Part shown: positions 1 to 54,482 of the stretch, piece after piece | Position numbering within the stretch: position 1 is the stretch's first letter | Layout of the letters: each line of letters begins with the position of its first letter | DNA from: Bacilli bacterium | GTDB lineage: Bacteria > Bacillota_I > Bacilli_A > RF39 > UBA660 | Reading direction: 5' to 3' | NCBI GenBank assembly: GCA_017441065.1 | Contig: JAFSAI010000008.1 | Coordinates: 1-54,482, forward strand | Length of the DNA stretch: 54,482 bases | Position numbers and translations under genes: made by a program | Notes under the pieces: model-generated | What the model was told of the DNA's origin: nothing | Databases searched by the model: none | The model's input: the letters and a program-made list of their open reading frames with translations, nothing else

Positions 1-7
1 AAAAAAT

Positions 8-34
8 TTGACTTCGGGGGGGGTAATATATACT
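8..34 (+). promoter_or_regulatory. SigA-type promoter with a G8 tract in its spacer
   Basis: A -35 box TTGACT (8-13) and a -10 box TATACT (29-34) are separated by only 15 nt. The spacer contains eight consecutive G residues (16-23), very unusual in DNA this AT-rich. Adding two G would give the optimal 17-nt spacer, so slipped-strand changes in the tract could switch the promoter. The start of the window lies just upstream, so other promoters cannot be excluded. Confidence 0.6.
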
Positions 35-60
35 TACCTTATAAATAAAAGAAGGGTAAG
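33..60 (+). promoter_or_regulatory. Hairpin covering the ribosome binding site of the first gene
   Basis: CTTACC (33-38) can pair with GGTAAG (55-60). The second arm overlaps the GAAGGG ribosome binding site that lies just before the ATG at 66. The arrangement resembles the inverted repeat upstream of the paralogue at 49183. Regulation by this hairpin is inferred; the stem is only 6 bp. Confidence 0.4.
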
Positions 61-65
61 ATAAT

Positions 66-1253
66 ATGAGAGTTGTTAACAAAAAACTTTGGATAATGAC
101 GATAACTTTGTTAGTAGTAATAGAATGTGTGTTTACATATCTATCAGTCAAATCATATGGTAATAAAGATATAAAAGAGATAAAAGAAGAAAACAAAGTA
201 GATAAAGAAATGTTTTCAATGTATGTAGAACAAGAAGATGGAAGTTATAAAGAATATATAGATACTAATTTATTTGCAGTAGAAGGTTATAAATTAGATA
301 TAGAAAAATCAAATTGTGTAGATAATAAAGGTAACATAGTAAATGGTGTATTAAGTAATGCAAATGATAAAGTAACTGTATCAAGTAATAAAACAAGTTA
401 TTGTTATTTGTATTTTAGCCTACCTAAGTGGTGTAATGAAGATGAAACGGCAAGTGAATGTTTACTTAGAAACCCTTCTATTGGATTAGAATCAACAATG
501 GTAGGTGGGTTATATAGATATCGAGGTGGGTATCATTTTGATGATGCCACAGAAACAAAATACAATGTTGATAATTATATATGTTTTGGTGGTAAGGATA
601 AGAACGAATGTAATAGTGCTTATCATAGGTATAGAATTATAGGAATTAATGAAAAAGGAGAATTAAAAATAGCAACTGCAACAATAGATAGTACAATAAT
701 TCCTATATTGTGGTCTGATGGAGATATAGTAGAATGGCCAGATAGCCTGTTGTTTAGTAATCTAAATGGAGATTACTTCCTAAATAATGAAAATTTTGTT
801 CCTCAAAATTGGGCAGATAAGATAGTCGAAGCAGAGTGGAAATATGGAGATGTTTCTATTGATGTAATGTATAGTGAATTGTGGCCAGATGAAATCTATC
901 AATTAGAACAAAATTTTGACAAAGTTAACGCCAAAGTAGGATTAATGTATATGAGTGATTATTACTATTCGACTGAAAATTTTGACAGAGACATATTTTC
1001 ACATGGTCTTTTTAAAATTAATCTGTATAAATCATGGGTAAAACAATCTTTTTGGTGGGGGAGTTTTATGAACAGAGTGTCTGAGAATAAAGAATTGATA
1101 TGGCAGGCAGGATATCCAACAGAAGCGGAAGTATCAAATTGGTATCAAAGTGATGATTTTGGTGCTTTTGCATCACCAGTAATTTATTTAAGAAATGATA
1201 TAAAAATTATAAATGGTAAAGGGACACTTGAGGATCCATATATAATAAATTAA
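66..1253 (+). CDS. Secreted/anchored protein of the 'KVDKEMFSMYV' family
   Basis: This 395-residue protein has an N-terminal signal anchor (about residues 9-28, hydrophobic after KKLW). A short module follows (NKDIKEIKEENKVDKEMFSM) that recurs in the protein encoded at 49183. Pairs of Cys in the middle (CNEDETASEC, CFGGKDKNEC) suggest extracellular disulfides. The C-terminus, SPVIYLRNDIKIINGKGT followed by DPYIIN, matches the RPV-x-L-...-GNGT-...-NPYQI ending of the paralogues, so all share one C-terminal domain, probably of the DUF6273/FGE-sulfatase-like kind (inferred from motifs). The promoter carries a G8 tract and the 3' region is shared with the gene ending at 51636. Function is unknown; a variable surface protein is the best guess. 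Confidence 0.75.
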   Translation: MRVVNKKLWIMTITLLVVIECVFTYLSVKSYGNKDIKEIKEENKVDKEMFSMYVEQEDGSYKEYIDTNLFAVEGYKLDIEKSNCVDNKGNIVNGVLSNANDKVTVSSNKTSYCYLYFSLPKWCNEDETASECLLRNPSIGLESTMVGGLYRYRGGYHFDDATETKYNVDNYICFGGKDKNECNSAYHRYRIIGINEKGELKIATATIDSTIIPILWSDGDIVEWPDSLLFSNLNGDYFLNNENFVPQNWADKIVEAEWKYGDVSIDVMYSELWPDEIYQLEQNFDKVNAKVGLMYMSDYYYSTENFDRDIFSHGLFKINLYKSWVKQSFWWGSFMNRVSENKELIWQAGYPTEAEVSNWYQSDDFGAFASPVIYLRNDIKIINGKGTLEDPYIIN

Positions 1254-1292
1254 TAATCGTCAACGAAGACGTTAAAATAGACTTAACCCTTC
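1254..1292 (+). repeat. Shared 3'-UTR element, copy 1
   Basis: The stretch after the stop codon (ATCGTCAACGAAGACGTT and onward) is repeated almost exactly at 51637-51678, after a distant paralogue. It contains a small perfect hairpin, AACG-AAGA-CGTT (1262-1273). Its association with two members of one protein family 50 kb apart suggests that the gene and its tail moved or duplicated together. Confidence 0.7.
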
Positions 1293-1319
1293 GGAAAGTA
1301 GAGATACTTTCCTTTTTTA
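1293..1319 (+). terminator. Rho-independent terminator
   Basis: GGAAAGTA (1293-1300) pairs perfectly with TACTTTCC (1305-1312) around a GAGA loop, followed by six T. It ends the first gene's transcript before fmt. Confidence 0.85.
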
Positions 1320-1354
1320 GTAATTTATCTTATAATATCTATAGGTGAAAATAT

Positions 1355-2263
1355 ATGAAAGATATTAAAGTAGTATTTATGGGAACTCCTGATTTTTCAC
1401 TAGCACCTTTAAAGGTTTTGATTGAAAAAACTAATGTAGTTTTAGTAGTAACAAAACCTGATGCTGAAGTAGGAAGAAAAAGAGTTTTAACACCATCTCC
1501 AGTAAAGAAACTAGCTATGGAAAAAAATATTCCTGTATTTACTCCAAATAGTATAAAAAAAGATTATCAAACAATTATTGACGCAAAACCAGATTTAATA
1601 GTAACTTGTGCTTATGGTAAAATTATTCCTAAAGTATTAATTGATTACCCTAAATATGGTTGTGTTAATATTCATGCTTCATTATTACCTAAATATAGAG
1701 GTGCTGCACCGATACAATGGTCTTTAATAAATGGAGATAAAGAAACTGGTATAACTTTAATGCATATGGATGAATTTATGGATACTGGTGATATTATTGA
1801 TACAATTAAATATGAAATAAAAGATACAGATGATATTGGTACACTTCATGATGAATTAAGTGTTTTAGGAAGTAATCTTTTAGATAAAAATTTAGAATAT
1901 TTAATTTCAGGTAATGTAAAAAGAATTAAACAAGATAATGATTTAGCAACGTATGCTCCGATGATTGAAAGAGATATGGAAGAAATTGATTTTAATGATT
2001 CAGTAATTAATATTTATAATAAGATACGAGCTTTTAGTCCATGGCCTTTAACAAGAACTAAAATTAATGATGAAGAAGTTAAGGTTATAAAAGCGCATTA
2101 TAAAAATGAAAAAAGTGAAGTTAATAAACTTTATGTAACAAAAGATAGTTTGGGTATTGGGGCAAAAGATGGTATTATTTATTTTGATATAATTAAACCA
2201 ATAGGTAAAAATGCGATGGAAATAAGAAATTATCTAAATGGTAAGAAGGAGTTGCTAAAATGA
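1355..2263 (+). CDS. fmt: Methionyl-tRNA formyltransferase
   Basis: Transfers a formyl group from 10-formyl-THF to initiator Met-tRNA in the cytoplasm. The 302 residues fit the family. The N-terminus VVFMGTPDFSLAPL, the catalytic region NIHASLLPKYRGAAPIQW (about 106-123) and a C-terminal OB-like domain are all present. The start ATG follows AGGTGAAAAT, and a TATAAT box lies at 1331-1336. The gene ends in TGA, overlapping the next start by 4 bp, which shows that TGA is a stop in this organism. In many Firmicutes fmt sits beside def and priA; here its partner is an unknown membrane protein. Confidence 0.97.
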   Translation: MKDIKVVFMGTPDFSLAPLKVLIEKTNVVLVVTKPDAEVGRKRVLTPSPVKKLAMEKNIPVFTPNSIKKDYQTIIDAKPDLIVTCAYGKIIPKVLIDYPKYGCVNIHASLLPKYRGAAPIQWSLINGDKETGITLMHMDEFMDTGDIIDTIKYEIKDTDDIGTLHDELSVLGSNLLDKNLEYLISGNVKRIKQDNDLATYAPMIERDMEEIDFNDSVINIYNKIRAFSPWPLTRTKINDEEVKVIKAHYKNEKSEVNKLYVTKDSLGIGAKDGIIYFDIIKPIGKNAMEIRNYLNGKKELLK

Positions 2264-2889
2264 ATAATGATGGTGGAGATAAAATTGGGGCAATAGTTAA
2301 ATTAGGTTTATGGTTAATTTTTATTGCAGTGTTAATGATTATTGCTAGATTTGGTGGTACTACTGAGAATAAAGATGTAGAAAAACCACAAGATGAAATA
2401 AAAGAAAATGAAAGTAATAATAAGAAAAGTTATGAAGATAAATTAAAAGAATTAGTTAATAATTATGCATATACTTATGAAATAAAAGTAGGCAATGATA
2501 TTTATACATACATTGGTAATAAAATGATTGATGAATCATATATAAAAGAAAGTGGTTATATAAGAAAGAATAATGAACAATTATATAATTACTTTATTGA
2601 TAATGGTTATAGTTATCAAGTTAATAATGGTGGTCTTGATAAAGTGGATACTATTTATGATGTTAAAATCGATGCAAATTACTTAGATGCAAGTCAAATT
2701 AAGAGTATGATTCATGGTAAAGAGTATGTTATTGAAAATGAAAATAGCTATATATATAATTTAGATACAAAGAAGATAATTATAGTGACTAATGAAGAAT
2801 CTGTAACAAATATTGAAGTAATAATTGGTGAAGATTACTATAAATTAGAAATTAGTGGAATAGGATTAGTAAAGGAAATTAAATATTAG
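2260..2889 (+). CDS. Membrane-anchored protein of unknown function
   Basis: This 209-residue protein starts in an ATGA overlap with fmt, so it is translationally coupled. One membrane segment (about residues 12-27, LGLWLIFIAVLMIIAR) is followed by a charged linker rich in E, N and K and then a beta-rich soluble domain with many Tyr and Asn. The N-terminus is short and the soluble part probably lies outside. I recognise no family. An 8-bp gap leads to the phosphatidyltransferase, so all three genes probably form one operon. Confidence 0.75.
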   Translation: MNNDGGDKIGAIVKLGLWLIFIAVLMIIARFGGTTENKDVEKPQDEIKENESNNKKSYEDKLKELVNNYAYTYEIKVGNDIYTYIGNKMIDESYIKESGYIRKNNEQLYNYFIDNGYSYQVNNGGLDKVDTIYDVKIDANYLDASQIKSMIHGKEYVIENENSYIYNLDTKKIIIVTNEESVTNIEVIIGEDYYKLEISGIGLVKEIKY

Positions 2890-2897
2890 GAGGGTTT

Positions 2898-3614
2898 ATG
2901 ACCTTAAAATTAATAATTATAAATATGTTGACCTTAATAAGGGTTATAGGTACTATTGTGTTAATTCCGATATATCAAAATTATGGAGGAATGTATGTTG
3001 GAATATTGGCACTTATTTGTTATTTAACAGATAGCATTGATGGAATACTTGCGAGAAAATGGGGTGCCTCAACTTTCTTTGGAGCCTTATTTGATGGAGT
3101 AGCAGATAAATTGTTTACAATAGTAAATTTTATTGTACTTTATTTAATAACTCCTTATGCTTTAATTCCAATTCTTTTTGAAATAGCTATAATAGTTATT
3201 CAATTTTTAAAATTTGCATTAAAACTTAATGTTAAATCAAATATTATTGGTAAATTAAAAGTATGGATATTAGCAATGAGTGTTGTTCTAACATTTTTAG
3301 TTAGCGATGTTAATAGTTTAACAATATTAACTAATGAAATAAGAGAATATATTTTAGGAATTTCTAGTAAAACTTTATATTTTTGGTTATTGTTCCCAAG
3401 TATTATAATGGAAGCGTTAACGTTTATTAGTTATGTATTAGAATTATTTGTACCACAAAAGATAAAAGTGTTAGTAGAAGAACAAAAAGAATTAAAGATG
3501 CCTAAATTAAAAGGAAATATTTGGGAAAACTTTAAAGAAATTTGGTTAAATCCTGAATTTTATAAAGAACATAAAAATGATACTAATTTAAAAGATTTAA
3601 AAAAACTATCTTAA
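2898..3614 (+). CDS. pgsA: CDP-alcohol phosphatidyltransferase (PgsA-like)
   Basis: The signature DG-x2-AR-x8-G-x3-D-x3-D is complete (DGILARKWGASTFFGALFDG, then VAD, about residues 49-70), defining CDP-alcohol phosphatidyltransferases. Five or six membrane segments surround it. The likely product is phosphatidylglycerophosphate from CDP-diacylglycerol and glycerol-3-phosphate, but the substrate cannot be read from the sequence. The C-terminus carries about 45 extra charged residues (KELKMPKLKGNIWENFKEIW) after the last membrane segment. A strong AGGAGG site precedes the ATG. The stop codon lies inside the following terminator. Confidence 0.85.
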   Translation: MTLKLIIINMLTLIRVIGTIVLIPIYQNYGGMYVGILALICYLTDSIDGILARKWGASTFFGALFDGVADKLFTIVNFIVLYLITPYALIPILFEIAIIVIQFLKFALKLNVKSNIIGKLKVWILAMSVVLTFLVSDVNSLTILTNEIREYILGISSKTLYFWLLFPSIIMEALTFISYVLELFVPQKIKVLVEEQKELKMPKLKGNIWENFKEIWLNPEFYKEHKNDTNLKDLKKLS

Positions 3615-3628
3615 AGATAGTTTTTTTA
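3601..3628. terminator. Bidirectional terminator between convergent genes
   Basis: AAACTATCT (3603-3611) and AGATAGTTT (3615-3623) form a perfect 9-bp stem with a 3-nt loop. A-rich and T-rich flanks on both sides let it end both the plus-strand pgsA and the minus-strand SpoIIIAH-like transcript. Confidence 0.85.
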
Positions 3629-4117
3629 TTTGTTAAACTTTACAGTTATATACATTTCTTTGTCATATAACTCTTGGACACTTCTGATGATAGAATTAGC
3701 TTTTTCTGTGTTATGTTCACTAGCTGATACAACAATGCTTATTGTATTATCTTTTATTTTTACAAAAGCATTAAGACTAAATTTTTCTTTAATTAATTGT
3801 TTTATTTTGTTTTCGTTAGTGGTATTATTGTTTAATTTTTGCATATTTTCATAAGCTACATTTTTTTCTTCTAAAGTGCTTTCGCTATTTAATAAAATTT
3901 CTTGATATTCTTCCATTAAAGCTTGTTTTTCTTCATCATTTTCAACCTCTAATGCAACTAGAACATCAGATTCAGTTATTTCGATTACTTCATTAGTGGA
4001 AGTATCTTCAGTTTTTAAAACAGCAGCAACTTCATCATCAATACTTACATAATAAATACCTAAAATTAATATTAAAGAAAATAAAGTTACAAACCATAAA
4101 TTTTGTTTATTAATCAT
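3626..4117 (-). CDS. SpoIIIAH-like membrane protein
   Basis: The protein has an N-terminal anchor (LWFVTLFSLILILGIYYVS) opening with MINKQN, then an acidic coiled-coil-like stretch and a small C-terminal domain (LIKEKFSLNAFVKIKDNTIS), as in SpoIIIAH, the forespore-mother cell channel component of endospore formers. A further upstream ATG at 4132 lies inside the GAGGAG ribosome binding site, so the ATG at 4117 is the likely start (163 residues). No other spoIIIA genes are adjacent; in sporulators it is the last gene of an eight-gene operon. It may serve another envelope role here. Family assignment is by motif and layout only. Confidence 0.75.
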   Translation of the reverse strand: MINKQNLWFVTLFSLILILGIYYVSIDDEVAAVLKTEDTSTNEVIEITESDVLVALEVENDEEKQALMEEYQEILLNSESTLEEKNVAYENMQKLNNNTTNENKIKQLIKEKFSLNAFVKIKDNTISIVVSASEHNTEKANSIIRSVQELYDKEMYITVKFNK

Positions 4118-4170
4118 CAAATCTCTCCTCATAGCTATTAAAATTTATGAAAAAATCATAAAAAAATAAC

Positions 4171-4240
4171 TTTTTTAAAGAAATTTTAACTAAAAAAAAG
4201 GAAAACAGGGTATTGGTGACGAATATTAATAGTGAAGGGA
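4171..4240 (+). repeat. Upstream module shared with the DUF1016 gene, copy A
   Basis: This stretch in front of the bacteriocin operon aligns with 34404-34472 in front of the DUF1016 gene at roughly 80 percent identity. The longest shared parts include AATATTAATAGTGAA. It may be a common promoter/leader or a recombination arm; no clean -35/-10 pair is shared by both copies. Confidence 0.6.
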
Positions 4241-4248
4241 GGAAAAAT

Positions 4249-6303
4249 ATGAAAAATTTTAAACCTGTTATACAAAGTGATTTAAAGGATTGTGGTGTAT
4301 GTTCTATGCAGTGGATTATTAAATATTATGGAGGTTTTATTTCTTTGGAAAAATTAAGAGAAGAAACCTTAACTGATATTAATGGAACTAGTGCATATCA
4401 TATTGTTAATGCTTTTAAAAAGTGGGGATTTGATTCTCAAGGGGTTTTGGAGCATGATATAACTAGTAATAAATTAAGATATCCTTTAATTGCTCATTTA
4501 GTTATGGAAAATGGTTTAGAACATTTTGTTGTAGTTAAAGAAGTATTGAAAGATACAATATATTTAATGGATCCAGGTATCGGAAATACAAAAATGACTA
4601 TTACAAAGTTTAATAAATTATTTACAGGAAATATTATTGAAGTTTATCCAAGAGATGCAATTATAAAAATGGACCAAGAGTTATCAGTTAGTGATTTATT
4701 TTTTAAGATAATAAAAAAGGAAAAGTTTCTCATTACTAAAATTATAATTACTAGCATTTTATGGACAATTTTATTGATTGTAAGTAGTTACTATTTGAAA
4801 CTTGGTAGTAATTTAATAAATGAAGATAGCAACTTAATCAAATATTTAGTAATAGTATTTGCTATAGTTACTGGTTTAAAAGTTTTTGTTTTATATATTC
4901 GTGAATACTACGAAAATCATTTAAGTAATTTGGTTGATGTATATATTTATCCGGAATTTATAAGACACTTATTTTTTCTTCCTTTAAAGAATGTCAGAAG
5001 TAGAACAACTGGAGAAATTGTAACAAGAGTAGGAGAACTTGCTAATATAAAGAGTTTATTTTCAGATATTTTTGTTTCAGTTTTTCTAGATTCTATGATG
5101 ATGTTTATTTCTATAATAATTTTATACATGATAAATAAAGAGTTATTTTTAATCTTAGTAATATTTTTAGTTATATATATTATTTTGGGTTTAATTATAA
5201 GTAAAATTATGTATAAGAAAGTTTTAGAAAATATAAATTATCAAACTGATTTTAATAGTGTTTTAGTTGAGTCTATTGATATGTTTGAAAGTATTAAAAA
5301 TTTAAATGTTTTTAAAGTAATATTAAGAAAAATAGAAGATGTATTATCTAAATATTTACTTAATAATTATGAATTTAGTAGTTTTTATAATTTATCTAAT
5401 TTAGGAAAAGATTTTATTTTAGAATGTTCTTTCTTTATTATAAATTCCTATGGATTATGGTGTGTAATAAATGGAAATTTAGAAATAATTGATTTATTTA
5501 CATTTAACATAATACTTTCATATTGTATTGATCCTGTGAAAAATATGATTAACTTGTTACCAAAATTCAATTATGTTAGAGCGTCATTTTCAAAAATTAC
5601 AGAATTTATAAATATTGAAGAAGAAAAAGTTTTAGCTAAAGTAAGTGAAATGAAAGGAGATATTATTTTTAATAAAGTTAGTTATTCTTATAATAATTAT
5701 GATTACATATTTAATAATCTAAATTTTAGAATTAAAGAAGGAAGCCACGTTTTATTAAATGGACCATCAGGCTGTGGAAAAAGTACTGTTTGTAAAATCC
5801 TTTATAAAGAAAATATTATTAATAATGGTGAAGTTTTTATTGGTAATGATAATATTAAAGACTTATCCATTAGTACAATAAGAAATAATATTTTATATGT
5901 ATCACAAAATGAAGAATTATTTACGGGTACTATTAAAGAAAATATTTTAATAGGTAGAGAAGTAGATGATAATTTGTTTAAAGCCATTTGTAAAATATGC
6001 AGAATTGATGAAATTGTTAATAAAAAAGGATTTCGATATGATTCTTTAATTGAAACTTCTGCAAAAAATATTTCAGGAGGTGAAAAACAAAGAATAATTT
6101 TAGCAAGAGGGTTGCTTAAGAATACTAATATCATTATTTTAGATGAAGCTTTGTCTGAAGTGGATCAAAAATTAGAAAGTGAAATTATTAAAGATATAAG
6201 AAAATATTTTAAATTAAAAACGATTATTTATATTTCACATAAAAATCAAACAAATAATTTTGAATGTATATTAGATTTAGGAGAACAAAATGAATTATTT
6301 TAA
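4249..6303 (+). CDS. Peptidase-containing ABC exporter for double-glycine peptides
   Basis: A 684-residue bacteriocin-type ABC transporter that cuts GG leaders and exports the mature peptide. The N-terminal C39 peptidase has Q9, the catalytic Cys of DCGVCSMQ (C15), the His of EHFVVVKEV and the Asp of MDPGIG. A six-helix membrane domain follows (about 150-450). The ATPase has Walker A GPSGCGKST (about 504), signature ISGGEKQR (about 608) and Walker B IIILDEAL. The ATG at 4249 follows GGGAGG; an upstream TTG at 4213 would also stay open but has no ribosome binding site. It overlaps the accessory gene by 14 bp and leads an operon ending with two GG peptides. Confidence 0.92.
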   Translation: MKNFKPVIQSDLKDCGVCSMQWIIKYYGGFISLEKLREETLTDINGTSAYHIVNAFKKWGFDSQGVLEHDITSNKLRYPLIAHLVMENGLEHFVVVKEVLKDTIYLMDPGIGNTKMTITKFNKLFTGNIIEVYPRDAIIKMDQELSVSDLFFKIIKKEKFLITKIIITSILWTILLIVSSYYLKLGSNLINEDSNLIKYLVIVFAIVTGLKVFVLYIREYYENHLSNLVDVYIYPEFIRHLFFLPLKNVRSRTTGEIVTRVGELANIKSLFSDIFVSVFLDSMMMFISIIILYMINKELFLILVIFLVIYIILGLIISKIMYKKVLENINYQTDFNSVLVESIDMFESIKNLNVFKVILRKIEDVLSKYLLNNYEFSSFYNLSNLGKDFILECSFFIINSYGLWCVINGNLEIIDLFTFNIILSYCIDPVKNMINLLPKFNYVRASFSKITEFINIEEEKVLAKVSEMKGDIIFNKVSYSYNNYDYIFNNLNFRIKEGSHVLLNGPSGCGKSTVCKILYKENIINNGEVFIGNDNIKDLSISTIRNNILYVSQNEELFTGTIKENILIGREVDDNLFKAICKICRIDEIVNKKGFRYDSLIETSAKNISGGEKQRIILARGLLKNTNIIILDEALSEVDQKLESEIIKDIRKYFKLKTIIYISHKNQTNNFECILDLGEQNELF

Positions 6304-6703
6304 AATTAACTATAATAGATTAGAAAACTTATCTCAAATAAATTTTTATAAATTAGTATTTTCATTAATTATAATCATTATTGTTTTGATATTTATTTCA
6401 TGTATTATGTATACATATAATTCAATTAATTTATACGGTTATTATAATGAAGGTATTTTGCATATAAAAATAAATAATAAACTCTCTGATAAAATAAAAA
6501 AAGAAAAATATCTTATGTTTAATAATTTAAAAACTTCATATAAGATTGAAAGTTTTGGTGAGTATGAAATTATAGATAATGAAATTTATCAAAATTTAAG
6601 TTTAAAACTAGAAGAGGATTTTATAAATAACGAAGTAGGTACTGTTAAAATTAATTATGATAAAAAAAGAGTTATAAAATATGTTTTAGATTTATTTAAG
6701 TAG
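6290..6703 (+). CDS. Short accessory membrane protein of the peptide export operon
   Basis: This 137-residue protein begins inside the exporter gene (14-bp overlap). A short cytoplasmic N-terminus leads to one hydrophobic segment (about 22-43, LVFSLIIIIIVLIFISCIM) and a small lysine- and asparagine-rich domain. By position it replaces the HlyD/MesE-type accessory protein of such operons, but it is about a third of the usual length and has no lipoyl or coiled-coil region. It could instead be the immunity protein, for which there is no other candidate. The ORF is clear; the role is inferred. Confidence 0.75.
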   Translation: MNYFKINYNRLENLSQINFYKLVFSLIIIIIVLIFISCIMYTYNSINLYGYYNEGILHIKINNKLSDKIKKEKYLMFNNLKTSYKIESFGEYEIIDNEIYQNLSLKLEEDFINNEVGTVKINYDKKRVIKYVLDLFK

Positions 6704-6719
6704 AGGAGGTAATAGATAA

Positions 6720-6860
6720 ATGATATTAAATAATGAAGAAATGTTAGAAGTAAAAGGTGGTGCCCTAAAGTTTGGAATACTTGCTGGTATCATTGGTGGA
6801 GCTATTGTGTTTGTAGTTGGAGTTATAGACGGATTGTTAAATCCTAGAAAGTGTAATTAG
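6720..6860 (+). CDS. Double-glycine leader peptide 1 (class IIb bacteriocin-like)
   Basis: A 46-residue peptide preceded by GAGGAGG. The leader MILNNEEMLEVKGG fits the L-x-x-x-E-L-x-x-I-x-GG pattern cut by C39 peptidases. The mature part (about 32 residues) begins ALKFGILAGIIGG and is glycine-rich and hydrophobic, with overlapping GxxxG motifs (G19, G23, G27). It ends in a basic tail, NPRKCN, with a single Cys. GxxxG motifs are typical of paired class IIb bacteriocins. It lies 16 nt after the accessory gene and 9 nt before a second such peptide. Confidence 0.85.
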   Translation: MILNNEEMLEVKGGALKFGILAGIIGGAIVFVVGVIDGLLNPRKCN

Positions 6861-6869
6861 GAGGTGTTT

Positions 6870-7031
6870 ATGTTAACAAATGATGAATTAATTAATATTA
6901 GAGGTGGAGGTATCACTGCAACTTTATTAAATTCTATTTCTAGATTAGTAGAAACATTACTTAATTTAGGACAAATTGTTGGATCATCAATAAGACGTTC
7001 AGTATCTAAAAAAGTTTGTAAAATAAGTTAA
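6870..7031 (+). CDS. Double-glycine leader peptide 2 (class IIb bacteriocin-like)
   Basis: A 53-residue peptide with the leader MLTNDELINIRGG and a predicted mature part of about 40 residues starting GITATLL. It is an amphipathic helix with one GxxxG (G34-QIV-G38) and a basic C-terminus (SIRRSVSKKVCKIS) that again holds a single Cys. A GAGGTG site precedes the ATG. The two peptides differ in sequence but share leader, GxxxG and lone C-terminal Cys, suggesting two partners of one agent, possibly linked by a disulfide (speculative). No immunity gene follows; the rpsU promoter begins 30 nt downstream. Confidence 0.85.
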   Translation: MLTNDELINIRGGGITATLLNSISRLVETLLNLGQIVGSSIRRSVSKKVCKIS

Positions 7032-7061
7032 CTTAAAATTTACAAACAATTGGCTTTTTTG

Positions 7062-7090
7062 TTGTCAAATGGCATGTTCGGTGGTATAAT
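7062..7090 (+). promoter_or_regulatory. Promoter of rpsU-yqeY
   Basis: TTGTCA (7062-7067), a 17-nt spacer and TATAAT (7085-7090) make a near-consensus SigA promoter. Confidence 0.88.
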
Positions 7091-7121
7091 AACTTCAGTT
7101 AAAAGCGAAGGGAGGGTAATT

Positions 7122-7307
7122 ATGACAAAGGTTGTAGTACAAAATGGTAATATTGACGGCGCTTTAAAGAAATTTAAAGTTAAAGTTGCTAGAAGCGGTG
7201 TCCCTTCAGAACTTAAAAAGAAAAAATTCTACTCTAAACCAGGAGTTGAAAGAAGACTTAAGAAAGAAGAAGGCATTAAAAATTCTCACAAAAGAAATCA
7301 TAACTAA
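7122..7307 (+). CDS. rpsU: Ribosomal protein bS21
   Basis: This 61-residue basic protein (MTKVVVQNGNIDGALKKFK) belongs to the small ribosomal subunit, where it acts near the anti-Shine-Dalgarno end of 16S rRNA. The ATG at 7122 follows GGGAGGG; a TTG at 7050 lies upstream of the promoter and cannot be the start. The rpsU-yqeY order is common in Firmicutes. An 11-nt gap leads to yqeY. Confidence 0.96.
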   Translation: MTKVVVQNGNIDGALKKFKVKVARSGVPSELKKKKFYSKPGVERRLKKEEGIKNSHKRNHN

Positions 7308-7318
7308 GGAGATTAAAA

Positions 7319-7756
7319 ATGTTTGAACAAATTAATGAAGATTTAAAGAATGCTTTAAAAAGTGGAGATAAATTTAAATTATCAGTTCTAAGAATGTTAA
7401 AAAGTGCTTTGCAATTAGAAGCTATAAGCAAAAAGAGTGAACTTAAAGATGAAGATGTTATTACTGTATTGAAAAGACAAGTAAAACAAAGAAATGATTC
7501 TTTAAAAGAATATGAAACTCTTGGTAAAATTGAAACAGCTGATGAATTAAGAAAAGAAATTGAAGTAATTAATGCTTATTTACCAGAAGAAGCATCAATT
7601 GAACAAATTAATGCTGTTGTAGATGAAGCTTTTGCTAACATAAATCCTACTAGTATGAAAGAAATGGGAATGGTTATGAAATATGTAACTGAAAACCTAG
7701 CAAATGCTGATATGACAAAAGTAAGTGCAATTGTTAAAGAAAGACTAACTAAATAG
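7319..7756 (+). CDS. yqeY: YqeY/GatB-like domain protein
   Basis: The 145 residues match YqeY: an N-terminal helical domain (FEQINEDLKNALKSGDKFKL, VLRMLKSAL) and a C-terminal tRNA-binding-like domain (INAYLPEEAS, GMVMKYV). The family resembles the tail domain of the GatB subunit of tRNA-dependent amidotransferases; its exact role is not established. It is the second gene of the rpsU operon. Confidence 0.93.
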   Translation: MFEQINEDLKNALKSGDKFKLSVLRMLKSALQLEAISKKSELKDEDVITVLKRQVKQRNDSLKEYETLGKIETADELRKEIEVINAYLPEEASIEQINAVVDEAFANINPTSMKEMGMVMKYVTENLANADMTKVSAIVKERLTK

Positions 7757-7766
7757 TCTTTTTTTA
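7740..7766 (+). terminator. Terminator after yqeY
   Basis: AAGACTA (7740-7746) pairs with TAGTCTT (7753-7759), followed by a T run. The yqeY stop codon lies in the loop region. Confidence 0.8.
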
Positions 7767-7787
7767 TTTGTTTTAAAATATAATTTA

Positions 7788-8045
7788 ATGATGAAAAATT
7801 TACATTTTAGAGAAAACTTTAAAAATTTTTTATTTGATTTAGAAGATTTCATAACAATTTATGAAAATCATTTGCATGTATTTAATTATAAAAAATTAAA
7901 CAAATTGAGTGAATCAGAAATAGTTTTAAGTTTTAATAAAATGTTAGTAACAATAAATGGAGTTAATTTAAAAATAAAACAAATGACTAAGCAAGAACTA
8001 CTAATTAATGGAAGTATTTTGAAAGTAGAGTTTTCTTATGAATAG
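7788..8045 (+). CDS. yqfC: YqfC/YabP-family protein
   Basis: An 85-residue protein of the YabP/YqfC fold, with the pattern ITIYENHLHVFNYKKL, LVTINGVNLKIKQMTKQELLI and IL-x-VEF. In spore formers YqfC is made in the mother cell with YqfD. Either of two adjacent ATG codons could be the start. No ribosome binding site is visible, and a TATAAT-like box lies only about 5 nt upstream, so the message may be nearly leaderless. It overlaps yqfD by 8 bp. Confidence 0.8.
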   Translation: MMKNLHFRENFKNFLFDLEDFITIYENHLHVFNYKKLNKLSESEIVLSFNKMLVTINGVNLKIKQMTKQELLINGSILKVEFSYE

Positions 8046-9204
8046 AGAGAAAATTTTATGGATAAAGATTGATACAGAAAACTATTATAGACTTTTAGTA
8101 AAACTAAATGATATTGGAATTAATATGTATGATAATAAGAAGTTAAAAGATTCTATATTAATAAAAACCACAATGTCAGATTATAAAAAAATAAAAAAGT
8201 ATTTAATTAGTTATAAAGTATCAATAAATAGTAATTCAGGAATATCTAAAATAAAAGAAATTGTAAATAAATATATTGTTTTTTCTTGCAGTGTAATATT
8301 AGGAATAATTTTGTTATTTATTGTAAATAATCTTATATTAAAAGTTGATGTTAAAAGTCCTAATAAGAATATTCAAAATTTGTTAATAACAGAGTTAGAT
8401 AAATATGGATTAGGTACACTGAAATTCAAAAAAAGTCATAAACAGGTAGAGGTTATTGTTAATAATATACTAGATAATAATAAAGAAACATTAGAGTGGC
8501 TAGAAGTTAAATATGATGGATTAATTATGATTGTTAATGTTACAGAAAAAACGAAAACTGAAAGTAGTGAAACTTATAATAATTGTAATATTATTGCTTC
8601 TTCTGATGCTAAAATTAGTAGTTTAAATATTTATAGAGGAGTTCCTTTAAAAGAAATAAATGATTATGTACTTAAAGGAGATGTAATATTAAGTGGAAGT
8701 ATAGTTCATAATGAAGAAGTAAAAAATACTGTTTGTGCTGCTGGTGAAATATATGGTGAAGTGTGGTATAAAGTAAAAGTGGAAATACCATTTAAAGAGA
8801 CTTATATAAATTATACGGGAAAAAACAGATATAACTTAAGTATTAAAGTAAATGATAATAAATATCAAATTTTAAAAAGTAGAATAAAAAATAAAAAAGA
8901 AGATGAAATTAATTTATATAAATTAAATGATTTTGAAATAAATTTAGTTAAAGAAAAAGAGTATACTACGAAAGTAAAAAAATTAAGCGAAGAAGAGGCT
9001 TATAATAAAGGGATAAATACGGCTTTAGAAAAGGTGAAATTAAAACTTTTAGATAATGAAGAAATATTACTGAAAAAAGTTTTGAAAAAAGAAGTAAATG
9101 ATAGTACAATATATTTAGAAATATTTATTGTAACAAAAGAGAATATAGGAGAGTTGCAAGTGGTATCGGAGGAAATTAATTATGGTGTCGAATCTAATAC
9201 ATAA
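8038..9204 (+). CDS. yqfD: YqfD-family sporulation-type protein
   Basis: The 388-residue protein has the YqfD layout: a small N-terminal domain, one membrane segment (about 82-102, IVFSCSVILGIILLFIVNN), then a large extracytoplasmic domain with the conserved region EVIVNNILDNN-...-VNVTEKT and ASSDAKISSLNIYRGVP. YqfD is needed for sporulation in Bacillus through an unknown mechanism. Its retention with YqfC and a SpoIIIAH-like protein, but no other sporulation gene in this window, is notable. It overlaps yqfC and the VanZ-like gene. Confidence 0.88.
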   Translation: MNREKILWIKIDTENYYRLLVKLNDIGINMYDNKKLKDSILIKTTMSDYKKIKKYLISYKVSINSNSGISKIKEIVNKYIVFSCSVILGIILLFIVNNLILKVDVKSPNKNIQNLLITELDKYGLGTLKFKKSHKQVEVIVNNILDNNKETLEWLEVKYDGLIMIVNVTEKTKTESSETYNNCNIIASSDAKISSLNIYRGVPLKEINDYVLKGDVILSGSIVHNEEVKNTVCAAGEIYGEVWYKVKVEIPFKETYINYTGKNRYNLSIKVNDNKYQILKSRIKNKKEDEINLYKLNDFEINLVKEKEYTTKVKKLSEEEAYNKGINTALEKVKLKLLDNEEILLKKVLKKEVNDSTIYLEIFIVTKENIGELQVVSEEINYGVESNT

Positions 9205-9796
9205 AGTCTTTAATAATATATGGCCAATGTTAGTGGTATTTATAGTAGCAATTGCATTATTAAGATTTTTTTATTTACAAACGCATAGAGAAAAATTTTG
9301 TTTTCATAAAGAATTTACATATTTAATATCTATAATTTATATATGGTTATTATTTGAAATATTAACAATGACTGAACTTAATGGTACTAGTGGAATGAAT
9401 TTAGTTCCTTTTTCAGAAATAATGCGTTATGAATTTGGCACAAAAATGTTTAATTACAATGTATTTGGTAATATGATTATATTTATTCCTTTTGGTTATT
9501 TAATTGGACAATATGTTAATCCTAAAAAAGTTTGGCCAGTTATTATAACAACATTACTTACTAGTGGTGTTGTAGAATTTGTTCAACTTCGTATTGGTAG
9601 AAGTTTTGATATAGATGATATTATTTTAAATGTAGTTGGTGGTATAATCGGTTATTTATTATATATAGGATTAAGTGCAATAAATAGAAGATTACCAGAC
9701 TTTTTAAAAAGTGATTTAATTTATAATATTATTTGTATAATTTTAGTGTTATTATTTGGTATATATATATTTGGTTATTGGGGAGTTATATTTTAA
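9182..9796 (+). CDS. VanZ-like membrane protein
   Basis: A 204-residue protein with five predicted membrane segments and the VanZ-family core: ELNGTSGMNLVPFSEI, FGNMIIFIPFGYLIGQY, then VVEFVQL-x-IGRSFDIDDIILNVVGG. Family members affect teicoplanin resistance or the envelope, but the biochemical role is unknown. It overlaps yqfD by 23 bp and touches ybeY. In many Firmicutes phoH occupies this position between yqfD and ybeY. Confidence 0.88.
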   Translation: MVSNLIHKVFNNIWPMLVVFIVAIALLRFFYLQTHREKFCFHKEFTYLISIIYIWLLFEILTMTELNGTSGMNLVPFSEIMRYEFGTKMFNYNVFGNMIIFIPFGYLIGQYVNPKKVWPVIITTLLTSGVVEFVQLRIGRSFDIDDIILNVVGGIIGYLLYIGLSAINRRLPDFLKSDLIYNIICIILVLLFGIYIFGYWGVIF

Positions 9797-10245
9797 TGAA
9801 TGATTATAGTATTACAAATGAATATGGTTATGAAAAAGAATATAGTTATTTAAATGACGTAATTGAAAGAACTTTAAAACATGAAAAAGTTAAAAATGCA
9901 ATATTTAGTATAGTGTTTGTTGATAATGAAAAAATACAATATTTAAATAAAAATTATCGTAACATTGATAGAATTACTGATGTTATATCTTTTGCATTTG
10001 AAGATAACAATAGAATAGTGTATAATAATGTAAGGTTTTTGGGAGAAATATATATATGTATTCCCAGAATGATAGAGCAAGCAAAAGAATATGGTCATAG
10101 TGAAACAAGAGAACTTGCATTTTTAACTGTGCATGGACTTTTACATTTACTTGGTTATGATCATATGACTGAAGAAGACGAAAAAGAAATGTTTGCATTA
10201 CAGGAAGTGATATTAAATGAAGATGAACGAACAAAAAGATGTTAG
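9796..10245 (+). CDS. ybeY: Endoribonuclease YbeY (rRNA maturation)
   Basis: A zinc-dependent RNase for 16S rRNA 3'-end maturation and ribosome quality control. The zinc motif HGLLHLLGYDH is complete, and DRITDVISF matches the conserved DVLSF region. The ATG at 9796 overlaps the TAA of the preceding gene by one base; an upstream ATG at 9733 would add a membrane-like stretch foreign to the family. At 149 residues the length is normal. It overlaps dgkA by 29 bp. Confidence 0.94.
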   Translation: MNDYSITNEYGYEKEYSYLNDVIERTLKHEKVKNAIFSIVFVDNEKIQYLNKNYRNIDRITDVISFAFEDNNRIVYNNVRFLGEIYICIPRMIEQAKEYGHSETRELAFLTVHGLLHLLGYDHMTEEDEKEMFALQEVILNEDERTKRC

Positions 10246-10618
10246 CTTAATTAAAAATATGATGAATAAATGTAAATATTCATTACAGGGATTAGCTTAT
10301 TGTTTTAAAAACGAATCAAGTTTTTTATTCGAAGCAATTATGGCTTGTTTAATCATAATATTTGGTATTTGGTTTGATATTGAATTTTTAGAATGGGTAA
10401 TATCATTCGGAAGTCTTGCTTTAATTAGTATTACTGAACTTATTAATACTGCAATTGAAGCTACTGTAGATATGGTTACCCAAGAATATAATGAATATGC
10501 AAAAATAGCAAAAGATTGTGGAAGTGCTGCAACAGGTGTAATGAGTATTTTAGCTACAATAGTTAATATGATAATATTTGTTCCTTATTTTATTGAATTA
10601 TTTGTTAAATGGTTTTAG
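10217..10618 (+). CDS. dgkA: Diacylglycerol/undecaprenol kinase family protein
   Basis: 133 residues with three membrane segments and the family motif ELINTAIEATVD plus the nucleotide-site region AKDCGSAA. In Gram-positive bacteria this family usually phosphorylates undecaprenol to recycle the wall lipid carrier. It sits between ybeY and era as in Bacillus. Confidence 0.92.
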   Translation: MKMNEQKDVSLIKNMMNKCKYSLQGLAYCFKNESSFLFEAIMACLIIIFGIWFDIEFLEWVISFGSLALISITELINTAIEATVDMVTQEYNEYAKIAKDCGSAATGVMSILATIVNMIIFVPYFIELFVKWF

Positions 10619-10626
10619 GAGGAATT

Positions 10627-11508
10627 ATGAAGAGTGGGTTTGTAAGTATAGTTGGTAGACCGAATGTTGGAAAAAGTACACTACTAAATAGCATAATTGA
10701 TCGTAAGATTGCTATTACTTCTAATGTTTCAGGTACTACAAGAAATATTATTGAAGGAATATATCATGAAAAAGATACACAAATAATTTTTGTCGATACT
10801 CCAGGTATTTCTAAACCATTGAATAAATTAGGTAAAGTATTAAATAAACAAGCTGCAGCATTAACTAAAGATGTTGATTTAATTTTATTAGTTGTAGATA
10901 TAGAATCTGGTATTGGCAAAGGCGATAAATTCTTAATGGATAGTTTAAAGGAAAATGATATACCAGTAATATTAGTAATTAATAAAATAGATAAAGTATC
11001 TAATGAAACTTTAATAATGGCAATTAATGAATATAAAGATTATCCTTTTGCAGAAATTGTTCCAGTATCAGCATTAGAGGATGATAATGTATCTCATTTA
11101 ATTGAAGTAATAAAAAAATATTTAAAAGATGATATTAAGTATTATGGTGATGATGTAATTACAAGTAGCAGTGTACCATTTATGGCTGGTGAATTAGTAA
11201 GAGAAAAATTACTTCAAAATACACAAGAAGAAATTCCTCATTCAATTACATGTCATTGTACTAACATTGAATATAAAAAAGATATTGTAAATATAAATGT
11301 CGATATAATTGTTGATAAACCAGGAATTAAAAAAATCATTATTGGTGCTGGTGGTGAAATGTTAAAAAAGATTGGTTCACTAGCTAGAAAAGACTTAGAA
11401 GAAATGGTTGGCAAAAAAGTTTATTTAGAGTTATATGTTAAAGTTGTCGAAAACTGGAAAGATAAAGAAAGATATTTAAAAGAACTTGGTTTCTTTGATT
11501 ATGAATAA
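10627..11508 (+). CDS. era: GTPase Era
   Basis: An essential GTPase in 30S assembly that binds the 3' end of 16S rRNA. G1 GRPNVGKST, G3 DTPG, G4 NKID and a C-terminal KH domain (GAGGEMLKKIGSLARKDLE) are present. The ATG at 10627 follows AGGAGG; the upstream start at 10609 lies within dgkA and has no such site. At 293 residues it is the normal length. Confidence 0.97.
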   Translation: MKSGFVSIVGRPNVGKSTLLNSIIDRKIAITSNVSGTTRNIIEGIYHEKDTQIIFVDTPGISKPLNKLGKVLNKQAAALTKDVDLILLVVDIESGIGKGDKFLMDSLKENDIPVILVINKIDKVSNETLIMAINEYKDYPFAEIVPVSALEDDNVSHLIEVIKKYLKDDIKYYGDDVITSSSVPFMAGELVREKLLQNTQEEIPHSITCHCTNIEYKKDIVNINVDIIVDKPGIKKIIIGAGGEMLKKIGSLARKDLEEMVGKKVYLELYVKVVENWKDKERYLKELGFFDYE

Positions 11509-11517
11509 AATTTTTAA

Positions 11518-11546
11518 CACCTTCCCATTATAGTAATAGGAAGGTG
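11518..11546 (+). promoter_or_regulatory. Strong hairpin that buries the yqzL ribosome binding site
   Basis: CACCTTCC (11518-11525) pairs perfectly with GGAAGGTG (11539-11546), and ATTA/TAAT extend the stem towards a 3-nt loop with one mismatch. The second arm is the ribosome binding site of yqzL (ATG at 11553). It could be an attenuator, a translational switch or a weak era terminator; no clear T run follows. Confidence 0.6.
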
Positions 11547-11552
11547 ATTTTA

Positions 11553-11633
11553 ATGAATAAAAAGGAAGCTTGGGAAAAATTTAAAAATAGTGGTAAAGTA
11601 GAAGATTATTTAAATTATAAAAAATGTAAATAA
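11553..11633 (+). CDS. yqzL: YqzL-like micropeptide
   Basis: A 26-residue peptide (MNKKEAWEKFKNSGKVEDYL, then NYKKCK) in the conserved slot between era and recO. It matches the W-x-x-F-x-x-TG-x-[IV]-x-x-YL pattern of YqzL, whose function is unknown. Its ribosome binding site lies within a strong hairpin. It ends just before recO. Confidence 0.8.
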   Translation: MNKKEAWEKFKNSGKVEDYLNYKKCK

Positions 11634-11646
11634 GTTGGTGGATAAT

Positions 11647-12378
11647 GTGTTAACAAATGTAGAAGGTGTTATTTTAAGTACAACACCATTTGGTGAAACA
11701 TCGAAAATAATAAATGTATTTACTAAAGAATATGGTGTAATAGGTATTATGTGTAAGGGTGCTATGGGAATAAAGAGTAAACTTAGAAGTGTTACTCAAA
11801 ATTTGACTTTTGGTACTTTTAATATTTATTATAAAAAAGATAAACTTTCTACATTAGTGTCTGTTGATATTATTAATCCACTCAAAAGAATTAAAGAAGA
11901 TATTTTACTTATTAGTTATGCATCATATTTAAGTGATTTAGTTTATCAGGTATTGAAACAATCAAATGACGAAGAAATATATAATGACTATATTAATGCA
12001 ATTTTAAAGTTAGAAGAAGGCTTAAATCCAGTAGTTATCACTAATATTTTAGAAGTAAAATTATTAGATTATTTAGGAGTTGGCCTTAATTTAACTAGTT
12101 GTATTATGTGTGGAAATAAAAAAGAAATTGTTACTTTATCAAGTGAAAAGGGCGGACTTATTTGTAAAAATTGTTACACTATGGAAAGAATTGTTCCAAT
12201 AAGTATAGTAAAAGTACTTAATATGTATTATTTAGTTGATATAAAAAGTGTTAGTAAACTTGCTTTAAAAGATGATGTTATTAACGAAATTAATAGATTC
12301 TTAACAAGTTATTATGATGATTACACTGGTTTGTATTTAAAGAGTAAAGATTTTTTGAAAACTATTCAGAAATTATGA
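11647..12378 (+). CDS. recO: DNA repair protein RecO
   Basis: RecO works with RecR and RecF in loading RecA on SSB-coated DNA. An N-terminal OB domain (LTNVEGVILSTTPFGETSKI), a helical core and a four-Cys zinc finger (CIMCGNKK, ICKNC) are seen. TTG 11635, GTG 11638 and GTG 11647 are possible starts; the last lies 5 nt after GGTGG and gives the family's usual MLT-x-x-EG-x-VL beginning, so it is preferred (243 residues). Confidence 0.92.
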   Translation: MLTNVEGVILSTTPFGETSKIINVFTKEYGVIGIMCKGAMGIKSKLRSVTQNLTFGTFNIYYKKDKLSTLVSVDIINPLKRIKEDILLISYASYLSDLVYQVLKQSNDEEIYNDYINAILKLEEGLNPVVITNILEVKLLDYLGVGLNLTSCIMCGNKKEIVTLSSEKGGLICKNCYTMERIVPISIVKVLNMYYLVDIKSVSKLALKDDVINEINRFLTSYYDDYTGLYLKSKDFLKTIQKL

Positions 12379-12389
12379 ATAGTTTTTTT
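12359..12389 (+). terminator. Terminator after recO
   Basis: AAACTATTC (12359-12367) pairs with GAATAGTTT (12377-12385), and a T run follows. The recO stop lies in the loop. Confidence 0.85.
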
Positions 12390-12456
12390 GTCAAATAAAT
12401 GTTTGTTTAGTTGTTATAATATGAAAAATATTCTATACTATAGATAGGGTGATAAT

Positions 12457-13098
12457 ATGGCAGATATGGTGTTTAAGTATAGTGCAATGAATGGTGGTAA
12501 AACATTAAATATTTTACAAACGGTTCATAGCTATGAAGAAAATAATTTTAAAGTAATAGTAGTAAAATCTATTAAAGATACTAAGGGCGAAGATACAATA
12601 ATATCTCGTAATGGTATGGGTAGAAAAGTAGATATTTTACTTAAAGAAAATGAATCTCTGTTAACAGAAGCAAATTATAAAAAATATTATACTGCTAAAG
12701 TAATTTTGGTTGATGAAGTAGAATTATTAAATGAAACTCAAATAAAAGAATTATGGATGATAGCACATCTAATAAATGTTCCAGTTTTATGTTATGGACT
12801 TAAGAGTAATTTTAAGGGCGATATTTTTAGTGATGGAATTGCCCAAATATTTGCAATAGCAGATCATATTGAAGAAATTGGTAGTAGTAGTTTATGTAGG
12901 TGTGGTAAGAAAGCAATTTTTAATGCTCGTAAAGAAAATGACAAGTTTACAGATGAAGGCCCATGTATTGTCATTGATGATGGGACAAAGAAAGAATATG
13001 AATATGTTTCTTTATGTTCTGATTGTTATTTAAAATATGTTAAAATTGGCAGTGATGAAGCGAAAAAATTAGCAAATTTAGTTGATAAAATTAAATAG
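12457..13098 (+). CDS. tdk: Thymidine kinase
   Basis: Phosphorylates thymidine in the salvage pathway. P-loop SAMNGGKT (residues 8-15; family norm MNSGKT or FSGKS), Walker B-type VDEVELL, and the zinc site CRCGKKA with CSDCY are present, placing it in the type II family. The Ser-to-Gly change in the P-loop is slightly unusual. A TATAAT lies at 12415-12420. It stands alone between recO and the glyS T-box. Confidence 0.92.
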   Translation: MADMVFKYSAMNGGKTLNILQTVHSYEENNFKVIVVKSIKDTKGEDTIISRNGMGRKVDILLKENESLLTEANYKKYYTAKVILVDEVELLNETQIKELWMIAHLINVPVLCYGLKSNFKGDIFSDGIAQIFAIADHIEEIGSSSLCRCGKKAIFNARKENDKFTDEGPCIVIDDGTKKEYEYVSLCSDCYLKYVKIGSDEAKKLANLVDKIK

Positions 13099-13110
13099 TT
13101 AATATATAAT
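13082..13110 (+). promoter_or_regulatory. Promoter of glyS
   Basis: TTGATA (13082-13087), a 17-nt spacer and TATAAT (13105-13110), overlapping the end of tdk. Transcription should begin near 13117. Confidence 0.75.
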
Positions 13111-13116
13111 TTAGTG

Positions 13117-13240
13117 TATACAAGTGATGACTGGGTTGGAATCCACGAGCTATATAAATAATGAAGCGATTCTTCTAAGAATAATTAGGGTGGAACCGTG
13201 GGCCGTTGCTCACCCCTAAGGATTTTTAGAAGTTTTTTAT
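13117..13240 (+). promoter_or_regulatory. Very short T-box leader of glyS
   Basis: The T-box core AGGGTGGAACCGTGG lies at 13188-13202. It is part of a long terminator whose base CTTCTAA (13172-13178) pairs with TTAGAAG (13226-13232) before a T run. From the inferred start of transcription to the core there are only about 70 nt, too few for a canonical stem I with an AG bulge and distal loops. A small hairpin, TGGGT-TGGA-ATCCA, precedes the core and shows the glycine codon GGA in its loop; whether that is the specifier is uncertain. Confidence 0.85.
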
Positions 13241-13256
13241 TTAGGAGGAGAAAAAT

Positions 13257-14633
13257 ATGGAAAAATTAACTATGGAAGAATTAGTAAATTATTCAAAACA
13301 ATATGGATATATTTATCAAGGTAGTGAAATTTATGGAGGTTTAGCTAACGCTTGGGATTATGGACCATTAGGTTCTTTATTAAAACAAAATGTAAAGAAA
13401 GCTTGGTGGCAAAAATTTATTCAAGAATGTCCTTATAACTATGGATTAGATTCTGCAATTCTAATGAATCCAAAAGTTTGGGTAGCATCAGGACATGTAG
13501 CGTCATTTTCAGATCCACTTATTGATTGTAAAAGTTGTAAAGCAAGACATAGAGCAGATAAATTAATTGAAGATGCTACTAATGGAGATGTTACTGGTGA
13601 TGGTTTATCTAATGAAGAGTTAATTGAATTAATTAAAGAAAAGAATATAGTTTGTCCAAAGTGTGGAAAAAATGATTTTACTGAAATAAGAAAATTTAAT
13701 TTATTATTTGAAACTTATCAAGGTGTTACTGAAGATGCTAAAAATAAAGTATATTTAAGAGGAGAAACAGCACAAGGGATATTTGTTAATTTTAAAAATG
13801 TTGAAAGAAGTATGAGAGCAAAACTTCCATTTGGTATTGGCCAATATGGTAAGAGTTTCAGAAATGAAATAACTCCAGGAAACTTTATTTTTAGAACAAG
13901 AGAATTTGAGCAAATGGAATTAGAATTTTTCTGCAAACCTGATACTGATTTAGAATGGTTTAGTTATTGGAAGAGTTATTGTATAGATTTCCTAAAATTA
14001 TTAGGACTTAAAGAAGAAAATTTAAGATATAGAGATCACGCAAAAGAAGAGTTATCTTTTTATAGTAAAGCTACAACAGATATAGAATATAGATTTCCAT
14101 TTGGTTGGGGAGAATTATGGGGAATAGCAGATCGTACAGATTATGACTTAGGTGTTCATATGGAACATTCAAGTGAAGATTTGAGATATTTAGATCCAGA
14201 AACTAATGAAAAATATTTGCCTTATGTAATTGAGCCTTCAGTTGGGGTAGATAGATTAATTTTAACAATATTATGTGATGCTTATACTAAAGAAATTGTT
14301 GAAAATGAAGAAAGATTAGTATTAAAAATTCATCCAGCATTAGCTCCAGTAAAAGTAACAATTCTTCCTTTAGTAAAAAAATTCCATTCAGAAAAAGCGA
14401 ATGAAGTATTTCAAGCTTTAAGTAAATATTTCTATTGTAGTTATGATGAAGCAGGAAGTATTGGTAAACGTTACAGAAGAAGTGATGCGATTGGTACACC
14501 GTTCTGTATTACAATTGACGATAATACGTTAAATGAAAATACAATAACTATTAGAGATAGAGATACAATGGAACAAATAACATTATCATTAGATGAAGTT
14601 AAAGATTATATTGAAAGTAAAATAGTCTTGTAA
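13257..14633 (+). CDS. glyS: Glycyl-tRNA synthetase, dimeric type
   Basis: A class II synthetase of the alpha2 (archaeal/eukaryotic-like) type, charging tRNA-Gly. The start region ([20 protein letters not shown]), the active-site regions [27 protein letters not shown] and [20 protein letters not shown] (motif 2), plus GVDRLI (motif 3) are present. A Cys pair CKSC and CPKC in the insertion may bind zinc. The C-terminal anticodon-binding domain starts near residue 360. At 458 residues it is normal for the bacterial group. GGAGGAG precedes the ATG; a T-box controls expression. Confidence 0.97.
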
Positions 14634-14656
14634 AAGTTACGTTTATTTGGTAGAAT
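14628..14656 (+). promoter_or_regulatory. Candidate promoter of sepF-divIVA
   Basis: TTGTAA (14628-14633, overlapping the glyS stop), a 17-nt spacer and TAGAAT (14651-14656). Confidence 0.55.
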
Positions 14657-14683
14657 TAAAGAGTAATCTAGGGAGGATTAGTT

Positions 14684-15094
14684 ATGGCACTTAGTAAATT
14701 AAAAAATTTATTTAAAGATGATGAAGATACTGAAGTAATTGGTACTGAAGATGAATATTATGCAGTATCAGAAGCTGATGCTTTAAAGGAAGCTGATAAA
14801 GTTGGTAATAAGATGATTTTACTTGAACCAAGAAGTTTTTCAGAAGCACAAGCTATAGCAGATCATTTAAAAACTCGTAATAGTGTTGTTGTTAATTTAA
14901 AAAGAGTTACATCAGCACAAGCAAAAAGAATTATTGATTTTCTAAGTGGATGTATTTACGCCATTGGTGGTAATATGCAAAAAATTGGTGTAGGTATTTA
15001 TTTATGTACTCCTAAAAACGTTAATGTTCAAGGAAAAATTACAGATGATAATGATAAAGCAAAAAGTGGAGCAGAAGACGAATTAGAGTGGTAA
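14684..15094 (+). CDS. sepF: Cell division protein SepF
   Basis: SepF tethers FtsZ to the membrane and bundles its filaments. The short N-terminus (MALSKLKNLFKDDED) can form the membrane-binding helix. The C-terminal core includes LEPRSFSEAQAIADHLK, VVVNLKRV and FLSGCIYAIGGNMQKIG. At 136 residues it is typical. It is followed by divIVA, as in many Firmicutes, but without the ylmG and ylmH genes between them. Confidence 0.95.
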   Translation: MALSKLKNLFKDDEDTEVIGTEDEYYAVSEADALKEADKVGNKMILLEPRSFSEAQAIADHLKTRNSVVVNLKRVTSAQAKRIIDFLSGCIYAIGGNMQKIGVGIYLCTPKNVNVQGKITDDNDKAKSGAEDELEW

Positions 15095-15113
15095 AAGAAA
15101 CGGTTGTGAGTTT

Positions 15114-15539
15114 ATGAGAAAATTTAATAATAGTTTTCCAGGATATAATAAAAATGAAGTTAATTCTTTTGTCAAAAATGTTACAACTGAATATGAAAGT
15201 ATGCTTAATAACTTAAAAACTAGAGATCAAGAAATTGAAACTTTGAAAAAAGAGTTAGAGCATTATAAAAGTATTGAAAGTACATTAAATAGAGCAATTT
15301 TAATTGCTGAGGAATCCTCACAAAATATTAAAAAAACAGCTTTTGATGAATCTAAAGTGATAATTGAAGATGCAAAAAGAAATGCTTCAAGAATTATAAA
15401 TAATGCTTTAATAAAAGCAGAAAAAGTAGAGATGGAAGCAAATAATTTAAAAAGACAAGTTGCCCAATATAAGAGAAGATATAAGAATATTTTAGAAGAG
15501 CAACTTGATCAAATAGAAAGATTAGATCTAGATAACTAA
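15114..15539 (+). CDS. divIVA: DivIVA-domain protein
   Basis: A 141-residue coiled-coil protein. The N-terminal FPGYNKNEVNSFV matches the DivIVA membrane-binding domain, followed by an uninterrupted coiled coil to the end. DivIVA proteins mark curved membrane at poles and septa. It is shorter than Bacillus DivIVA, so a GpsB-like role is also possible. A weak ribosome binding site (GGTTGTGAG) precedes the ATG. Confidence 0.88.
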   Translation: MRKFNNSFPGYNKNEVNSFVKNVTTEYESMLNNLKTRDQEIETLKKELEHYKSIESTLNRAILIAEESSQNIKKTAFDESKVIIEDAKRNASRIINNALIKAEKVEMEANNLKRQVAQYKRRYKNILEEQLDQIERLDLDN

Positions 15540-15562
15540 GTGTAGTTTTACTACACTTTTTT
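15539..15562 (+). terminator. Terminator after divIVA
   Basis: AGTGTAG (15539-15545) pairs with CTACACT (15551-15557), followed by six T. Confidence 0.87.
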
Positions 15563-15564
15563 AC

Positions 15565-15593
15565 TTGTACTTTATTCTAATTAATAGTATACT
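15565..15593 (+). promoter_or_regulatory. Promoter of cdsA-rseP
   Basis: TTGTAC (15565-15570), a 17-nt spacer and TATACT (15588-15593). A second -10-like TATAAT lies near 15604. Confidence 0.7.
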
Positions 15594-15623
15594 TTATTTA
15601 GTAATATAATATATGGAGGATGT

Positions 15624-16415
15624 ATGAAAGTAAGAGTTATAAGTGCACTAGTAGCTATTGCAATATTAGTACCATTTTTAGTTATGGGTGGTATTCCATT
15701 TGCAATTATTGTAGGTGCTTTAAGTGTATGGGCATATAAAGAAGTGTTAGATTTAAAAAAAACACATAACGAAATACCTGATGCAGTGAAAGTATGTGGA
15801 TTATTTGCTTTATTATATTTAGTGTTAGGAAATTATGGAATTAATTCATTAGATTTTGCAGTAAGTTATTCAAGAATAATATTACCATTAATTCTTTTAT
15901 TGATACCAACAGTATTTTATAAAAAAGATAAATATACAACAAAAGATGCTTTTCATTTATTAGGTTTAGTATATTTATTAGGAATGATTTTCAATCTAAT
16001 AATTGTTATTAGAAATATAAATGTTTATTTATTATTATACTTATTATGTGTAACAGTTTTTACAGACACTTTCGCTTATTTAATAGGATGTTTAATTGGT
16101 CGCCATAAAATGGCTCCGACAATTAGTCCTAAAAAATCTTGGGAAGGTGCTATTGCTGGTCTTATTGGTGGAACTGCAATTGCTACAATTTTTTATTCTA
16201 ATTTAGTTGGAGATTTTAGCATTAAAGTTTTAATTATTACAATGATTTTATCAGTAGTTGGACAACTTGGAGACTTAGTATTTAGTAAAATAAAAAGAGA
16301 AAATGATATTAAAGATTTCTCTAATATAATGCCAGGTCATGGTGGTGTATTAGATAGACTTGATAGTTTATCATTTGTAATATTTGTTTATGTAGTAATA
16401 ATATGGTTTATATAA
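15624..16415 (+). CDS. cdsA: Phosphatidate cytidylyltransferase
   Basis: Makes CDP-diacylglycerol from phosphatidic acid and CTP at the membrane; its product is the substrate of the PgsA-like enzyme at 2898. The signature S-K-x-K-R-x4-D with PGHGGVLDRLDS near the C-terminus is complete. About eight membrane segments, 263 residues. The cdsA-rseP pair is conserved, but dxr, often between them, is absent. Confidence 0.95.
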   Translation: MKVRVISALVAIAILVPFLVMGGIPFAIIVGALSVWAYKEVLDLKKTHNEIPDAVKVCGLFALLYLVLGNYGINSLDFAVSYSRIILPLILLLIPTVFYKKDKYTTKDAFHLLGLVYLLGMIFNLIIVIRNINVYLLLYLLCVTVFTDTFAYLIGCLIGRHKMAPTISPKKSWEGAIAGLIGGTAIATIFYSNLVGDFSIKVLIITMILSVVGQLGDLVFSKIKRENDIKDFSNIMPGHGGVLDRLDSLSFVIFVYVVIIWFI

Positions 16416-16430
16416 GGAGATGATAACAAC

Positions 16431-17483
16431 ATGTGGTTTTTAACATTAATATTATTTATATTTATTTTAGGAATTATTGTTTTAGTTCATGAATTAGGTC
16501 ATTTCTTATGGGCTAAAAAGTTTGGAGTTTATATTTATGAGTTTTCTATCGGTATGGGCCCAGTAGTTTATTCAAGAACAGGAAAAAAAGATGGAATAAA
16601 ATATAATGTTAGAGCTTTTCCAATTGGTGGATTTGTATCTATGGCTGGAGAAGTGTATGAGGATGACAAAAAAATTCCCAAAGATAGATGCTTATGTAAT
16701 AAGCCAATTTGGCAAAGAGTAATAGTTATGGCTGCTGGAGTTATGAATAATTTTATAATGGCTATTGTAATATTATTTGTAATGGCACTTTTTTGGGGAA
16801 GTAATTCTTTAACACCAAAAGTAGATGCAGTAGTTGAAGGATATCCTGCAGCAGAAGCTGGAATAGTTAAAGGTGATATAATTGTATCAGTTAATAATCA
16901 TAAGGTAAGTTCTTGGGACGAAACACAAATAGTACTTTATTATAAAAATAAAAATGATTATACTGAATTTAGAATAAAACATGAAGATGGAAGTTTTGAT
17001 AATTATAAACTTTCGAAAAAAGAATATGTTGCAGAAGATGGAACTAAATCAGAAATGTTTGGATTCGAAATTAGTCAAGAAGAAACAATTGGACTATGGA
17101 GTAAGATAAAATATGCTTTTGAAAAGTTTTGGGCATTAGTATCTTCATTATGGTTAACTGTTGTCGGTCTTGTTTCTGGAAAGATATCAGTTGATGCTTT
17201 ATCTGGACCGGTTGGAATATTTAATGTAGTTGGAGAAAGTGCTAAATTAGGCGTTGCTTATGTAGTTTACTTGATTGCATACTTATCAATAAATGTTGGT
17301 GTTATAAATATTCTTCCGTTCCCAGCTTTTGATGGAGGTAGAATTTTATTCTTACTTATTGAAAAAATTAAAGGAAGTCCAATAAATCAAAAATTTGAAA
17401 ATTGGTGTCATACGATTGGCTTTATATTATTAATGATTTTAATTATTTATGTAACAATAAATGATATTATAAATTTATTTTAA
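16431..17483 (+). CDS. rseP: Site-2 intramembrane protease RseP/RasP
   Basis: A membrane zinc metalloprotease (M50B) that cuts anti-sigma factors and leftover signal peptides. The zinc motif HELGH is at residues 20-24 and the third ligand in INILPFPAFDGGRI near residue 295. A PDZ domain lies between (about 125-205). 350 residues, normal. It has a start site AGGAGAT 15 nt after cdsA. Confidence 0.96.
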   Translation: MWFLTLILFIFILGIIVLVHELGHFLWAKKFGVYIYEFSIGMGPVVYSRTGKKDGIKYNVRAFPIGGFVSMAGEVYEDDKKIPKDRCLCNKPIWQRVIVMAAGVMNNFIMAIVILFVMALFWGSNSLTPKVDAVVEGYPAAEAGIVKGDIIVSVNNHKVSSWDETQIVLYYKNKNDYTEFRIKHEDGSFDNYKLSKKEYVAEDGTKSEMFGFEISQEETIGLWSKIKYAFEKFWALVSSLWLTVVGLVSGKISVDALSGPVGIFNVVGESAKLGVAYVVYLIAYLSINVGVINILPFPAFDGGRILFLLIEKIKGSPINQKFENWCHTIGFILLMILIIYVTINDIINLF

Positions 17484-17507
17484 GTAAGCAGTAAGCTTAC
17501 TTTTTTT
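17484..17507 (+). terminator. Terminator after rseP
   Basis: GTAAGC (17484-17489) pairs with GCTTAC (17495-17500), followed by seven T. Confidence 0.85.
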
Positions 17508-17534
17508 CTTTATAAAATATGATATAATAAGAGT

Positions 17535-17611
17535 GTTCTTGTAGCTCAGTTGGATAGAGTGTATGCCTCCGACGCATAAGGTCGAGAGTTCGAATCTCTC
17601 CAAGAACACCA
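17535..17611 (+). tRNA. tRNA-Arg (anticodon CCG)
   Basis: A 77-nt cloverleaf with a 7-bp acceptor (GTTCTTG/CAAGAAC), a D arm, the anticodon stem TATGC/GCATA around loop CTCCGAC (anticodon CCG, reading CGG), and a T arm GAGAG-TTCGAAT-CTCTC. The CCA end is encoded. TATAAT at 17523-17528 is the probable -10 box. Confidence 0.95.
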
Positions 17612-17623
17612 TTTTTGAATGTA

Positions 17624-17652
17624 TTGTTAAATAGTATTATGTATGATAAAAT
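17624..17652 (+). promoter_or_regulatory. Promoter of antitoxin-like RNA 1
   Basis: TTGTTA (17624-17629), a 17-nt spacer and TAAAAT (17647-17652), shortly after the tRNA. Confidence 0.6.
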
Positions 17653-17658
17653 GTATAC

Positions 17659-17765
17659 AGATGAAGAAAACTTCATAAAATAAAAAAAGGAACACTTTAG
17701 CATTTGGTCTGCTAAGTGCTTACCTGTTTTGGGTGCACTATCCTAAGAAGGATGGTGCTTTTTCT
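17659..17765 (+). ncRNA. Antisense RNA of type I toxin-antitoxin-like locus, copy 1
   Basis: Predicted RNA of about 107 nt. It starts with a 6-bp tetraloop hairpin (ATGAAG-AAAA-CTTCAT, 17661-17676), passes through AACACTTTAGCA/TGCTAAGTGCTT (17691-17721) and ends at the terminator GCACTATCCT/AGGATGGTGC (17735-17758) with five T. It lies antisense to the 3' end of the minus-strand small hydrophobic ORF. A homologous RNA lies at 41574-41678, where the first stem has changed from GAAG/CTTC to CAAG/CTTG, a compensatory change. The antitoxin role is inferred from this layout. Confidence 0.65.
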
Positions 17766-17908
17766 ATAATCTCAATTAACAGAAATAATAGAGAGTATAT
17801 TATTCCTAAAAGTAATAGGACTAAAAAATCTTTCTTACTTATGAAGCCACCTCCAATCTAATTAATATAGAAATTTAGTGGTAAGCACCTAGCTACTAAA
17901 ATATTCCT
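17680..17908 (-). ncRNA. Predicted toxin-like transcript with 5'-3' pairing
   Basis: The message should run from about 17908 to 17680 on the minus strand. Its terminator is the stem of 17691-17702 and 17710-17721 followed by T residues (17682-17688 on the plus strand are A). Near its 5' end it carries GGTGCTTACC (complement of 17880-17889), which can pair 9 of 10 bases with GGTAAGCACT near its 3' end (complement of 17715-17724). Such end-to-end pairing is known in type I toxin mRNAs, where it blocks translation until processing. Confidence 0.55.
17738..17842 (-). CDS. Small hydrophobic toxin-like peptide (ATA at the start position)
   Basis: A 34-codon reading frame: xSKKDFLVLLLLGIIYSL, then LFLLIEIIEKAPSFLG. 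It is one membrane helix with charged ends, the pattern of type I toxins such as Fst and holin-like peptides. GGAGGTGG lies 4 nt before the first codon, which is ATA rather than ATG, and the frame has no ATG, GTG or TTG. So either ATA starts it or a start-loss mutation has silenced it. The stop codon lies inside the antisense RNA's terminator stem. A decayed homologue is at 41651. No database comparison was possible. Confidence 0.55.
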   Translation of the reverse strand: MSKKDFLVLLLLGIIYSLLFLLIEIIEKAPSFLG

Positions 17909-17914
17909 GAAAGC

Positions 17915-17943
17915 ATTATAACAAACAATTGTTTTAAAAACAA
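17915..17943 (-). promoter_or_regulatory. Promoter of the toxin-like transcript
   Basis: Read on the minus strand: TTGTTT (17943-17938), a 17-nt spacer and a consensus TATAAT (17920-17915). Confidence 0.75.
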
Positions 17944-18010
17944 TGTTTTTTTGTTGAATTAAGTGAATTGTTTATGTTAATATTATATTTAATAAAGGAG
18001 TGTGTATTTT

Positions 18011-18319
18011 ATGAAAATATACAATAAATTAGTTAGAGATAATATACCTGAAATAATGATTAAAAATGGAGCTAAGCCAGTTACAAGAATTTTATCTGAT
18101 GAAGAATATTTATCAGAACTTAACAAAAAATTATTAGAAGAAGTAAATGAGTATCTTGAATCTGAAGATGTACTGGAAATCGCTGATATTGAAGAGGTTT
18201 TATTAGCTATATTAAAAACAAAAAGAGTATCTTTAGAAGATTTTAATGAATTAAGGATAGATAAAGTTAATAAAAGAGGAGCTTTTGATAAAAAGATATT
18301 TTTAGAAAAAGAAGAATAA
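18011..18319 (+). CDS. MazG-like nucleotide pyrophosphohydrolase domain protein
   Basis: A 102-residue all-alpha protein beginning KIYNKLVRDNIPEIM, the usual start of small phage- and Firmicute-type MazG-like/PRA-PH proteins. The metal motif is visible as LLEEVNEYLE followed by EIADIEEVLLAI. It probably hydrolyses nucleotide triphosphates or related compounds; the substrate cannot be told. The ATG at 18011 has AAAGGAG at a proper distance, whereas GTG 18002 is too close to it. Confidence 0.85.
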   Translation: MKIYNKLVRDNIPEIMIKNGAKPVTRILSDEEYLSELNKKLLEEVNEYLESEDVLEIADIEEVLLAILKTKRVSLEDFNELRIDKVNKRGAFDKKIFLEKEE

Positions 18320-18333
18320 ATAATGAAAAAGAT

Positions 18334-18355
18334 AAGACAATAAGTCTTGTTTTTT
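18334..18355 (+). terminator. Possible weak terminator
   Basis: AAGAC (18334-18338) can pair with GTCTT (18344-18348), followed by G and six T. The stem is only 5 bp. Confidence 0.5.
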
Positions 18356-18404
18356 AATGACTTAAAAATACTAAAATGATATAATTAAAAAGAGGTAAAA
18401 ACAT

Positions 18405-20483
18405 ATGAATTATTTAGACACCCTTAATAAAGAACAAAGAGAAGCTGTTATGCATATAGATGGTCCGTGCCTAGTTGTAGCAGGTGCTGGATCAGGTAAA
18501 ACTAAAGTATTAACTACTAGAATAGCTTATTTAATAGAAAGTGGAATATATAGTAGTAATATTTTAGCGATTACATTTACAAATAAAGCTGCAAAAGAAA
18601 TGAAAGATAGAATAAGTAAAATAGTTAGCGATAATTATTCATTTGTAGGAACATTCCATTCATTTGGTTTAAGAGTGATAAAGGAAAACTATGAAGCTTT
18701 AGGTTTAGCTAAAAATTTTACAATAATAGATTCTGATGATGTTCTTAGCATTATTAAGAAGATATTAAAAGATTTAGGATATGATATTAAACAAGTTGCA
18801 CCTTCTTATATAAGAAACAGAATTAGTTTTATTAAAAATGAGATGTTAAGTGATGCGGAAATTGAAAGATATTTTTTATCTGAACCAGAAAAGATTGCTA
18901 AACAAGTATATTATGAATACGAAAAAGTCTTAAAGAAAAATAATGTAGTTGATTTTGATGATTTATTAAAATTACCAGTTGAATTATTTATGAAAAATGC
19001 TGATATATTAGATAAGTATCAAGAAAAATACAAATATATTTTGATAGATGAATATCAAGATACAAATGAAGTACAATATAAATTAGTTAAATTACTTTCA
19101 AATAAGTATCGTAATATATTTGTAGTAGGTGATCAAAATCAAGCAATCTATGGATTTAGACAAGCTAATTATAAGAATATTTTGAATTTTGAAAAAGATT
19201 ATCCTGATGCTAATGTTGTTGTATTAAATCAAAATTATAGAAGTACTACAACTATATTAAATGCAGCTAATTCAGTAATAAAAAATAATATTGAAAGAAA
19301 AGAAGTAAATTTATTTAGTGAATTAGGAGAAGGTGTTAAAGTAAAATATTTAAGAAGTAATGATGGTCTTCAAGAAGTAAATTTAGTAATAAATGAAATA
19401 AAAAGTTTACTTGATATGGGATATAAAAAGAATGATTTTGCAATATTTTATAGAACTAATGCTCAATCTCGTATATATGAAGAAGCAATGTTAAAAAATA
19501 ATTTTCCATATAAAGTTGTAGGTAGTTTTTATTTCTACAAAAGAAAAGAAATAAAAGATTTAATAAGTTATTTAAAATTAATTGCAAATCATAATGATGA
19601 TATTTCATTAAAAAGAGTTATTAATGAGCCAAAAAGAGGAATTGGCGCTAAGACAATTGAGTCTTTGGAAAATGAAGCAGAAATTAATGGTACATCAATG
19701 TATGATTCAATTACTAATGGCAAAGAATTAGAGTTTAAAAAAATTATTGAAGAGTTATCTAAGGAAGCAGAAAATTTATCTTTAACAGAATTAATAGATG
19801 CAGTACTTGAAAAGTCTGGGATGAAAGATGAACTAGAAAAAGAAAAGAATTTAGATAGTGCGCTTAGAATTGATAACTTGATGGAATTTAGAAGTATTAC
19901 AGAAAATTATCAAAATGTAACAGGAAGTGTTAACTTAGAAGACTTCTTGGATGAAATTAGTTTAATTGCAGATATATCAGAACATCAAAATCAAGATGAT
20001 GCAATTACATTAATGACTTTACATTCTGCTAAAGGGCTTGAATTTAAAGTAGTATTTATGGTTGGAATGGAAGAAGGATTAATGCCACATTCTAATGCTT
20101 TCTGTGAAGAAAATGGAATTGAAGAAGAAAGACGTTTATGTTATGTAGGTATAACTAGAGCTAAAGAAAGACTTTATTTAACTAATGCTAAATCGAGAAT
20201 GCTTTATGGTAAAGATATGATGAATCCACCATCAAGATTTATTTCTGAAATATCAAGTGAATATATTGAATCTAATATTCAAGAAGAAAAGAAAATAAAT
20301 AAAGATTTATTATATGATTCAGAAAATGAAGAATATAAGAGTGGCGAAGTTGTAACGCATTTATCATTTGGTAGAGGTGTTGTAATTGGTGTTGATGAAA
20401 GATTTGTTACAGTAGCATTTGATAAAAGATTTGGAATAAAAAAATTCTTAAAGAATTATAAAGGTCTTAAGAAAGGAAAATGA
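18405..20483 (+). CDS. pcrA: ATP-dependent DNA helicase PcrA/UvrD
   Basis: A superfamily 1A 3'-5' helicase for repair and replication. Motif I AGAGSGKTKVL (about residues 27-37), Ia ITFTNKAAKEM, II DEYQDTN, III GDQNQAIYGF, IV LNQNYRS, V TLHSAKGLEF and VI ITRAKERL are all present. At 692 residues it is slightly short of Bacillus PcrA. The C-terminal Tudor-like region (VVTHLSFGRGVVIGV) is retained. It is followed at once by galU. Confidence 0.97.
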   Translation: MNYLDTLNKEQREAVMHIDGPCLVVAGAGSGKTKVLTTRIAYLIESGIYSSNILAITFTNKAAKEMKDRISKIVSDNYSFVGTFHSFGLRVIKENYEALGLAKNFTIIDSDDVLSIIKKILKDLGYDIKQVAPSYIRNRISFIKNEMLSDAEIERYFLSEPEKIAKQVYYEYEKVLKKNNVVDFDDLLKLPVELFMKNADILDKYQEKYKYILIDEYQDTNEVQYKLVKLLSNKYRNIFVVGDQNQAIYGFRQANYKNILNFEKDYPDANVVVLNQNYRSTTTILNAANSVIKNNIERKEVNLFSELGEGVKVKYLRSNDGLQEVNLVINEIKSLLDMGYKKNDFAIFYRTNAQSRIYEEAMLKNNFPYKVVGSFYFYKRKEIKDLISYLKLIANHNDDISLKRVINEPKRGIGAKTIESLENEAEINGTSMYDSITNGKELEFKKIIEELSKEAENLSLTELIDAVLEKSGMKDELEKEKNLDSALRIDNLMEFRSITENYQNVTGSVNLEDFLDEISLIADISEHQNQDDAITLMTLHSAKGLEFKVVFMVGMEEGLMPHSNAFCEENGIEEERRLCYVGITRAKERLYLTNAKSRMLYGKDMMNPPSRFISEISSEYIESNIQEEKKINKDLLYDSENEEYKSGEVVTHLSFGRGVVIGVDERFVTVAFDKRFGIKKFLKNYKGLKKGK

Positions 20484-20484
20484 T

Positions 20485-21339
20485 ATGAAAGTCACAAAAT
20501 GTGTAATTCCAATTGCTGGAAAGGGAACAAGACGTTTGCCAATTACAAAGACTATTTCAAAAGAAATGTTTCCAATATTAAATGAACCAACAATATTATT
20601 ACAGGTTAAAGAATGTTTAAAAAGTGGAATTGATGAAATAATATTTGTAGTTAATAAAGATAATTATGATTTAATTAAGAGTTTCTTCAGTGAAAATAAA
20701 GAATTAGAAGAATTTTTAGAAGGAAGTAGTAAAAAAGAATTACTAAGTGAATTAAAAGAAATAATTACTAAAATAAAATTTCATTATGTATTTCAAGATG
20801 AAAATATAAGAGGAACAGCTGGAGCAATATATGCTGCTCGGGAATTTATAAAAGATGAATATTTTGGAGTTTTATTCGGAGATGATTTATATGATTCAGA
20901 AGTGCCAGTGTTAAAACAAGTTATTGATGAAGTAGAAAAATATAATTGTTCAGTTATTGGCGTAAGCGAAGTAGAAGAAGAACTTAAAAATTACTATTAT
21001 CTTGTAAAATACAAAGAAGATAATATATTAGATTATTTTGCTAGAACTAAAGAAGAAAAAGAAAATGCTAGTAATCATAAAATGTTAGGTAGAATGGTAC
21101 TTTATTCAAGTTTTATCGATAAAGTATTAGAAAGCAAAAAATATGATGATAACGAATATTTTATACCTGACGTTTTAGAATTATTAAATGAAGAAATAAG
21201 AACTGCAAAATGTAATGGAATTTATTATAATATAGGTAATTTATTAGGTTTTATTAAAGCAAATATAGCATATGGCTTAAAAAATGATACAATAAAAGAG
21301 GATTTATTAGATTTTATTAAAAATCAAATAGATAAATAA
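20485..21339 (+). CDS. galU: UTP-glucose-1-phosphate uridylyltransferase
   Basis: Makes UDP-glucose from glucose-1-phosphate and UTP, for glycolipids and surface polymers. The nucleotide-binding start (IPIAGKGTRRLPITKTISKE) and the loops GTAGAIYAA and FGDDLYDSE match GalU/GtaB. 284 residues, standard. It starts 2 nt after the pcrA stop and is probably co-transcribed with pcrA. A second nucleotidyltransferase gene follows. Confidence 0.92.
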   Translation: MKVTKCVIPIAGKGTRRLPITKTISKEMFPILNEPTILLQVKECLKSGIDEIIFVVNKDNYDLIKSFFSENKELEEFLEGSSKKELLSELKEIITKIKFHYVFQDENIRGTAGAIYAAREFIKDEYFGVLFGDDLYDSEVPVLKQVIDEVEKYNCSVIGVSEVEEELKNYYYLVKYKEDNILDYFARTKEEKENASNHKMLGRMVLYSSFIDKVLESKKYDDNEYFIPDVLELLNEEIRTAKCNGIYYNIGNLLGFIKANIAYGLKNDTIKEDLLDFIKNQIDK

Positions 21340-21354
21340 GAAAGGAATTTAATT

Positions 21355-22260
21355 ATGAAAAAAGATTTAACATTATTAGTATTAGCTGCTGGAATGGGTA
21401 GCAGATTTGGTGGTTTAAAACAAATTGAACCAGTTGGACCAAATGGAGAATTTATTATTGATTATTCAATAAAAGATGCAATTATTGCAGGTTTTAACAA
21501 AGTAGTTTTTGTTATCAAAGAAGAAAACTATGATATTTTTAAAGAAACTATTGGAAAAAGAGTAGAAGATAAAATAAAAGTAGAATATGTTTTCCAAAAG
21601 ATAGATGATATACCTGAAGGAATAAATATTCCAAACACAAGAGTTAAACCTTTGGGAACAGCTCATGCACTTTATGCAACTAGAAATGCAATTCATGAAA
21701 ATTTTGCAACAATAAATGCAGATGATTTTTATGGTAGAGATGCTTATATAAAAGCTGCTGAATTTTTAAATAATTGTAAAGATAACGAATATGGAATAGT
21801 AGCATATAAAGTAGGTAATACTTTAACTGAAAATGGTTCTGTTAAAAGAGGAGTTGTATTTGAAAACAATGGTTTACTAAGCAGAATATGTGAAAGCAGT
21901 ATTGTTGAAAAAAATGGTTTTGCAGATTGCACTCCACTTGATGGAAGTGAACAATTTACAACAAGTTTAGAACAACCAGTATCAATGAATTTATTCTGTT
22001 TAACACCAAAATTACTTAAATTTATTACTGAAGATATTAATAGATTCTTTAAAGAAAGTGATAATGATTTAAATACTTGTGAATATTTACTTCCTAATGC
22101 AGTATTTGATAGTTCTGTAAAAGAAAATGAACCAATTAAAGTTGTTACTACTGATAGTAAATATTTAGGAATGACTTATAGAGAAGATTTAGAGGTATTA
22201 AAAAACGGAATATTAAAAGAGATAGAAAAAGGAACATACGAAAATAATTTATGGGGGTAA
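21355..22260 (+). CDS. Nucleotidyltransferase family protein
   Basis: A sugar-nucleotide-type transferase of 301 residues: nucleotide loop LAAGMGSRFGGLKQIEPVGP, a metal site in INADDFYG, and GTAHALYATR. It resembles the GlmU/RmlA fold but lacks the left-handed helix acyltransferase domain. Such proteins often sit beside choline or sugar kinases of licC-like pathways; none is nearby. The substrate is unknown. It lies 15 nt after galU and 8 nt before ligA. Confidence 0.8.
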   Translation: MKKDLTLLVLAAGMGSRFGGLKQIEPVGPNGEFIIDYSIKDAIIAGFNKVVFVIKEENYDIFKETIGKRVEDKIKVEYVFQKIDDIPEGINIPNTRVKPLGTAHALYATRNAIHENFATINADDFYGRDAYIKAAEFLNNCKDNEYGIVAYKVGNTLTENGSVKRGVVFENNGLLSRICESSIVEKNGFADCTPLDGSEQFTTSLEQPVSMNLFCLTPKLLKFITEDINRFFKESDNDLNTCEYLLPNAVFDSSVKENEPIKVVTTDSKYLGMTYREDLEVLKNGILKEIEKGTYENNLWG

Positions 22261-22265
22261 AATAA

Positions 22266-24837
<2,572 letters not shown>

Positions 24838-24846
<9 letters not shown>

Positions 24847-24867
24847 CAAGATTAATCTCTTTTTTTG
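24838..24867 (+). terminator. Terminator of the pcrA-ligA operon
   Basis: AGAGGTTAA (24838-24846) pairs with TTAATCTCT (24852-24860; one G:T pair), followed by T7. Confidence 0.8.
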
Positions 24868-24895
24868 TGTTAAAAATAAAATAATTAATATATAA

Positions 24896-25084
24896 TTAAT
24901 ACAGGTAATCTTGATAAAGAATCTGCGTTACGGTTATAATTCCAATAATAGTGCTTACAATGCGTGGAATGTGAATTCGAACGGTAAAGTCGACTGGAAT
25001 AATTTGACTAATGCGAATTCGGTTCGCCCAGCCCACTATAACTTGAATGATAATATGGTTAAGACTATATTTTTGGGAAGATAG
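24896..25084 (+). pseudogene. Orphan AAY-rich remnant resembling a DGR variable/template repeat
   Basis: A reading frame without a start codon, open from just after a TAA (24893) to a TAG (25082-25084). Its core reads YNSNNSAYNAWNVNSNGKVD, then WNNLTNANSVRPAHYNL. Asn is encoded by AAT/AAC at many positions around a conserved G-K and before VRPA. This is the look of template or variable repeats of diversity-generating retroelements, whose targets have lectin/FGE-like C-termini. Codon use (GCG, TCG, CGC, GTC, GAC) is richer in GC than its surroundings. The G-to-VRP spacing (12 residues) equals that in the proteins at 49183 and 50554. No reverse transcriptase gene is in this window. Confidence 0.55.
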
Positions 25085-25122
25085 AGGACAAAGATTATCT
25101 AGGATATTTAATCCAAAATAAA

Positions 25123-25172
25123 AACGGAGATGGTATATTTTACGAAATAACCTATTACTCCGTTATTTTTTT
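25123..25172 (+). terminator. Terminator-like inverted repeat after the orphan remnant
   Basis: AACGGAG (25123-25129) pairs with CTCCGTT (25158-25164), with a long 28-nt loop and a following T-rich stretch. It probably ended the transcript of the lost gene. Confidence 0.5.
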
Positions 25173-25204
25173 GAATTTTTATAGATTATAAAATGTTTAT
25201 TTAA

Positions 25205-25233
25205 CAAATAAAAAACTTAGATTTCTCTAAGTT
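25205..25233 (-). terminator. Terminator of rpmB
   Basis: On the minus strand AACTTAGA (25233-25226) pairs with TCTAAGTT (25221-25214) around a GAAA loop, followed by T residues. Confidence 0.8.
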
Positions 25234-25390
25234 ATTTTATTTTTTTAGCTTCTCTTGCACTAATTCTTACTTTTTGACCATCAATAGTTTTCTTTTGTAA
25301 ATTTGGCTTTTGAACCATTTTTGTAGCATTTAAAGCATGGCTTCTTTTGTTTCCTGCTAAAGGTTTTTTATTTGTAATCTTTTTTGCCAT
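25232..25390 (-). CDS. rpmB: Ribosomal protein bL28
   Basis: 52 residues of the large-subunit protein bL28, with the core GNKRSHALNATK, PNLQKKTIDGQKVRISARE. It is about 10 residues shorter than usual and the N-terminal Cys/zinc region (normally C-x-V-TGK) has become KITNKKP. The ATG at 25390 follows GGAGG; an earlier ATG at 25426 lies in the promoter-proximal leader. Confidence 0.94.
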   Translation of the reverse strand: MAKKITNKKPLAGNKRSHALNATKMVQKPNLQKKTIDGQKVRISAREAKKIK

Positions 25391-25416
25391 TATAAAGCCT
25401 CCTTTTTCTCTTAAAA

Positions 25417-25445
25417 ACTTTATCATAGATACTAATATTTGTCAA
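25417..25445 (-). promoter_or_regulatory. Promoter of rpmB, facing the dnaE promoter
   Basis: On the minus strand a consensus TTGACA (25445-25440), a 17-nt spacer and TAAAGT (25422-25417). The divergent dnaE transcript probably uses TATAAT at 25465-25470. Confidence 0.7.
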
Positions 25446-25488
25446 ATATTTTTCATCTTTATGTTATAATGAATTTAGGGAGGATCAT

Positions 25489-28359
25489 ATGTTTACACCA
25501 CTTAAAATAACAACTGATTATACACTTTTAAATAGTTTAATTAAAGTTAGTAATCTAATTAGTTTTTGTGTGAAACAAAATATTAAAAGTTGTGCAATAT
25601 GTGATACTAATCTTTTTGGAAGTATAGAATTTTATAAAAAAGCAATTCAAAATAATATAAAACCAATAATCGGCTTAGAAATAAAATTAAATGATAAAAC
25701 ATTATATTTATATGCTGAAAATTATAATGGTTATAAAAATTTATTGAAAATTAATACTATTGTTAATGATAAAGAAATAAGTATGTTAGAGTTTGAAAGA
25801 CTAAGCTCTAATATTTTAGTTATTGTTCCTTATAAAAATATAAATATATTTGATGATTTAAAATTTATAAAAAATTTATATATAGGTTATGAAAATAAAA
25901 ATGAATTACAAAGTGCTTTAGTAAAAACTTCAAATGTTGTTTATGTAAATGATATAAAAGCATTTAATTTTGATGATTTAAAATATATGAAATATTTGGA
26001 TAAAATTGCCGAAAGAGAAGAAAAAGATTATATTCATAATTATTTTGACTATAGAGATTTAACTAAATTTGATTTAGAAAAAATAAATGAAGTAGTAAAA
26101 TTACTTAATTTAGAAATGCCTAATGGAACTAGATATATACCTAAATATAATAAAGAAATAGATTCATTTAGTTTTTTATATAATTTATGCGTTAAAGGGT
26201 TAAGCAAAAGACTAAATGGAAATGTTACTAAGGAATATGATGAAAGATTAAAATATGAATTATCAGTTATTAAAAAGATGGGATTCGTAGATTACTTTTT
26301 AATAGTTTATGATTATGTTTTGTATGCTAAAAAGAATAATATTTTAGTAGGCCCAGGAAGGGGTAGTGCTGCTGGTTCTTTAGTTAGTTATGTAATTGGC
26401 ATAACTGATATTGATCCAATAAAGTATGATTTGTTATTTGAACGATTCTTAAATTATGAAAGAGTAACAATGCCAGATATAGATATAGATTTTGACAATA
26501 CAAAAAGAGATGATGTTATCAATTACGTAAAAGAAAAGTATGGTAGAGATGCTGTATCTGGTGGTATGACTTTTGCAACTTTAAAAACAAGACTAGTATT
26601 AAGAGAAATTGGAAAAATTTTAAAAATAGATGAAAGAGTATTAAATAAATTTTTAAAGGTACTCAATAAAGATTTGAATTTAAGAAATAATTTAGAACAA
26701 AAAATAGTCAAAGATTATTTAAATAGTTATCATGAATTAAAAGAATTATACAGTATATGTTTGAAATTAGAAGGACTAAAGAAAAATATTAGTACACATG
26801 CGGCTGGAATCGTTATTGGTGATAGACCTTTGGATGAAATAATACCAATGTATAAACAAGATGAAGTTTATTTAACTGGTGTTGGTATGGAATATTTAGA
26901 AGATTTTGGACTTTTAAAAATGGATTTTCTTGCTTTAAAAAATTTAAGTATCATTAGTAATATTATAAATAAAATACCTAACTTTAATATTAATAGTATT
27001 CCATTAGATGATAAAGAAGTTTTTGAATTGTTTAGTAAAGCTGAAACAGATGGAATATTTCAATTTGAAACAAATTCTTTTAAGAGTATGTTAACAAAAT
27101 ATAAACCAAAGAATTTTTCTGAATTAGTAGCAAGTATTGCTTTAGTAAGACCTGGACCAAGTCAGGAATTAGAAACATATATTAAAAGAAAAAATGGTTT
27201 AGAAAAGATAACATATTATCATGAATCTTTAAAAGATATTTTAAGTGATACCTATGGAGTAATTGTTTATCAAGAACAGGTTATTAACATTTTAGTTAAA
27301 ATGGCTAAATTTAGTTATGCAGAAGCTGATAATATAAGAAGAGCAATGTCTAAAAAGAAAGAAGATATCTTATTAAAAGAAAAAGATAATTTTATTAAAA
27401 AAAGTGTATTAAATGGATATGATGAAATTTTAGCTAAAAATATTTTTGAACATATTTTAAAATTTGCATCTTACGGTTTTAATAAAGCACATTCAGTTTC
27501 TTATGCCTTAGTTTCTTATCAAATGGCATATTTAAAAGTACATTATAAATCATTATTTATATTTGAATTATTAAATGGTGTAATTGGTAGTGAAGAAAAA
27601 GTTAAATCATATTTAGGAGAATTAAAAAAGGATAAACTAAAAATATATCCAGTAAGTATAAATTATTCAGATAATAATTTTGTATTAAAAAATAAAGTGG
27701 TATTTTTACCATTTAAATTAATAAAAAATATAAGAACTGAACTTATTAATAATTTAATTAATGAAAGAAATGAATTTGGTGTATTTAAAGATGTATTTGA
27801 TTTCTTTAAAAGAACTAGTAAGAAAGTAACTAAAAATGAGTATATAATGCTTATCAATGCTGGTGTATTAAATGAGTTTAAAATAAATATTAAAACTTTA
27901 ATTAATAATTTAGATAGCCTAATTAATTATGGTAATTTGTATAATGATTTAGGAGAATATGCATTAATTCCAGAATTAGAAGATACTTTGGAATATGATA
28001 AAGATACTTTAAGACAAAATGAAATAAATAGTTATGGATTCTTTATATCAAATCATCCAGCAAGTAAATACACTTCAAATGAAGTAATGAAATTAGAAAA
28101 AGTTAAAGATAATGTTTTCAAAAATGTAGTATGTTATGTTATGATAGATAATATAAAAAGGATAAAGACTAAAAAGAATGAAGATATGGCATTTATAAGT
28201 GCTAGTGATGAAACTGACAAGTGTGATTTTACAGTGTTTCCTAAGAACTTTTATTTGTTACAAAATATAAATAAAAATGATATGATAAAAGTATGGGGAA
28301 GTGTTACTAAAAGATTTGACAAATATAGTATTATTATTAATAATATTTTAGAGGAGTAA
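25489..28359 (+). CDS. dnaE: DNA polymerase III alpha subunit DnaE
   Basis: The second replicative polymerase of Firmicutes, extending RNA primers before hand-over to PolC. The catalytic part is intact: GPGRGSAAGSLVSYVIGITD (about 287-306), MPDIDIDFDN with the Asp pair (about 328-337), SYALVSYQMAYLKVHY and the C-terminal OB domain. The N-terminal PHP domain has lost its metal ligands: the usual HxHSxYS is KITTDYT and the DH site is CDTNLFG. 956 residues, shorter than Bacillus DnaE. GGGAGG precedes the ATG; polC starts 5 nt after the stop. Confidence 0.96.
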   Translation: MFTPLKITTDYTLLNSLIKVSNLISFCVKQNIKSCAICDTNLFGSIEFYKKAIQNNIKPIIGLEIKLNDKTLYLYAENYNGYKNLLKINTIVNDKEISMLEFERLSSNILVIVPYKNINIFDDLKFIKNLYIGYENKNELQSALVKTSNVVYVNDIKAFNFDDLKYMKYLDKIAEREEKDYIHNYFDYRDLTKFDLEKINEVVKLLNLEMPNGTRYIPKYNKEIDSFSFLYNLCVKGLSKRLNGNVTKEYDERLKYELSVIKKMGFVDYFLIVYDYVLYAKKNNILVGPGRGSAAGSLVSYVIGITDIDPIKYDLLFERFLNYERVTMPDIDIDFDNTKRDDVINYVKEKYGRDAVSGGMTFATLKTRLVLREIGKILKIDERVLNKFLKVLNKDLNLRNNLEQKIVKDYLNSYHELKELYSICLKLEGLKKNISTHAAGIVIGDRPLDEIIPMYKQDEVYLTGVGMEYLEDFGLLKMDFLALKNLSIISNIINKIPNFNINSIPLDDKEVFELFSKAETDGIFQFETNSFKSMLTKYKPKNFSELVASIALVRPGPSQELETYIKRKNGLEKITYYHESLKDILSDTYGVIVYQEQVINILVKMAKFSYAEADNIRRAMSKKKEDILLKEKDNFIKKSVLNGYDEILAKNIFEHILKFASYGFNKAHSVSYALVSYQMAYLKVHYKSLFIFELLNGVIGSEEKVKSYLGELKKDKLKIYPVSINYSDNNFVLKNKVVFLPFKLIKNIRTELINNLINERNEFGVFKDVFDFFKRTSKKVTKNEYIMLINAGVLNEFKINIKTLINNLDSLINYGNLYNDLGEYALIPELEDTLEYDKDTLRQNEINSYGFFISNHPASKYTSNEVMKLEKVKDNVFKNVVCYVMIDNIKRIKTKKNEDMAFISASDETDKCDFTVFPKNFYLLQNINKNDMIKVWGSVTKRFDKYSIIINNILEE

Positions 28360-28364
28360 ACAAC

Positions 28365-31300
28365 ATGGAAGAATTAAAAAGATTTTTAAATAGTATCAAT
28401 TTTGAATGGTCTGAAGAATTACAAAATACAGAAATACTTAAAGTAGTATTAAATAGAGAAACTAGAGTTTATAATGTTTATTTAAAAAGTAAAAATGTGC
28501 TTTCTTATGAACTTGTAACAAATCTTTTTAATCATGCCAAAAAGGGGATTAATGGTAAAGAAAAATGCTATATTGAAATGATTTATGAAGATATTACTCC
28601 TGATGATATAGGAAGTTATATAAAGACAATTTTAAACTCTGTTGTTTTTGAACATCCATCACTTATGGGACTTGAGAATAGTTTTGTTAAAGAAGAAGAT
28701 TACACAATTTATTTAGAAGTTGGCAGTGATGCAGAAGTTAAAGCATTAGATAATTATAAAAAAGAAATAGTTTCTAATTTAGAAAATTATGGTATAGGCA
28801 AATTTGAAGTAAATGTTTCTATAAATGAACAAATAAAAGTAGATATTCAAAAAGAAATTGAAGCATCTAAAGAAATAAAAGTAGAAAAAAAGGAAGAAAG
28901 TCCAGTTATATTTGGATTTCATAAAGATGGTGAAGTAACTCAAATAAAAAATATTATGGGTGAACAAAAAGGCATTATTATTGAAGGCTATATTTTTGGT
29001 ATTGATAATAGTGAAAGAAAAGGACAAAAAGCTACTGCATATATAATTAATTTAAAAGTTAGTGATAAAACTGATAGTTTCTTAGTTAAATTTGTTAGAT
29101 TCAAAGAAGAAGAATATAAACAAATATTAAAGGGGATTAAAGTTGGTAAGTGGTTCCGTATTGTTGGAAATGTTGAAATGGATAACTATTTAAGACAAAT
29201 GGTTTTAAATGCTAGAAGTATTGAAGCAATTAAAAGTAAAGATATCGCAGTTGCTGATAATTCGGAAGAAAAAAGAGTTGAACTTCATACTCATACAATG
29301 ATGAGTTCAATGGATGGGGTAATTGATGCAAAAAAATTAGTAAAACATGCAAAAAGTTTAGGACATAAAGCTGTAGCGGTTACTGACCACGATTGTCTTC
29401 AGTCATATCCTGATTTATATCATGCAGTATGTGATATGAATTATGGTATTGAAAACGAAGAAGATAAATTTAAAGTTATTTATGGTGCTGAAATGAGTAT
29501 TGTAAATAATGATAACGATTTAATTTACAATTTAAAAGATTATGATTTATTAAATCAAGAGTTTGTAGTATTCGATACAGAAACTACAGGTTTTACTCCA
29601 TATAGTGATCAAATAATTGAAATTGGTGCAGTTAAAATCAAGAATGGGGAAATAATTGATAGATTTGATGAACTTATTGATCCAGGAAGAAAATTGCCAG
29701 AAAAAATTGTTGAACTTACTAATATAACTGATGAAATGTTAGAAGGAAAAGATACTGAAGAAAATGTAACTAAACGATTTAAGGAATATATTGGAGATTT
29801 GCCAATGGTTGCTCATAATGCAAAATTTGATATTGGATTTATAAGTGCTGCTTATAATAAATATAATTTGGGTGAATTTACAAATACAGTTTTAGATACA
29901 ATGAGTATGGCAAGAATGCTTTACCCAAATTGGAAAAATCATAAATTATCAACATTAGTTAAACAATTAGAAGTTCCATGGGATGAAGATGCTCACCATA
30001 GAGCTGATTACGATAGCGAAGGTACTGCAATAGGATTTTATAAAATGTGTAAAACTTTATATAATCGTAATATTGAAACAACTAAAAAATTATATGATTC
30101 AGTAGACTTAGAAGAGTTACTTAAATTTAGTAGACCTTTTCATATGTCTATTTTAGTAAAAAATAGAGTGGGACTTAAAAATTTATTTAAAATAATAAGT
30201 TTTGCAAATACTAAATATCTATTTAAAGGAGATCAACCAAAACTTCCTAGGGAAGAACTTAATTCTCATCGTGAAGGATTACTTTTTGGTTCCGGATGTG
30301 TAAATGGAGAAATTTTTGAAGCGGCATTTACTAAAGAAGATGAAGAGCTTGCAAAAATGATGCAATATTATGACTATATTGAAGTTCAACCTCCGGAAGT
30401 ATATTCATATCTTGTAGATATGGAATCTAGTCCAATTAAGTCTTTAGCAGATATTTATACTCATATTAAGAAAATTGTTAGAGTTGCAGAAGAAGCTGGG
30501 GTAATGGTTTGTGCTACTAGTGATGCTCATCATTTAACTAGAGAAGATAAAATTTATCGTGATATAATTGCAGCTCAAAGATCAAATGGTAAACTTCATC
30601 CACTTAATAGAAGAGGTATAACTATTCCTGATATGCATTTTTATACTACTGATGAAATGCTTGATGCATTTTCTTTCTTAGGTGAAGAAAAAGCTAAAGA
30701 AATAGTTATTACTAATACAAATAAAGTTGCTGATGAATGTGAAATAGTAGAAGTAATTATTGAAACTGGTGGAGTTCCTTTTTCACCCAAAATTGAAAAC
30801 TCTGCTCAAATAGTTGAAGATATGGTTTATGATAAAGCGAAAGAATGGTATGGTGATCCGCTTCCAGATAATATTAAAGAAAGAATTGAACAAGAATTAA
30901 AAGGAATTATTGGCGGGGGATTCGACGTTATTTATCTAATTGCTCAAAAACTAGTTAAAAAGAGTAACGATGATGGTTTCTTAGTTGGATCTCGTGGTTC
31001 AGTTGGTTCATCTTTTGTTGCTACTATGATGGGAATTACAGAAGTTAATCCACTTCCTTCACATTATCGTTGTCCAAAATGTAAACATAGTATTTTTAAA
31101 AATGATCAAGGTGAAGATTTAGCAATTGAATATGGTATTGGATTTGATTTACCGGATAAAGATTGTCCTAAGTGTGGAAGTAAAATGATTAAAGATGGTG
31201 AAGATATGCCGTTTGCAACATTCTTAGGATTTAATGCTGATAAAGTTCCTGATATTGACTTAAACTTTTCAGATTTAAACCAAGCTGCAGCTCATGAATA

Positions 31301-32690
31301 TACAAAAGTATTATTTGGTGAAGATAATGTTTATCGTGCTGGTACTATTGGTACAGTAGCAGAAAAAACGGCTTTTGGTTTTGTTAAAGGATATTGTGAA
31401 GATAAAAATATTATAATGCGTGGAATTGAAGTTGAAAGACTTGCAGCAGGTTGTGTTGGAGTAAAAAGAACAACAGGACAACACCCTGGTGGAATTGTAG
31501 TTATTCCTGGTTATATGGATGTTTATGATTTTACACCATATCAATATCCTGCAGAAGATGTTGATGCAGCCTGGAGAACAACACATTTTGATTACCACGC
31601 AATTGATCAAGACGTTTTAAAATTAGATATTTTAGGTCATACTGACCCAACACAATTACGTATGTTACAGGATTTAACTGGAATTGATGTTAAAACAGTT
31701 CCTTTTGATGATAAAGCTACAATGGGATTATTCTTATCACCTGAACCTTTAGGAGTTACTAAAGAACAAATAATGAATGATACTGGTACTTTAGGTGTTC
31801 CAGAATTTGGTACAAACTTTACAATTGGTATGCTTAGAGATACTAAACCAACAACTTTTGGAGAACTTATTAAGATATCTGGTCTATCTCATGGTACAGA
31901 TGTATGGCTTGGTAATGCTCAGGAATTAATAAAAAAAGGTGTAGTTCCTTTTAAAGAAGTTATTGGATGTCGTGATGACATAATGGTATTCTTAATTCAA
32001 TGTGGTATGGAACCTTTAAAAGCATTTAAAATAATGGAATTCGTAAGAAAAGGGAAAGCAAGTAAAGATCCAGAAGGCTGGGCAAAACATAAAGAAACAA
32101 TGGAAGCAGCAGGAATACCTGATTGGTATATTGGATCATGTGAAAAAATTAAATACATGTTCCCAAAAGCCCATGCTTCAGCTTATGTTATGAGTGCATT
32201 TAGAATTGCTTGGTTTAAAGTTCATCGTCCTGCTGAATATTATGCTTCATATTTCTCAACAAGATTTGATGATTTTGAAATTGAAACTATGATAAAAGGT
32301 TATGATGCAATTAAAGCAAGAATTAATGATATTATTGGTAAAGGTTTTGAAGCAACTAGTAAAGAAACAAGTTTACTTGAAACTCTTAAACTAGCACTTG
32401 AAGCTACAGCTAGAGGATTTAAATTTGGTAATATCGATATTGAAAAGAGTCTTGCTAAAAATTATGTTATAGCAGAAGATGGAAAAACATTAATATCTCC
32501 ATTTAGAACACTTGATGGTCTAGGTGATTCAGTTGCTAATCAAATTGTTGATGAAAGAAATAAGAAACCTTATTATTGTATAGAGGATTTTCAAAATAGA
32601 GGTAAGGTTAATGCTTCAACAATGGACAAATTAAGAAATTTAGGTGTATTTAATGGTATGCCTGAATCAGCACAATTGAGTTTGTTTTAA
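28365..32690 (+). CDS. polC: DNA polymerase III PolC
   Basis: The main Firmicute replicase with proofreading, 1441 residues. In order: an N-terminal domain, an OB fold (about 180-300), a PHP domain starting ELHTHTMMSSMDG (about 305) with an intact HxH, split by the DnaQ-like exonuclease (FDTETTGF about 402; HNAKFD; HRADYDSE), then the zinc-binding CPKCKH and CPKCGSK (about 902-945), the palm Asp residues in PDIDLNFSD (about 963) and helix-hairpin-helix at the C-terminus. Adjacency to dnaE is less usual; in Bacillus polC follows proS. Confidence 0.98.
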   Translation: MEELKRFLNSINFEWSEELQNTEILKVVLNRETRVYNVYLKSKNVLSYELVTNLFNHAKKGINGKEKCYIEMIYEDITPDDIGSYIKTILNSVVFEHPSLMGLENSFVKEEDYTIYLEVGSDAEVKALDNYKKEIVSNLENYGIGKFEVNVSINEQIKVDIQKEIEASKEIKVEKKEESPVIFGFHKDGEVTQIKNIMGEQKGIIIEGYIFGIDNSERKGQKATAYIINLKVSDKTDSFLVKFVRFKEEEYKQILKGIKVGKWFRIVGNVEMDNYLRQMVLNARSIEAIKSKDIAVADNSEEKRVELHTHTMMSSMDGVIDAKKLVKHAKSLGHKAVAVTDHDCLQSYPDLYHAVCDMNYGIENEEDKFKVIYGAEMSIVNNDNDLIYNLKDYDLLNQEFVVFDTETTGFTPYSDQIIEIGAVKIKNGEIIDRFDELIDPGRKLPEKIVELTNITDEMLEGKDTEENVTKRFKEYIGDLPMVAHNAKFDIGFISAAYNKYNLGEFTNTVLDTMSMARMLYPNWKNHKLSTLVKQLEVPWDEDAHHRADYDSEGTAIGFYKMCKTLYNRNIETTKKLYDSVDLEELLKFSRPFHMSILVKNRVGLKNLFKIISFANTKYLFKGDQPKLPREELNSHREGLLFGSGCVNGEIFEAAFTKEDEELAKMMQYYDYIEVQPPEVYSYLVDMESSPIKSLADIYTHIKKIVRVAEEAGVMVCATSDAHHLTREDKIYRDIIAAQRSNGKLHPLNRRGITIPDMHFYTTDEMLDAFSFLGEEKAKEIVITNTNKVADECEIVEVIIETGGVPFSPKIENSAQIVEDMVYDKAKEWYGDPLPDNIKERIEQELKGIIGGGFDVIYLIAQKLVKKSNDDGFLVGSRGSVGSSFVATMMGITEVNPLPSHYRCPKCKHSIFKNDQGEDLAIEYGIGFDLPDKDCPKCGSKMIKDGEDMPFATFLGFNADKVPDIDLNFSDLNQAAAHEYTKVLFGEDNVYRAGTIGTVAEKTAFGFVKGYCEDKNIIMRGIEVERLAAGCVGVKRTTGQHPGGIVVIPGYMDVYDFTPYQYPAEDVDAAWRTTHFDYHAIDQDVLKLDILGHTDPTQLRMLQDLTGIDVKTVPFDDKATMGLFLSPEPLGVTKEQIMNDTGTLGVPEFGTNFTIGMLRDTKPTTFGELIKISGLSHGTDVWLGNAQELIKKGVVPFKEVIGCRDDIMVFLIQCGMEPLKAFKIMEFVRKGKASKDPEGWAKHKETMEAAGIPDWYIGSCEKIKYMFPKAHASAYVMSAFRIAWFKVHRPAEYYASYFSTRFDDFEIETMIKGYDAIKARINDIIGKGFEATSKETSLLETLKLALEATARGFKFGNIDIEKSLAKNYVIAEDGKTLISPFRTLDGLGDSVANQIVDERNKKPYYCIEDFQNRGKVNASTMDKLRNLGVFNGMPESAQLSLF

Positions 32691-32691
32691 A

Positions 32692-32721
32692 ATAAACGTT
32701 TTATAAACGTTTATTTTTTTT
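32692..32721 (+). terminator. Terminator after polC
   Basis: ATAAACGTT (32692-32700) pairs with AACGTTTAT (32706-32714), followed by a long T run. Confidence 0.88.
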
Positions 32722-32752
32722 GAATTTATTTATAATAATAAAAGGTGATTAT

Positions 32753-33511
32753 ATGAATTATCAAACTGCTATATCTTTTGGACTTGTTCATATTCCCGTC
32801 ATTATGAATTCTGCTATAAGAAATAATGATATATCTTTTAATATGTTACATAAAAAATGTGGTGAAAAATTAGAATATATAAGATATTGTCCGCATTGTA
32901 AAACTAAAGTAAAAAGTGAAGAAATAGAAAAAGGATATGAATATACAGATGATAATTATATTACTTTTACAGATAGTGATTTTGATAAACTTAAAAGTGA
33001 TAATGATAAAGTAATAGAAATAATTTCTTTTGTTGATATCAATGAAATAGATCCAGTTTATTATGATAAAAGTTATACTTTAACATCAAATAAGAGCACT
33101 AAAGCATTTAATTTATTTAAAGAAGCATTAAGGAAAAGTAAAAAAGTAGCAATAGCAAAAACTTATATGAGAAATAAAGCTTATTATGTTGTAATTAGAT
33201 TTGGATATGAAAATATTATAATGGATACACTTTATTATGAAGAAGAAATAAAATTACAAAAAGAAAAAATAAAAAAAGAATTTAATGAAAAAGAGTTAAA
33301 GACTGCGATGGATTTGATTTCAGCAATGAGTGATGAATTTAAACCAGAAGAATATGTTGATGAATATCAAACTAGACTTAGAAAAGCTATTGATAAAAAG
33401 ATAAATGGTAAAGAAATAAAACCATATAAGAAGAAAAAACAAAAAAGTATTAGTGATTTGATGACTGCACTAGAAGAATCGTTGAAGGAACAAAAAAATG
33501 GAAAAAAGTAG
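32753..33511 (+). CDS. ku: Ku protein (non-homologous end joining)
   Basis: The 252-residue homodimeric Ku binds DNA ends and recruits the ligase. Characteristic regions are MNYQTAISFGLVHIPVIMNS, LHKKCGEKLEYIRYCPHCK, EEIEKGYEY and TDSDFDKL; a lysine-rich C-terminal tail (KPYKKKKQKS) follows. GGTGAT precedes the ATG at 32753; the earlier ATG at 32720 lies in the polC terminator. It overlaps the ligase gene by 14 bp. Confidence 0.94.
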   Translation: MNYQTAISFGLVHIPVIMNSAIRNNDISFNMLHKKCGEKLEYIRYCPHCKTKVKSEEIEKGYEYTDDNYITFTDSDFDKLKSDNDKVIEIISFVDINEIDPVYYDKSYTLTSNKSTKAFNLFKEALRKSKKVAIAKTYMRNKAYYVVIRFGYENIIMDTLYYEEEIKLQKEKIKKEFNEKELKTAMDLISAMSDEFKPEEYVDEYQTRLRKAIDKKINGKEIKPYKKKKQKSISDLMTALEESLKEQKNGKK

Positions 33512-34388
33512 ATTTTTGAAATTAAAGCCAATGTTGCTTCATGAAATATTTAAACCGTTTAATAGTAAAAATTATATTTTTGAAATTAAATTTGATGGTA
33601 TAAGAGCATTAATTTATATTGATAAAGGTAATATAATAATTAAAAGTAGAAATAACATTATTTTAAATGATACTTATCCAGAATTATTAAGTATTAAAGA
33701 TATAAGTGATGATACTTGTGTATTTGATGGAGAAATAGTTTTGTTTGATGATGGAAAGCCAAATTTTTCAAAATTACAAGAAAGAACAAGATTAAAAAAT
33801 AAACATCGTATAGAAGAATTTAGCCAAAATAATCCAGTTACATTTGTGTGCTTTGATGTTTTATATAAAAATAAAGATTTAACTAATTTATCTTTGATAG
33901 AAAGAAAAGAAATATTAAATAAATTCAAAGATACAAATAATTTTATAAAGACTAAATATTTTGAAGAAGAGGGTAATGAATTATTTAAACTAATAAAAAA
34001 GGAAAAGTTAGAGGGAATAATAGCTAAAGAAAAGAGTAGTAAATATAATTATGGATTAAGAACTAAAGAATGGATTAAAATTAAAAATTTTAGAGAAGAA
34101 GAATTTTATATTGCTGGTTTTATAAAAATAAAAAGTGAAAATGTAGTAAGTGCATTACTTTGTGAAAAGAAGAACAATAAATATTATTTTGTTGGCAAAG
34201 TATTATTTAGTCATAATAATAAAGATTATGAAAAAGTTATAAATTCTAAACCGATTAAAAATACTATAGAAAACTGTGATGAAAAAGCAATATTTATTAA
34301 ACCATGTTATAAATTAAAAATTAATTATATGGAGCGAACTAAAAATAATATGTTAAGGCAGCCATTTATTAAGCAAGATAATGAATAA
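33498..34388 (+). CDS. ligD: ATP-dependent DNA ligase (LigD ligase-domain type)
   Basis: A 296-residue ligase with the adenylation motif EIKFDGIRA (Lys31), motif III FDGEIVLFDD, motif IV EGIIAKEK and motif V EWIKIKNF, plus a C-terminal OB domain. It has neither the polymerase nor the phosphoesterase domain found in LigD of Bacillus or mycobacteria. Together with Ku it forms a minimal two-gene NHEJ system; gap filling would have to come from elsewhere. Confidence 0.92.
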   Translation: MEKSRFLKLKPMLLHEIFKPFNSKNYIFEIKFDGIRALIYIDKGNIIIKSRNNIILNDTYPELLSIKDISDDTCVFDGEIVLFDDGKPNFSKLQERTRLKNKHRIEEFSQNNPVTFVCFDVLYKNKDLTNLSLIERKEILNKFKDTNNFIKTKYFEEEGNELFKLIKKEKLEGIIAKEKSSKYNYGLRTKEWIKIKNFREEEFYIAGFIKIKSENVVSALLCEKKNNKYYFVGKVLFSHNNKDYEKVINSKPIKNTIENCDEKAIFIKPCYKLKINYMERTKNNMLRQPFIKQDNE

Positions 34389-34399
34389 TTATCTTTTTT
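34368..34399 (+). terminator. Terminator after ligD, left copy of a direct repeat
   Basis: AGATAAT-GAATA-ATTATCT with a T run ends the ku-ligD operon. The whole stretch ATTAAGCAAGATAATGAATA and on to the T run recurs at 35418-35448 with a single difference. Confidence 0.85.
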
Positions 34400-34403
34400 T
34401 AGT

Positions 34404-34472
34404 TTTTTTAAGGAATTTTGTTATAAAAAAAGGAAATTAAGGTATAAGTGACAAATATTAATAGTGAAAGGA
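34404..34472 (+). repeat. Upstream module shared with the bacteriocin operon, copy B
   Basis: It aligns with 4171-4240 at roughly 80 percent identity, sharing AATATTAATAGTGAA and the runs before it. TATAAG at 34443-34448 could be a -10 box here. It ends about 44 nt before the DUF1016 start. Confidence 0.6.
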
Positions 34473-34515
34473 GCTTATTAGAAATTAAAACTGTCTTCTA
34501 TAGAAAGGAAAAATT

Positions 34516-35406
34516 ATGAAGTATTATAATGAGATAAAAAATAAATTAATAGATAGCGAAATATATTGTAAGATTAAGGATTATTCAAAAGAAAGAAATA
34601 AAGTTATTACATATTTTGAAATAGGAAAATTATTGTATAAAGCCGGAAAAATTTATGGAGAAGATATAATTGGAAAATATTCTCAAAAATTAATGATTGA
34701 GGTAGGAAAAAATTATAATCCAAGAACATTGAGGAGAATAAGGCAATATTATTTAACTTTTAAAGATGAAAAATGGTCGCAAGTGGCGACCAAATTGTCT
34801 TGGAGTCATTATGCAGAATTATTGCCAATAAAAGACAAAAATAAAATGTTATACTATTTGACTGTAGCTATTAATTTGAATCTAAGTAGAAATGATTTGA
34901 GAAATAGAATAAAATCAAATGAATATGAGAGATTAGATGAAAATACTAGAAGTAAATTAATTACAAATAGCAAGTATGAAATAAAAGATTTAGTTAAAAA
35001 TCCAATTATAATTAGATGTAATAGTAATTATGAAATAATATCAGAAAAAATATTGCAAAAACTGATATTAGAAAATATATCATCTTTTTTAGATGAGCTA
35101 GGAATTGGTTTTACATTTATAAGAAATGAATATAAAATTAAGTTGGGAGATAAATATAACTATATTGATTTGCTTTTATATAACATAAAATTTAAATGTT
35201 ATGTAGTAGTAGAATTAAAAATTACTGAATTAAAGAAGGAACACATTGGACAAATACAAACTTATATGAATTATATAGATAAAAATTTGAAAACAATAGA
35301 CGAAGGAAAAACTATAGGAATAATTATAGTTAAGAAGAATGATAAATATATTATGGAGTATTGTTCTGATGACAAAATTATTTCTAAAGAATATATGATA
35401 GTATAA
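34516..35406 (+). CDS. DUF1016/YhcG-type nuclease
   Basis: A 296-residue protein with the N-terminal DUF1016 helical domain (ITYFEIGKLLYKAGKIYGED, then YNPRTLRRIRQYY, KLSWSHYAELL) and a C-terminal PDDEXK-like nuclease domain (YIDLLLYNIKFKCYVVVELK). Such proteins are common in mobile islands next to restriction systems and retrons. GGGAAAGG is not present, but GAAAGGAAAAATT lies before the ATG. No methylase or other partner is adjacent. The gene is bracketed by a terminator repeat and looks inserted. Confidence 0.92.
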   Translation: MKYYNEIKNKLIDSEIYCKIKDYSKERNKVITYFEIGKLLYKAGKIYGEDIIGKYSQKLMIEVGKNYNPRTLRRIRQYYLTFKDEKWSQVATKLSWSHYAELLPIKDKNKMLYYLTVAINLNLSRNDLRNRIKSNEYERLDENTRSKLITNSKYEIKDLVKNPIIIRCNSNYEIISEKILQKLILENISSFLDELGIGFTFIRNEYKIKLGDKYNYIDLLLYNIKFKCYVVVELKITELKKEHIGQIQTYMNYIDKNLKTIDEGKTIGIIIVKKNDKYIMEYCSDDKIISKEYMIV

Positions 35407-35417
35407 TGTAAATAGTT

Positions 35418-35448
35418 ATTAAGAAAGATAATGAATAATTATCTTTTT
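35418..35448 (+). repeat. Right copy of the terminator direct repeat
   Basis: A copy of 34368-34399 with one substitution (A for C), including the hairpin AGATAAT/ATTATCT and T run. It terminates the DUF1016 gene and frames it with the copy after ligD. Confidence 0.85.
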
Positions 35449-35516
35449 TATTTGTTTTGTTAAATATTTAAATAAAGTATGATAAAATTATTTATGTGAG
35501 AAATAATAAAGAATTC

Positions 35517-35541
35517 AACTGTTAAGAATTACTTAATAGTT
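35517..35541 (+). promoter_or_regulatory. Leader hairpin before yqeG
   Basis: AACTGTTAA (35517-35525) pairs with TTAATAGTT (35533-35541; one G:T) in the untranslated leader. No known riboswitch is recognised. TAAAAT near 35484 is the possible -10 box. Confidence 0.4.
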
Positions 35542-35577
35542 CAAACGTGCCAATGAAATGAATAAGGAGTGTAATTT

Positions 35578-36096
35578 ATGGATATATTTGTTCCTGATAT
35601 GTATCAAAAAAGTATTTATACAATTAACTATAAAAAATTAAAAAAGATTGGTATAAAGTGTTTATTGTTTGATTTAAATAATACTTTAGCTAGTTATGAA
35701 GTTGATTATCCAGATAATAAATTAAGAGAATTAATATTTGAACTAGAAAAGGATTTTAAAGTAATAATTGTGTCTAATAGTCCCAAAAATAGAGTTAGAC
35801 CATTTAAAGAAAAGTTAAATATTGATTCATCTTTTTCATCAAAAAAACCATTTAAAAAGAAATATAAAAAGATAATGAATTTATATGGTTTTAAAGATAC
35901 TGAGATTGCTATGATTGGTGATGAATTACTAACTGATGTATGGGGTGGTAATAGAATGAATTTTACTACAATTTTGGTTAATGGTATTAGTGATACAGAA
36001 CCATTTCATACTAGAATAATTAGAAGTATTGAAAAACATATTATAAAAAAATTAAATAAAAAAGGGATTTTATTTAAAGGAGAATATTATGAGTAA
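35578..36096 (+). CDS. yqeG: YqeG-family HAD phosphatase
   Basis: A 172-residue HAD-IIIA protein. Motif I LLFDLNNTLA (the Asp nucleophile with N in place of the second Asp), motif II VSNSP and motif III with IGDELLTDVWGGNRM are visible. In Bacillus yqeG lies directly upstream of yqeH, as here (8-bp overlap), and may act in ribosome assembly or phosphate metabolism. It ends in TGA. Confidence 0.92.
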   Translation: MDIFVPDMYQKSIYTINYKKLKKIGIKCLLFDLNNTLASYEVDYPDNKLRELIFELEKDFKVIIVSNSPKNRVRPFKEKLNIDSSFSSKKPFKKKYKKIMNLYGFKDTEIAMIGDELLTDVWGGNRMNFTTILVNGISDTEPFHTRIIRSIEKHIIKKLNKKGILFKGEYYE

Positions 36097-36976
36097 GTGT
36101 ATTGGTTGTGGAATAGCCTTACAAAATATAGATAAAGAAAAATTAGGGTATACAAAAAATTTAGATAATAAATATTGTGAAAGATGTTTTAAGACAATCC
36201 ATTATAATGAAGAAAAAAAGGTTACTAATTTAGATAATTCTAAAATAATAGAAAAAATAAATAAATTAGGATATTTTACGATATTTATAACAGATTTAAT
36301 TAGTATTAATAAAAAATTAATTAATGTATTTAAACAAATAAAAAATGACAAGATATTAGTTATTAACAAATGTGATATAATTCCCAATAATTTAAAATTA
36401 GAACATATTGAAGAAAATATAAAAAGTAGTTTTGATATAGATAATGAAGTATGTTTTATAAGTGCTAAAAACAATTTATATTTAAACGTAATTATTAATA
36501 AAATAGAAGAAAATAAAAATGTAATTTTATGTGGTGAAACTAGTAGTGGTAAATCTACTTTAATAAATACTTTAATAGGTAGTAATTTAACTACAAGTAA
36601 GTATAGTAATACTACATTAGATTTTATTAAGTTAAAATATATGGATTATGTTATATATGATACTCCAGGTATTATGATTAATGAGAATAAAGTAAACACA
36701 GATAAAATAATTATAAGCACTAAGCAATTAAGTGATAAATATGTTTTAAGTGTTGATAATCTTAAATTAAGAGTTAATGGAAATCTAACATTTGTAGTAC
36801 CAAATACTATAAAAATAACTAGTAAGAAAGAAGATATTAAATTAGATAATGTTATAAAAATAGATAAACCAACTGATATTGAAATAGATGGTGGAGGATT
36901 TATTTTTGTGAAAAATTCTTGTATAATAAATTCTAACGAAAAATTAGGGGTAAGAAATTCGATAATAGGTAAGTAG
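36089..36976 (+). CDS. yqeH: Circularly permuted GTPase YqeH
   Basis: A ribosome-assembly GTPase for the 30S subunit. The N-terminal zinc finger (CIGCG, YCERCF) is followed by permuted motifs: G4 NKCD first, then G1 GETSSGKSTL and G3 YDTPG. At 295 residues it is shorter than Bacillus YqeH (about 366), mostly in the C-terminal domain. It overlaps yqeG. The usual yqeI, aroE and nadD genes do not follow. Confidence 0.92.
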   Translation: MSKCIGCGIALQNIDKEKLGYTKNLDNKYCERCFKTIHYNEEKKVTNLDNSKIIEKINKLGYFTIFITDLISINKKLINVFKQIKNDKILVINKCDIIPNNLKLEHIEENIKSSFDIDNEVCFISAKNNLYLNVIINKIEENKNVILCGETSSGKSTLINTLIGSNLTTSKYSNTTLDFIKLKYMDYVIYDTPGIMINENKVNTDKIIISTKQLSDKYVLSVDNLKLRVNGNLTFVVPNTIKITSKKEDIKLDNVIKIDKPTDIEIDGGGFIFVKNSCIINSNEKLGVRNSIIGK

Positions 36977-36985
36977 GTAGTAGTA

Positions 36986-38707
36986 ATGAGCGTTATAAAA
37001 GTAATGAGTGAGAATTTAGCTAATAAAATAGCAGCAGGTGAAGTTGTTGAAAAATGTGCTTCAGTTGTTAAAGAATTAGTTGAAAATAGTATCGATGCTA
37101 AAGCTAAAAATATAAAGATTAATTTACTTAAAGGTGGATTATCTGAAATAACAGTTATAGATGATGGCTTAGGTATGGATGAATCTGATGCTACTCTTGC
37201 TTTTCAAAGACATGCAACTAGTAAAATATATAAAGATGATGATTTGTTTTTTATAGATACTTTAGGATTCCGCGGCGAAGCTTTACCATCTATTGCATCA
37301 GTTTCAGAAGTAGTTTTAGAAACATGTCAAAAAGATGTAGGAACACTTATCCATATAAAAGGTGGAATATTAGTAGAAAAAAGTGCTAGTAGTGCTCGTA
37401 CTGGTACTAGAATAACAATAACAAATTTGTTTTTTAATACGCCAGCAAGACTTAAGTATTTAAAAAGTGAGCAAACAGAACTTGCTAATACAGTATCATT
37501 TATTGAAAAATTATCTTTAGCGAAACCAAATATTTCATTTACTTTAACAAACAATGGTAGTACTGTTGTTAAAACTAGTGGAAGTGGTAATTTACTTAAA
37601 ACTATTCATGAAATATATGGATTACAAGTATCTAGTAAAATGTTAGAAATTAAAGCTTTAAATGATGATTTTGAAATAAAAGGATTTGTATGTAAACCAG
37701 AAATTTTAAAATCAAATAGAAACCATTTAATTACTTTTATAAATGGGAGAGTAGTAAAAAATGGTGATGTTAATAGAGCAATAAATGATGCTTATTATAC
37801 TTATAAACCCGAGGGAAAATTTCCAATAGTAGTAATTAACATTGAAACAGATCCAACACTAGTTGATGTAAATATTCATCCAACCAAACAAGATGTTAAA
37901 TTAAGTAAAATAGATTCTTTATATAATTTAATTTATGAAACTATAAAAACACGATTATATGAAAGTTTGTTAATTCCTGATGCTATACCTAAAAAAGAAG
38001 TAGAAAGTATTAAGGATTCTTTTGTTCAAATTGAAGACGAAAAAACTATGGAAGTAAAACAAACAACATTTGATTTTGGTGAAGAAGATAAAGAAGAAGT
38101 CGTAAAAAATGAAGAGTTTAAAAGTTTAGTTTTATATCCTGTTGGACTTTGTCATGGTACTTATATAGTTTGTGAAAATGATGAAGGCATTTATTTACTT
38201 GATCAACATGCTGCTCAAGAAAGAGTTAACTACGAAAATTATTTAGAAAATTTAAAAAATGAAAAAGTAAATATAACTAATATGTTAATTCCTATTACTA
38301 TAGAATTTTCTCAAAGTGAATATATTATCTTTAAAAATAATTCTGATAAATTTAGTGAAATGGGTTTTGAATGGGTAGAATTTGGTATTAATACAATTTC
38401 AGTTAAAGCTCATCCTACTTGGCTTAGAACGGGTTATGAAGAGGAATCTATTAGAAAGATAATTGATTTAATTATTAATTTACATGGTGAATTTGACGTT
38501 ATTAAGTTTAGAGAAAATGTTGCAATTACTTTAGCATGTAAAATGGCAATAAAAGCTAATGAACATATTTCGATGATGGAAATTGAGGGATTATTAAAAA
38601 ATTTAGTTAAATGTGATAATCCATATAATTGTCCTCATGGAAGACCAACTATTATAAAATTTAGTATATATGATTTAGAAAAAATGTTTAAAAGAGCAAT
38701 GAGTTAA
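36986..38707 (+). CDS. mutL: DNA mismatch repair protein MutL
   Basis: The N-terminal GHKL ATPase has KELVENSIDA, DDGLGMD, RHATSKI and GFRGEALPSIA. The C-terminal domain has the endonuclease motif DQHAAQERVNYE and the zinc site CPHGRP, so it is a nicking MutL. At 573 residues it is within the family range. mutS, often adjacent, is not in this window. Confidence 0.96.
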   Translation: MSVIKVMSENLANKIAAGEVVEKCASVVKELVENSIDAKAKNIKINLLKGGLSEITVIDDGLGMDESDATLAFQRHATSKIYKDDDLFFIDTLGFRGEALPSIASVSEVVLETCQKDVGTLIHIKGGILVEKSASSARTGTRITITNLFFNTPARLKYLKSEQTELANTVSFIEKLSLAKPNISFTLTNNGSTVVKTSGSGNLLKTIHEIYGLQVSSKMLEIKALNDDFEIKGFVCKPEILKSNRNHLITFINGRVVKNGDVNRAINDAYYTYKPEGKFPIVVINIETDPTLVDVNIHPTKQDVKLSKIDSLYNLIYETIKTRLYESLLIPDAIPKKEVESIKDSFVQIEDEKTMEVKQTTFDFGEEDKEEVVKNEEFKSLVLYPVGLCHGTYIVCENDEGIYLLDQHAAQERVNYENYLENLKNEKVNITNMLIPITIEFSQSEYIIFKNNSDKFSEMGFEWVEFGINTISVKAHPTWLRTGYEEESIRKIIDLIINLHGEFDVIKFRENVAITLACKMAIKANEHISMMEIEGLLKNLVKCDNPYNCPHGRPTIIKFSIYDLEKMFKRAMS

Positions 38708-38715
38708 TTTATTAA

Positions 38716-38738
38716 GAAGGCAAAAGCCTTCCTTTTTA
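38716..38738 (+). terminator. Terminator after mutL
   Basis: GAAGGC (38716-38721) pairs with GCCTTC (38726-38731) around AAAA, followed by CTTTTT. Confidence 0.85.
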
Positions 38739-38785
38739 TTGAAAAAAATAAGAGTTTATAATAAAATAATTCTAGGTGGGATATT

Positions 38786-39220
38786 ATGAAAAAAGTTTTA
38801 GAAGAGTTTAAAAAGTTTATTTCAAGAGGTAATGTGTTAGACCTAGCAGTAGGTGTTATTATAGGTAGTGCTTTTAGTGGAATAGTAACTTCACTTGTTA
38901 ATAATATTTTTACTCCATTAATTGGTGTAGTATTTGGAGGAGTTAATTTTTCTCATTTATCATTAAAAGTAGGAGATGCTTATATAATGTATGGAGCATT
39001 CTTACAAACAGTATTTGATTTTCTAATTACTGCAGTATGTTTATTCATAGTGGTAAAATTAGTGAATAAACTTAATAATGACTTCCAAAAAATGTCTAAG
39101 AAAGATAAAAAGAATGAAGAAGTTAAAGTTGAAGCTCCAAAGAAAAGTGATGATGTTTTATTACTTGAAGAAATAAGAGATTTATTAAAAGAAAATAATA
39201 AAAAGAAAGGAAATAAATAA
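38786..39220 (+). CDS. mscL: Large-conductance mechanosensitive channel MscL
   Basis: A pentameric safety valve opened by membrane tension. The N-terminal KKFISRGNVLDLAVGVIIGSA pattern and the pore-lining first helix are typical; the second helix is FLQTVFDFLITAVCLFIVV. 144 residues, with a charged C-terminal bundle. TGA-free stop; it shares a base with the next gene's ATG. Confidence 0.96.
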   Translation: MKKVLEEFKKFISRGNVLDLAVGVIIGSAFSGIVTSLVNNIFTPLIGVVFGGVNFSHLSLKVGDAYIMYGAFLQTVFDFLITAVCLFIVVKLVNKLNNDFQKMSKKDKKNEEVKVEAPKKSDDVLLLEEIRDLLKENNKKKGNK

Positions 39221-39429
39221 TGTTAGAAAATATATTATATTTAGTTGGTGGTTTAGTAGTAGGAGTTGTAGCAGGATTCTTTTTAGCAAGATTCTTTATG
39301 CAAAGATATTTAACTAAAAATCCTCCAATCAATGAAAAAATGATTGAAACTATGATGACTAGTATGGGAAGAAAACCAAGTCAAAAACAAGTTAAACAAG
39401 TTATGAATCAAATGAATAGATTCAAATAA
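39220..39429 (+). CDS. yneF: YneF family (UPF0154) small membrane protein
   Basis: A 69-residue protein with one membrane helix (VGGLVVGVVAGFFLARFFM) and the conserved NPPINEKMIETMMTSMGRKP, then SQKQVKQ. This is typical of the YneF family found across low-GC Gram-positives and mycoplasmas; function unknown. Confidence 0.9.
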   Translation: MLENILYLVGGLVVGVVAGFFLARFFMQRYLTKNPPINEKMIETMMTSMGRKPSQKQVKQVMNQMNRFK

Positions 39430-39445
39430 TTTAGAAATAATAATA

Positions 39446-39474
39446 TTGTAAAATATAAAAATATTTGATATATT
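39446..39474 (+). promoter_or_regulatory. Promoter of the serine T-box operon
   Basis: TTGTAA (39446-39451), a 17-nt spacer and TATATT (39469-39474). Confidence 0.65.
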
Positions 39475-39480
39475 AATTGC

Positions 39481-39684
39481 ATAAATCGTTGAAGAAAGAC
39501 TAGTAACTATAAAAGTTTTTGAAAGAGAGTTAGTGTAAGGTGTGAACTAATAAAATAATTATAGTGAATCTACTTTCGGAGAGTATTTAATAAATAACGG
39601 GTAGTTAACGTTATAAACTAATAAGTAATATATTGGATGGTACCGCAGAATTGCTCCTTGAGTAGTTTTGTGGTTTTTATTTTT
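39481..39684 (+). promoter_or_regulatory. T-box leader with a serine specifier
   Basis: A canonical T-box. Stem I starts with GAAGAAAG; the distal helix pairs CTATAA with TTATAG; the specifier loop on the 3' side reads TGAA-TCT-AC, with TCT (39569-39571) being a serine codon. The T-box core GGATGGTACCGC is at 39635-39646. The terminator stem ACCGCAGAATTGCT/AGTAGTTTTGTGGT (about 39642-39674) has 14 pairs including wobbles, before a T run. Uncharged tRNA-Ser should turn on the GNAT gene and serS together. Confidence 0.93.
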
Positions 39685-39697
39685 ATAGGAGTATGTC

Positions 39698-40234
39698 ATG
39701 AATATATGGTTAAAAGAAATAGCTTTAGAAGATGGTAAAGAATATTATGATATTTTAATGGAATTATCAGGTTATAAAGATGCTTATGCAAAACCTTTAC
39801 CAGATGATGATATGTCATTAGAAGATTTTGAATTTTTTAAACAAGCTAGAGTGAAAATGAAAGATGCAAATAGTATACCTGAATCTGTAATGCCAACAAG
39901 TACATATTGGATAATGAATGAAAGTGTACCGATTGGTTATGCAACTTTGAAACATAAGATTGATCCAAATAAACCAGGTGGACATTTTGGTTGTTGTTTA
40001 ATTAAAAGTTTTCAAAACAAAGGTATAGGAAGTTTGGTGGCAGAGGAACTCTCCCGAATTGCATTTGAAGAACTAGGAATTGAAGAGGTTATTTATACTT
40101 CAAAAAATGAAAATGTTCAAAGTCAAAAATCAGTTGATAAAATAGGAGCAACTTTAATCGGAATACATGATGGTTATCACTTTTACTCGGTTAGTTTAAG
40201 AGAAAAATTTAATAAAGAAGGAAGGAATGTATAA
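39698..40234 (+). CDS. GNAT-family N-acetyltransferase under serine T-box control
   Basis: 178 residues with the acetyl-CoA binding region around FQNKGIGSLVAEELSRIA (motif A, Q-x-x-G-x-G) and the C-terminal SQKSVDKIGATLIG typical of GNAT enzymes. It is the first gene after the serine T-box and 2 nt before serS, so it is tied to serine starvation. Possible targets are amino acids, aminoacyl-nucleotides or toxins; none can be read from the sequence. Confidence 0.88.
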   Translation: MNIWLKEIALEDGKEYYDILMELSGYKDAYAKPLPDDDMSLEDFEFFKQARVKMKDANSIPESVMPTSTYWIMNESVPIGYATLKHKIDPNKPGGHFGCCLIKSFQNKGIGSLVAEELSRIAFEELGIEEVIYTSKNENVQSQKSVDKIGATLIGIHDGYHFYSVSLREKFNKEGRNV

Positions 40235-40236
40235 TT

Positions 40237-41523
40237 ATGATAGATATTAAATTAATAAGAGAAAATAGAGAATTAGTTAAAGAAAATATTAAGAAAAAAT
40301 TTCAAGATGAAAAATTACCTTTAGTTGATGAAGTTTATGAACTTGATATTAAATATAGAGAATGTAAAACTAAAGCAGATAATTTAAGAAGTGAAAAAAA
40401 TAATTTAAGTAATCAAATAGGTGCATTAATGCGTGATGGTAAAAAAGATGAAGCTAATGTGATTAAAGAAAAAATAGCTAATATTTCTAAAGAAATACCT
40501 GAAGTAGAAAAAGAAGAACTTGAATTAGAAGAAAAAGTAAAAAAAATAATGATGGTTATTCCAAATATTATAGATGCAAGTGTTCCTATTGGAGAAGATG
40601 ATTCTAAAAATGTTGAAGTTGAAAAGTATGGAGAACCAGTAGTACCTAGTTATGAAGTTCCATATCATGCTGACATTATTCAAGCTTTAAATGGACTTGA
40701 TAAAGAATCTGCAGGACGTACTAGTGGAGAAGGATTTTATTTCTTAACAGGAGAAATAGCAAGACTTCATAGTGCAATGCTTAGTTATGCAAGAGATTTT
40801 ATGATTAATAAAGGATTTACTTATTGTTTACCTCCATTTATGATTAGAAGCGATGTTGTTACTGGTGTAATGAGTTTCAAAGAAATGGAAGCAATGATGT
40901 ATAAAATTGAAGGCGAAGATTTATATTTAATTGGTACTTCTGAACATTCAATGATGGGTAGATTTATTGGTCAAATGATAAAAGAAGAAGAATTACCACT
41001 TACATTAACAAGTTATTCTCCTTGTTTTAGAAAAGAAGGTGGATCACATGGTCTTGAAGAAAGAGGATTATATCGTGTTCACCAATTTGAAAAACAAGAA
41101 ATGGTAGTACTTTGTAAAATGGAAGAAGGAATGGACTGGTATAATAAAATGTGGCAATATACTGTTGAATTCTTTAGAAGTTTAGATATACCTGTAAGAA
41201 CTTTAGAATGCTGCTCTGGAGATTTGGCAGATTTAAAAGTTAAATCTTGTGATGTTGAAGCATGGAGTCCAAGACAACAAAAATATTTTGAAGTAGGTAG
41301 TTGTTCAATTTTAGGTGATGCTCAAACTAGACGACTAGGTATTCGTTACAAAGGTGAAGAAGGAACTAAATATTTATGTTCACTTAACAATACAGTTGTA
41401 GCAACTCCAAGAGGTTTAATTGCTATGATAGAAAATAATTATCAAGAAGATGGAAGTGTATTAATCCCTGAAGCTTTAAGACCATATATGGGTGGAGTAG
41501 AAAAAATAGTTATAAAAAAATAA
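40237..41523 (+). CDS. serS: Seryl-tRNA synthetase
   Basis: A class II synthetase of 428 residues. An N-terminal coiled-coil arm (about 28-105) binds the long variable arm of tRNA-Ser. The active-site regions EGFYFLTGE, YLIGTSEHSMMG, SPCFRKEGGSHGLEERGLYR (motif 2) and NNTVVATPRGLIA (motif 3) are present. It is the second gene of the T-box operon. Confidence 0.97.
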   Translation: MIDIKLIRENRELVKENIKKKFQDEKLPLVDEVYELDIKYRECKTKADNLRSEKNNLSNQIGALMRDGKKDEANVIKEKIANISKEIPEVEKEELELEEKVKKIMMVIPNIIDASVPIGEDDSKNVEVEKYGEPVVPSYEVPYHADIIQALNGLDKESAGRTSGEGFYFLTGEIARLHSAMLSYARDFMINKGFTYCLPPFMIRSDVVTGVMSFKEMEAMMYKIEGEDLYLIGTSEHSMMGRFIGQMIKEEELPLTLTSYSPCFRKEGGSHGLEERGLYRVHQFEKQEMVVLCKMEEGMDWYNKMWQYTVEFFRSLDIPVRTLECCSGDLADLKVKSCDVEAWSPRQQKYFEVGSCSILGDAQTRRLGIRYKGEEGTKYLCSLNNTVVATPRGLIAMIENNYQEDGSVLIPEALRPYMGGVEKIVIKK

Positions 41524-41531
41524 TAAAAATA

Positions 41532-41557
41532 GAGAGACTTGTTGGTAAGTCTCTTTT
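41532..41557 (+). terminator. Terminator after serS
   Basis: AGAGACTT (41533-41540) pairs with AAGTCTCT (41547-41554), followed by four T with an A. Its loop holds the -35 box of the next RNA. Confidence 0.8.
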
Positions 41558-41567
41558 ATGACATAAT
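41539..41567 (+). promoter_or_regulatory. Promoter of antitoxin-like RNA 2
   Basis: TTGTTG (41539-41544), a 17-nt spacer and CATAAT (41562-41567). The -35 box lies in the serS terminator hairpin. Confidence 0.55.
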
Positions 41568-41573
41568 GAATAT

Positions 41574-41678
41574 GTCAAGAAAACTTGAATAAAATAAAAA
41601 AGGAATACTTTAGTATTGACTGCTAAGTGCTTACCGATGTTAGTCGTGCACTATCCTAATAAGGATGGTGCTATTTTT
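41574..41678 (+). ncRNA. Antisense RNA of toxin-antitoxin-like locus, copy 2
   Basis: A homologue of the RNA at 17659. It keeps the 5' tetraloop hairpin (TCAAG-AAAA-CTTGA, 41575-41588), the AGTGCTTACC segment and the terminator GCACTATCCT/AGGATGGTGC (41648-41671) with a T-rich tail. The first stem differs from copy 1 by a base-pair swap that keeps pairing, which argues for a selected RNA structure. Confidence 0.6.
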
Positions 41679-41725
41679 ATAATTTCAACTATAACAAATA
41701 GAAGAAAAAATATTATTCCTAAAAA
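41651..41725 (-). pseudogene. Decayed small hydrophobic toxin-like ORF
   Basis: The C-terminal part FLGIIFFLLFVIVEIIKIAP, then SLLG, mirrors the ORF at 17738 (LGIIYSLLFLLIEIIEKAP, SFLG). The N-terminal codons, ribosome binding site and leader have been deleted: homology with copy 1 stops there and resumes at the TATAAT promoter box. No start codon is available. The antisense RNA outlives its toxin here. Confidence 0.65.
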
Positions 41726-41874
41726 GATTATAACAAACTTTTGTTTTTGGATACGATAAAATTAATCTGAATTTGTAATAAAATTTATGTCGATAAAACT
41801 TGGATTTTTAGAAGTTTTGACAACGTTTGTCGAACTTGTTGAAAATAGAAAATATTTATTTTATTATCTTTTCA

Positions 41875-41978
41875 GAAAGCGGGTTTTGGTTGAAATTATC
41901 TAAATAAAATTGTTTCTTTTAATTTATGTTTTATCTACCCTAACTTATCCCTTAATAATAAAAACAACTCCCGCTTTC
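41875..41978 (+). ncRNA. Candidate structured RNA closed by a 9-bp stem
   Basis: GAAAGCGGG (41875-41883) pairs perfectly with CCCGCTTTC (41970-41978), and TTG/CAA add pairs inside. A promoter, TTGAAA-17 nt-TATTAT (41839-41867), ends 7 nt upstream, so transcription would start exactly at the stem. The GC-rich arms stand out in an otherwise AT-rich gap. I do not recognise an RNA family; it is too short for typical 6S RNA, and no T run follows. It might instead be a leader of miaB. Confidence 0.5.
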
Positions 41979-42025
41979 AAATTATTATTAAGTGTGTTAA
42001 AATACAGCTTAGGGAAGTGGTTAGA

Positions 42026-43438
42026 ATGCATTTACCAGATTTAAATATTGCAAAAGATAGAACTAGTAAAGAAAACAAATATATTGAATTAAATGAAAAT
42101 TATAAAAAAGTATTTAATGGTCAAAAATATTTTTTAAGAACTTATGGTTGTCAAATGAACGTTCACGATAGTGAAGCAATAAGAAGTTATTTAGAAACTT
42201 TAGGATATGTTAATACAGAAGTTATTGAAGAAGCTAATTTAGTTGTACTTAATACATGTGCTATTAGAGAAAATGCTCGTGACAAAGTTGTTGGTTTTTT
42301 AGGAAAGTGTAAATATTTAAAGAAAAATAGAGATGACTTTAAAATAGTGCTAGCAGGATGTATGTGTGAACAACCAGATTTTATAGAAAGTGTTCAAAAA
42401 AATCATAAATATGTTGATCTTGTGATTGGAACTCATAATATACATGAACTTCCAAAATTATTATTAGAATTAAATCAAAAACAAACAATTGAAGTATATT
42501 CTAATAGTGATGAAGTAATTGAAGGTATGAATTTTAAACGTGATAGTAAAGTAACTGCTTGGGTAAATATTATGTATGGTTGTGATAAATTTTGTACTTA
42601 TTGTATAGTTCCTTATACAAGAGGAAGGGAACGTAGTAGAAAATTAGATAGTATTTTAGAAGAAGTAAGACATTTAAAGATGAATGGTTATAAAGAAGTA
42701 ACTTTATTAGGTCAAAATGTTAATGCCTATGGAAGAGATATTGGTGAATCATTTGCCAATTTACTTGAACAAGTAGCTCTTACAGGTATGGAAAGAATAA
42801 GATTTGTAACTAGTCATCCATGGAACTTTACTGATGAAATGATTGATATAATTGCTAAATATGATAATATCATGCCTTATATTCATTTACCACTTCAATC
42901 AGGAAGTAATGAAATTCTGAAGAAAATGAATAGAAGATATACTAAAGAAGAATATTTAGAATTATTTAATAAAATGAAAGAACGTATTCCGAATGTAGCG
43001 ATTACTACAGATATAATTGTTGGATTTCCAAATGAAACAGAAGAAGATTTTTTAGATACTTTAGAAGTTGTAGAAAAATGTGAGTATGATGGTGCTTATA
43101 CATTTATTTTTTCTCCAAGAGAAGGAACTCCTGCTGCGAAAATGAAAGACGAAGTTAGTATGGAAGAAAAAGAAGAAAGACTTCAAAGATTAAATGAGGT
43201 TGTTAATAAGTATTCTAATAAGAATAATCAAAAATTATTAAATAAAGTTGTTGATGTATTGATACTTGGTGAAAGTGAAAAAGATAATACTAAAGTTTAC
43301 GGATATACAGATACAATGAAGTTAGTAAATGTTATAGGTGGAAAAGAATTAATAGGTAATATTGTAAAAGTAAAAATAACTGATGCTAAAAGTTTTAGTT
43401 TAGATGGAGAATATGTTGAAGAAAAGGTAGCTATTTAA
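42026..43438 (+). CDS. miaB: tRNA methylthiotransferase MiaB
   Basis: Adds the 2-methylthio group to i6A37 of tRNAs. The N-terminal UPF0004 domain has three cluster Cys (YGCQMN, LNTCAIR, AGCMCEQ), the radical SAM motif is YGCDKFCTYCIVPYTRGRER, and a TRAM domain ends the protein. ATG 42026 follows AGGGAAGTGG; GTG 42017 is also open but too close to that site. A -10 box TAAAAT lies near 41999. Confidence 0.95.
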   Translation: MHLPDLNIAKDRTSKENKYIELNENYKKVFNGQKYFLRTYGCQMNVHDSEAIRSYLETLGYVNTEVIEEANLVVLNTCAIRENARDKVVGFLGKCKYLKKNRDDFKIVLAGCMCEQPDFIESVQKNHKYVDLVIGTHNIHELPKLLLELNQKQTIEVYSNSDEVIEGMNFKRDSKVTAWVNIMYGCDKFCTYCIVPYTRGRERSRKLDSILEEVRHLKMNGYKEVTLLGQNVNAYGRDIGESFANLLEQVALTGMERIRFVTSHPWNFTDEMIDIIAKYDNIMPYIHLPLQSGSNEILKKMNRRYTKEEYLELFNKMKERIPNVAITTDIIVGFPNETEEDFLDTLEVVEKCEYDGAYTFIFSPREGTPAAKMKDEVSMEEKEERLQRLNEVVNKYSNKNNQKLLNKVVDVLILGESEKDNTKVYGYTDTMKLVNVIGGKELIGNIVKVKITDAKSFSLDGEYVEEKVAI

Positions 43439-43449
43439 GCTATCTTTTT
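43426..43449 (+). terminator. Terminator after miaB
   Basis: GGTAGCT (43426-43432) pairs with AGCTATC (43438-43444), followed by five T. Confidence 0.8.
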
Positions 43450-43504
43450 GCATATTTGAATAAACTACAAGTATGTGTTAAAGTATAGATAGAGGTGAGT
43501 TTAA

Positions 43505-45226
43505 ATGAATAAAAAAATAATAAAATTTTTATGGAGTTATTTAAAAGAATATAAAATTCAATATATTATTGGTGCTATATTTATAATTGTTTCTAGTTTA
43601 CTTGGAGTAGTATCTGGTTATCTAAATGGTATAAGTGTTGAAAAAATAACTACATTAGAATTTAAACTTGCTATTCTTGCTTTAGTAATATATTTTATTT
43701 GCAATATTATAAAATCAATGTTAAGAAAGGTTAGTAACGTTATATTTCAAAAGATTAGTAATAATGGAATGGAAAAAATAACATATAATGTTTTTGAAAA
43801 AGTTGGATTATTACCCGCAAAAGCTTTTGAAGAAAAATCTAGTGGTGAACTAATTAACAGAGTTACAAGTGATTCAACGAATATTGTATCTAATCTAAAT
43901 CAATTAGTTTGGATAGGTTCGGATATAATAGCAGTTTTAGTAATATCAGTGTATATTTTAGCTAATTCTTGGATTATTTTTGCAGAAATCCTAATTTATC
44001 TAGTTATTTTCTATTTTTATACAAAAAAATATATGCCAAAATTAAAAGAAAATCAAAAAAACATAAAAAAAGATATTGATGCAACTACAAGTAAAGTAAA
44101 TGAGGCTATTCGTGGAGTTAGAGAAATAAGAGCTTTAGGTATAAGAGAAAAAATAAATAAAAGAGTAAAAGGAGATATAACTAAATTATTTAAGAAACGA
44201 AATGAAACAATTGAATTTACTGAAAGTTATTATGCTACAGTAAGAAATATGAATAGTATATTAGAAACTACTGTATTTATAAGTTGTATTGTTCTTCTTG
44301 TTTATAATCAAGTTAGTCTTACATTTGTTATAGCAATGACATGGTATATTTATAGATTTATGTATTTATTTGAATCATTTACTAATATTTCAACAAGTTT
44401 TCAAACATTAATTGTATCTGCAGAAAGAATATTAGAGTTACTTGATAATAGCTTATATAAAGATATTAATTTTGGTAAAGTTAATAAAAAAGTAGATGGT
44501 AATATTGAATTTAAAAATATTACTTTTAGATATAGTGAAGATGAACCAATTATTTTAAATGATTTTAATTTAGAAATTGAAAAAAATAAAGTAACTGCAT
44601 TAGTTGGAAGAAGTGGTGGAGGGAAAACTACAATCTTTAATTTATTACTTAGATATTTTGATGCATCTGATGGAAACATCTTAATCGATGGAATAAAAAT
44701 ACAAGATTTTTCAGAAAAATCTCTTCAAAATAATATAGCAATTATAAGACAAGATCCATTTTTGTTTAATTTAAGTATTTTAGAAAATTTTAAAATTATT
44801 GATGATAAAGTTAGTTTGAAAAGCATAAGAGAATATTGTAAAAAAAGTGAAATTGACGATTACATTATGAGTTTACCAAAAGGGTATGATACTTTAATTG
44901 GTGAAGGTGGAATCAATTTGTCAGGTGGTCAAAAACAAAGACTAGCAATAGCAAGAGCATTAATGAAAGAAAGCAAAATATTATTACTTGATGAAGCAAC
45001 TAGTGCGTTAGATAACGTTAATCAAGAAAAAATAAAAAAAGTAATTATGAAACTTTCGAAAGATCATACGATAGTTGTAGTAGCTCATAGATTATCTACT
45101 ATAATTGATGCTGATAGAATATGTTTTATTGATAAAGGAAAAGTTAAAGTAAGTGGAACTCATGAAGAATTAATGAAAAATTCTAAAGATTATAAAGAAT
45201 TATACTTAAATGATAGTTTGGAATAA
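43505..45226 (+). CDS. ABC exporter (fused membrane and ATPase domains)
   Basis: A 573-residue half-transporter of the MsbA/LmrA type. Six membrane helices (about 15-300) precede the ATPase with Walker A GRSGGGKTT (about 367), signature LSGGQKQRLAIARAL (about 474) and Walker B ILLLDEATSALD. It should work as a homodimer since no partner gene is adjacent. Substrate unknown; lipid, peptide or drug export are possible. GAGGTGAG precedes the ATG. Confidence 0.93.
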   Translation: MNKKIIKFLWSYLKEYKIQYIIGAIFIIVSSLLGVVSGYLNGISVEKITTLEFKLAILALVIYFICNIIKSMLRKVSNVIFQKISNNGMEKITYNVFEKVGLLPAKAFEEKSSGELINRVTSDSTNIVSNLNQLVWIGSDIIAVLVISVYILANSWIIFAEILIYLVIFYFYTKKYMPKLKENQKNIKKDIDATTSKVNEAIRGVREIRALGIREKINKRVKGDITKLFKKRNETIEFTESYYATVRNMNSILETTVFISCIVLLVYNQVSLTFVIAMTWYIYRFMYLFESFTNISTSFQTLIVSAERILELLDNSLYKDINFGKVNKKVDGNIEFKNITFRYSEDEPIILNDFNLEIEKNKVTALVGRSGGGKTTIFNLLLRYFDASDGNILIDGIKIQDFSEKSLQNNIAIIRQDPFLFNLSILENFKIIDDKVSLKSIREYCKKSEIDDYIMSLPKGYDTLIGEGGINLSGGQKQRLAIARALMKESKILLLDEATSALDNVNQEKIKKVIMKLSKDHTIVVVAHRLSTIIDADRICFIDKGKVKVSGTHEELMKNSKDYKELYLNDSLE

Positions 45227-45263
45227 TTGTAAATTGACAAAATTAGACAATTTTGGTTACAGT

Positions 45264-45292
45264 TTGCGTCTTCTTTTATCTTATAGTATAAT
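45264..45292 (+). promoter_or_regulatory. Promoter of the sensor operon, with an adjacent inverted repeat
   Basis: TTGCGT (45264-45269), a 17-nt spacer and TATAAT (45287-45292). Just upstream CAAAATT-AGAC-AATTTTG (45238-45255) is a perfect 7-bp inverted repeat, perhaps an operator or a poor terminator of the ABC gene. Confidence 0.7.
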
Positions 45293-45316
45293 ATTAGGGA
45301 CATACGAGGTGTGTAA

Positions 45317-45817
45317 ATGGAAAAAATAAAAAAAGTTTTAGAAGAAAATAGAGTATTATTAGTTTTAGCAATTATCTTAGTAATATGTTTAGTTGTTTTT
45401 GGGATAGTTGCAATAACATATTTTTATGGTTCTAGTGATAATGTTTATGGAAATAGATTAGATAAAACAAAAGAAGTCCCTTTAAACAAAAAACTTTTAA
45501 GTGATATTGAAAGTACACTTGAATCAAATGAATCAGTTAAGGAAACTAAGGCTACATTAAAAGGCAAGATTGTTTATGTAAATATTGAATTTGTAGATGC
45601 AACTAAAATGGATGATGCTAAAAAAGTAGCAGAAGAAGTAATTACTTTATTTAATGAAGATGAATTAGAAGTGTATGATATTCAATTTACAATAACTTCG
45701 TTATCAACTGCAGATTTCAAAGGATATACATTAATGGGGGCAAGAAATTCTAGTGGTAATGGTACGTTAGTATGGAACAATTACAATATAGAAGAAGAAA
45801 GTAGTGCTGAAGAGTAG
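45317..45817 (+). CDS. Single-pass membrane protein of unknown function
   Basis: 166 residues: one membrane segment (about 13-36, VLLVLAIILVICLVVFGIVA) then an extracytoplasmic domain with alternating charged strands (ATLKGKIVYVNIEFVDATKM, DDAKKVAEEVI) and an acidic tail. The domain reads like a small alpha/beta sandwich of the Asp23 or lipoprotein kind, but no family is certain. It abuts the sensor gene and shares its promoter, so it may be part of the same envelope-sensing unit. Confidence 0.72.
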   Translation: MEKIKKVLEENRVLLVLAIILVICLVVFGIVAITYFYGSSDNVYGNRLDKTKEVPLNKKLLSDIESTLESNESVKETKATLKGKIVYVNIEFVDATKMDDAKKVAEEVITLFNEDELEVYDIQFTITSLSTADFKGYTLMGARNSSGNGTLVWNNYNIEEESSAEE

Positions 45818-45818
45818 T

Positions 45819-47828
45819 ATGAAAAAGAAAAGATGGATTATATCACTGATAGCTATTATATTAGTTTTATTAGTAGGCGGTATAATAACATTTAATATAT
45901 TAAATGATGAAAATAAATTAACAAGTGAAGAAAGAACATGGATAAATGATAACATTAATAATGTTCAAAATATTTATGTAGTAAAAGATGAAAATGCATT
46001 TAGTAAAGATGGTAGTGGAGTTTTCTATTCATTTTTAAATGATTTTAGTGAAGAATATGGAATTAATCTTAATATAATAACTTTTGATGGTTCTAGTGCA
46101 CCATCAAGTAACAATTTAAATTATACAAAAGAATTAAAAGATAATTCTAAAGTTTTCTTTACAGATCATTATGTATTAGTAGGAAAAAATAATGAAGTAT
46201 TTAATAGTAATAAAGATTTAGAAAATAAAACTATTGGAGTACTTAATAGTGAACTTGAATATATAAAAAGTTATTTAAAAGAAGTTAATATTAATTATAA
46301 TGGTTATGATACAATTGATGATTTATTTAAATCAATTACAACAAATAGTAGTTATATAATTTTACCGAGAATAAAGTATATAGATAAAATATTATCTAAT
46401 AACTTAGAAATTGTATATCATTTAAGTGATATAAATAATTATTATGTTTTAAATAGTACTGGAGATATGTTAGGAAGTATTTTAAATAAATATTATACTA
46501 AATGGAGTAAATATATTGATTCAAATCTAAAGAGTGAAGAATTTAATATTTTTACTAAATCTTTAGGAGTAAGTGAAACTGAAATTGATAAATTATTAAG
46601 TATAGATTATAGATATGGTTTTATAAATAATTCTCCATATGAAGTAATTATGAGTGGTAATTATGGTGGAATTATTGCTGAATATTTACAAGAATTTAGT
46701 GAATTTTCAGGAGTATATTTTGATATAACTAAATATAAGAATATTGATAAATTAGTAAATGCAATTAATAGAGATAAAGTGGATTTATATTTTGAATTTA
46801 ATGATAGTATAGAATCAAATTATACAGAAACTACTCATGGTATTAATAGTAGTCTTTCAATTCTTACTACAAAAGATAGTGAAAAAATGATTAATTCAAT
46901 ATATGGATTACTTGGAGAAACAGTTTATGTTGAAAACAATAGTAATTTAATGAAATATTTAAAAAGTATTGGAAACATAAATATTGAAACTTATGATACT
47001 AGTAAAGAATTATTTAAATTAAATAAAGAAGATGTAATTATAGTAATGGATACTTATATTTATGAATATTATGGAGATACTAAATTAAGTAATTATGTTA
47101 GTAAATTTGATACATTTATAAATAATAAATATTCATTTAGAGTAAGTAAAGAATATAGTACATTATATAAATTATTAGATAAATATATTAGTTATTTAGA
47201 TAATAGTACAATGATTAATCAAGGTATTAATAGTCATGTAGAAACAGTAAAAAGCGGAAGTGTTTTAAATAATATTGCTAAATATTTTATTGTTAGTATA
47301 GTTGCTATATTATTAATTTCTTTAATAGTATATAAAAATTCTAAGAGAATAAGAATAGCAAAAAGAATAAGAAATACAGATAAAATTAGATTTATTGATG
47401 AACTTACTTGTTTAAAAAATAGAGCATATTTAAGCGATTTTATTAAAACATGGAGTAATAATACTATTTATCCACAAACTATAATTGTAATGGATTTAAA
47501 TAGATTACAAGAAATTAATGATAAGCATGGAGTTTTAGAAGGGGATAAACAAATTCAAGCTGCAGCTAATGCTTTAATTAAAACACAACTTGATAATAGT
47601 GATTTAATGCGTAGTGATGGTAATGAATTTGTAATTTACACAGTGGGATATAGTCAAAAACAAGTTATAAATTATATTCATAAATTAAATAAAGAATTAA
47701 AGAAATTACCATATAATTATGGTGCTGAATTTGGTTATAGTATTATTGAAAATAATTTAAAAACTGTTGAAGATGCTTTAAATGAAGCAGTTGAAGATAT
47801 GAAAAATAAAAAAGCGAGTGTAAAATAG
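45819..47828 (+). CDS. Dual solute-binding-domain protein with degenerate GGDEF
   Basis: A 669-residue membrane protein. After an N-terminal anchor come two solute-binding (SBP family 3-like) domains (about 25-230 and 255-475), a second membrane segment (about 488-508), and a GGDEF domain starting FIDELTCLKNRAYL. The active-site loop is RSDGNEF in place of RxGGDEF, so diguanylate cyclase activity is unlikely. Such proteins detect ligands outside and signal by domain contact. The ATG at 45819 is used instead of 45804, which lies within the previous gene. It ends where the BrkB gene starts. Confidence 0.85.
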   Translation: MKKKRWIISLIAIILVLLVGGIITFNILNDENKLTSEERTWINDNINNVQNIYVVKDENAFSKDGSGVFYSFLNDFSEEYGINLNIITFDGSSAPSSNNLNYTKELKDNSKVFFTDHYVLVGKNNEVFNSNKDLENKTIGVLNSELEYIKSYLKEVNINYNGYDTIDDLFKSITTNSSYIILPRIKYIDKILSNNLEIVYHLSDINNYYVLNSTGDMLGSILNKYYTKWSKYIDSNLKSEEFNIFTKSLGVSETEIDKLLSIDYRYGFINNSPYEVIMSGNYGGIIAEYLQEFSEFSGVYFDITKYKNIDKLVNAINRDKVDLYFEFNDSIESNYTETTHGINSSLSILTTKDSEKMINSIYGLLGETVYVENNSNLMKYLKSIGNINIETYDTSKELFKLNKEDVIIVMDTYIYEYYGDTKLSNYVSKFDTFINNKYSFRVSKEYSTLYKLLDKYISYLDNSTMINQGINSHVETVKSGSVLNNIAKYFIVSIVAILLISLIVYKNSKRIRIAKRIRNTDKIRFIDELTCLKNRAYLSDFIKTWSNNTIYPQTIIVMDLNRLQEINDKHGVLEGDKQIQAAANALIKTQLDNSDLMRSDGNEFVIYTVGYSQKQVINYIHKLNKELKKLPYNYGAEFGYSIIENNLKTVEDALNEAVEDMKNKKASVK

Positions 47829-48694
47829 TGAAAAAAAGATTAAACAATGCTAAAGATACAATAAAAGATTTCTTTGAGAATTTTATCAAAGTATTAAGAA
47901 GAAGAGATATGGTACTTTTACCAGGTACTTTATCTTTCTTCTTTGTTTTAGCTATTATTCCAACTCTTGGTCTTATTAGTTATGCTGCTTCGATTTTAAA
48001 TTTATCTACGGATATATTGTATGATTTTATGGCTAATTCATTTTCTATGGAAATTGCTGATTTAATACTTGGAGTAGATTTAACAAATACAGCTGGGATA
48101 TCATTTTTTGTTACGGTTTTAATTGGTCTTTATATAGCAAGTAATAGTGCTGATGCAATAATTATGGCTAGTAATACAATTTATGGTATAGAACCTAATT
48201 CTTGGTTAAAAAGAAGAATTAAAGCAATTGGAATATCATTTTTAATAGTAGTATTATTAATATTCATGTTAATTGTACCTGTATTTGGTGATAATATTAT
48301 TGCTTTAGTAAATGATGTTCATTTAAGTAAAATTATATCTACTAGAATTATAGCAGTCATCAACTTATTAAAAGGTCCAATTTCATGGTTAATTATGTTT
48401 GCTATTATTAGAATTATTTATGTAGTATCACCAGATAAGAAACCTAAAAATAGAGTAGTTAATTATGGTGCAATATTTACTACAGTTGGATGGATACTTG
48501 GAACTAAAATTTATTCTATGTATGTAACTAATTATGCTAATTATACTGCTTTATATGGTGGTTTAGCTAGTATTGTAGTACTTATGATTTGGATATATTT
48601 CTTATCATTTATATTTACTGCAGGTATAGCACTTAACAGTCAAAAAGATCAAAATAATTTGTTAAAAACTGGAACTATAAAACTAAAAAAATAG
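47828..48694 (+). CDS. YihY/BrkB-family membrane protein
   Basis: 288 residues with six membrane segments and the family regions FFFVLAIIPTLGLI, TALYGGLASIVVLMIWIYFL and FTAGIALN near the C-terminus. The old RNase BN name is a misassignment; function is unclear, possibly transport or lipid handling. It begins with GTG overlapping the sensor's stop codon. Confidence 0.9.
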   Translation: MKKRLNNAKDTIKDFFENFIKVLRRRDMVLLPGTLSFFFVLAIIPTLGLISYAASILNLSTDILYDFMANSFSMEIADLILGVDLTNTAGISFFVTVLIGLYIASNSADAIIMASNTIYGIEPNSWLKRRIKAIGISFLIVVLLIFMLIVPVFGDNIIALVNDVHLSKIISTRIIAVINLLKGPISWLIMFAIIRIIYVVSPDKKPKNRVVNYGAIFTTVGWILGTKIYSMYVTNYANYTALYGGLASIVVLMIWIYFLSFIFTAGIALNSQKDQNNLLKTGTIKLKK

Positions 48695-48704
48695 TCAAAA
48701 ATAA

Positions 48705-48745
48705 AAATATGTACACAGGTATTACTTAGTACATATTTTTTATTC
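48705..48745 (+). terminator. Terminator of the sensor-BrkB operon
   Basis: AAATATGTAC (48705-48714) pairs with GTACATATTT (48729-48738), followed by T residues. Confidence 0.8.
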
Positions 48746-48795
48746 TTGATATTAATCTAGTATTCTTTACTAACGATATTGGGAAGTAATACTTA

Positions 48796-48827
48796 AAAAG
48801 AAACGATTTAACGTTTCTTTTTTTAGT
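48796..48827. terminator. Terminator of the XRE regulator gene (bidirectional)
   Basis: AAGAAACG (48798-48805) pairs with CGTTTCTT (48812-48819), with T residues on one side and A residues on the other, so it can end the minus-strand gene. Confidence 0.8.
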
Positions 48828-49062
48828 GTTTATATTCAACTATATCTGTAATATTACAATCTAAATAGTCACAAATTCTTGCTAAGACAATTATGTCTAT
48901 TCTAACTAAATCACCAGTCATAAGTCTTTTAATAACTTTAAAATCGGTATTTGTATCACGCATTAATTTATTAATACTTATATTTTTATTATTTAATAAT
49001 TTTTCCAATTTAAATAAATAATATCCTGATTCGATATTAATTTTCTTATTCTCCATAGACAT
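48823..49062 (-). CDS. XRE-family helix-turn-helix regulator
   Basis: A 79-residue DNA-binding protein of the HTH_26/Cro type: KLEKLLNNKNISINKLMRDT, FKVIKRLMTGDLVRIDI, LARICDYLDCNITDIVEY. AGAAGGG precedes the ATG. It is divergent from the surface-protein pair, and the intergenic gap carries a 20-bp palindrome, so autoregulation or control of that pair is likely (inferred). Confidence 0.9.
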   Translation of the reverse strand: MSMENKKINIESGYYLFKLEKLLNNKNISINKLMRDTNTDFKVIKRLMTGDLVRIDIIVLARICDYLDCNITDIVEYKH

Positions 49063-49105
49063 AAACCCTTCTATTTTTATTGTAATAATTAAAGTAGGGG
49101 TCGAC

Positions 49106-49125
49106 TATTGGTTATATAACCAATA
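49106..49125. promoter_or_regulatory. 20-bp perfect palindrome, probable operator
   Basis: TATTGGTTATATAACCAATA is its own reverse complement. It sits between the divergent XRE gene and the surface-protein gene, 44 nt before the first and 58 nt before the second, and is the obvious site for the regulator. Confidence 0.75.
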
Positions 49126-49143
49126 TTTATTTAAAAATAAAAA

Positions 49144-49170
49144 CTTTATACTAATTGTAGTAGTATAAAG
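49144..49170 (+). promoter_or_regulatory. Inverted repeat beside the ribosome binding site
   Basis: CTTTATACTA (49144-49153) and TAGTATAAAG (49161-49170) are perfect complements with a 7-nt loop. The right arm ends in the AAAGGAT ribosome binding site of the ATG at 49183. It may be an operator or an RNA hairpin that masks translation. Confidence 0.6.
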
Positions 49171-49182
49171 GATGGTCTTATT

Positions 49183-50529
49183 ATGTCTAAATATAAAAAA
49201 CAAATAATATTATTTCTTTTAATTATAGAATTATGTTCGGTATATTTAACTTTTTCGTCTTTTAACAATAAAGATATAACAAAGATCAAAGAAGTTAGTA
49301 AGGTAGATAAAGAAATGTTTTCAATGTATGTAATTAATGAAACTACAGGTAAATATGAAGAAGTTACAGATAGTGAATATTGGCCAAGTGGTAATTATAA
49401 ATTGAATACAACAAAATCAAGTTGTGTAGATACAAAAGGTAAAAGTGTATCAAGTGATGTATTAAATTATAAGGGTGATAAGTTAACTGTATCTAGTAAC
49501 CAAACTTTATTCTGTTATTTATACTTTGATATAAAAGCAGATATCACTATTAATGTATCAACAGATGGTGTTACAGGAGTATTACCAACAACAGGAGGAT
49601 ATAAAAATACTTTGAGTTGTAATGATTCAACATATAGTTGGAATCCAATATATCAAAGAATAGAGTTTAGTGGTGTATTAAGTGATGAAGTTAAATGTAA
49701 TTTGGATTATACAAAAGATACAGAAACACATACTACTTTAATTAGTGAAGTAGAAAGTAAAGCTCAAACAAACGAAAATGGATATAGATATTCTGGAAAA
49801 CAACCGGATAACTGGGTATGGTTTAATGGCGAAAAATGGAGAATTATTGGAAGTATACCAACAACATTAGCATATGGTACAAAAACTAATTTAGTAAAAA
49901 TAATAAGAAACGAATCAATTGGGGGACTTGCATTTAATAGTGTAAATTCAAATCCTGAATGGGGTAACAACACTCTTTATAAATTGCTTAATACAAAATA
50001 TTATGGTAAAGTCGATGCCACTGGAGCAAGTCCGTGTTTAGGATATAGTACAGGTGGTTATGCATTATGTAATTATGAAGAAATAGGAATATCAAGTAGT
50101 GGTGACGATTATTATGGAAGAATGATAAAAGATGTATATTGGAATGTTGGAACAGTAAATAATACATCAACAAAAATATCGGTTTCGTATACATCTGAAT
50201 CAGGAACAAAATCTTCGATAACAGGAAAAATAGGATTAATGAGTGCAAGTGATTACGGATATGCTACTAGTGGAATAACATATAGTAGTGTTGGATTGTC
50301 ATCATTATCAAGTTATGAACAAAACAATTGGTTGTATGGGCAAGGAGATGAGTGGACATTAACTCCAATTAACTCATCTAGTGTTATGTATGCTTCGGAC
50401 GATGGAAATGTTTACTATTTTACGTTAGATTCAGGAATTGTTGTTAGACCTGTTGTTTGTCTAGATTCTTCAGTATATATAATAAGTGGAAATGGGACTG
50501 AAGTAAATCCATACCAAATAGGGATGTAA
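49183..50529 (+). CDS. Surface protein A of a tandem pair (variable loop before VRP motif)
   Basis: A 448-residue protein with a signal anchor (about 6-23), the KVDKEMFSMYV module also seen in the protein at 66, a Cys-bearing beta region, and a C-terminal domain beginning NGYRYSGKQPDNWVWFNGEK. The last part, NEWTLTP-like, has a loop (about 390-420) then VRPVVCLDSSVYIISGNGT and NPYQI. From 50067 to 50350 it is nearly identical in DNA to the next gene, but the loop is wholly different. The fold is probably DUF6273/FGE-sulfatase-like. Role unknown; adhesin or ligand-binding surface protein suggested. Confidence 0.82.
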   Translation: MSKYKKQIILFLLIIELCSVYLTFSSFNNKDITKIKEVSKVDKEMFSMYVINETTGKYEEVTDSEYWPSGNYKLNTTKSSCVDTKGKSVSSDVLNYKGDKLTVSSNQTLFCYLYFDIKADITINVSTDGVTGVLPTTGGYKNTLSCNDSTYSWNPIYQRIEFSGVLSDEVKCNLDYTKDTETHTTLISEVESKAQTNENGYRYSGKQPDNWVWFNGEKWRIIGSIPTTLAYGTKTNLVKIIRNESIGGLAFNSVNSNPEWGNNTLYKLLNTKYYGKVDATGASPCLGYSTGGYALCNYEEIGISSSGDDYYGRMIKDVYWNVGTVNNTSTKISVSYTSESGTKSSITGKIGLMSASDYGYATSGITYSSVGLSSLSSYEQNNWLYGQGDEWTLTPINSSSVMYASDDGNVYYFTLDSGIVVRPVVCLDSSVYIISGNGTEVNPYQIGM

Positions 50530-50553
50530 GAATTTAATTTTATGGAGATAAAA

Positions 50554-51636
50554 ATGAAAAACAAAAAAATCGTAGTAATTATTATAATAATATTGTCATT
50601 AATAACAATACTATCAATAACTAAAAATAACAAAAAATATATAATGCGAGATGGAATGATGTTAGCGCTAAGTTTAGATGGAAGTTCAATAACATCATTT
50701 CCAGAAAGAGGAGAATATGAAGTGTCTGTAGACTGTGGAGATACAGCTGTGGGAAAATGGCTAGCAGAAGAATGGAATTTAGCTATAGAAGATATAACCG
50801 AAAATATAAAATGTAATATAAATTTTTCAACTAATCCTTTTATCTTAAAAAACAAAGTAGAAAGTATAAATACAACAAATAATAATGGATATAGATATTC
50901 AGGCAAACAACCGAATAACTGGATATGGTTTAATAGAGAAAAGTGGAGAATTATTGGAAGTGTTCCTGTAACGTTGGCTAATGGTACACAAACCCATTTA
51001 GTTAAAATAATTAGAAGTGAATCAATTGGAGGATTAATTTTTGATAGTTCTGCCACAAATTTAAAATGGGGAAGTAATACATTATATACATTGTTAAATA
51101 CAAAATATTATGGTAAAGTCGATGCTACTGGTACAAATCCTTGCTTAGGGTATCAAACGACTGGATATCCACTATGCAATTACGAAGAAATAGGAATATC
51201 AAGTAGTGGTGATGATTATTATGGAAGAATGATAAAAGATGTATATTGGAATGTCGGAGCAGTAAGTGATACATCAACAAAAATATCGGTTTTATATACA
51301 TCTGAATCAGAAACAAAATCTTCGATAACAGGAAAAATAGGATTAATGAGTGCAAGTGATTACGGATATGCTACTAGCAGAATAACATATAGTAGTGTTG
51401 AATTGTCATCATTATCAAGTTATGAACAAAATAATTGGTTATATGGGCAAGGAAATGAGTGGACACTTACCCCGAGCGGCTCATATGCTGCGTTTAATTT
51501 ACACTATGATGGTAAGATAGGCAATGCTCTCGTATTTTATGGGCTTGCAGTTCGTCCAGTTGTATATCTAAACTCTTCAGTATATATAGTAAGTGGAGAT
51601 GGAACGGAAGGCAATCCGTATCAAATAGCAATGTAA
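50554..51636 (+). CDS. Surface protein B of a tandem pair
   Basis: 360 residues with a membrane anchor (about 5-20) and a shortened N-terminal region lacking the KVDKEMF module. The C-terminal domain from NGYRYSGKQPNNWIWFNREK onward follows the preceding protein closely up to EWTLTP, then shows a different loop (SGSYAAFNLHYDGKIGN and on) of the same length before VRPVVYL. Codons in this loop (CCG AGC GGC, CTC) are richer in GC than the rest. The ATG at 50554 follows GGAG; ATG 50542 has no site. Confidence 0.82.
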   Translation: MKNKKIVVIIIIILSLITILSITKNNKKYIMRDGMMLALSLDGSSITSFPERGEYEVSVDCGDTAVGKWLAEEWNLAIEDITENIKCNINFSTNPFILKNKVESINTTNNNGYRYSGKQPNNWIWFNREKWRIIGSVPVTLANGTQTHLVKIIRSESIGGLIFDSSATNLKWGSNTLYTLLNTKYYGKVDATGTNPCLGYQTTGYPLCNYEEIGISSSGDDYYGRMIKDVYWNVGAVSDTSTKISVLYTSESETKSSITGKIGLMSASDYGYATSRITYSSVELSSLSSYEQNNWLYGQGNEWTLTPSGSYAAFNLHYDGKIGNALVFYGLAVRPVVYLNSSVYIVSGDGTEGNPYQIAM

Positions 51637-51678
51637 TAATCGTCAACGAAGACGTTAAAATAGGAAACTTAACCCTTT
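51637..51678 (+). repeat. Shared 3'-UTR element, copy 2
   Basis: Nearly identical to 1254-1292 including CGTCAACGAAGACGTTAAAA and CTTAACCCT, with a small insertion. It follows a member of the same protein family. Confidence 0.7.
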
Positions 51679-51708
51679 GGAAGATATGAAAATATCTTCC
51701 TCTTTTTA
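51679..51708 (+). terminator. Terminator after the surface-protein pair
   Basis: GGAAGATAT (51679-51687) pairs with ATATCTTCC (51692-51700) around GAAA, then T residues. The stem differs from that at 1293 while the upstream element is conserved. Confidence 0.85.
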
Positions 51709-51765
51709 TTTAAAATGGTAGTGTACAAATTTAATAGATTTGATATAATTAGGGAGAGTGATAGT

Positions 51766-53715
51766 ATGAAAAAAATAAGTGTATTTTTAGTTTATTTAGT
51801 AAGTTTTATTTATATGGAATTCTTATATAAAATATTTATTTATAATAATATTTTTAGATTATCTATTATAAATATGATTTTATTTTTAATTTCGTTTAGT
51901 TTATTAATGTATGTTGTAACTAAATTATTTAAAAATTCTAAGATAAATAAAATAATTTTTATAGTGTTAATGAGTATTATAGGAATTTGGTTTAGTGCTC
52001 AATATGTTGTTAAAGGATATTTTGATTTCTATATATCGTTATCAACATTTCAAGTAGCAGATCAAGTTGGTGATTTCGCTGGTAAAGCAGTGATTGAGAC
52101 GTTAAGAAGAATACCAGGAATAGTAATGCTTTTCTTACCATTAATACTTAGTTTAATATTTAATAAATATATTGATTTTAAACAAAATAAATATCAAAAA
52201 AGTTTATTAGTGTTTGTAATATTTTTACTTTCTTATGGTGTTTATTTATTAGGCTTAAATATAGATAAAAATAATTCTTATTCATCATATGCTTTATATT
52301 ATAATGTAAATGATGTTTCACTAAATATGGAAAATTTTGGTGTTCTTAATACTTTTGTAATTGATACTAGTAGAGCATTATTTGGATTTGAAGATAAAAT
52401 AATAATAGATAATAGTAGTTCAGGATTAAATGATACTGAAGGTAGTGAATCAGATGGTCCGATTGTTTATGAATATAATAACTTAGATATAGATTTTGAA
52501 AGTTTAATAGCAAATGAGAATAATAAGACTATTAAGAGTCTTCATGAATATTTTAATAATGATACTGGTACTTTAAAAAATGATTATACAGGTATGTTTG
52601 AAGGTAAAAATTTAATATTATTTATGGCTGAAAGCTATAATGAAATAGCAGTTAATAAAGATTTAACTCCAACATTATATAAACTTGTTAATAGTGGATT
52701 TGTATTCGAAAATTTTTATACCCCAACTATTTATAGTACTATTGGTGGCGAATTCCAAGAGATGACTGGATTATATGCTCAGTCAACTGGAATACTTTCT
52801 AAGTTTAGAAGTGGAAATATTTCTTTTCCTCAAGGTATAGGTAATAAATTTAAAGAAATTAATTATAGTACATTTGCATATCATAATAACTCTTATGCAT
52901 TTCAAGATAGAAATAAATATTTAGCAAGTTTAGGATTTGATAATTTTAAGGCTTGTTATAATGGTTTAGAAAAATTAATTAATTGTAAAGAATGGCCACA
53001 AAGTGATGTGGCAATGATTAATGCTACAGTTGATGATTTTATTAATGAGGAAAACTTTATGGTATTCTATGCGTCAGTTTCAGGACATTCTTCATATAAT
53101 TGGGGAAATGCTGCAGCTAGAAAACATAAAGAAGAATATATGGCAGCAGGACTTCCTTATTCAACAAAACCAGCTGCTTATATTGCAGCTCAAATGGAAC
53201 TTGATCAAGCATTAAAGCTATTAATTGAAAAGCTAGATGCAGCCGGAAAATTAGAAGATACAGTTATAGCTTTAGTAGGTGATCATTATCCATATGAACT
53301 TACTATAGATGAGATTAATGAAGTTAGTACATATAAAAAAGATGCTGTTGTAACAGTTAATAAGAGTAATTTTATTTTATGGAATAGTGAAATGGATACG
53401 GTAAAAGTATCTAAAGTAGGAAGTCAATTAGATGTTATTCCAACTATTTATAATACTTTTGGAATAAATTATGATTCTAGATTATTTATTGGAAAAGATA
53501 TACTTAGTACTGAAGGCGGTCTTGCGATGTTTGGAAATCGTTCATGGGTTACTGATAAAGGAACATATTTTGCTGCTAGTGGAAAATTTGTCCCAGTTGA
53601 CGGAGCAGAATATGATGAAAATTATGTTAAGACTATAAATAAAATTGTTAATAATAAAATTACGATGAGTAAATTAATAATTGAAAATAATTATTATAAA
53701 AAAGTGTTAAATTAA
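51766..53715 (+). CDS. LTA synthase-like phosphoglycerol transferase
   Basis: A 649-residue membrane enzyme with about four or five N-terminal membrane segments and an extracellular sulfatase-fold domain. Metal and active-site regions are LFMAESYNEIA (about 285-295), the nucleophile Thr in YSTIGGEF (about 325), and GDHYPYEL (about 505-512). It should polymerise or transfer glycerol phosphate from phosphatidylglycerol for lipoteichoic acid, linking to cdsA and pgsA in this window. The start at 51766 follows GGGAGAG; a TATAAT is at about 51744. Confidence 0.9.
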   Translation: MKKISVFLVYLVSFIYMEFLYKIFIYNNIFRLSIINMILFLISFSLLMYVVTKLFKNSKINKIIFIVLMSIIGIWFSAQYVVKGYFDFYISLSTFQVADQVGDFAGKAVIETLRRIPGIVMLFLPLILSLIFNKYIDFKQNKYQKSLLVFVIFLLSYGVYLLGLNIDKNNSYSSYALYYNVNDVSLNMENFGVLNTFVIDTSRALFGFEDKIIIDNSSSGLNDTEGSESDGPIVYEYNNLDIDFESLIANENNKTIKSLHEYFNNDTGTLKNDYTGMFEGKNLILFMAESYNEIAVNKDLTPTLYKLVNSGFVFENFYTPTIYSTIGGEFQEMTGLYAQSTGILSKFRSGNISFPQGIGNKFKEINYSTFAYHNNSYAFQDRNKYLASLGFDNFKACYNGLEKLINCKEWPQSDVAMINATVDDFINEENFMVFYASVSGHSSYNWGNAAARKHKEEYMAAGLPYSTKPAAYIAAQMELDQALKLLIEKLDAAGKLEDTVIALVGDHYPYELTIDEINEVSTYKKDAVVTVNKSNFILWNSEMDTVKVSKVGSQLDVIPTIYNTFGINYDSRLFIGKDILSTEGGLAMFGNRSWVTDKGTYFAASGKFVPVDGAEYDENYVKTINKIVNNKITMSKLIIENNYYKKVLN

Positions 53716-53717
53716 TG

Positions 53718-53745
53718 GAAATGATGAAAATCATTTCTTTTTTTA
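53718..53745 (+). terminator. Terminator after the LtaS-like gene
   Basis: GAAATGAT (53718-53725) pairs with ATCATTTC (53730-53737) around GAAA, followed by T7. Confidence 0.88.
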
Positions 53746-53804
53746 TTTGAAAAGAAGGAAATAGATGAAAAAAGTTTAATATATATAGTGAAAGGATGAA
53801 AAAT

Positions 53805-54482
53805 ATGAATAAATTAGTAGATGGTAAAATAGAAAATTTAATATATGAAGTAAGAGGAAAATAAGTGATGTTAGATAGTGATTTAGCTAGATTATATGGT
53901 TGTAAAAATGGTACATAATCTATTAATCTAGCAGTTAAAAGACATCTTAATCGATTTCCAGGAAGATTTATGTTTCAGTTAACAGAAATAGAGCATAAAA
54001 ACTTGAAGTTTCAAAATGAAACTTCAAGTTGCAATAATTATGGTGTTCGAAAATTGCCATACGCATTTACTGAACAAGGTGTAGCAATGTTAGCAACGGT
54101 TTTAAAAACAGAAAAGGCAGAAGAGGTAAGTGTTAAGATAATGGATGCGTTTATCTTGATGAGACAATACATTTCTGCTAGTTTAATTGAACAAAAACAT
54201 ATAAATGAATTGGTTATTGAAAATTCTAAAAGGATGTTTTAGAAAGTATAATGAATAACTTTAAAACAAAAAGCAATCATATCTTTTATGGAGGGCAAAT
54301 ATATGATGCATATTCACTTCTTTTGGATATATTAGAAAGCAGTAAAGAAAGTATAGTAATAATAGATAATTATGCAGATAAAAAATTATTAGATTTATTA
54401 TCAAAAACAAATAAGAAAATAAAGATATATAGTAAGAATATGGACAAAGAATTAATAAGTAAATATAGTAGTCAATATAGCA
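53805..54482 (+). pseudogene. ORF6N-domain protein, broken by stops and a frameshift (runs off the window)
   Basis: Reading from ATG 53805 in one frame: MNKLVDGKIENLIYEVRGK, stop (53862-53864), VMLDSDLARLYGCKNGT, stop (53916-53918), SINLAVKRHLNRFPGRFMFQ and on to KLPYAFTEQGVAMLATVL, typical of ORF6N/phage antirepressor-like proteins. The stops fall where homologues have Gln or Lys. A further stop at 54240 precedes a frame change, after which HIFYGGQIYDAYSLLLDILE continues the C-terminal domain to the window edge. The leader resembles the modules at 4171 and 34404 only in its last 20 nt. Confidence 0.85.

Follow-up and report, generated by a model that had tools for sequence, protein, structure and literature searches.

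Poly-G tracts in the promoter spacers of predicted lectin-like surface protein genes as a probable slippage switch in an uncultured gut Bacilli genome

The G tract at the start of the DNA analyzed here (the window, i.e., the whole stretch of 54,482 nt) is very probably a phase-variation switch, in which replication slippage alters the spacer length of a sigma-70-type promoter; slippage in populations and its effect on transcription are inferred. An earlier note, made from the letters alone, had interpreted the tract in this way for a single gene. Its interpretation is supported, but it missed the scale, since the genome has 31 promoters of this kind, of which the window promoter is only one.

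Results

A G8 tract occupies a short promoter spacer at the start of the window

The window is the entire contig C37 of a 44-contig genome of 1,213,623 bases, with no sequence upstream of base 1. The promoter is laid out as TTGACT-TC-G8-TAATA-TATACT, and the same arrangement is present in the other copies of the genome and in congeners (Table 1). The G8 is the sole run of G or C of at least 6 nt across the window, and only 0.18 G7 words per window are expected from dinucleotide shuffles, which bears out the claim that the tract is real and unexpected by chance; its placement between the two hexamers, with a 15-nt spacer, was also confirmed. The promoter is absent from the output of a promoter scanner, because the scanner accepts only spacers of 16-18 nt. 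The 3′ edge of the tract lies 42 nt upstream of the ATG of the surface protein gene, and translational (frameshift) phase variation is ruled out for this gene, since the tract is upstream of the coding sequence. An intramolecular G-quadruplex was set aside by reasoning only, as one run of 8-9 G does not supply the separate runs between which loops would form.

False poly-G can be produced by two-colour sequencers, and the window tract starts only 15 nt from the contig start, so that an assembly or sequencing artefact near a contig end had to be considered. This explanation is hardly credible: 14 of the 31 tracts of the genome lie more than 160 nt inside their contigs with conserved sequence on both sides, and the design was found again in independent metagenome-assembled genomes and in genomes of cultured isolates. 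Most likely, contig C37 begins at the cassette since assembly breaks in the repeat, as the remaining 17 tracts are all no more than 160 nt away from a contig end. When the 31 copies were read, a few contigs were also seen to stop shortly downstream of the G tract.

Table 1. Coordinates of the features discussed (window positions unless another contig is given)
Feature	Position	Strand	Basis or remark
A/T-rich UP-like stretch, cut by contig start	1-7	+	other copies extend upstream A/T-rich; UP function inferred
-35 hexamer TTGACT	8-13	+	sequence; TTGACA/T in all congeners with the G-tract spacer design
G8 tract	16-23	+	sequence; inside the 15-nt spacer (14-28)
-10 hexamer TATACT	29-34	+	sequence; TATAAT in the equivalent position in congeners
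GAAGGG, likely ribosome-binding site	51-56	+	sequence; position conserved among copies
Surface protein gene, 395 aa	66-1253	+	ATG at 66; N-terminal membrane helix; predicted C-type-lectin-like domain, residues 127-395
Intrinsic terminator-like hairpin and T run	1293-1318	+	computed
mutL, mismatch repair gene bearing on slippage rate	36986-38707	+	Pfam MutL_C, DNA_mis_repair
Family paralogue without G tract	49183-50529	+	N-terminal match; upstream sequence
Second paralogue, same C-terminal domain type, without G tract	50542-51636	+	alignment
Complete diversity-generating retroelement	G000:C26:12952-17920 (L306)		
Retroelement target gene, C-terminal variable region	C26 12952-14634		
Retroelement template repeat	C26 near 15724-15827		
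Avd	C26 16453-16809		
Reverse transcriptase	C26 16793-17920		

All long G runs of the genome lie in copies of one promoter cassette

A whole-genome pattern search in which each tract was read gave 31 G runs of at least 7 in the 1.21 Mb, and all 31 are found in near-identical promoter cassettes of one secreted-protein family (21 G8 and 10 G9). G10 and G11, the predicted full-on lengths, are absent from all 31 assembled copies. The cassette consists, in order, of an A/T-rich stretch, TTGACT, the G8 or G9 tract, TAATATATACTTACC or a near variant, a ribosome site and the start codon of a frame whose hydrophobic N-terminus is conserved; the exceptions are three copies with TAGACT instead of TTGACT, and one contig that starts only at the TTC preceding the tract. 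In the three TAGACT copies a TATAAT lies immediately 3′ of the G tract, and by inference from these motifs they seem to belong to an over-long-spacer design.

Run-length statistics were obtained from 369 kb of genome stretches and from whole-genome pattern searches. The histogram of G runs in the 369 kb is bimodal (24 G5, 2 G6, 0 G7, 12 G8 and 6 G9), with counts that drop about sevenfold per added base until G6 and reach 0 at G7. The G8 and G9 tracts are a separate sequence class and not the tail of the run-length distribution. A/T runs in the same 369 kb fall steeply past seven (449, 53 and 4 at lengths 7, 8 and 9), in coding and non-coding sequence alike, which suggests, without proving it, that A/T runs of at least 8 are unstable or selected against in this genome.

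As the earlier note had expected, tract length is variable, here between copies. The 27 flanking bases are identical in 20 copies, and the tracts within them are 13 G8 and 7 G9. On gene trees from which the promoter had been excluded, tract length changed 5 times in this genome, where shuffled lengths gave a mean of 6.2, and 12 times in congener G004, where they gave 10.0; the length has no phylogenetic signal and changes about as often as shuffled lengths do.

The 31 loci share about 75-100 nt of identity, with the promoter and the first codons near-identical and the downstream coding sequences diverged, as would be found if the cassette were mainly a recombination site for surface-gene exchange and the G tract were incidental or a marker. 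Such a role is compatible with phase variation and does not exclude it. As the principal explanation, however, it is very improbable, as it leaves unexplained the spacer geometry and the length variation, as well as the conserved tract with unrelated flanks elsewhere and the tracts within coding sequences described below.

The tract places the spacer below the length of the other promoters

The consensus promoters without a G tract that precede open frames have spacers of 17 nt (10 cases) or 18 nt (8 cases), with one case each at 13, 19 and 20 nt, and the G-tract promoters of the same genome have spacers of 15 nt (11 cases) or 16 nt (4 cases). A spacer of 15 nt is therefore below the optimum of 17, as had been claimed, also by the measure of the genome's own promoters. 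In a promoter of the window type the spacer is 15 nt at G8, 16 nt at G9 and 17 nt at G10, and the membership test, that the tract moves the spacer across the optimum of about 17 nt, is met on the basis of the sequence alone.

The dependence of sigma-70 promoters on spacer length is established, and by inference from this behaviour G8 should give a weak, G9 an intermediate and G10-G11 a strong promoter. At G8 the window gene is probably expressed weakly or not at all, an effect on transcription that is itself inferred. Likewise, switching "on and off", as first proposed, is an inference, and graded expression is equally possible. In Treponema pallidum tp0126 the highest measured expression was at a 17-nt spacer (PMC7864442).

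The targets are predicted surface proteins, with a predicted lectin-like fold in the window protein

The assignment of the G-tract targets as surface proteins is a prediction only. A hydrophobic N-terminal segment was present in 82 of the 89 genes behind promoter tracts versus 17 of 44 window ORFs, and the membrane helix of the window protein comprises residues 6-30 in its model, in agreement with the secreted or anchored target that had been proposed; no C-terminal sorting signal was seen in the window protein. Its N-terminal homologues in this genome number 39, and two paralogues without a G tract lie in the window itself (Table 1). A palindrome, ATTGGTTATATAACCAAT, is located upstream of the first of them (~49050-49180) and is possibly an operator. 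Also encoded in the window is a Peptidase-C39 ABC exporter (4213-6303), of the type associated with bacteriocins or peptides.

The structure model of the window protein (mean pLDDT 69.8, i.e., moderate; pTM 0.64) gave one clear match among solved structures: residues 127-395 match the IgA peptidase of Thomasclavelia ramosa in its N-terminal domain (9qa6; Z 11.6, rmsd 3.3, 185 residues, 17% identity), and the next-best match has a Z of 2.6. That domain has been described as C-type-lectin-like and DUF6273. Pfam found no family in the window protein at E ≤ 1, Pfam and NCBIfam gave nothing useful for the surface proteins, and a profile search of PDB sequences gave no match, so that the assignment rests on the modelled fold alone; the window protein is predicted to have a C-type-lectin-like fold, and it is not classed as a DUF6273 member. 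The two proteins are alike in this predicted fold, but at the low identity given above, and the window protein has no peptidase domain. The T. ramosa enzyme cleaves IgA without its N-terminal domain, and therefore neither IgA binding nor an IgA-related function can be inferred for the window protein.

A diversity-generating retroelement has a paralogue as its target

The genome carries a complete diversity-generating retroelement on contig C26 (Table 1). The gene that it targets is paralogous to the G-tract family yet lacks the G tract, and the variable region of this gene differs from the template repeat by 14 adenine mismatches and 1 other. The template repeat gave no match in the window gene, which was rejected as a target. 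A few G-tract family members keep a recognizable version of the variable region with many non-adenine changes, so they are relatives and not current targets.

The spacer design is genus-wide and recurs in other lineages

The spacer G-tract design is genus-wide. Among 37 genomes that represent the genus (the present one counted), all but one have tracts of at least 7 G, with up to 57 per genome, and homologues of the N-terminal part of the window protein were found in 36 of 38; the congener records are mostly from rabbit gut. The flanks of the congeners are species-specific, but the tract still lies between good hexamers, with a spacer of 7+n, 8+n or 10+n in which n is mostly 8-9, and the spacer ranges from 15 to 20 nt across species while the tract keeps 8-9 G. 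In congener G004 identical flanks enclose 8 or 9 G, and four tandem genes have 10, 9, 9 and 8. In line with the interpretation of the earlier note, the congeners repeat the design with other flanks and with lengths that vary from G7 to G11 across copies.

Nine congener genes (L083, L084, L097, L115, L287, L288, L293, L294 and L296) carry a G8-G10 tract within their first codons, which are signal-peptide codons. As assembled, every one of these genes is frame-OFF and has a long open frame directly after the tract, which is a signature of translational phase variation and provides independent support for slippage in the genus.

These data also bear on the possibility that the G tract serves the regulator of a surface-protein regulon as a fixed binding site, so that the length of the tract hardly matters. 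The strong conservation of the cassette within the genome would fit such a site, as would congener G031, in which nearly all tracts are G8. We nevertheless consider it unlikely: the length varies from G7 to G11 across copies while the flanks remain constant, and the tract changes its position relative to the hexamers and even occurs within coding sequences, for which a single operator offers no explanation. A steady tract of 8-9 G within a spacer of 15-20 nt is more readily explained by a slippery element than by a fixed site for a regulator.

In a class-wide sample the promoter pattern was matched in 9 of 247 genomes, and the reversed pattern in none. A separate flank design, TTGACGTG-Gn-TAGTTT-TATAAT, is seen in the 36 G-tract promoters of genome G279, which belongs to another genus of the same family; locus L131 appears to lie in this genome. 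Outside the class, the matches listed include 27 from one genome of Candidatus Ancillula, with tracts of about G9 to G15, and 10 and 11 from two genomes of Candidatus Faecalibacterium. The cultured mouse-gut bacteria Pumilibacter muris (strain CLA-AA-M08), P. intestinalis and Anaerocaecibacter muris had 10, 6 and 5 promoter matches, again among the matches listed, and the reversed pattern gave 0 matches in the Ancillula, Faecalibacterium, Pumilibacter and Anaerocaecibacter genomes. Example loci of the out-of-class design are L147, L175, L177, L132, L164 and L191, and several out-of-class G-tract promoters stand upstream of lipoprotein-like signal peptides. The out-of-class counts, being restricted to the matches listed, are no census, and single matches in GC-rich genomes are possibly due to chance. 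When the viral contigs of IMG/VR were scanned, the promoter gave 0 matches. The same promoter design is present in cultured mouse-gut bacteria, which opens the proposal to laboratory tests.

Discussion

In the proposed slippage switch, the gain or loss of a G would shift the distance between the -35 and -10 hexamers, and the resulting spacer length would set the transcription of each family member at random and reversibly. With about 31 loci, each with its own tract and switching independently, a clonal population would then show changing subsets of lectin-like surface proteins. The length variation on which this rests was observed among the paralogues of a single assembly and within congener G004, with one genome per species and no reads, and slippage in living populations remains inferred; deposited G-tract lengths, according to a published warning, can differ from the lengths in cells (PMC9187656). 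Counted against the switch are the lack of G10 and G11 among the 31 copies, the near-uniform G8 of G031, a -10 hexamer that is TATACT and not TATAAT, and the presence of mismatch repair genes: MutS is encoded in the genome in addition to the mutL of the window, so slippage rates may be slow or moderate. Among the other window genes, Ku and an ATP-dependent DNA ligase are adjacent and are followed by a YhcG-type PDDEXK nuclease gene (32753-35406); in this reduced genome they appear to form a set for end joining.

We lean, without great assurance, towards a broader picture, in which the genus runs much of its secreted lectin-like repertoire via dozens of independent, default-weak spacer switches while a retroelement diversifies a paralogue, so that a combinatorial surface changes within a clone, and in which the same promoter trick has arisen separately in several gut lineages, cultured ones included. 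Homopolymer promoter switches are known mostly from pathogens, with few genes each. The present genome, of 1.2 Mb and from a presumed gut commensal, appears to maintain 31 switches on lectin-like proteins, which could meet host glycans, antibodies or phages, although their ligands have not been shown. The expression of genes in such metagenome-assembled genomes should not be assumed. No paper that combines RF39 with phase variation was found in the literature.

The type of switch itself is known from porA, tp0126 and vlp, and what is new is the lineage and the unusual scale, which takes in a whole repertoire. In Neisseria meningitidis porA the poly-G likewise lies between -35 and -10, and single-base changes alter the transcription of the surface protein (PMC3899988; PMC7864442); the control of transcription by a spacer poly-G is experimental both for porA (PMC3899988) and for T. 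pallidum tp0126 (PMC7864442). However, porA is one gene of a proteobacterial pathogen, whereas the genome studied here has 31 paralogous loci, which rest at 15-16 nt. In T. pallidum several outer-membrane protein genes (tp0126, tprE/G/J and tprL) likewise have a promoter poly-G, and its lengths vary within an isolate (PMC7864442); these are a handful of loci with dissimilar promoters, for which the effect was shown experimentally, whereas in the window genome it is inferred. The vlp genes of Mycoplasma hyorhinis are similar in that each gene of this surface-protein family carries a separate homopolymer tract in its promoter region (PMC10502178), but there the tract is poly-A and the genes are few and encode lipoproteins, in contrast to the poly-G, the 31 loci and the C-type-lectin-like proteins of the window genome. 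Finally, the pilus G-tracts of Bifidobacterium breve also belong to a gut commensal, in which a mixture of lengths was measured in the population, and its authors mention further tracts in promoter spacers (PMC9187656); the switch characterized there is, however, translational (frameshift) and not a spacer switch.

Follow-up and report, generated by a model that had tools for sequence, protein, structure and literature searches.

The operon and its exporter

The window, the whole stretch of 54,482 nucleotides that we analysed, corresponds to contig 37 in a genome of 1.21 Mb that is 95% complete. Its positions 4249-7031 form a single polycistron for a C39 exporter, an accessory protein of 137 aa and a pair of peptides with double-glycine (GG) leaders, which we call pep1 and pep2.

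4249..6303, + strand: C39-peptidase ABC exporter (PCAT-type), 684 aa; Shine-Dalgarno site at 4235-4242
6290..6703, + strand: accessory protein (probable mini-HlyD adaptor), 137 aa; starts inside the exporter gene with a 14-nt overlap
6720..6860, + strand: pep1 precursor; Shine-Dalgarno site at 6704-6710
6870..7031, + strand: pep2 precursor; Shine-Dalgarno site at 6859-6866, overlapping the pep1 stop codon
7062..7090, + strand: promoter-like site directly after pep2, TTGTCA-17-TATAAT with an extended -10, from a consensus scan only
7122-7307: rpsU, which lies 3' of the operon in most loci

Neighbouring genes in the operon either overlap or sit 9-16 nt apart and have good Shine-Dalgarno motifs, from which we conclude that the four genes constitute one transcription-translation unit. 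The first-pass annotation had described such a unit, with a C39 exporter, a minimal accessory protein and two GG-leader peptides, and all four genes are confirmed. No terminator was found after pep2; the strong promoter-like site presumably serves an rpsU-yqeY unit that begins there, with the peptide unit ending before it.

The three domains of the exporter score far over their Pfam cut-offs (Peptidase_C39, 2.5e-30; ABC_membrane, 6.5e-29; ABC_tran, 1.3e-26), and the expected motifs are visible in the sequence: the catalytic cysteine in DCG, HF...DP, and the Walker A (GPSGCGKST), signature (ISGGEKQ) and Walker B (ILDEALS) motifs of the ATPase. By its Pfam domains and these motifs, we judge the C39-ABC protein to be intact. 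Its score against TIGR01193 is 361.8 bits, under the cut-off of 523.85. The architecture matches that of the Mbov_0121 family of peptidase-domain ABC transporters from mycoplasmas (NF045998), but the score of 306.2 bits does not reach the 500-bit equivalog cut-off of that family and is lower than that for TIGR01193. When plasmids were searched with the exporter, identities reached only ~31%. The best-ranked plasmid relative, from Lactobacillus salivarius pMP118 (31.7% identity over 98%), adjoins Blp-family class II bacteriocin genes, a two-peptide locus that we take to be ABP-118.

The accessory protein

At 137 aa against the 384 aa of the comparable adaptor AbpD, the accessory protein is indeed about one-third of the usual length, as had been claimed. 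AlphaFold2 predicts one transmembrane helix (residues 19-39) and a small beta domain (pLDDT 84-90); with 126 relatives in the alignment (pLDDT 90), the strands are placed at 41-53, 56-62, 74-77, 80-95, 98-107 and 115-127, and two further helices at 63-71 and 128-136. The protein matches no Pfam family over cut-off, Pfam HlyD being absent from 29 of 29 members, and gave no credible match among PDB sequences.

Neither full-length AbpD nor a full-length HlyD profile matched it in hhalign; only a spliced profile did, built from nine adaptors of bacteriocin loci in lactic acid bacteria with the lipoyl and coiled-coil part cut out (probability 71.5, pairwise E 3.6e-5, 118 columns). The controls scored far lower, with probabilities of 3.7 for the full-length profile, 6.1 for the C-terminal part alone and at most 1.5 after column shuffling. 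In this alignment, the N-terminal transmembrane helix, the flanking beta strand and the C-terminal beta domain of HlyD/LcnD/PlnH adaptors (PF13437) correspond to the window protein once the middle is excised. Because the splice was picked after the fold had been seen, we regard the support for homology to HlyD as moderate, and, with that confidence, suggest that the protein is a reduced HlyD-like adaptor consisting of a membrane anchor and a beta domain. The lipoyl domain and alpha-hairpin that these adaptors possess are missing: 137 aa are too few to hold them, and the AlphaFold model has only short terminal helices beside the transmembrane one. Foldseek searches with two models returned nothing at E<=0.001; beta domains of MacA, Spr0693 and HerA-type proteins appeared among mixed weak matches, and we treat these as supportive only.

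The two peptides

The pep1 precursor (MILNNEEMLEVKGG/ALKFGILAGIIGGAIVFVVGVIDGLLNPRKCN, leader/mature) has a leader of 14 aa ending in GG (6720-6761) and a mature part of 32 aa (6762-6857; 3238.9 Da) that contains GVIDG and ends in NPRKCN. The pep2 precursor (MLTNDELINIRGG/GITATLLNSISRLVETLLNLGQIVGSSIRRSVSKKVCKIS) has a leader of 13 aa, again with GG at its end (6870-6908), and a mature part of 40 aa (6909-7028; 4256.0 Da) that contains GQIVG and finishes with SIRRSVSKKVCKIS. The GxxxG motif, basic tail and single cysteine that the first-pass annotation had noted in each mature peptide are thus present in the window, and they are conserved in relatives: across 32 sequences from the window's genus, pep1 and pep2 alike have invariant columns for the GG of the leader, the two glycines of GxxxG and the cysteine. 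These columns persist despite a mean identity of 38-41% between mature peptides in the genus.

Both peptides resemble class II bacteriocins weakly. Pep1 of the window scores 18.2 bits against TIGR03949 (cut-off 21.5) and 18.7 bits against PF10439 (cut-off 27.1), in keeping with weak matches of pep1 to class II profiles in general; pep2 of the window has nothing above cut-off among curated families, and its relatives give weak class II and IIb matches. The nearest curated models are those of class IIb, namely TIGR03949 (lactobin A/cerein 7B) and NF038034 (lactococcin G-beta). The window peptides miss every curated cut-off, but pep1 of three loci of the same genus (L004, L006 and L007) exceeds that of TIGR03949. 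Searches of the PDB with the peptides returned matches in the leader only, to CtA, the substrate of PCAT1.

A further 98 loci of the family were read, and 131 pairs could be parsed from 133 loci. Adjacent GG-leader precursors were found by script in 127 of the 133; among the six loci with no parsed pair, one ends at a contig edge (L158) and two are misses of the parser (L082 and L210). GxxxG occurs in pep2 of all 131 pairs (shuffle expectation 23%) and in pep1 of 120 (45%), the remaining pep1 sequences mostly having AxxxG or SxxxG instead. Exactly one cysteine is present in 124 of 131 pep1 and 118 of 131 pep2 sequences; where a peptide has a single cysteine, the possibilities narrow to an intermolecular bond, a free thiol or a modification. 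By a count made by eye on the listed pairs, a cysteine after GxxxG is present in both partners of 120 pairs, in neither of 11 and in one partner only of none, a zero that hinges on how the tail is defined. When the rule is a cysteine within the last 12 residues, the counts become 120 for both, three for neither and eight with a cysteine in pep1 alone (Fisher P=0.0005). These eight are second or sole pairs of genus g46, in which pep1 is truncated and has its cysteine inside GxxCG, together with close variants. Losses are seen in g46, g97 and g8, at least three lineages; their number is small, and the genomes, being related, do not count as independent.

The co-retention of the two cysteines favours a disulfide between pep1 and pep2 without proving it. 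Its stability is not assured, since no DsbA-like oxidase was detected in the 16 good genomes of the window's genus that were searched, and the gut is a reducing environment. We found no publication on disulfide-linked two-peptide bacteriocins in a literature search that fell short of most subscription journals. On the strength of the sequence pattern, we suggest that pep1 and pep2 possibly form a disulfide heterodimer.

Conservation and inheritance

One copy of the exporter per genome is found in 36 of the 38 genomes from the window's genus, among them all 16 good ones (at least 90% complete and clean). In each of the 35 genus loci that are readable downstream, it is followed by the accessory gene, pep1 and pep2 in that order, usually then by rpsU and yqeY; such a fixed arrangement is well beyond chance. 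Mean pairwise identities in the genus are 0.56-0.64 for the exporter, 0.41 for the accessory protein, 0.64-0.66 for the leaders, 0.41 and 0.38 for mature pep1 and pep2, 0.71 for yqeY and 0.89 for rpsU. The identities of the operon parts track those of the chromosomal neighbour yqeY (r 0.59-0.78), which argues for vertical descent of a core locus and not for a mobile cassette.

Across the order, a profile of the accessory protein matched 167 of the 288 genomes and 54 of the 102 genera, every one of them within a single family, an extent that is limited by the profile and therefore a lower bound. The C39 exporter domain occurs in 183 of 193 genomes and 141 of 148 genera of the family, mostly as one copy. 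Four marginal partial matches to the accessory profile in a class-wide search beyond the family were rejected, two other accessory matches (L091 and L092) are false positives, and phages searched with the accessory protein gave no match. The locus is no oddity of one strain; it belongs to the vertically inherited core of the genus and, without change of form, to that of the whole family.

PurC is absent from all 38 genomes of the genus and present in 14 of 14 controls. It is likewise reported missing in RF39 (PMC13155120). The small genomes, the missing PurC and the dominance of one family per order (PMC13155120) lead us to place the family probably in RF39/UBA660.

Bacteriocin loci are typically patchy, strain-specific and mobile. 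The present locus is core and chromosomal, contrary to that pattern, and this counts against a bacteriocin reading.

Immunity

The first-pass annotation had also stated that no ordinary immunity gene is present. This holds for the operon, where no immunity-type ORF was found (4249-7031), and for the genus, none of whose 35 loci has a credible one; however, the absence is particular to some lineages, this genus among them, and other genera hold a candidate. In 36 of their loci, an ORF of 36-63 aa with a single transmembrane segment is coupled to pep2, usually starting 7-16 nt before the pep2 stop codon (in a few, 23-26 nt before it and in one, just after it). The predicted protein has a basic start and one transmembrane segment, and its end follows the pattern xxGxxxG(T)xxR. 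This end resembles pep2 tails with a score of 25.1 against 14.3 (sd 3.4) for shuffled sequences in a set of 45 ORFs from outside the genus, and the prepilin-like "third ORFs" of g97, excluded from the 36 loci but included in the 45, could only have lowered the score. The score against non-self pep2 is nearly as high (24.1) as that against the protein's own pep2 (25.1), so the likeness is to pep2 in general and a cognate specificity lacks support. A search of the genus genomes for a relocated immunity gene, run with the profile of this protein, returned only noise and pep2 itself, the latter in ~14 genomes, including 6936-7007 of the window.

We suggest from these features that the single-transmembrane protein of the related genera is a candidate immunity protein of a tethered-decoy kind. 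The immunity mechanism of two-peptide bacteriocins is difficult to establish, and a tethered protein that looks like pep2 would offer a simple one, a decoy of one half of the toxin. In size and predicted topology, the proteins of the sister genera are like the immunity protein CbnZ of carnobacteriocin XY, which has 42 aa and one transmembrane segment in an N-in/C-out orientation (PMC6957408). They differ from CbnZ in ending with the pep2-like GxxxG(T)xxR helix, and the window's genus has no such protein.

Discussion

An unmodified two-peptide GG-leader bacteriocin is the best-supported reading of the locus. A two-peptide GG-leader bacteriocin had been proposed from the window alone, and every sequence element named there is confirmed and kept in relatives. 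In class IIb bacteriocins, each mature peptide carries GxxxG or a motif like it, and the cluster comprises at least five genes, one of them for dedicated immunity (PMC6957408). The operon of the locus has two precursor genes side by side, both with GG leaders, GxxxG or a similar motif in either peptide, and a dedicated C39 ABC exporter with a reduced HlyD-like accessory protein. It thus shares with lactococcin G and lactobin A/cerein 7B (TIGR03949 and NF038034) the peptide pair and its motifs, the C39 exporter with an HlyD-type accessory and unmodified peptides. It differs in the one conserved cysteine per peptide, the exporter-first gene order, the accessory protein of about one-third normal length, its standing as a chromosomal core of the family, and the lack, in the genus, of an immunity gene. 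Because class IIb is defined in part by a cluster with its own dedicated immunity gene, we describe the locus as a variant of this class and stop short of counting it as a member. The pMP118 locus also encodes two small GG peptides, each with a cysteine near the C-terminus; however, its peptides have two cysteines each, which makes an intramolecular bond possible, whereas those of the window have one, and it is plasmid-borne and includes an HlyD of full size (384 aa) as well as an induction peptide and GHKL/LytTR regulators, unlike the window operon. The same literature search, short of most subscription journals, yielded no publication on bacteriocins of this family; the IIBacFinder atlas may list these peptides.

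Other readings were also weighed. The pair could descend from class IIb and have been domesticated into a non-killing secreted system with a housekeeping or community role in adhesion, the envelope, biofilm or the host. Domestication would account both for the core status and for the genus having lost its immunity gene, and it suits a single-copy locus with a vertical signal, a genus devoid of an immunity-like ORF, and mature peptides that show no obvious hypervariability and evolve at about the rate of the accessory protein. However, GxxxG in both partners and a cationic pep2 suit an attack on membranes, and many sister genera keep a coupled small transmembrane protein of the immunity type. 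We consider domestication unlikely.

Export of GG-leader peptides through C39 ABC proteins is also used by pheromones, and one of the 32 pep1 members matches ComC weakly, so that one or both peptides might instead be a quorum signal sensed by relatives. Against this, the surroundings of the operon, both in the window and in the loci read, include neither a histidine kinase nor a response regulator nor a receptor, unlike pMP118; strictly paired peptides with GxxxG and cysteine are unusual for signals; and the mature parts fall to ~38-41% identity within one genus. A pheromone is, in our judgement, quite improbable.

The CdzC/CdzD system of Caulobacter consists of two glycine-zipper peptides with ABC export and a small transmembrane immunity protein (PMC5380434), a combination with evident likeness to the peptide pair, the type I-like exporter and the small membrane protein of the sister genera. 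The peptides might then remain on the producer as a contact-dependent toxin. CdzC and CdzD, however, aggregate at the outer membrane of a Gram-negative cell, and no outer membrane is expected here; their zippers are extended (GxxxGxxxG), in contrast to the single conserved GxxxG and charged pep2 of this locus; and they are often horizontally acquired, with core status not shown. Retention at the surface is accordingly highly doubtful. A two-component lantibiotic or other modified peptide can practically be set aside, as single weak matches of the leader region to lichenicidin A2 or cytolysin profiles are outweighed by the lack of any modification enzyme or lanthionine synthetase in the operon or near the loci read and by the mostly single cysteine per peptide, where a lantibiotic would have multiple Cys/Ser/Thr ring sites.

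The explanation that we favour, and hold to be probable, is that the locus encodes a divergent class IIb-like bacteriocin of two peptides, which possibly join as a disulfide heterodimer, and that this genome-reduced, uncultured Bacilli family has inherited it vertically as part of its core. Removal of the leader and export are established for C39 exporters in general, as is pairing through GxxxG faces for class IIb peptides. Pep1 and pep2 would be synthesised with their GG leaders, which the exporter would remove as it exports the peptides, assisted by an HlyD-type adaptor reduced to a membrane anchor and a beta domain. Outside the cell, the hydrophobic pep1 and the cationic pep2 would pair as helices by their GxxxG faces, and the lone C-terminal cysteines would perhaps lock the two by a disulfide. 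The pair would then permeabilise the membranes of competing, probably related, bacteria. In many related genera, the short membrane protein, whose outer end mimics pep2, would probably capture pep1 and so confer immunity.

A bolder version of the bacteriocin reading starts from the inability of these cells to make nucleotides, as PurC is missing and RF39 is alike in this respect (PMC13155120). Here, a genome-reduced, nucleotide-auxotrophic lineage of gut bacteria at the level of the order would depend on a single core toxin, a disulfide heterodimer, with decoy immunity in most lineages. The toxin would serve to open neighbouring cells for their nucleotides more than to compete with other strains. 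We regard this as speculative and rather unlikely.

The paired single cysteines give the divergent class IIb-like bacteriocin a sharp prediction, a covalent heterodimer of ~7493 Da, and the minimal adaptor points to the portion of HlyD-type accessories that is indispensable. A bacteriocin-type system kept in one copy by almost all members of a large, uncultured and genome-reduced family of the animal gut would be among the very few secreted weapons or signals that these bacteria have retained and would provide a handle on how they live among their neighbours.

Genomic context of the operon

Features of the window outside the putative bacteriocin operon are as follows.
66-1253, large secreted or surface protein
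3626-4132 (- strand), SpoIIIAH-like protein
7788-8045, YabP
8038-9204, YqfD
32720-34388, adjoining Ku protein and ATP-dependent DNA ligase
45804-47828, protein that has a C-terminal GGDEF domain and a long extracellular portion
49183-50529, large secreted or surface protein
50542-51636, large secreted or surface protein

The bacteriocin-type operon is flanked by sporulation-type genes (SpoIIIAH-like, YabP and YqfD), in a genome of 1.2 Mb. Ku and the ligase make up a two-gene end-joining set in this strongly reduced genome. PurC (SAICAR synthetase) was found in none of the 38 genomes of the genus (G000-G037) compared to 14 of 14 control genomes, an absence that indicates purine auxotrophy. The large proteins at 66-1253 and 49183-50529 have no Pfam match; the latter has the motifs YRYSGKQPNNW and SGDDYYGRMI in common with its neighbour at 50542-51636. 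In several relatives (L007, L008, L014, L017, L020, L033), similar proteins are encoded immediately 5' of the exporter gene.

Additional peptides in relatives

One genus member encodes a third GG peptide 5' of pep1 (L012:3965-4105), ending in KAPRCP. In genus g97 (L085, L152, L153, L156, L160, L162, L163, L166), an additional GG-leader peptide lies 5' of pep1 and a prepilin-like ORF 3' of pep2. Loci L075, L140, L141 and L144 of genus g46 carry a tandem arrangement of two complete pep1-pep2 pairs, of which one has the tail cysteines (those after the conserved GxxxG) and the other lacks them. These pairs are natural test material for the role of the cysteine.
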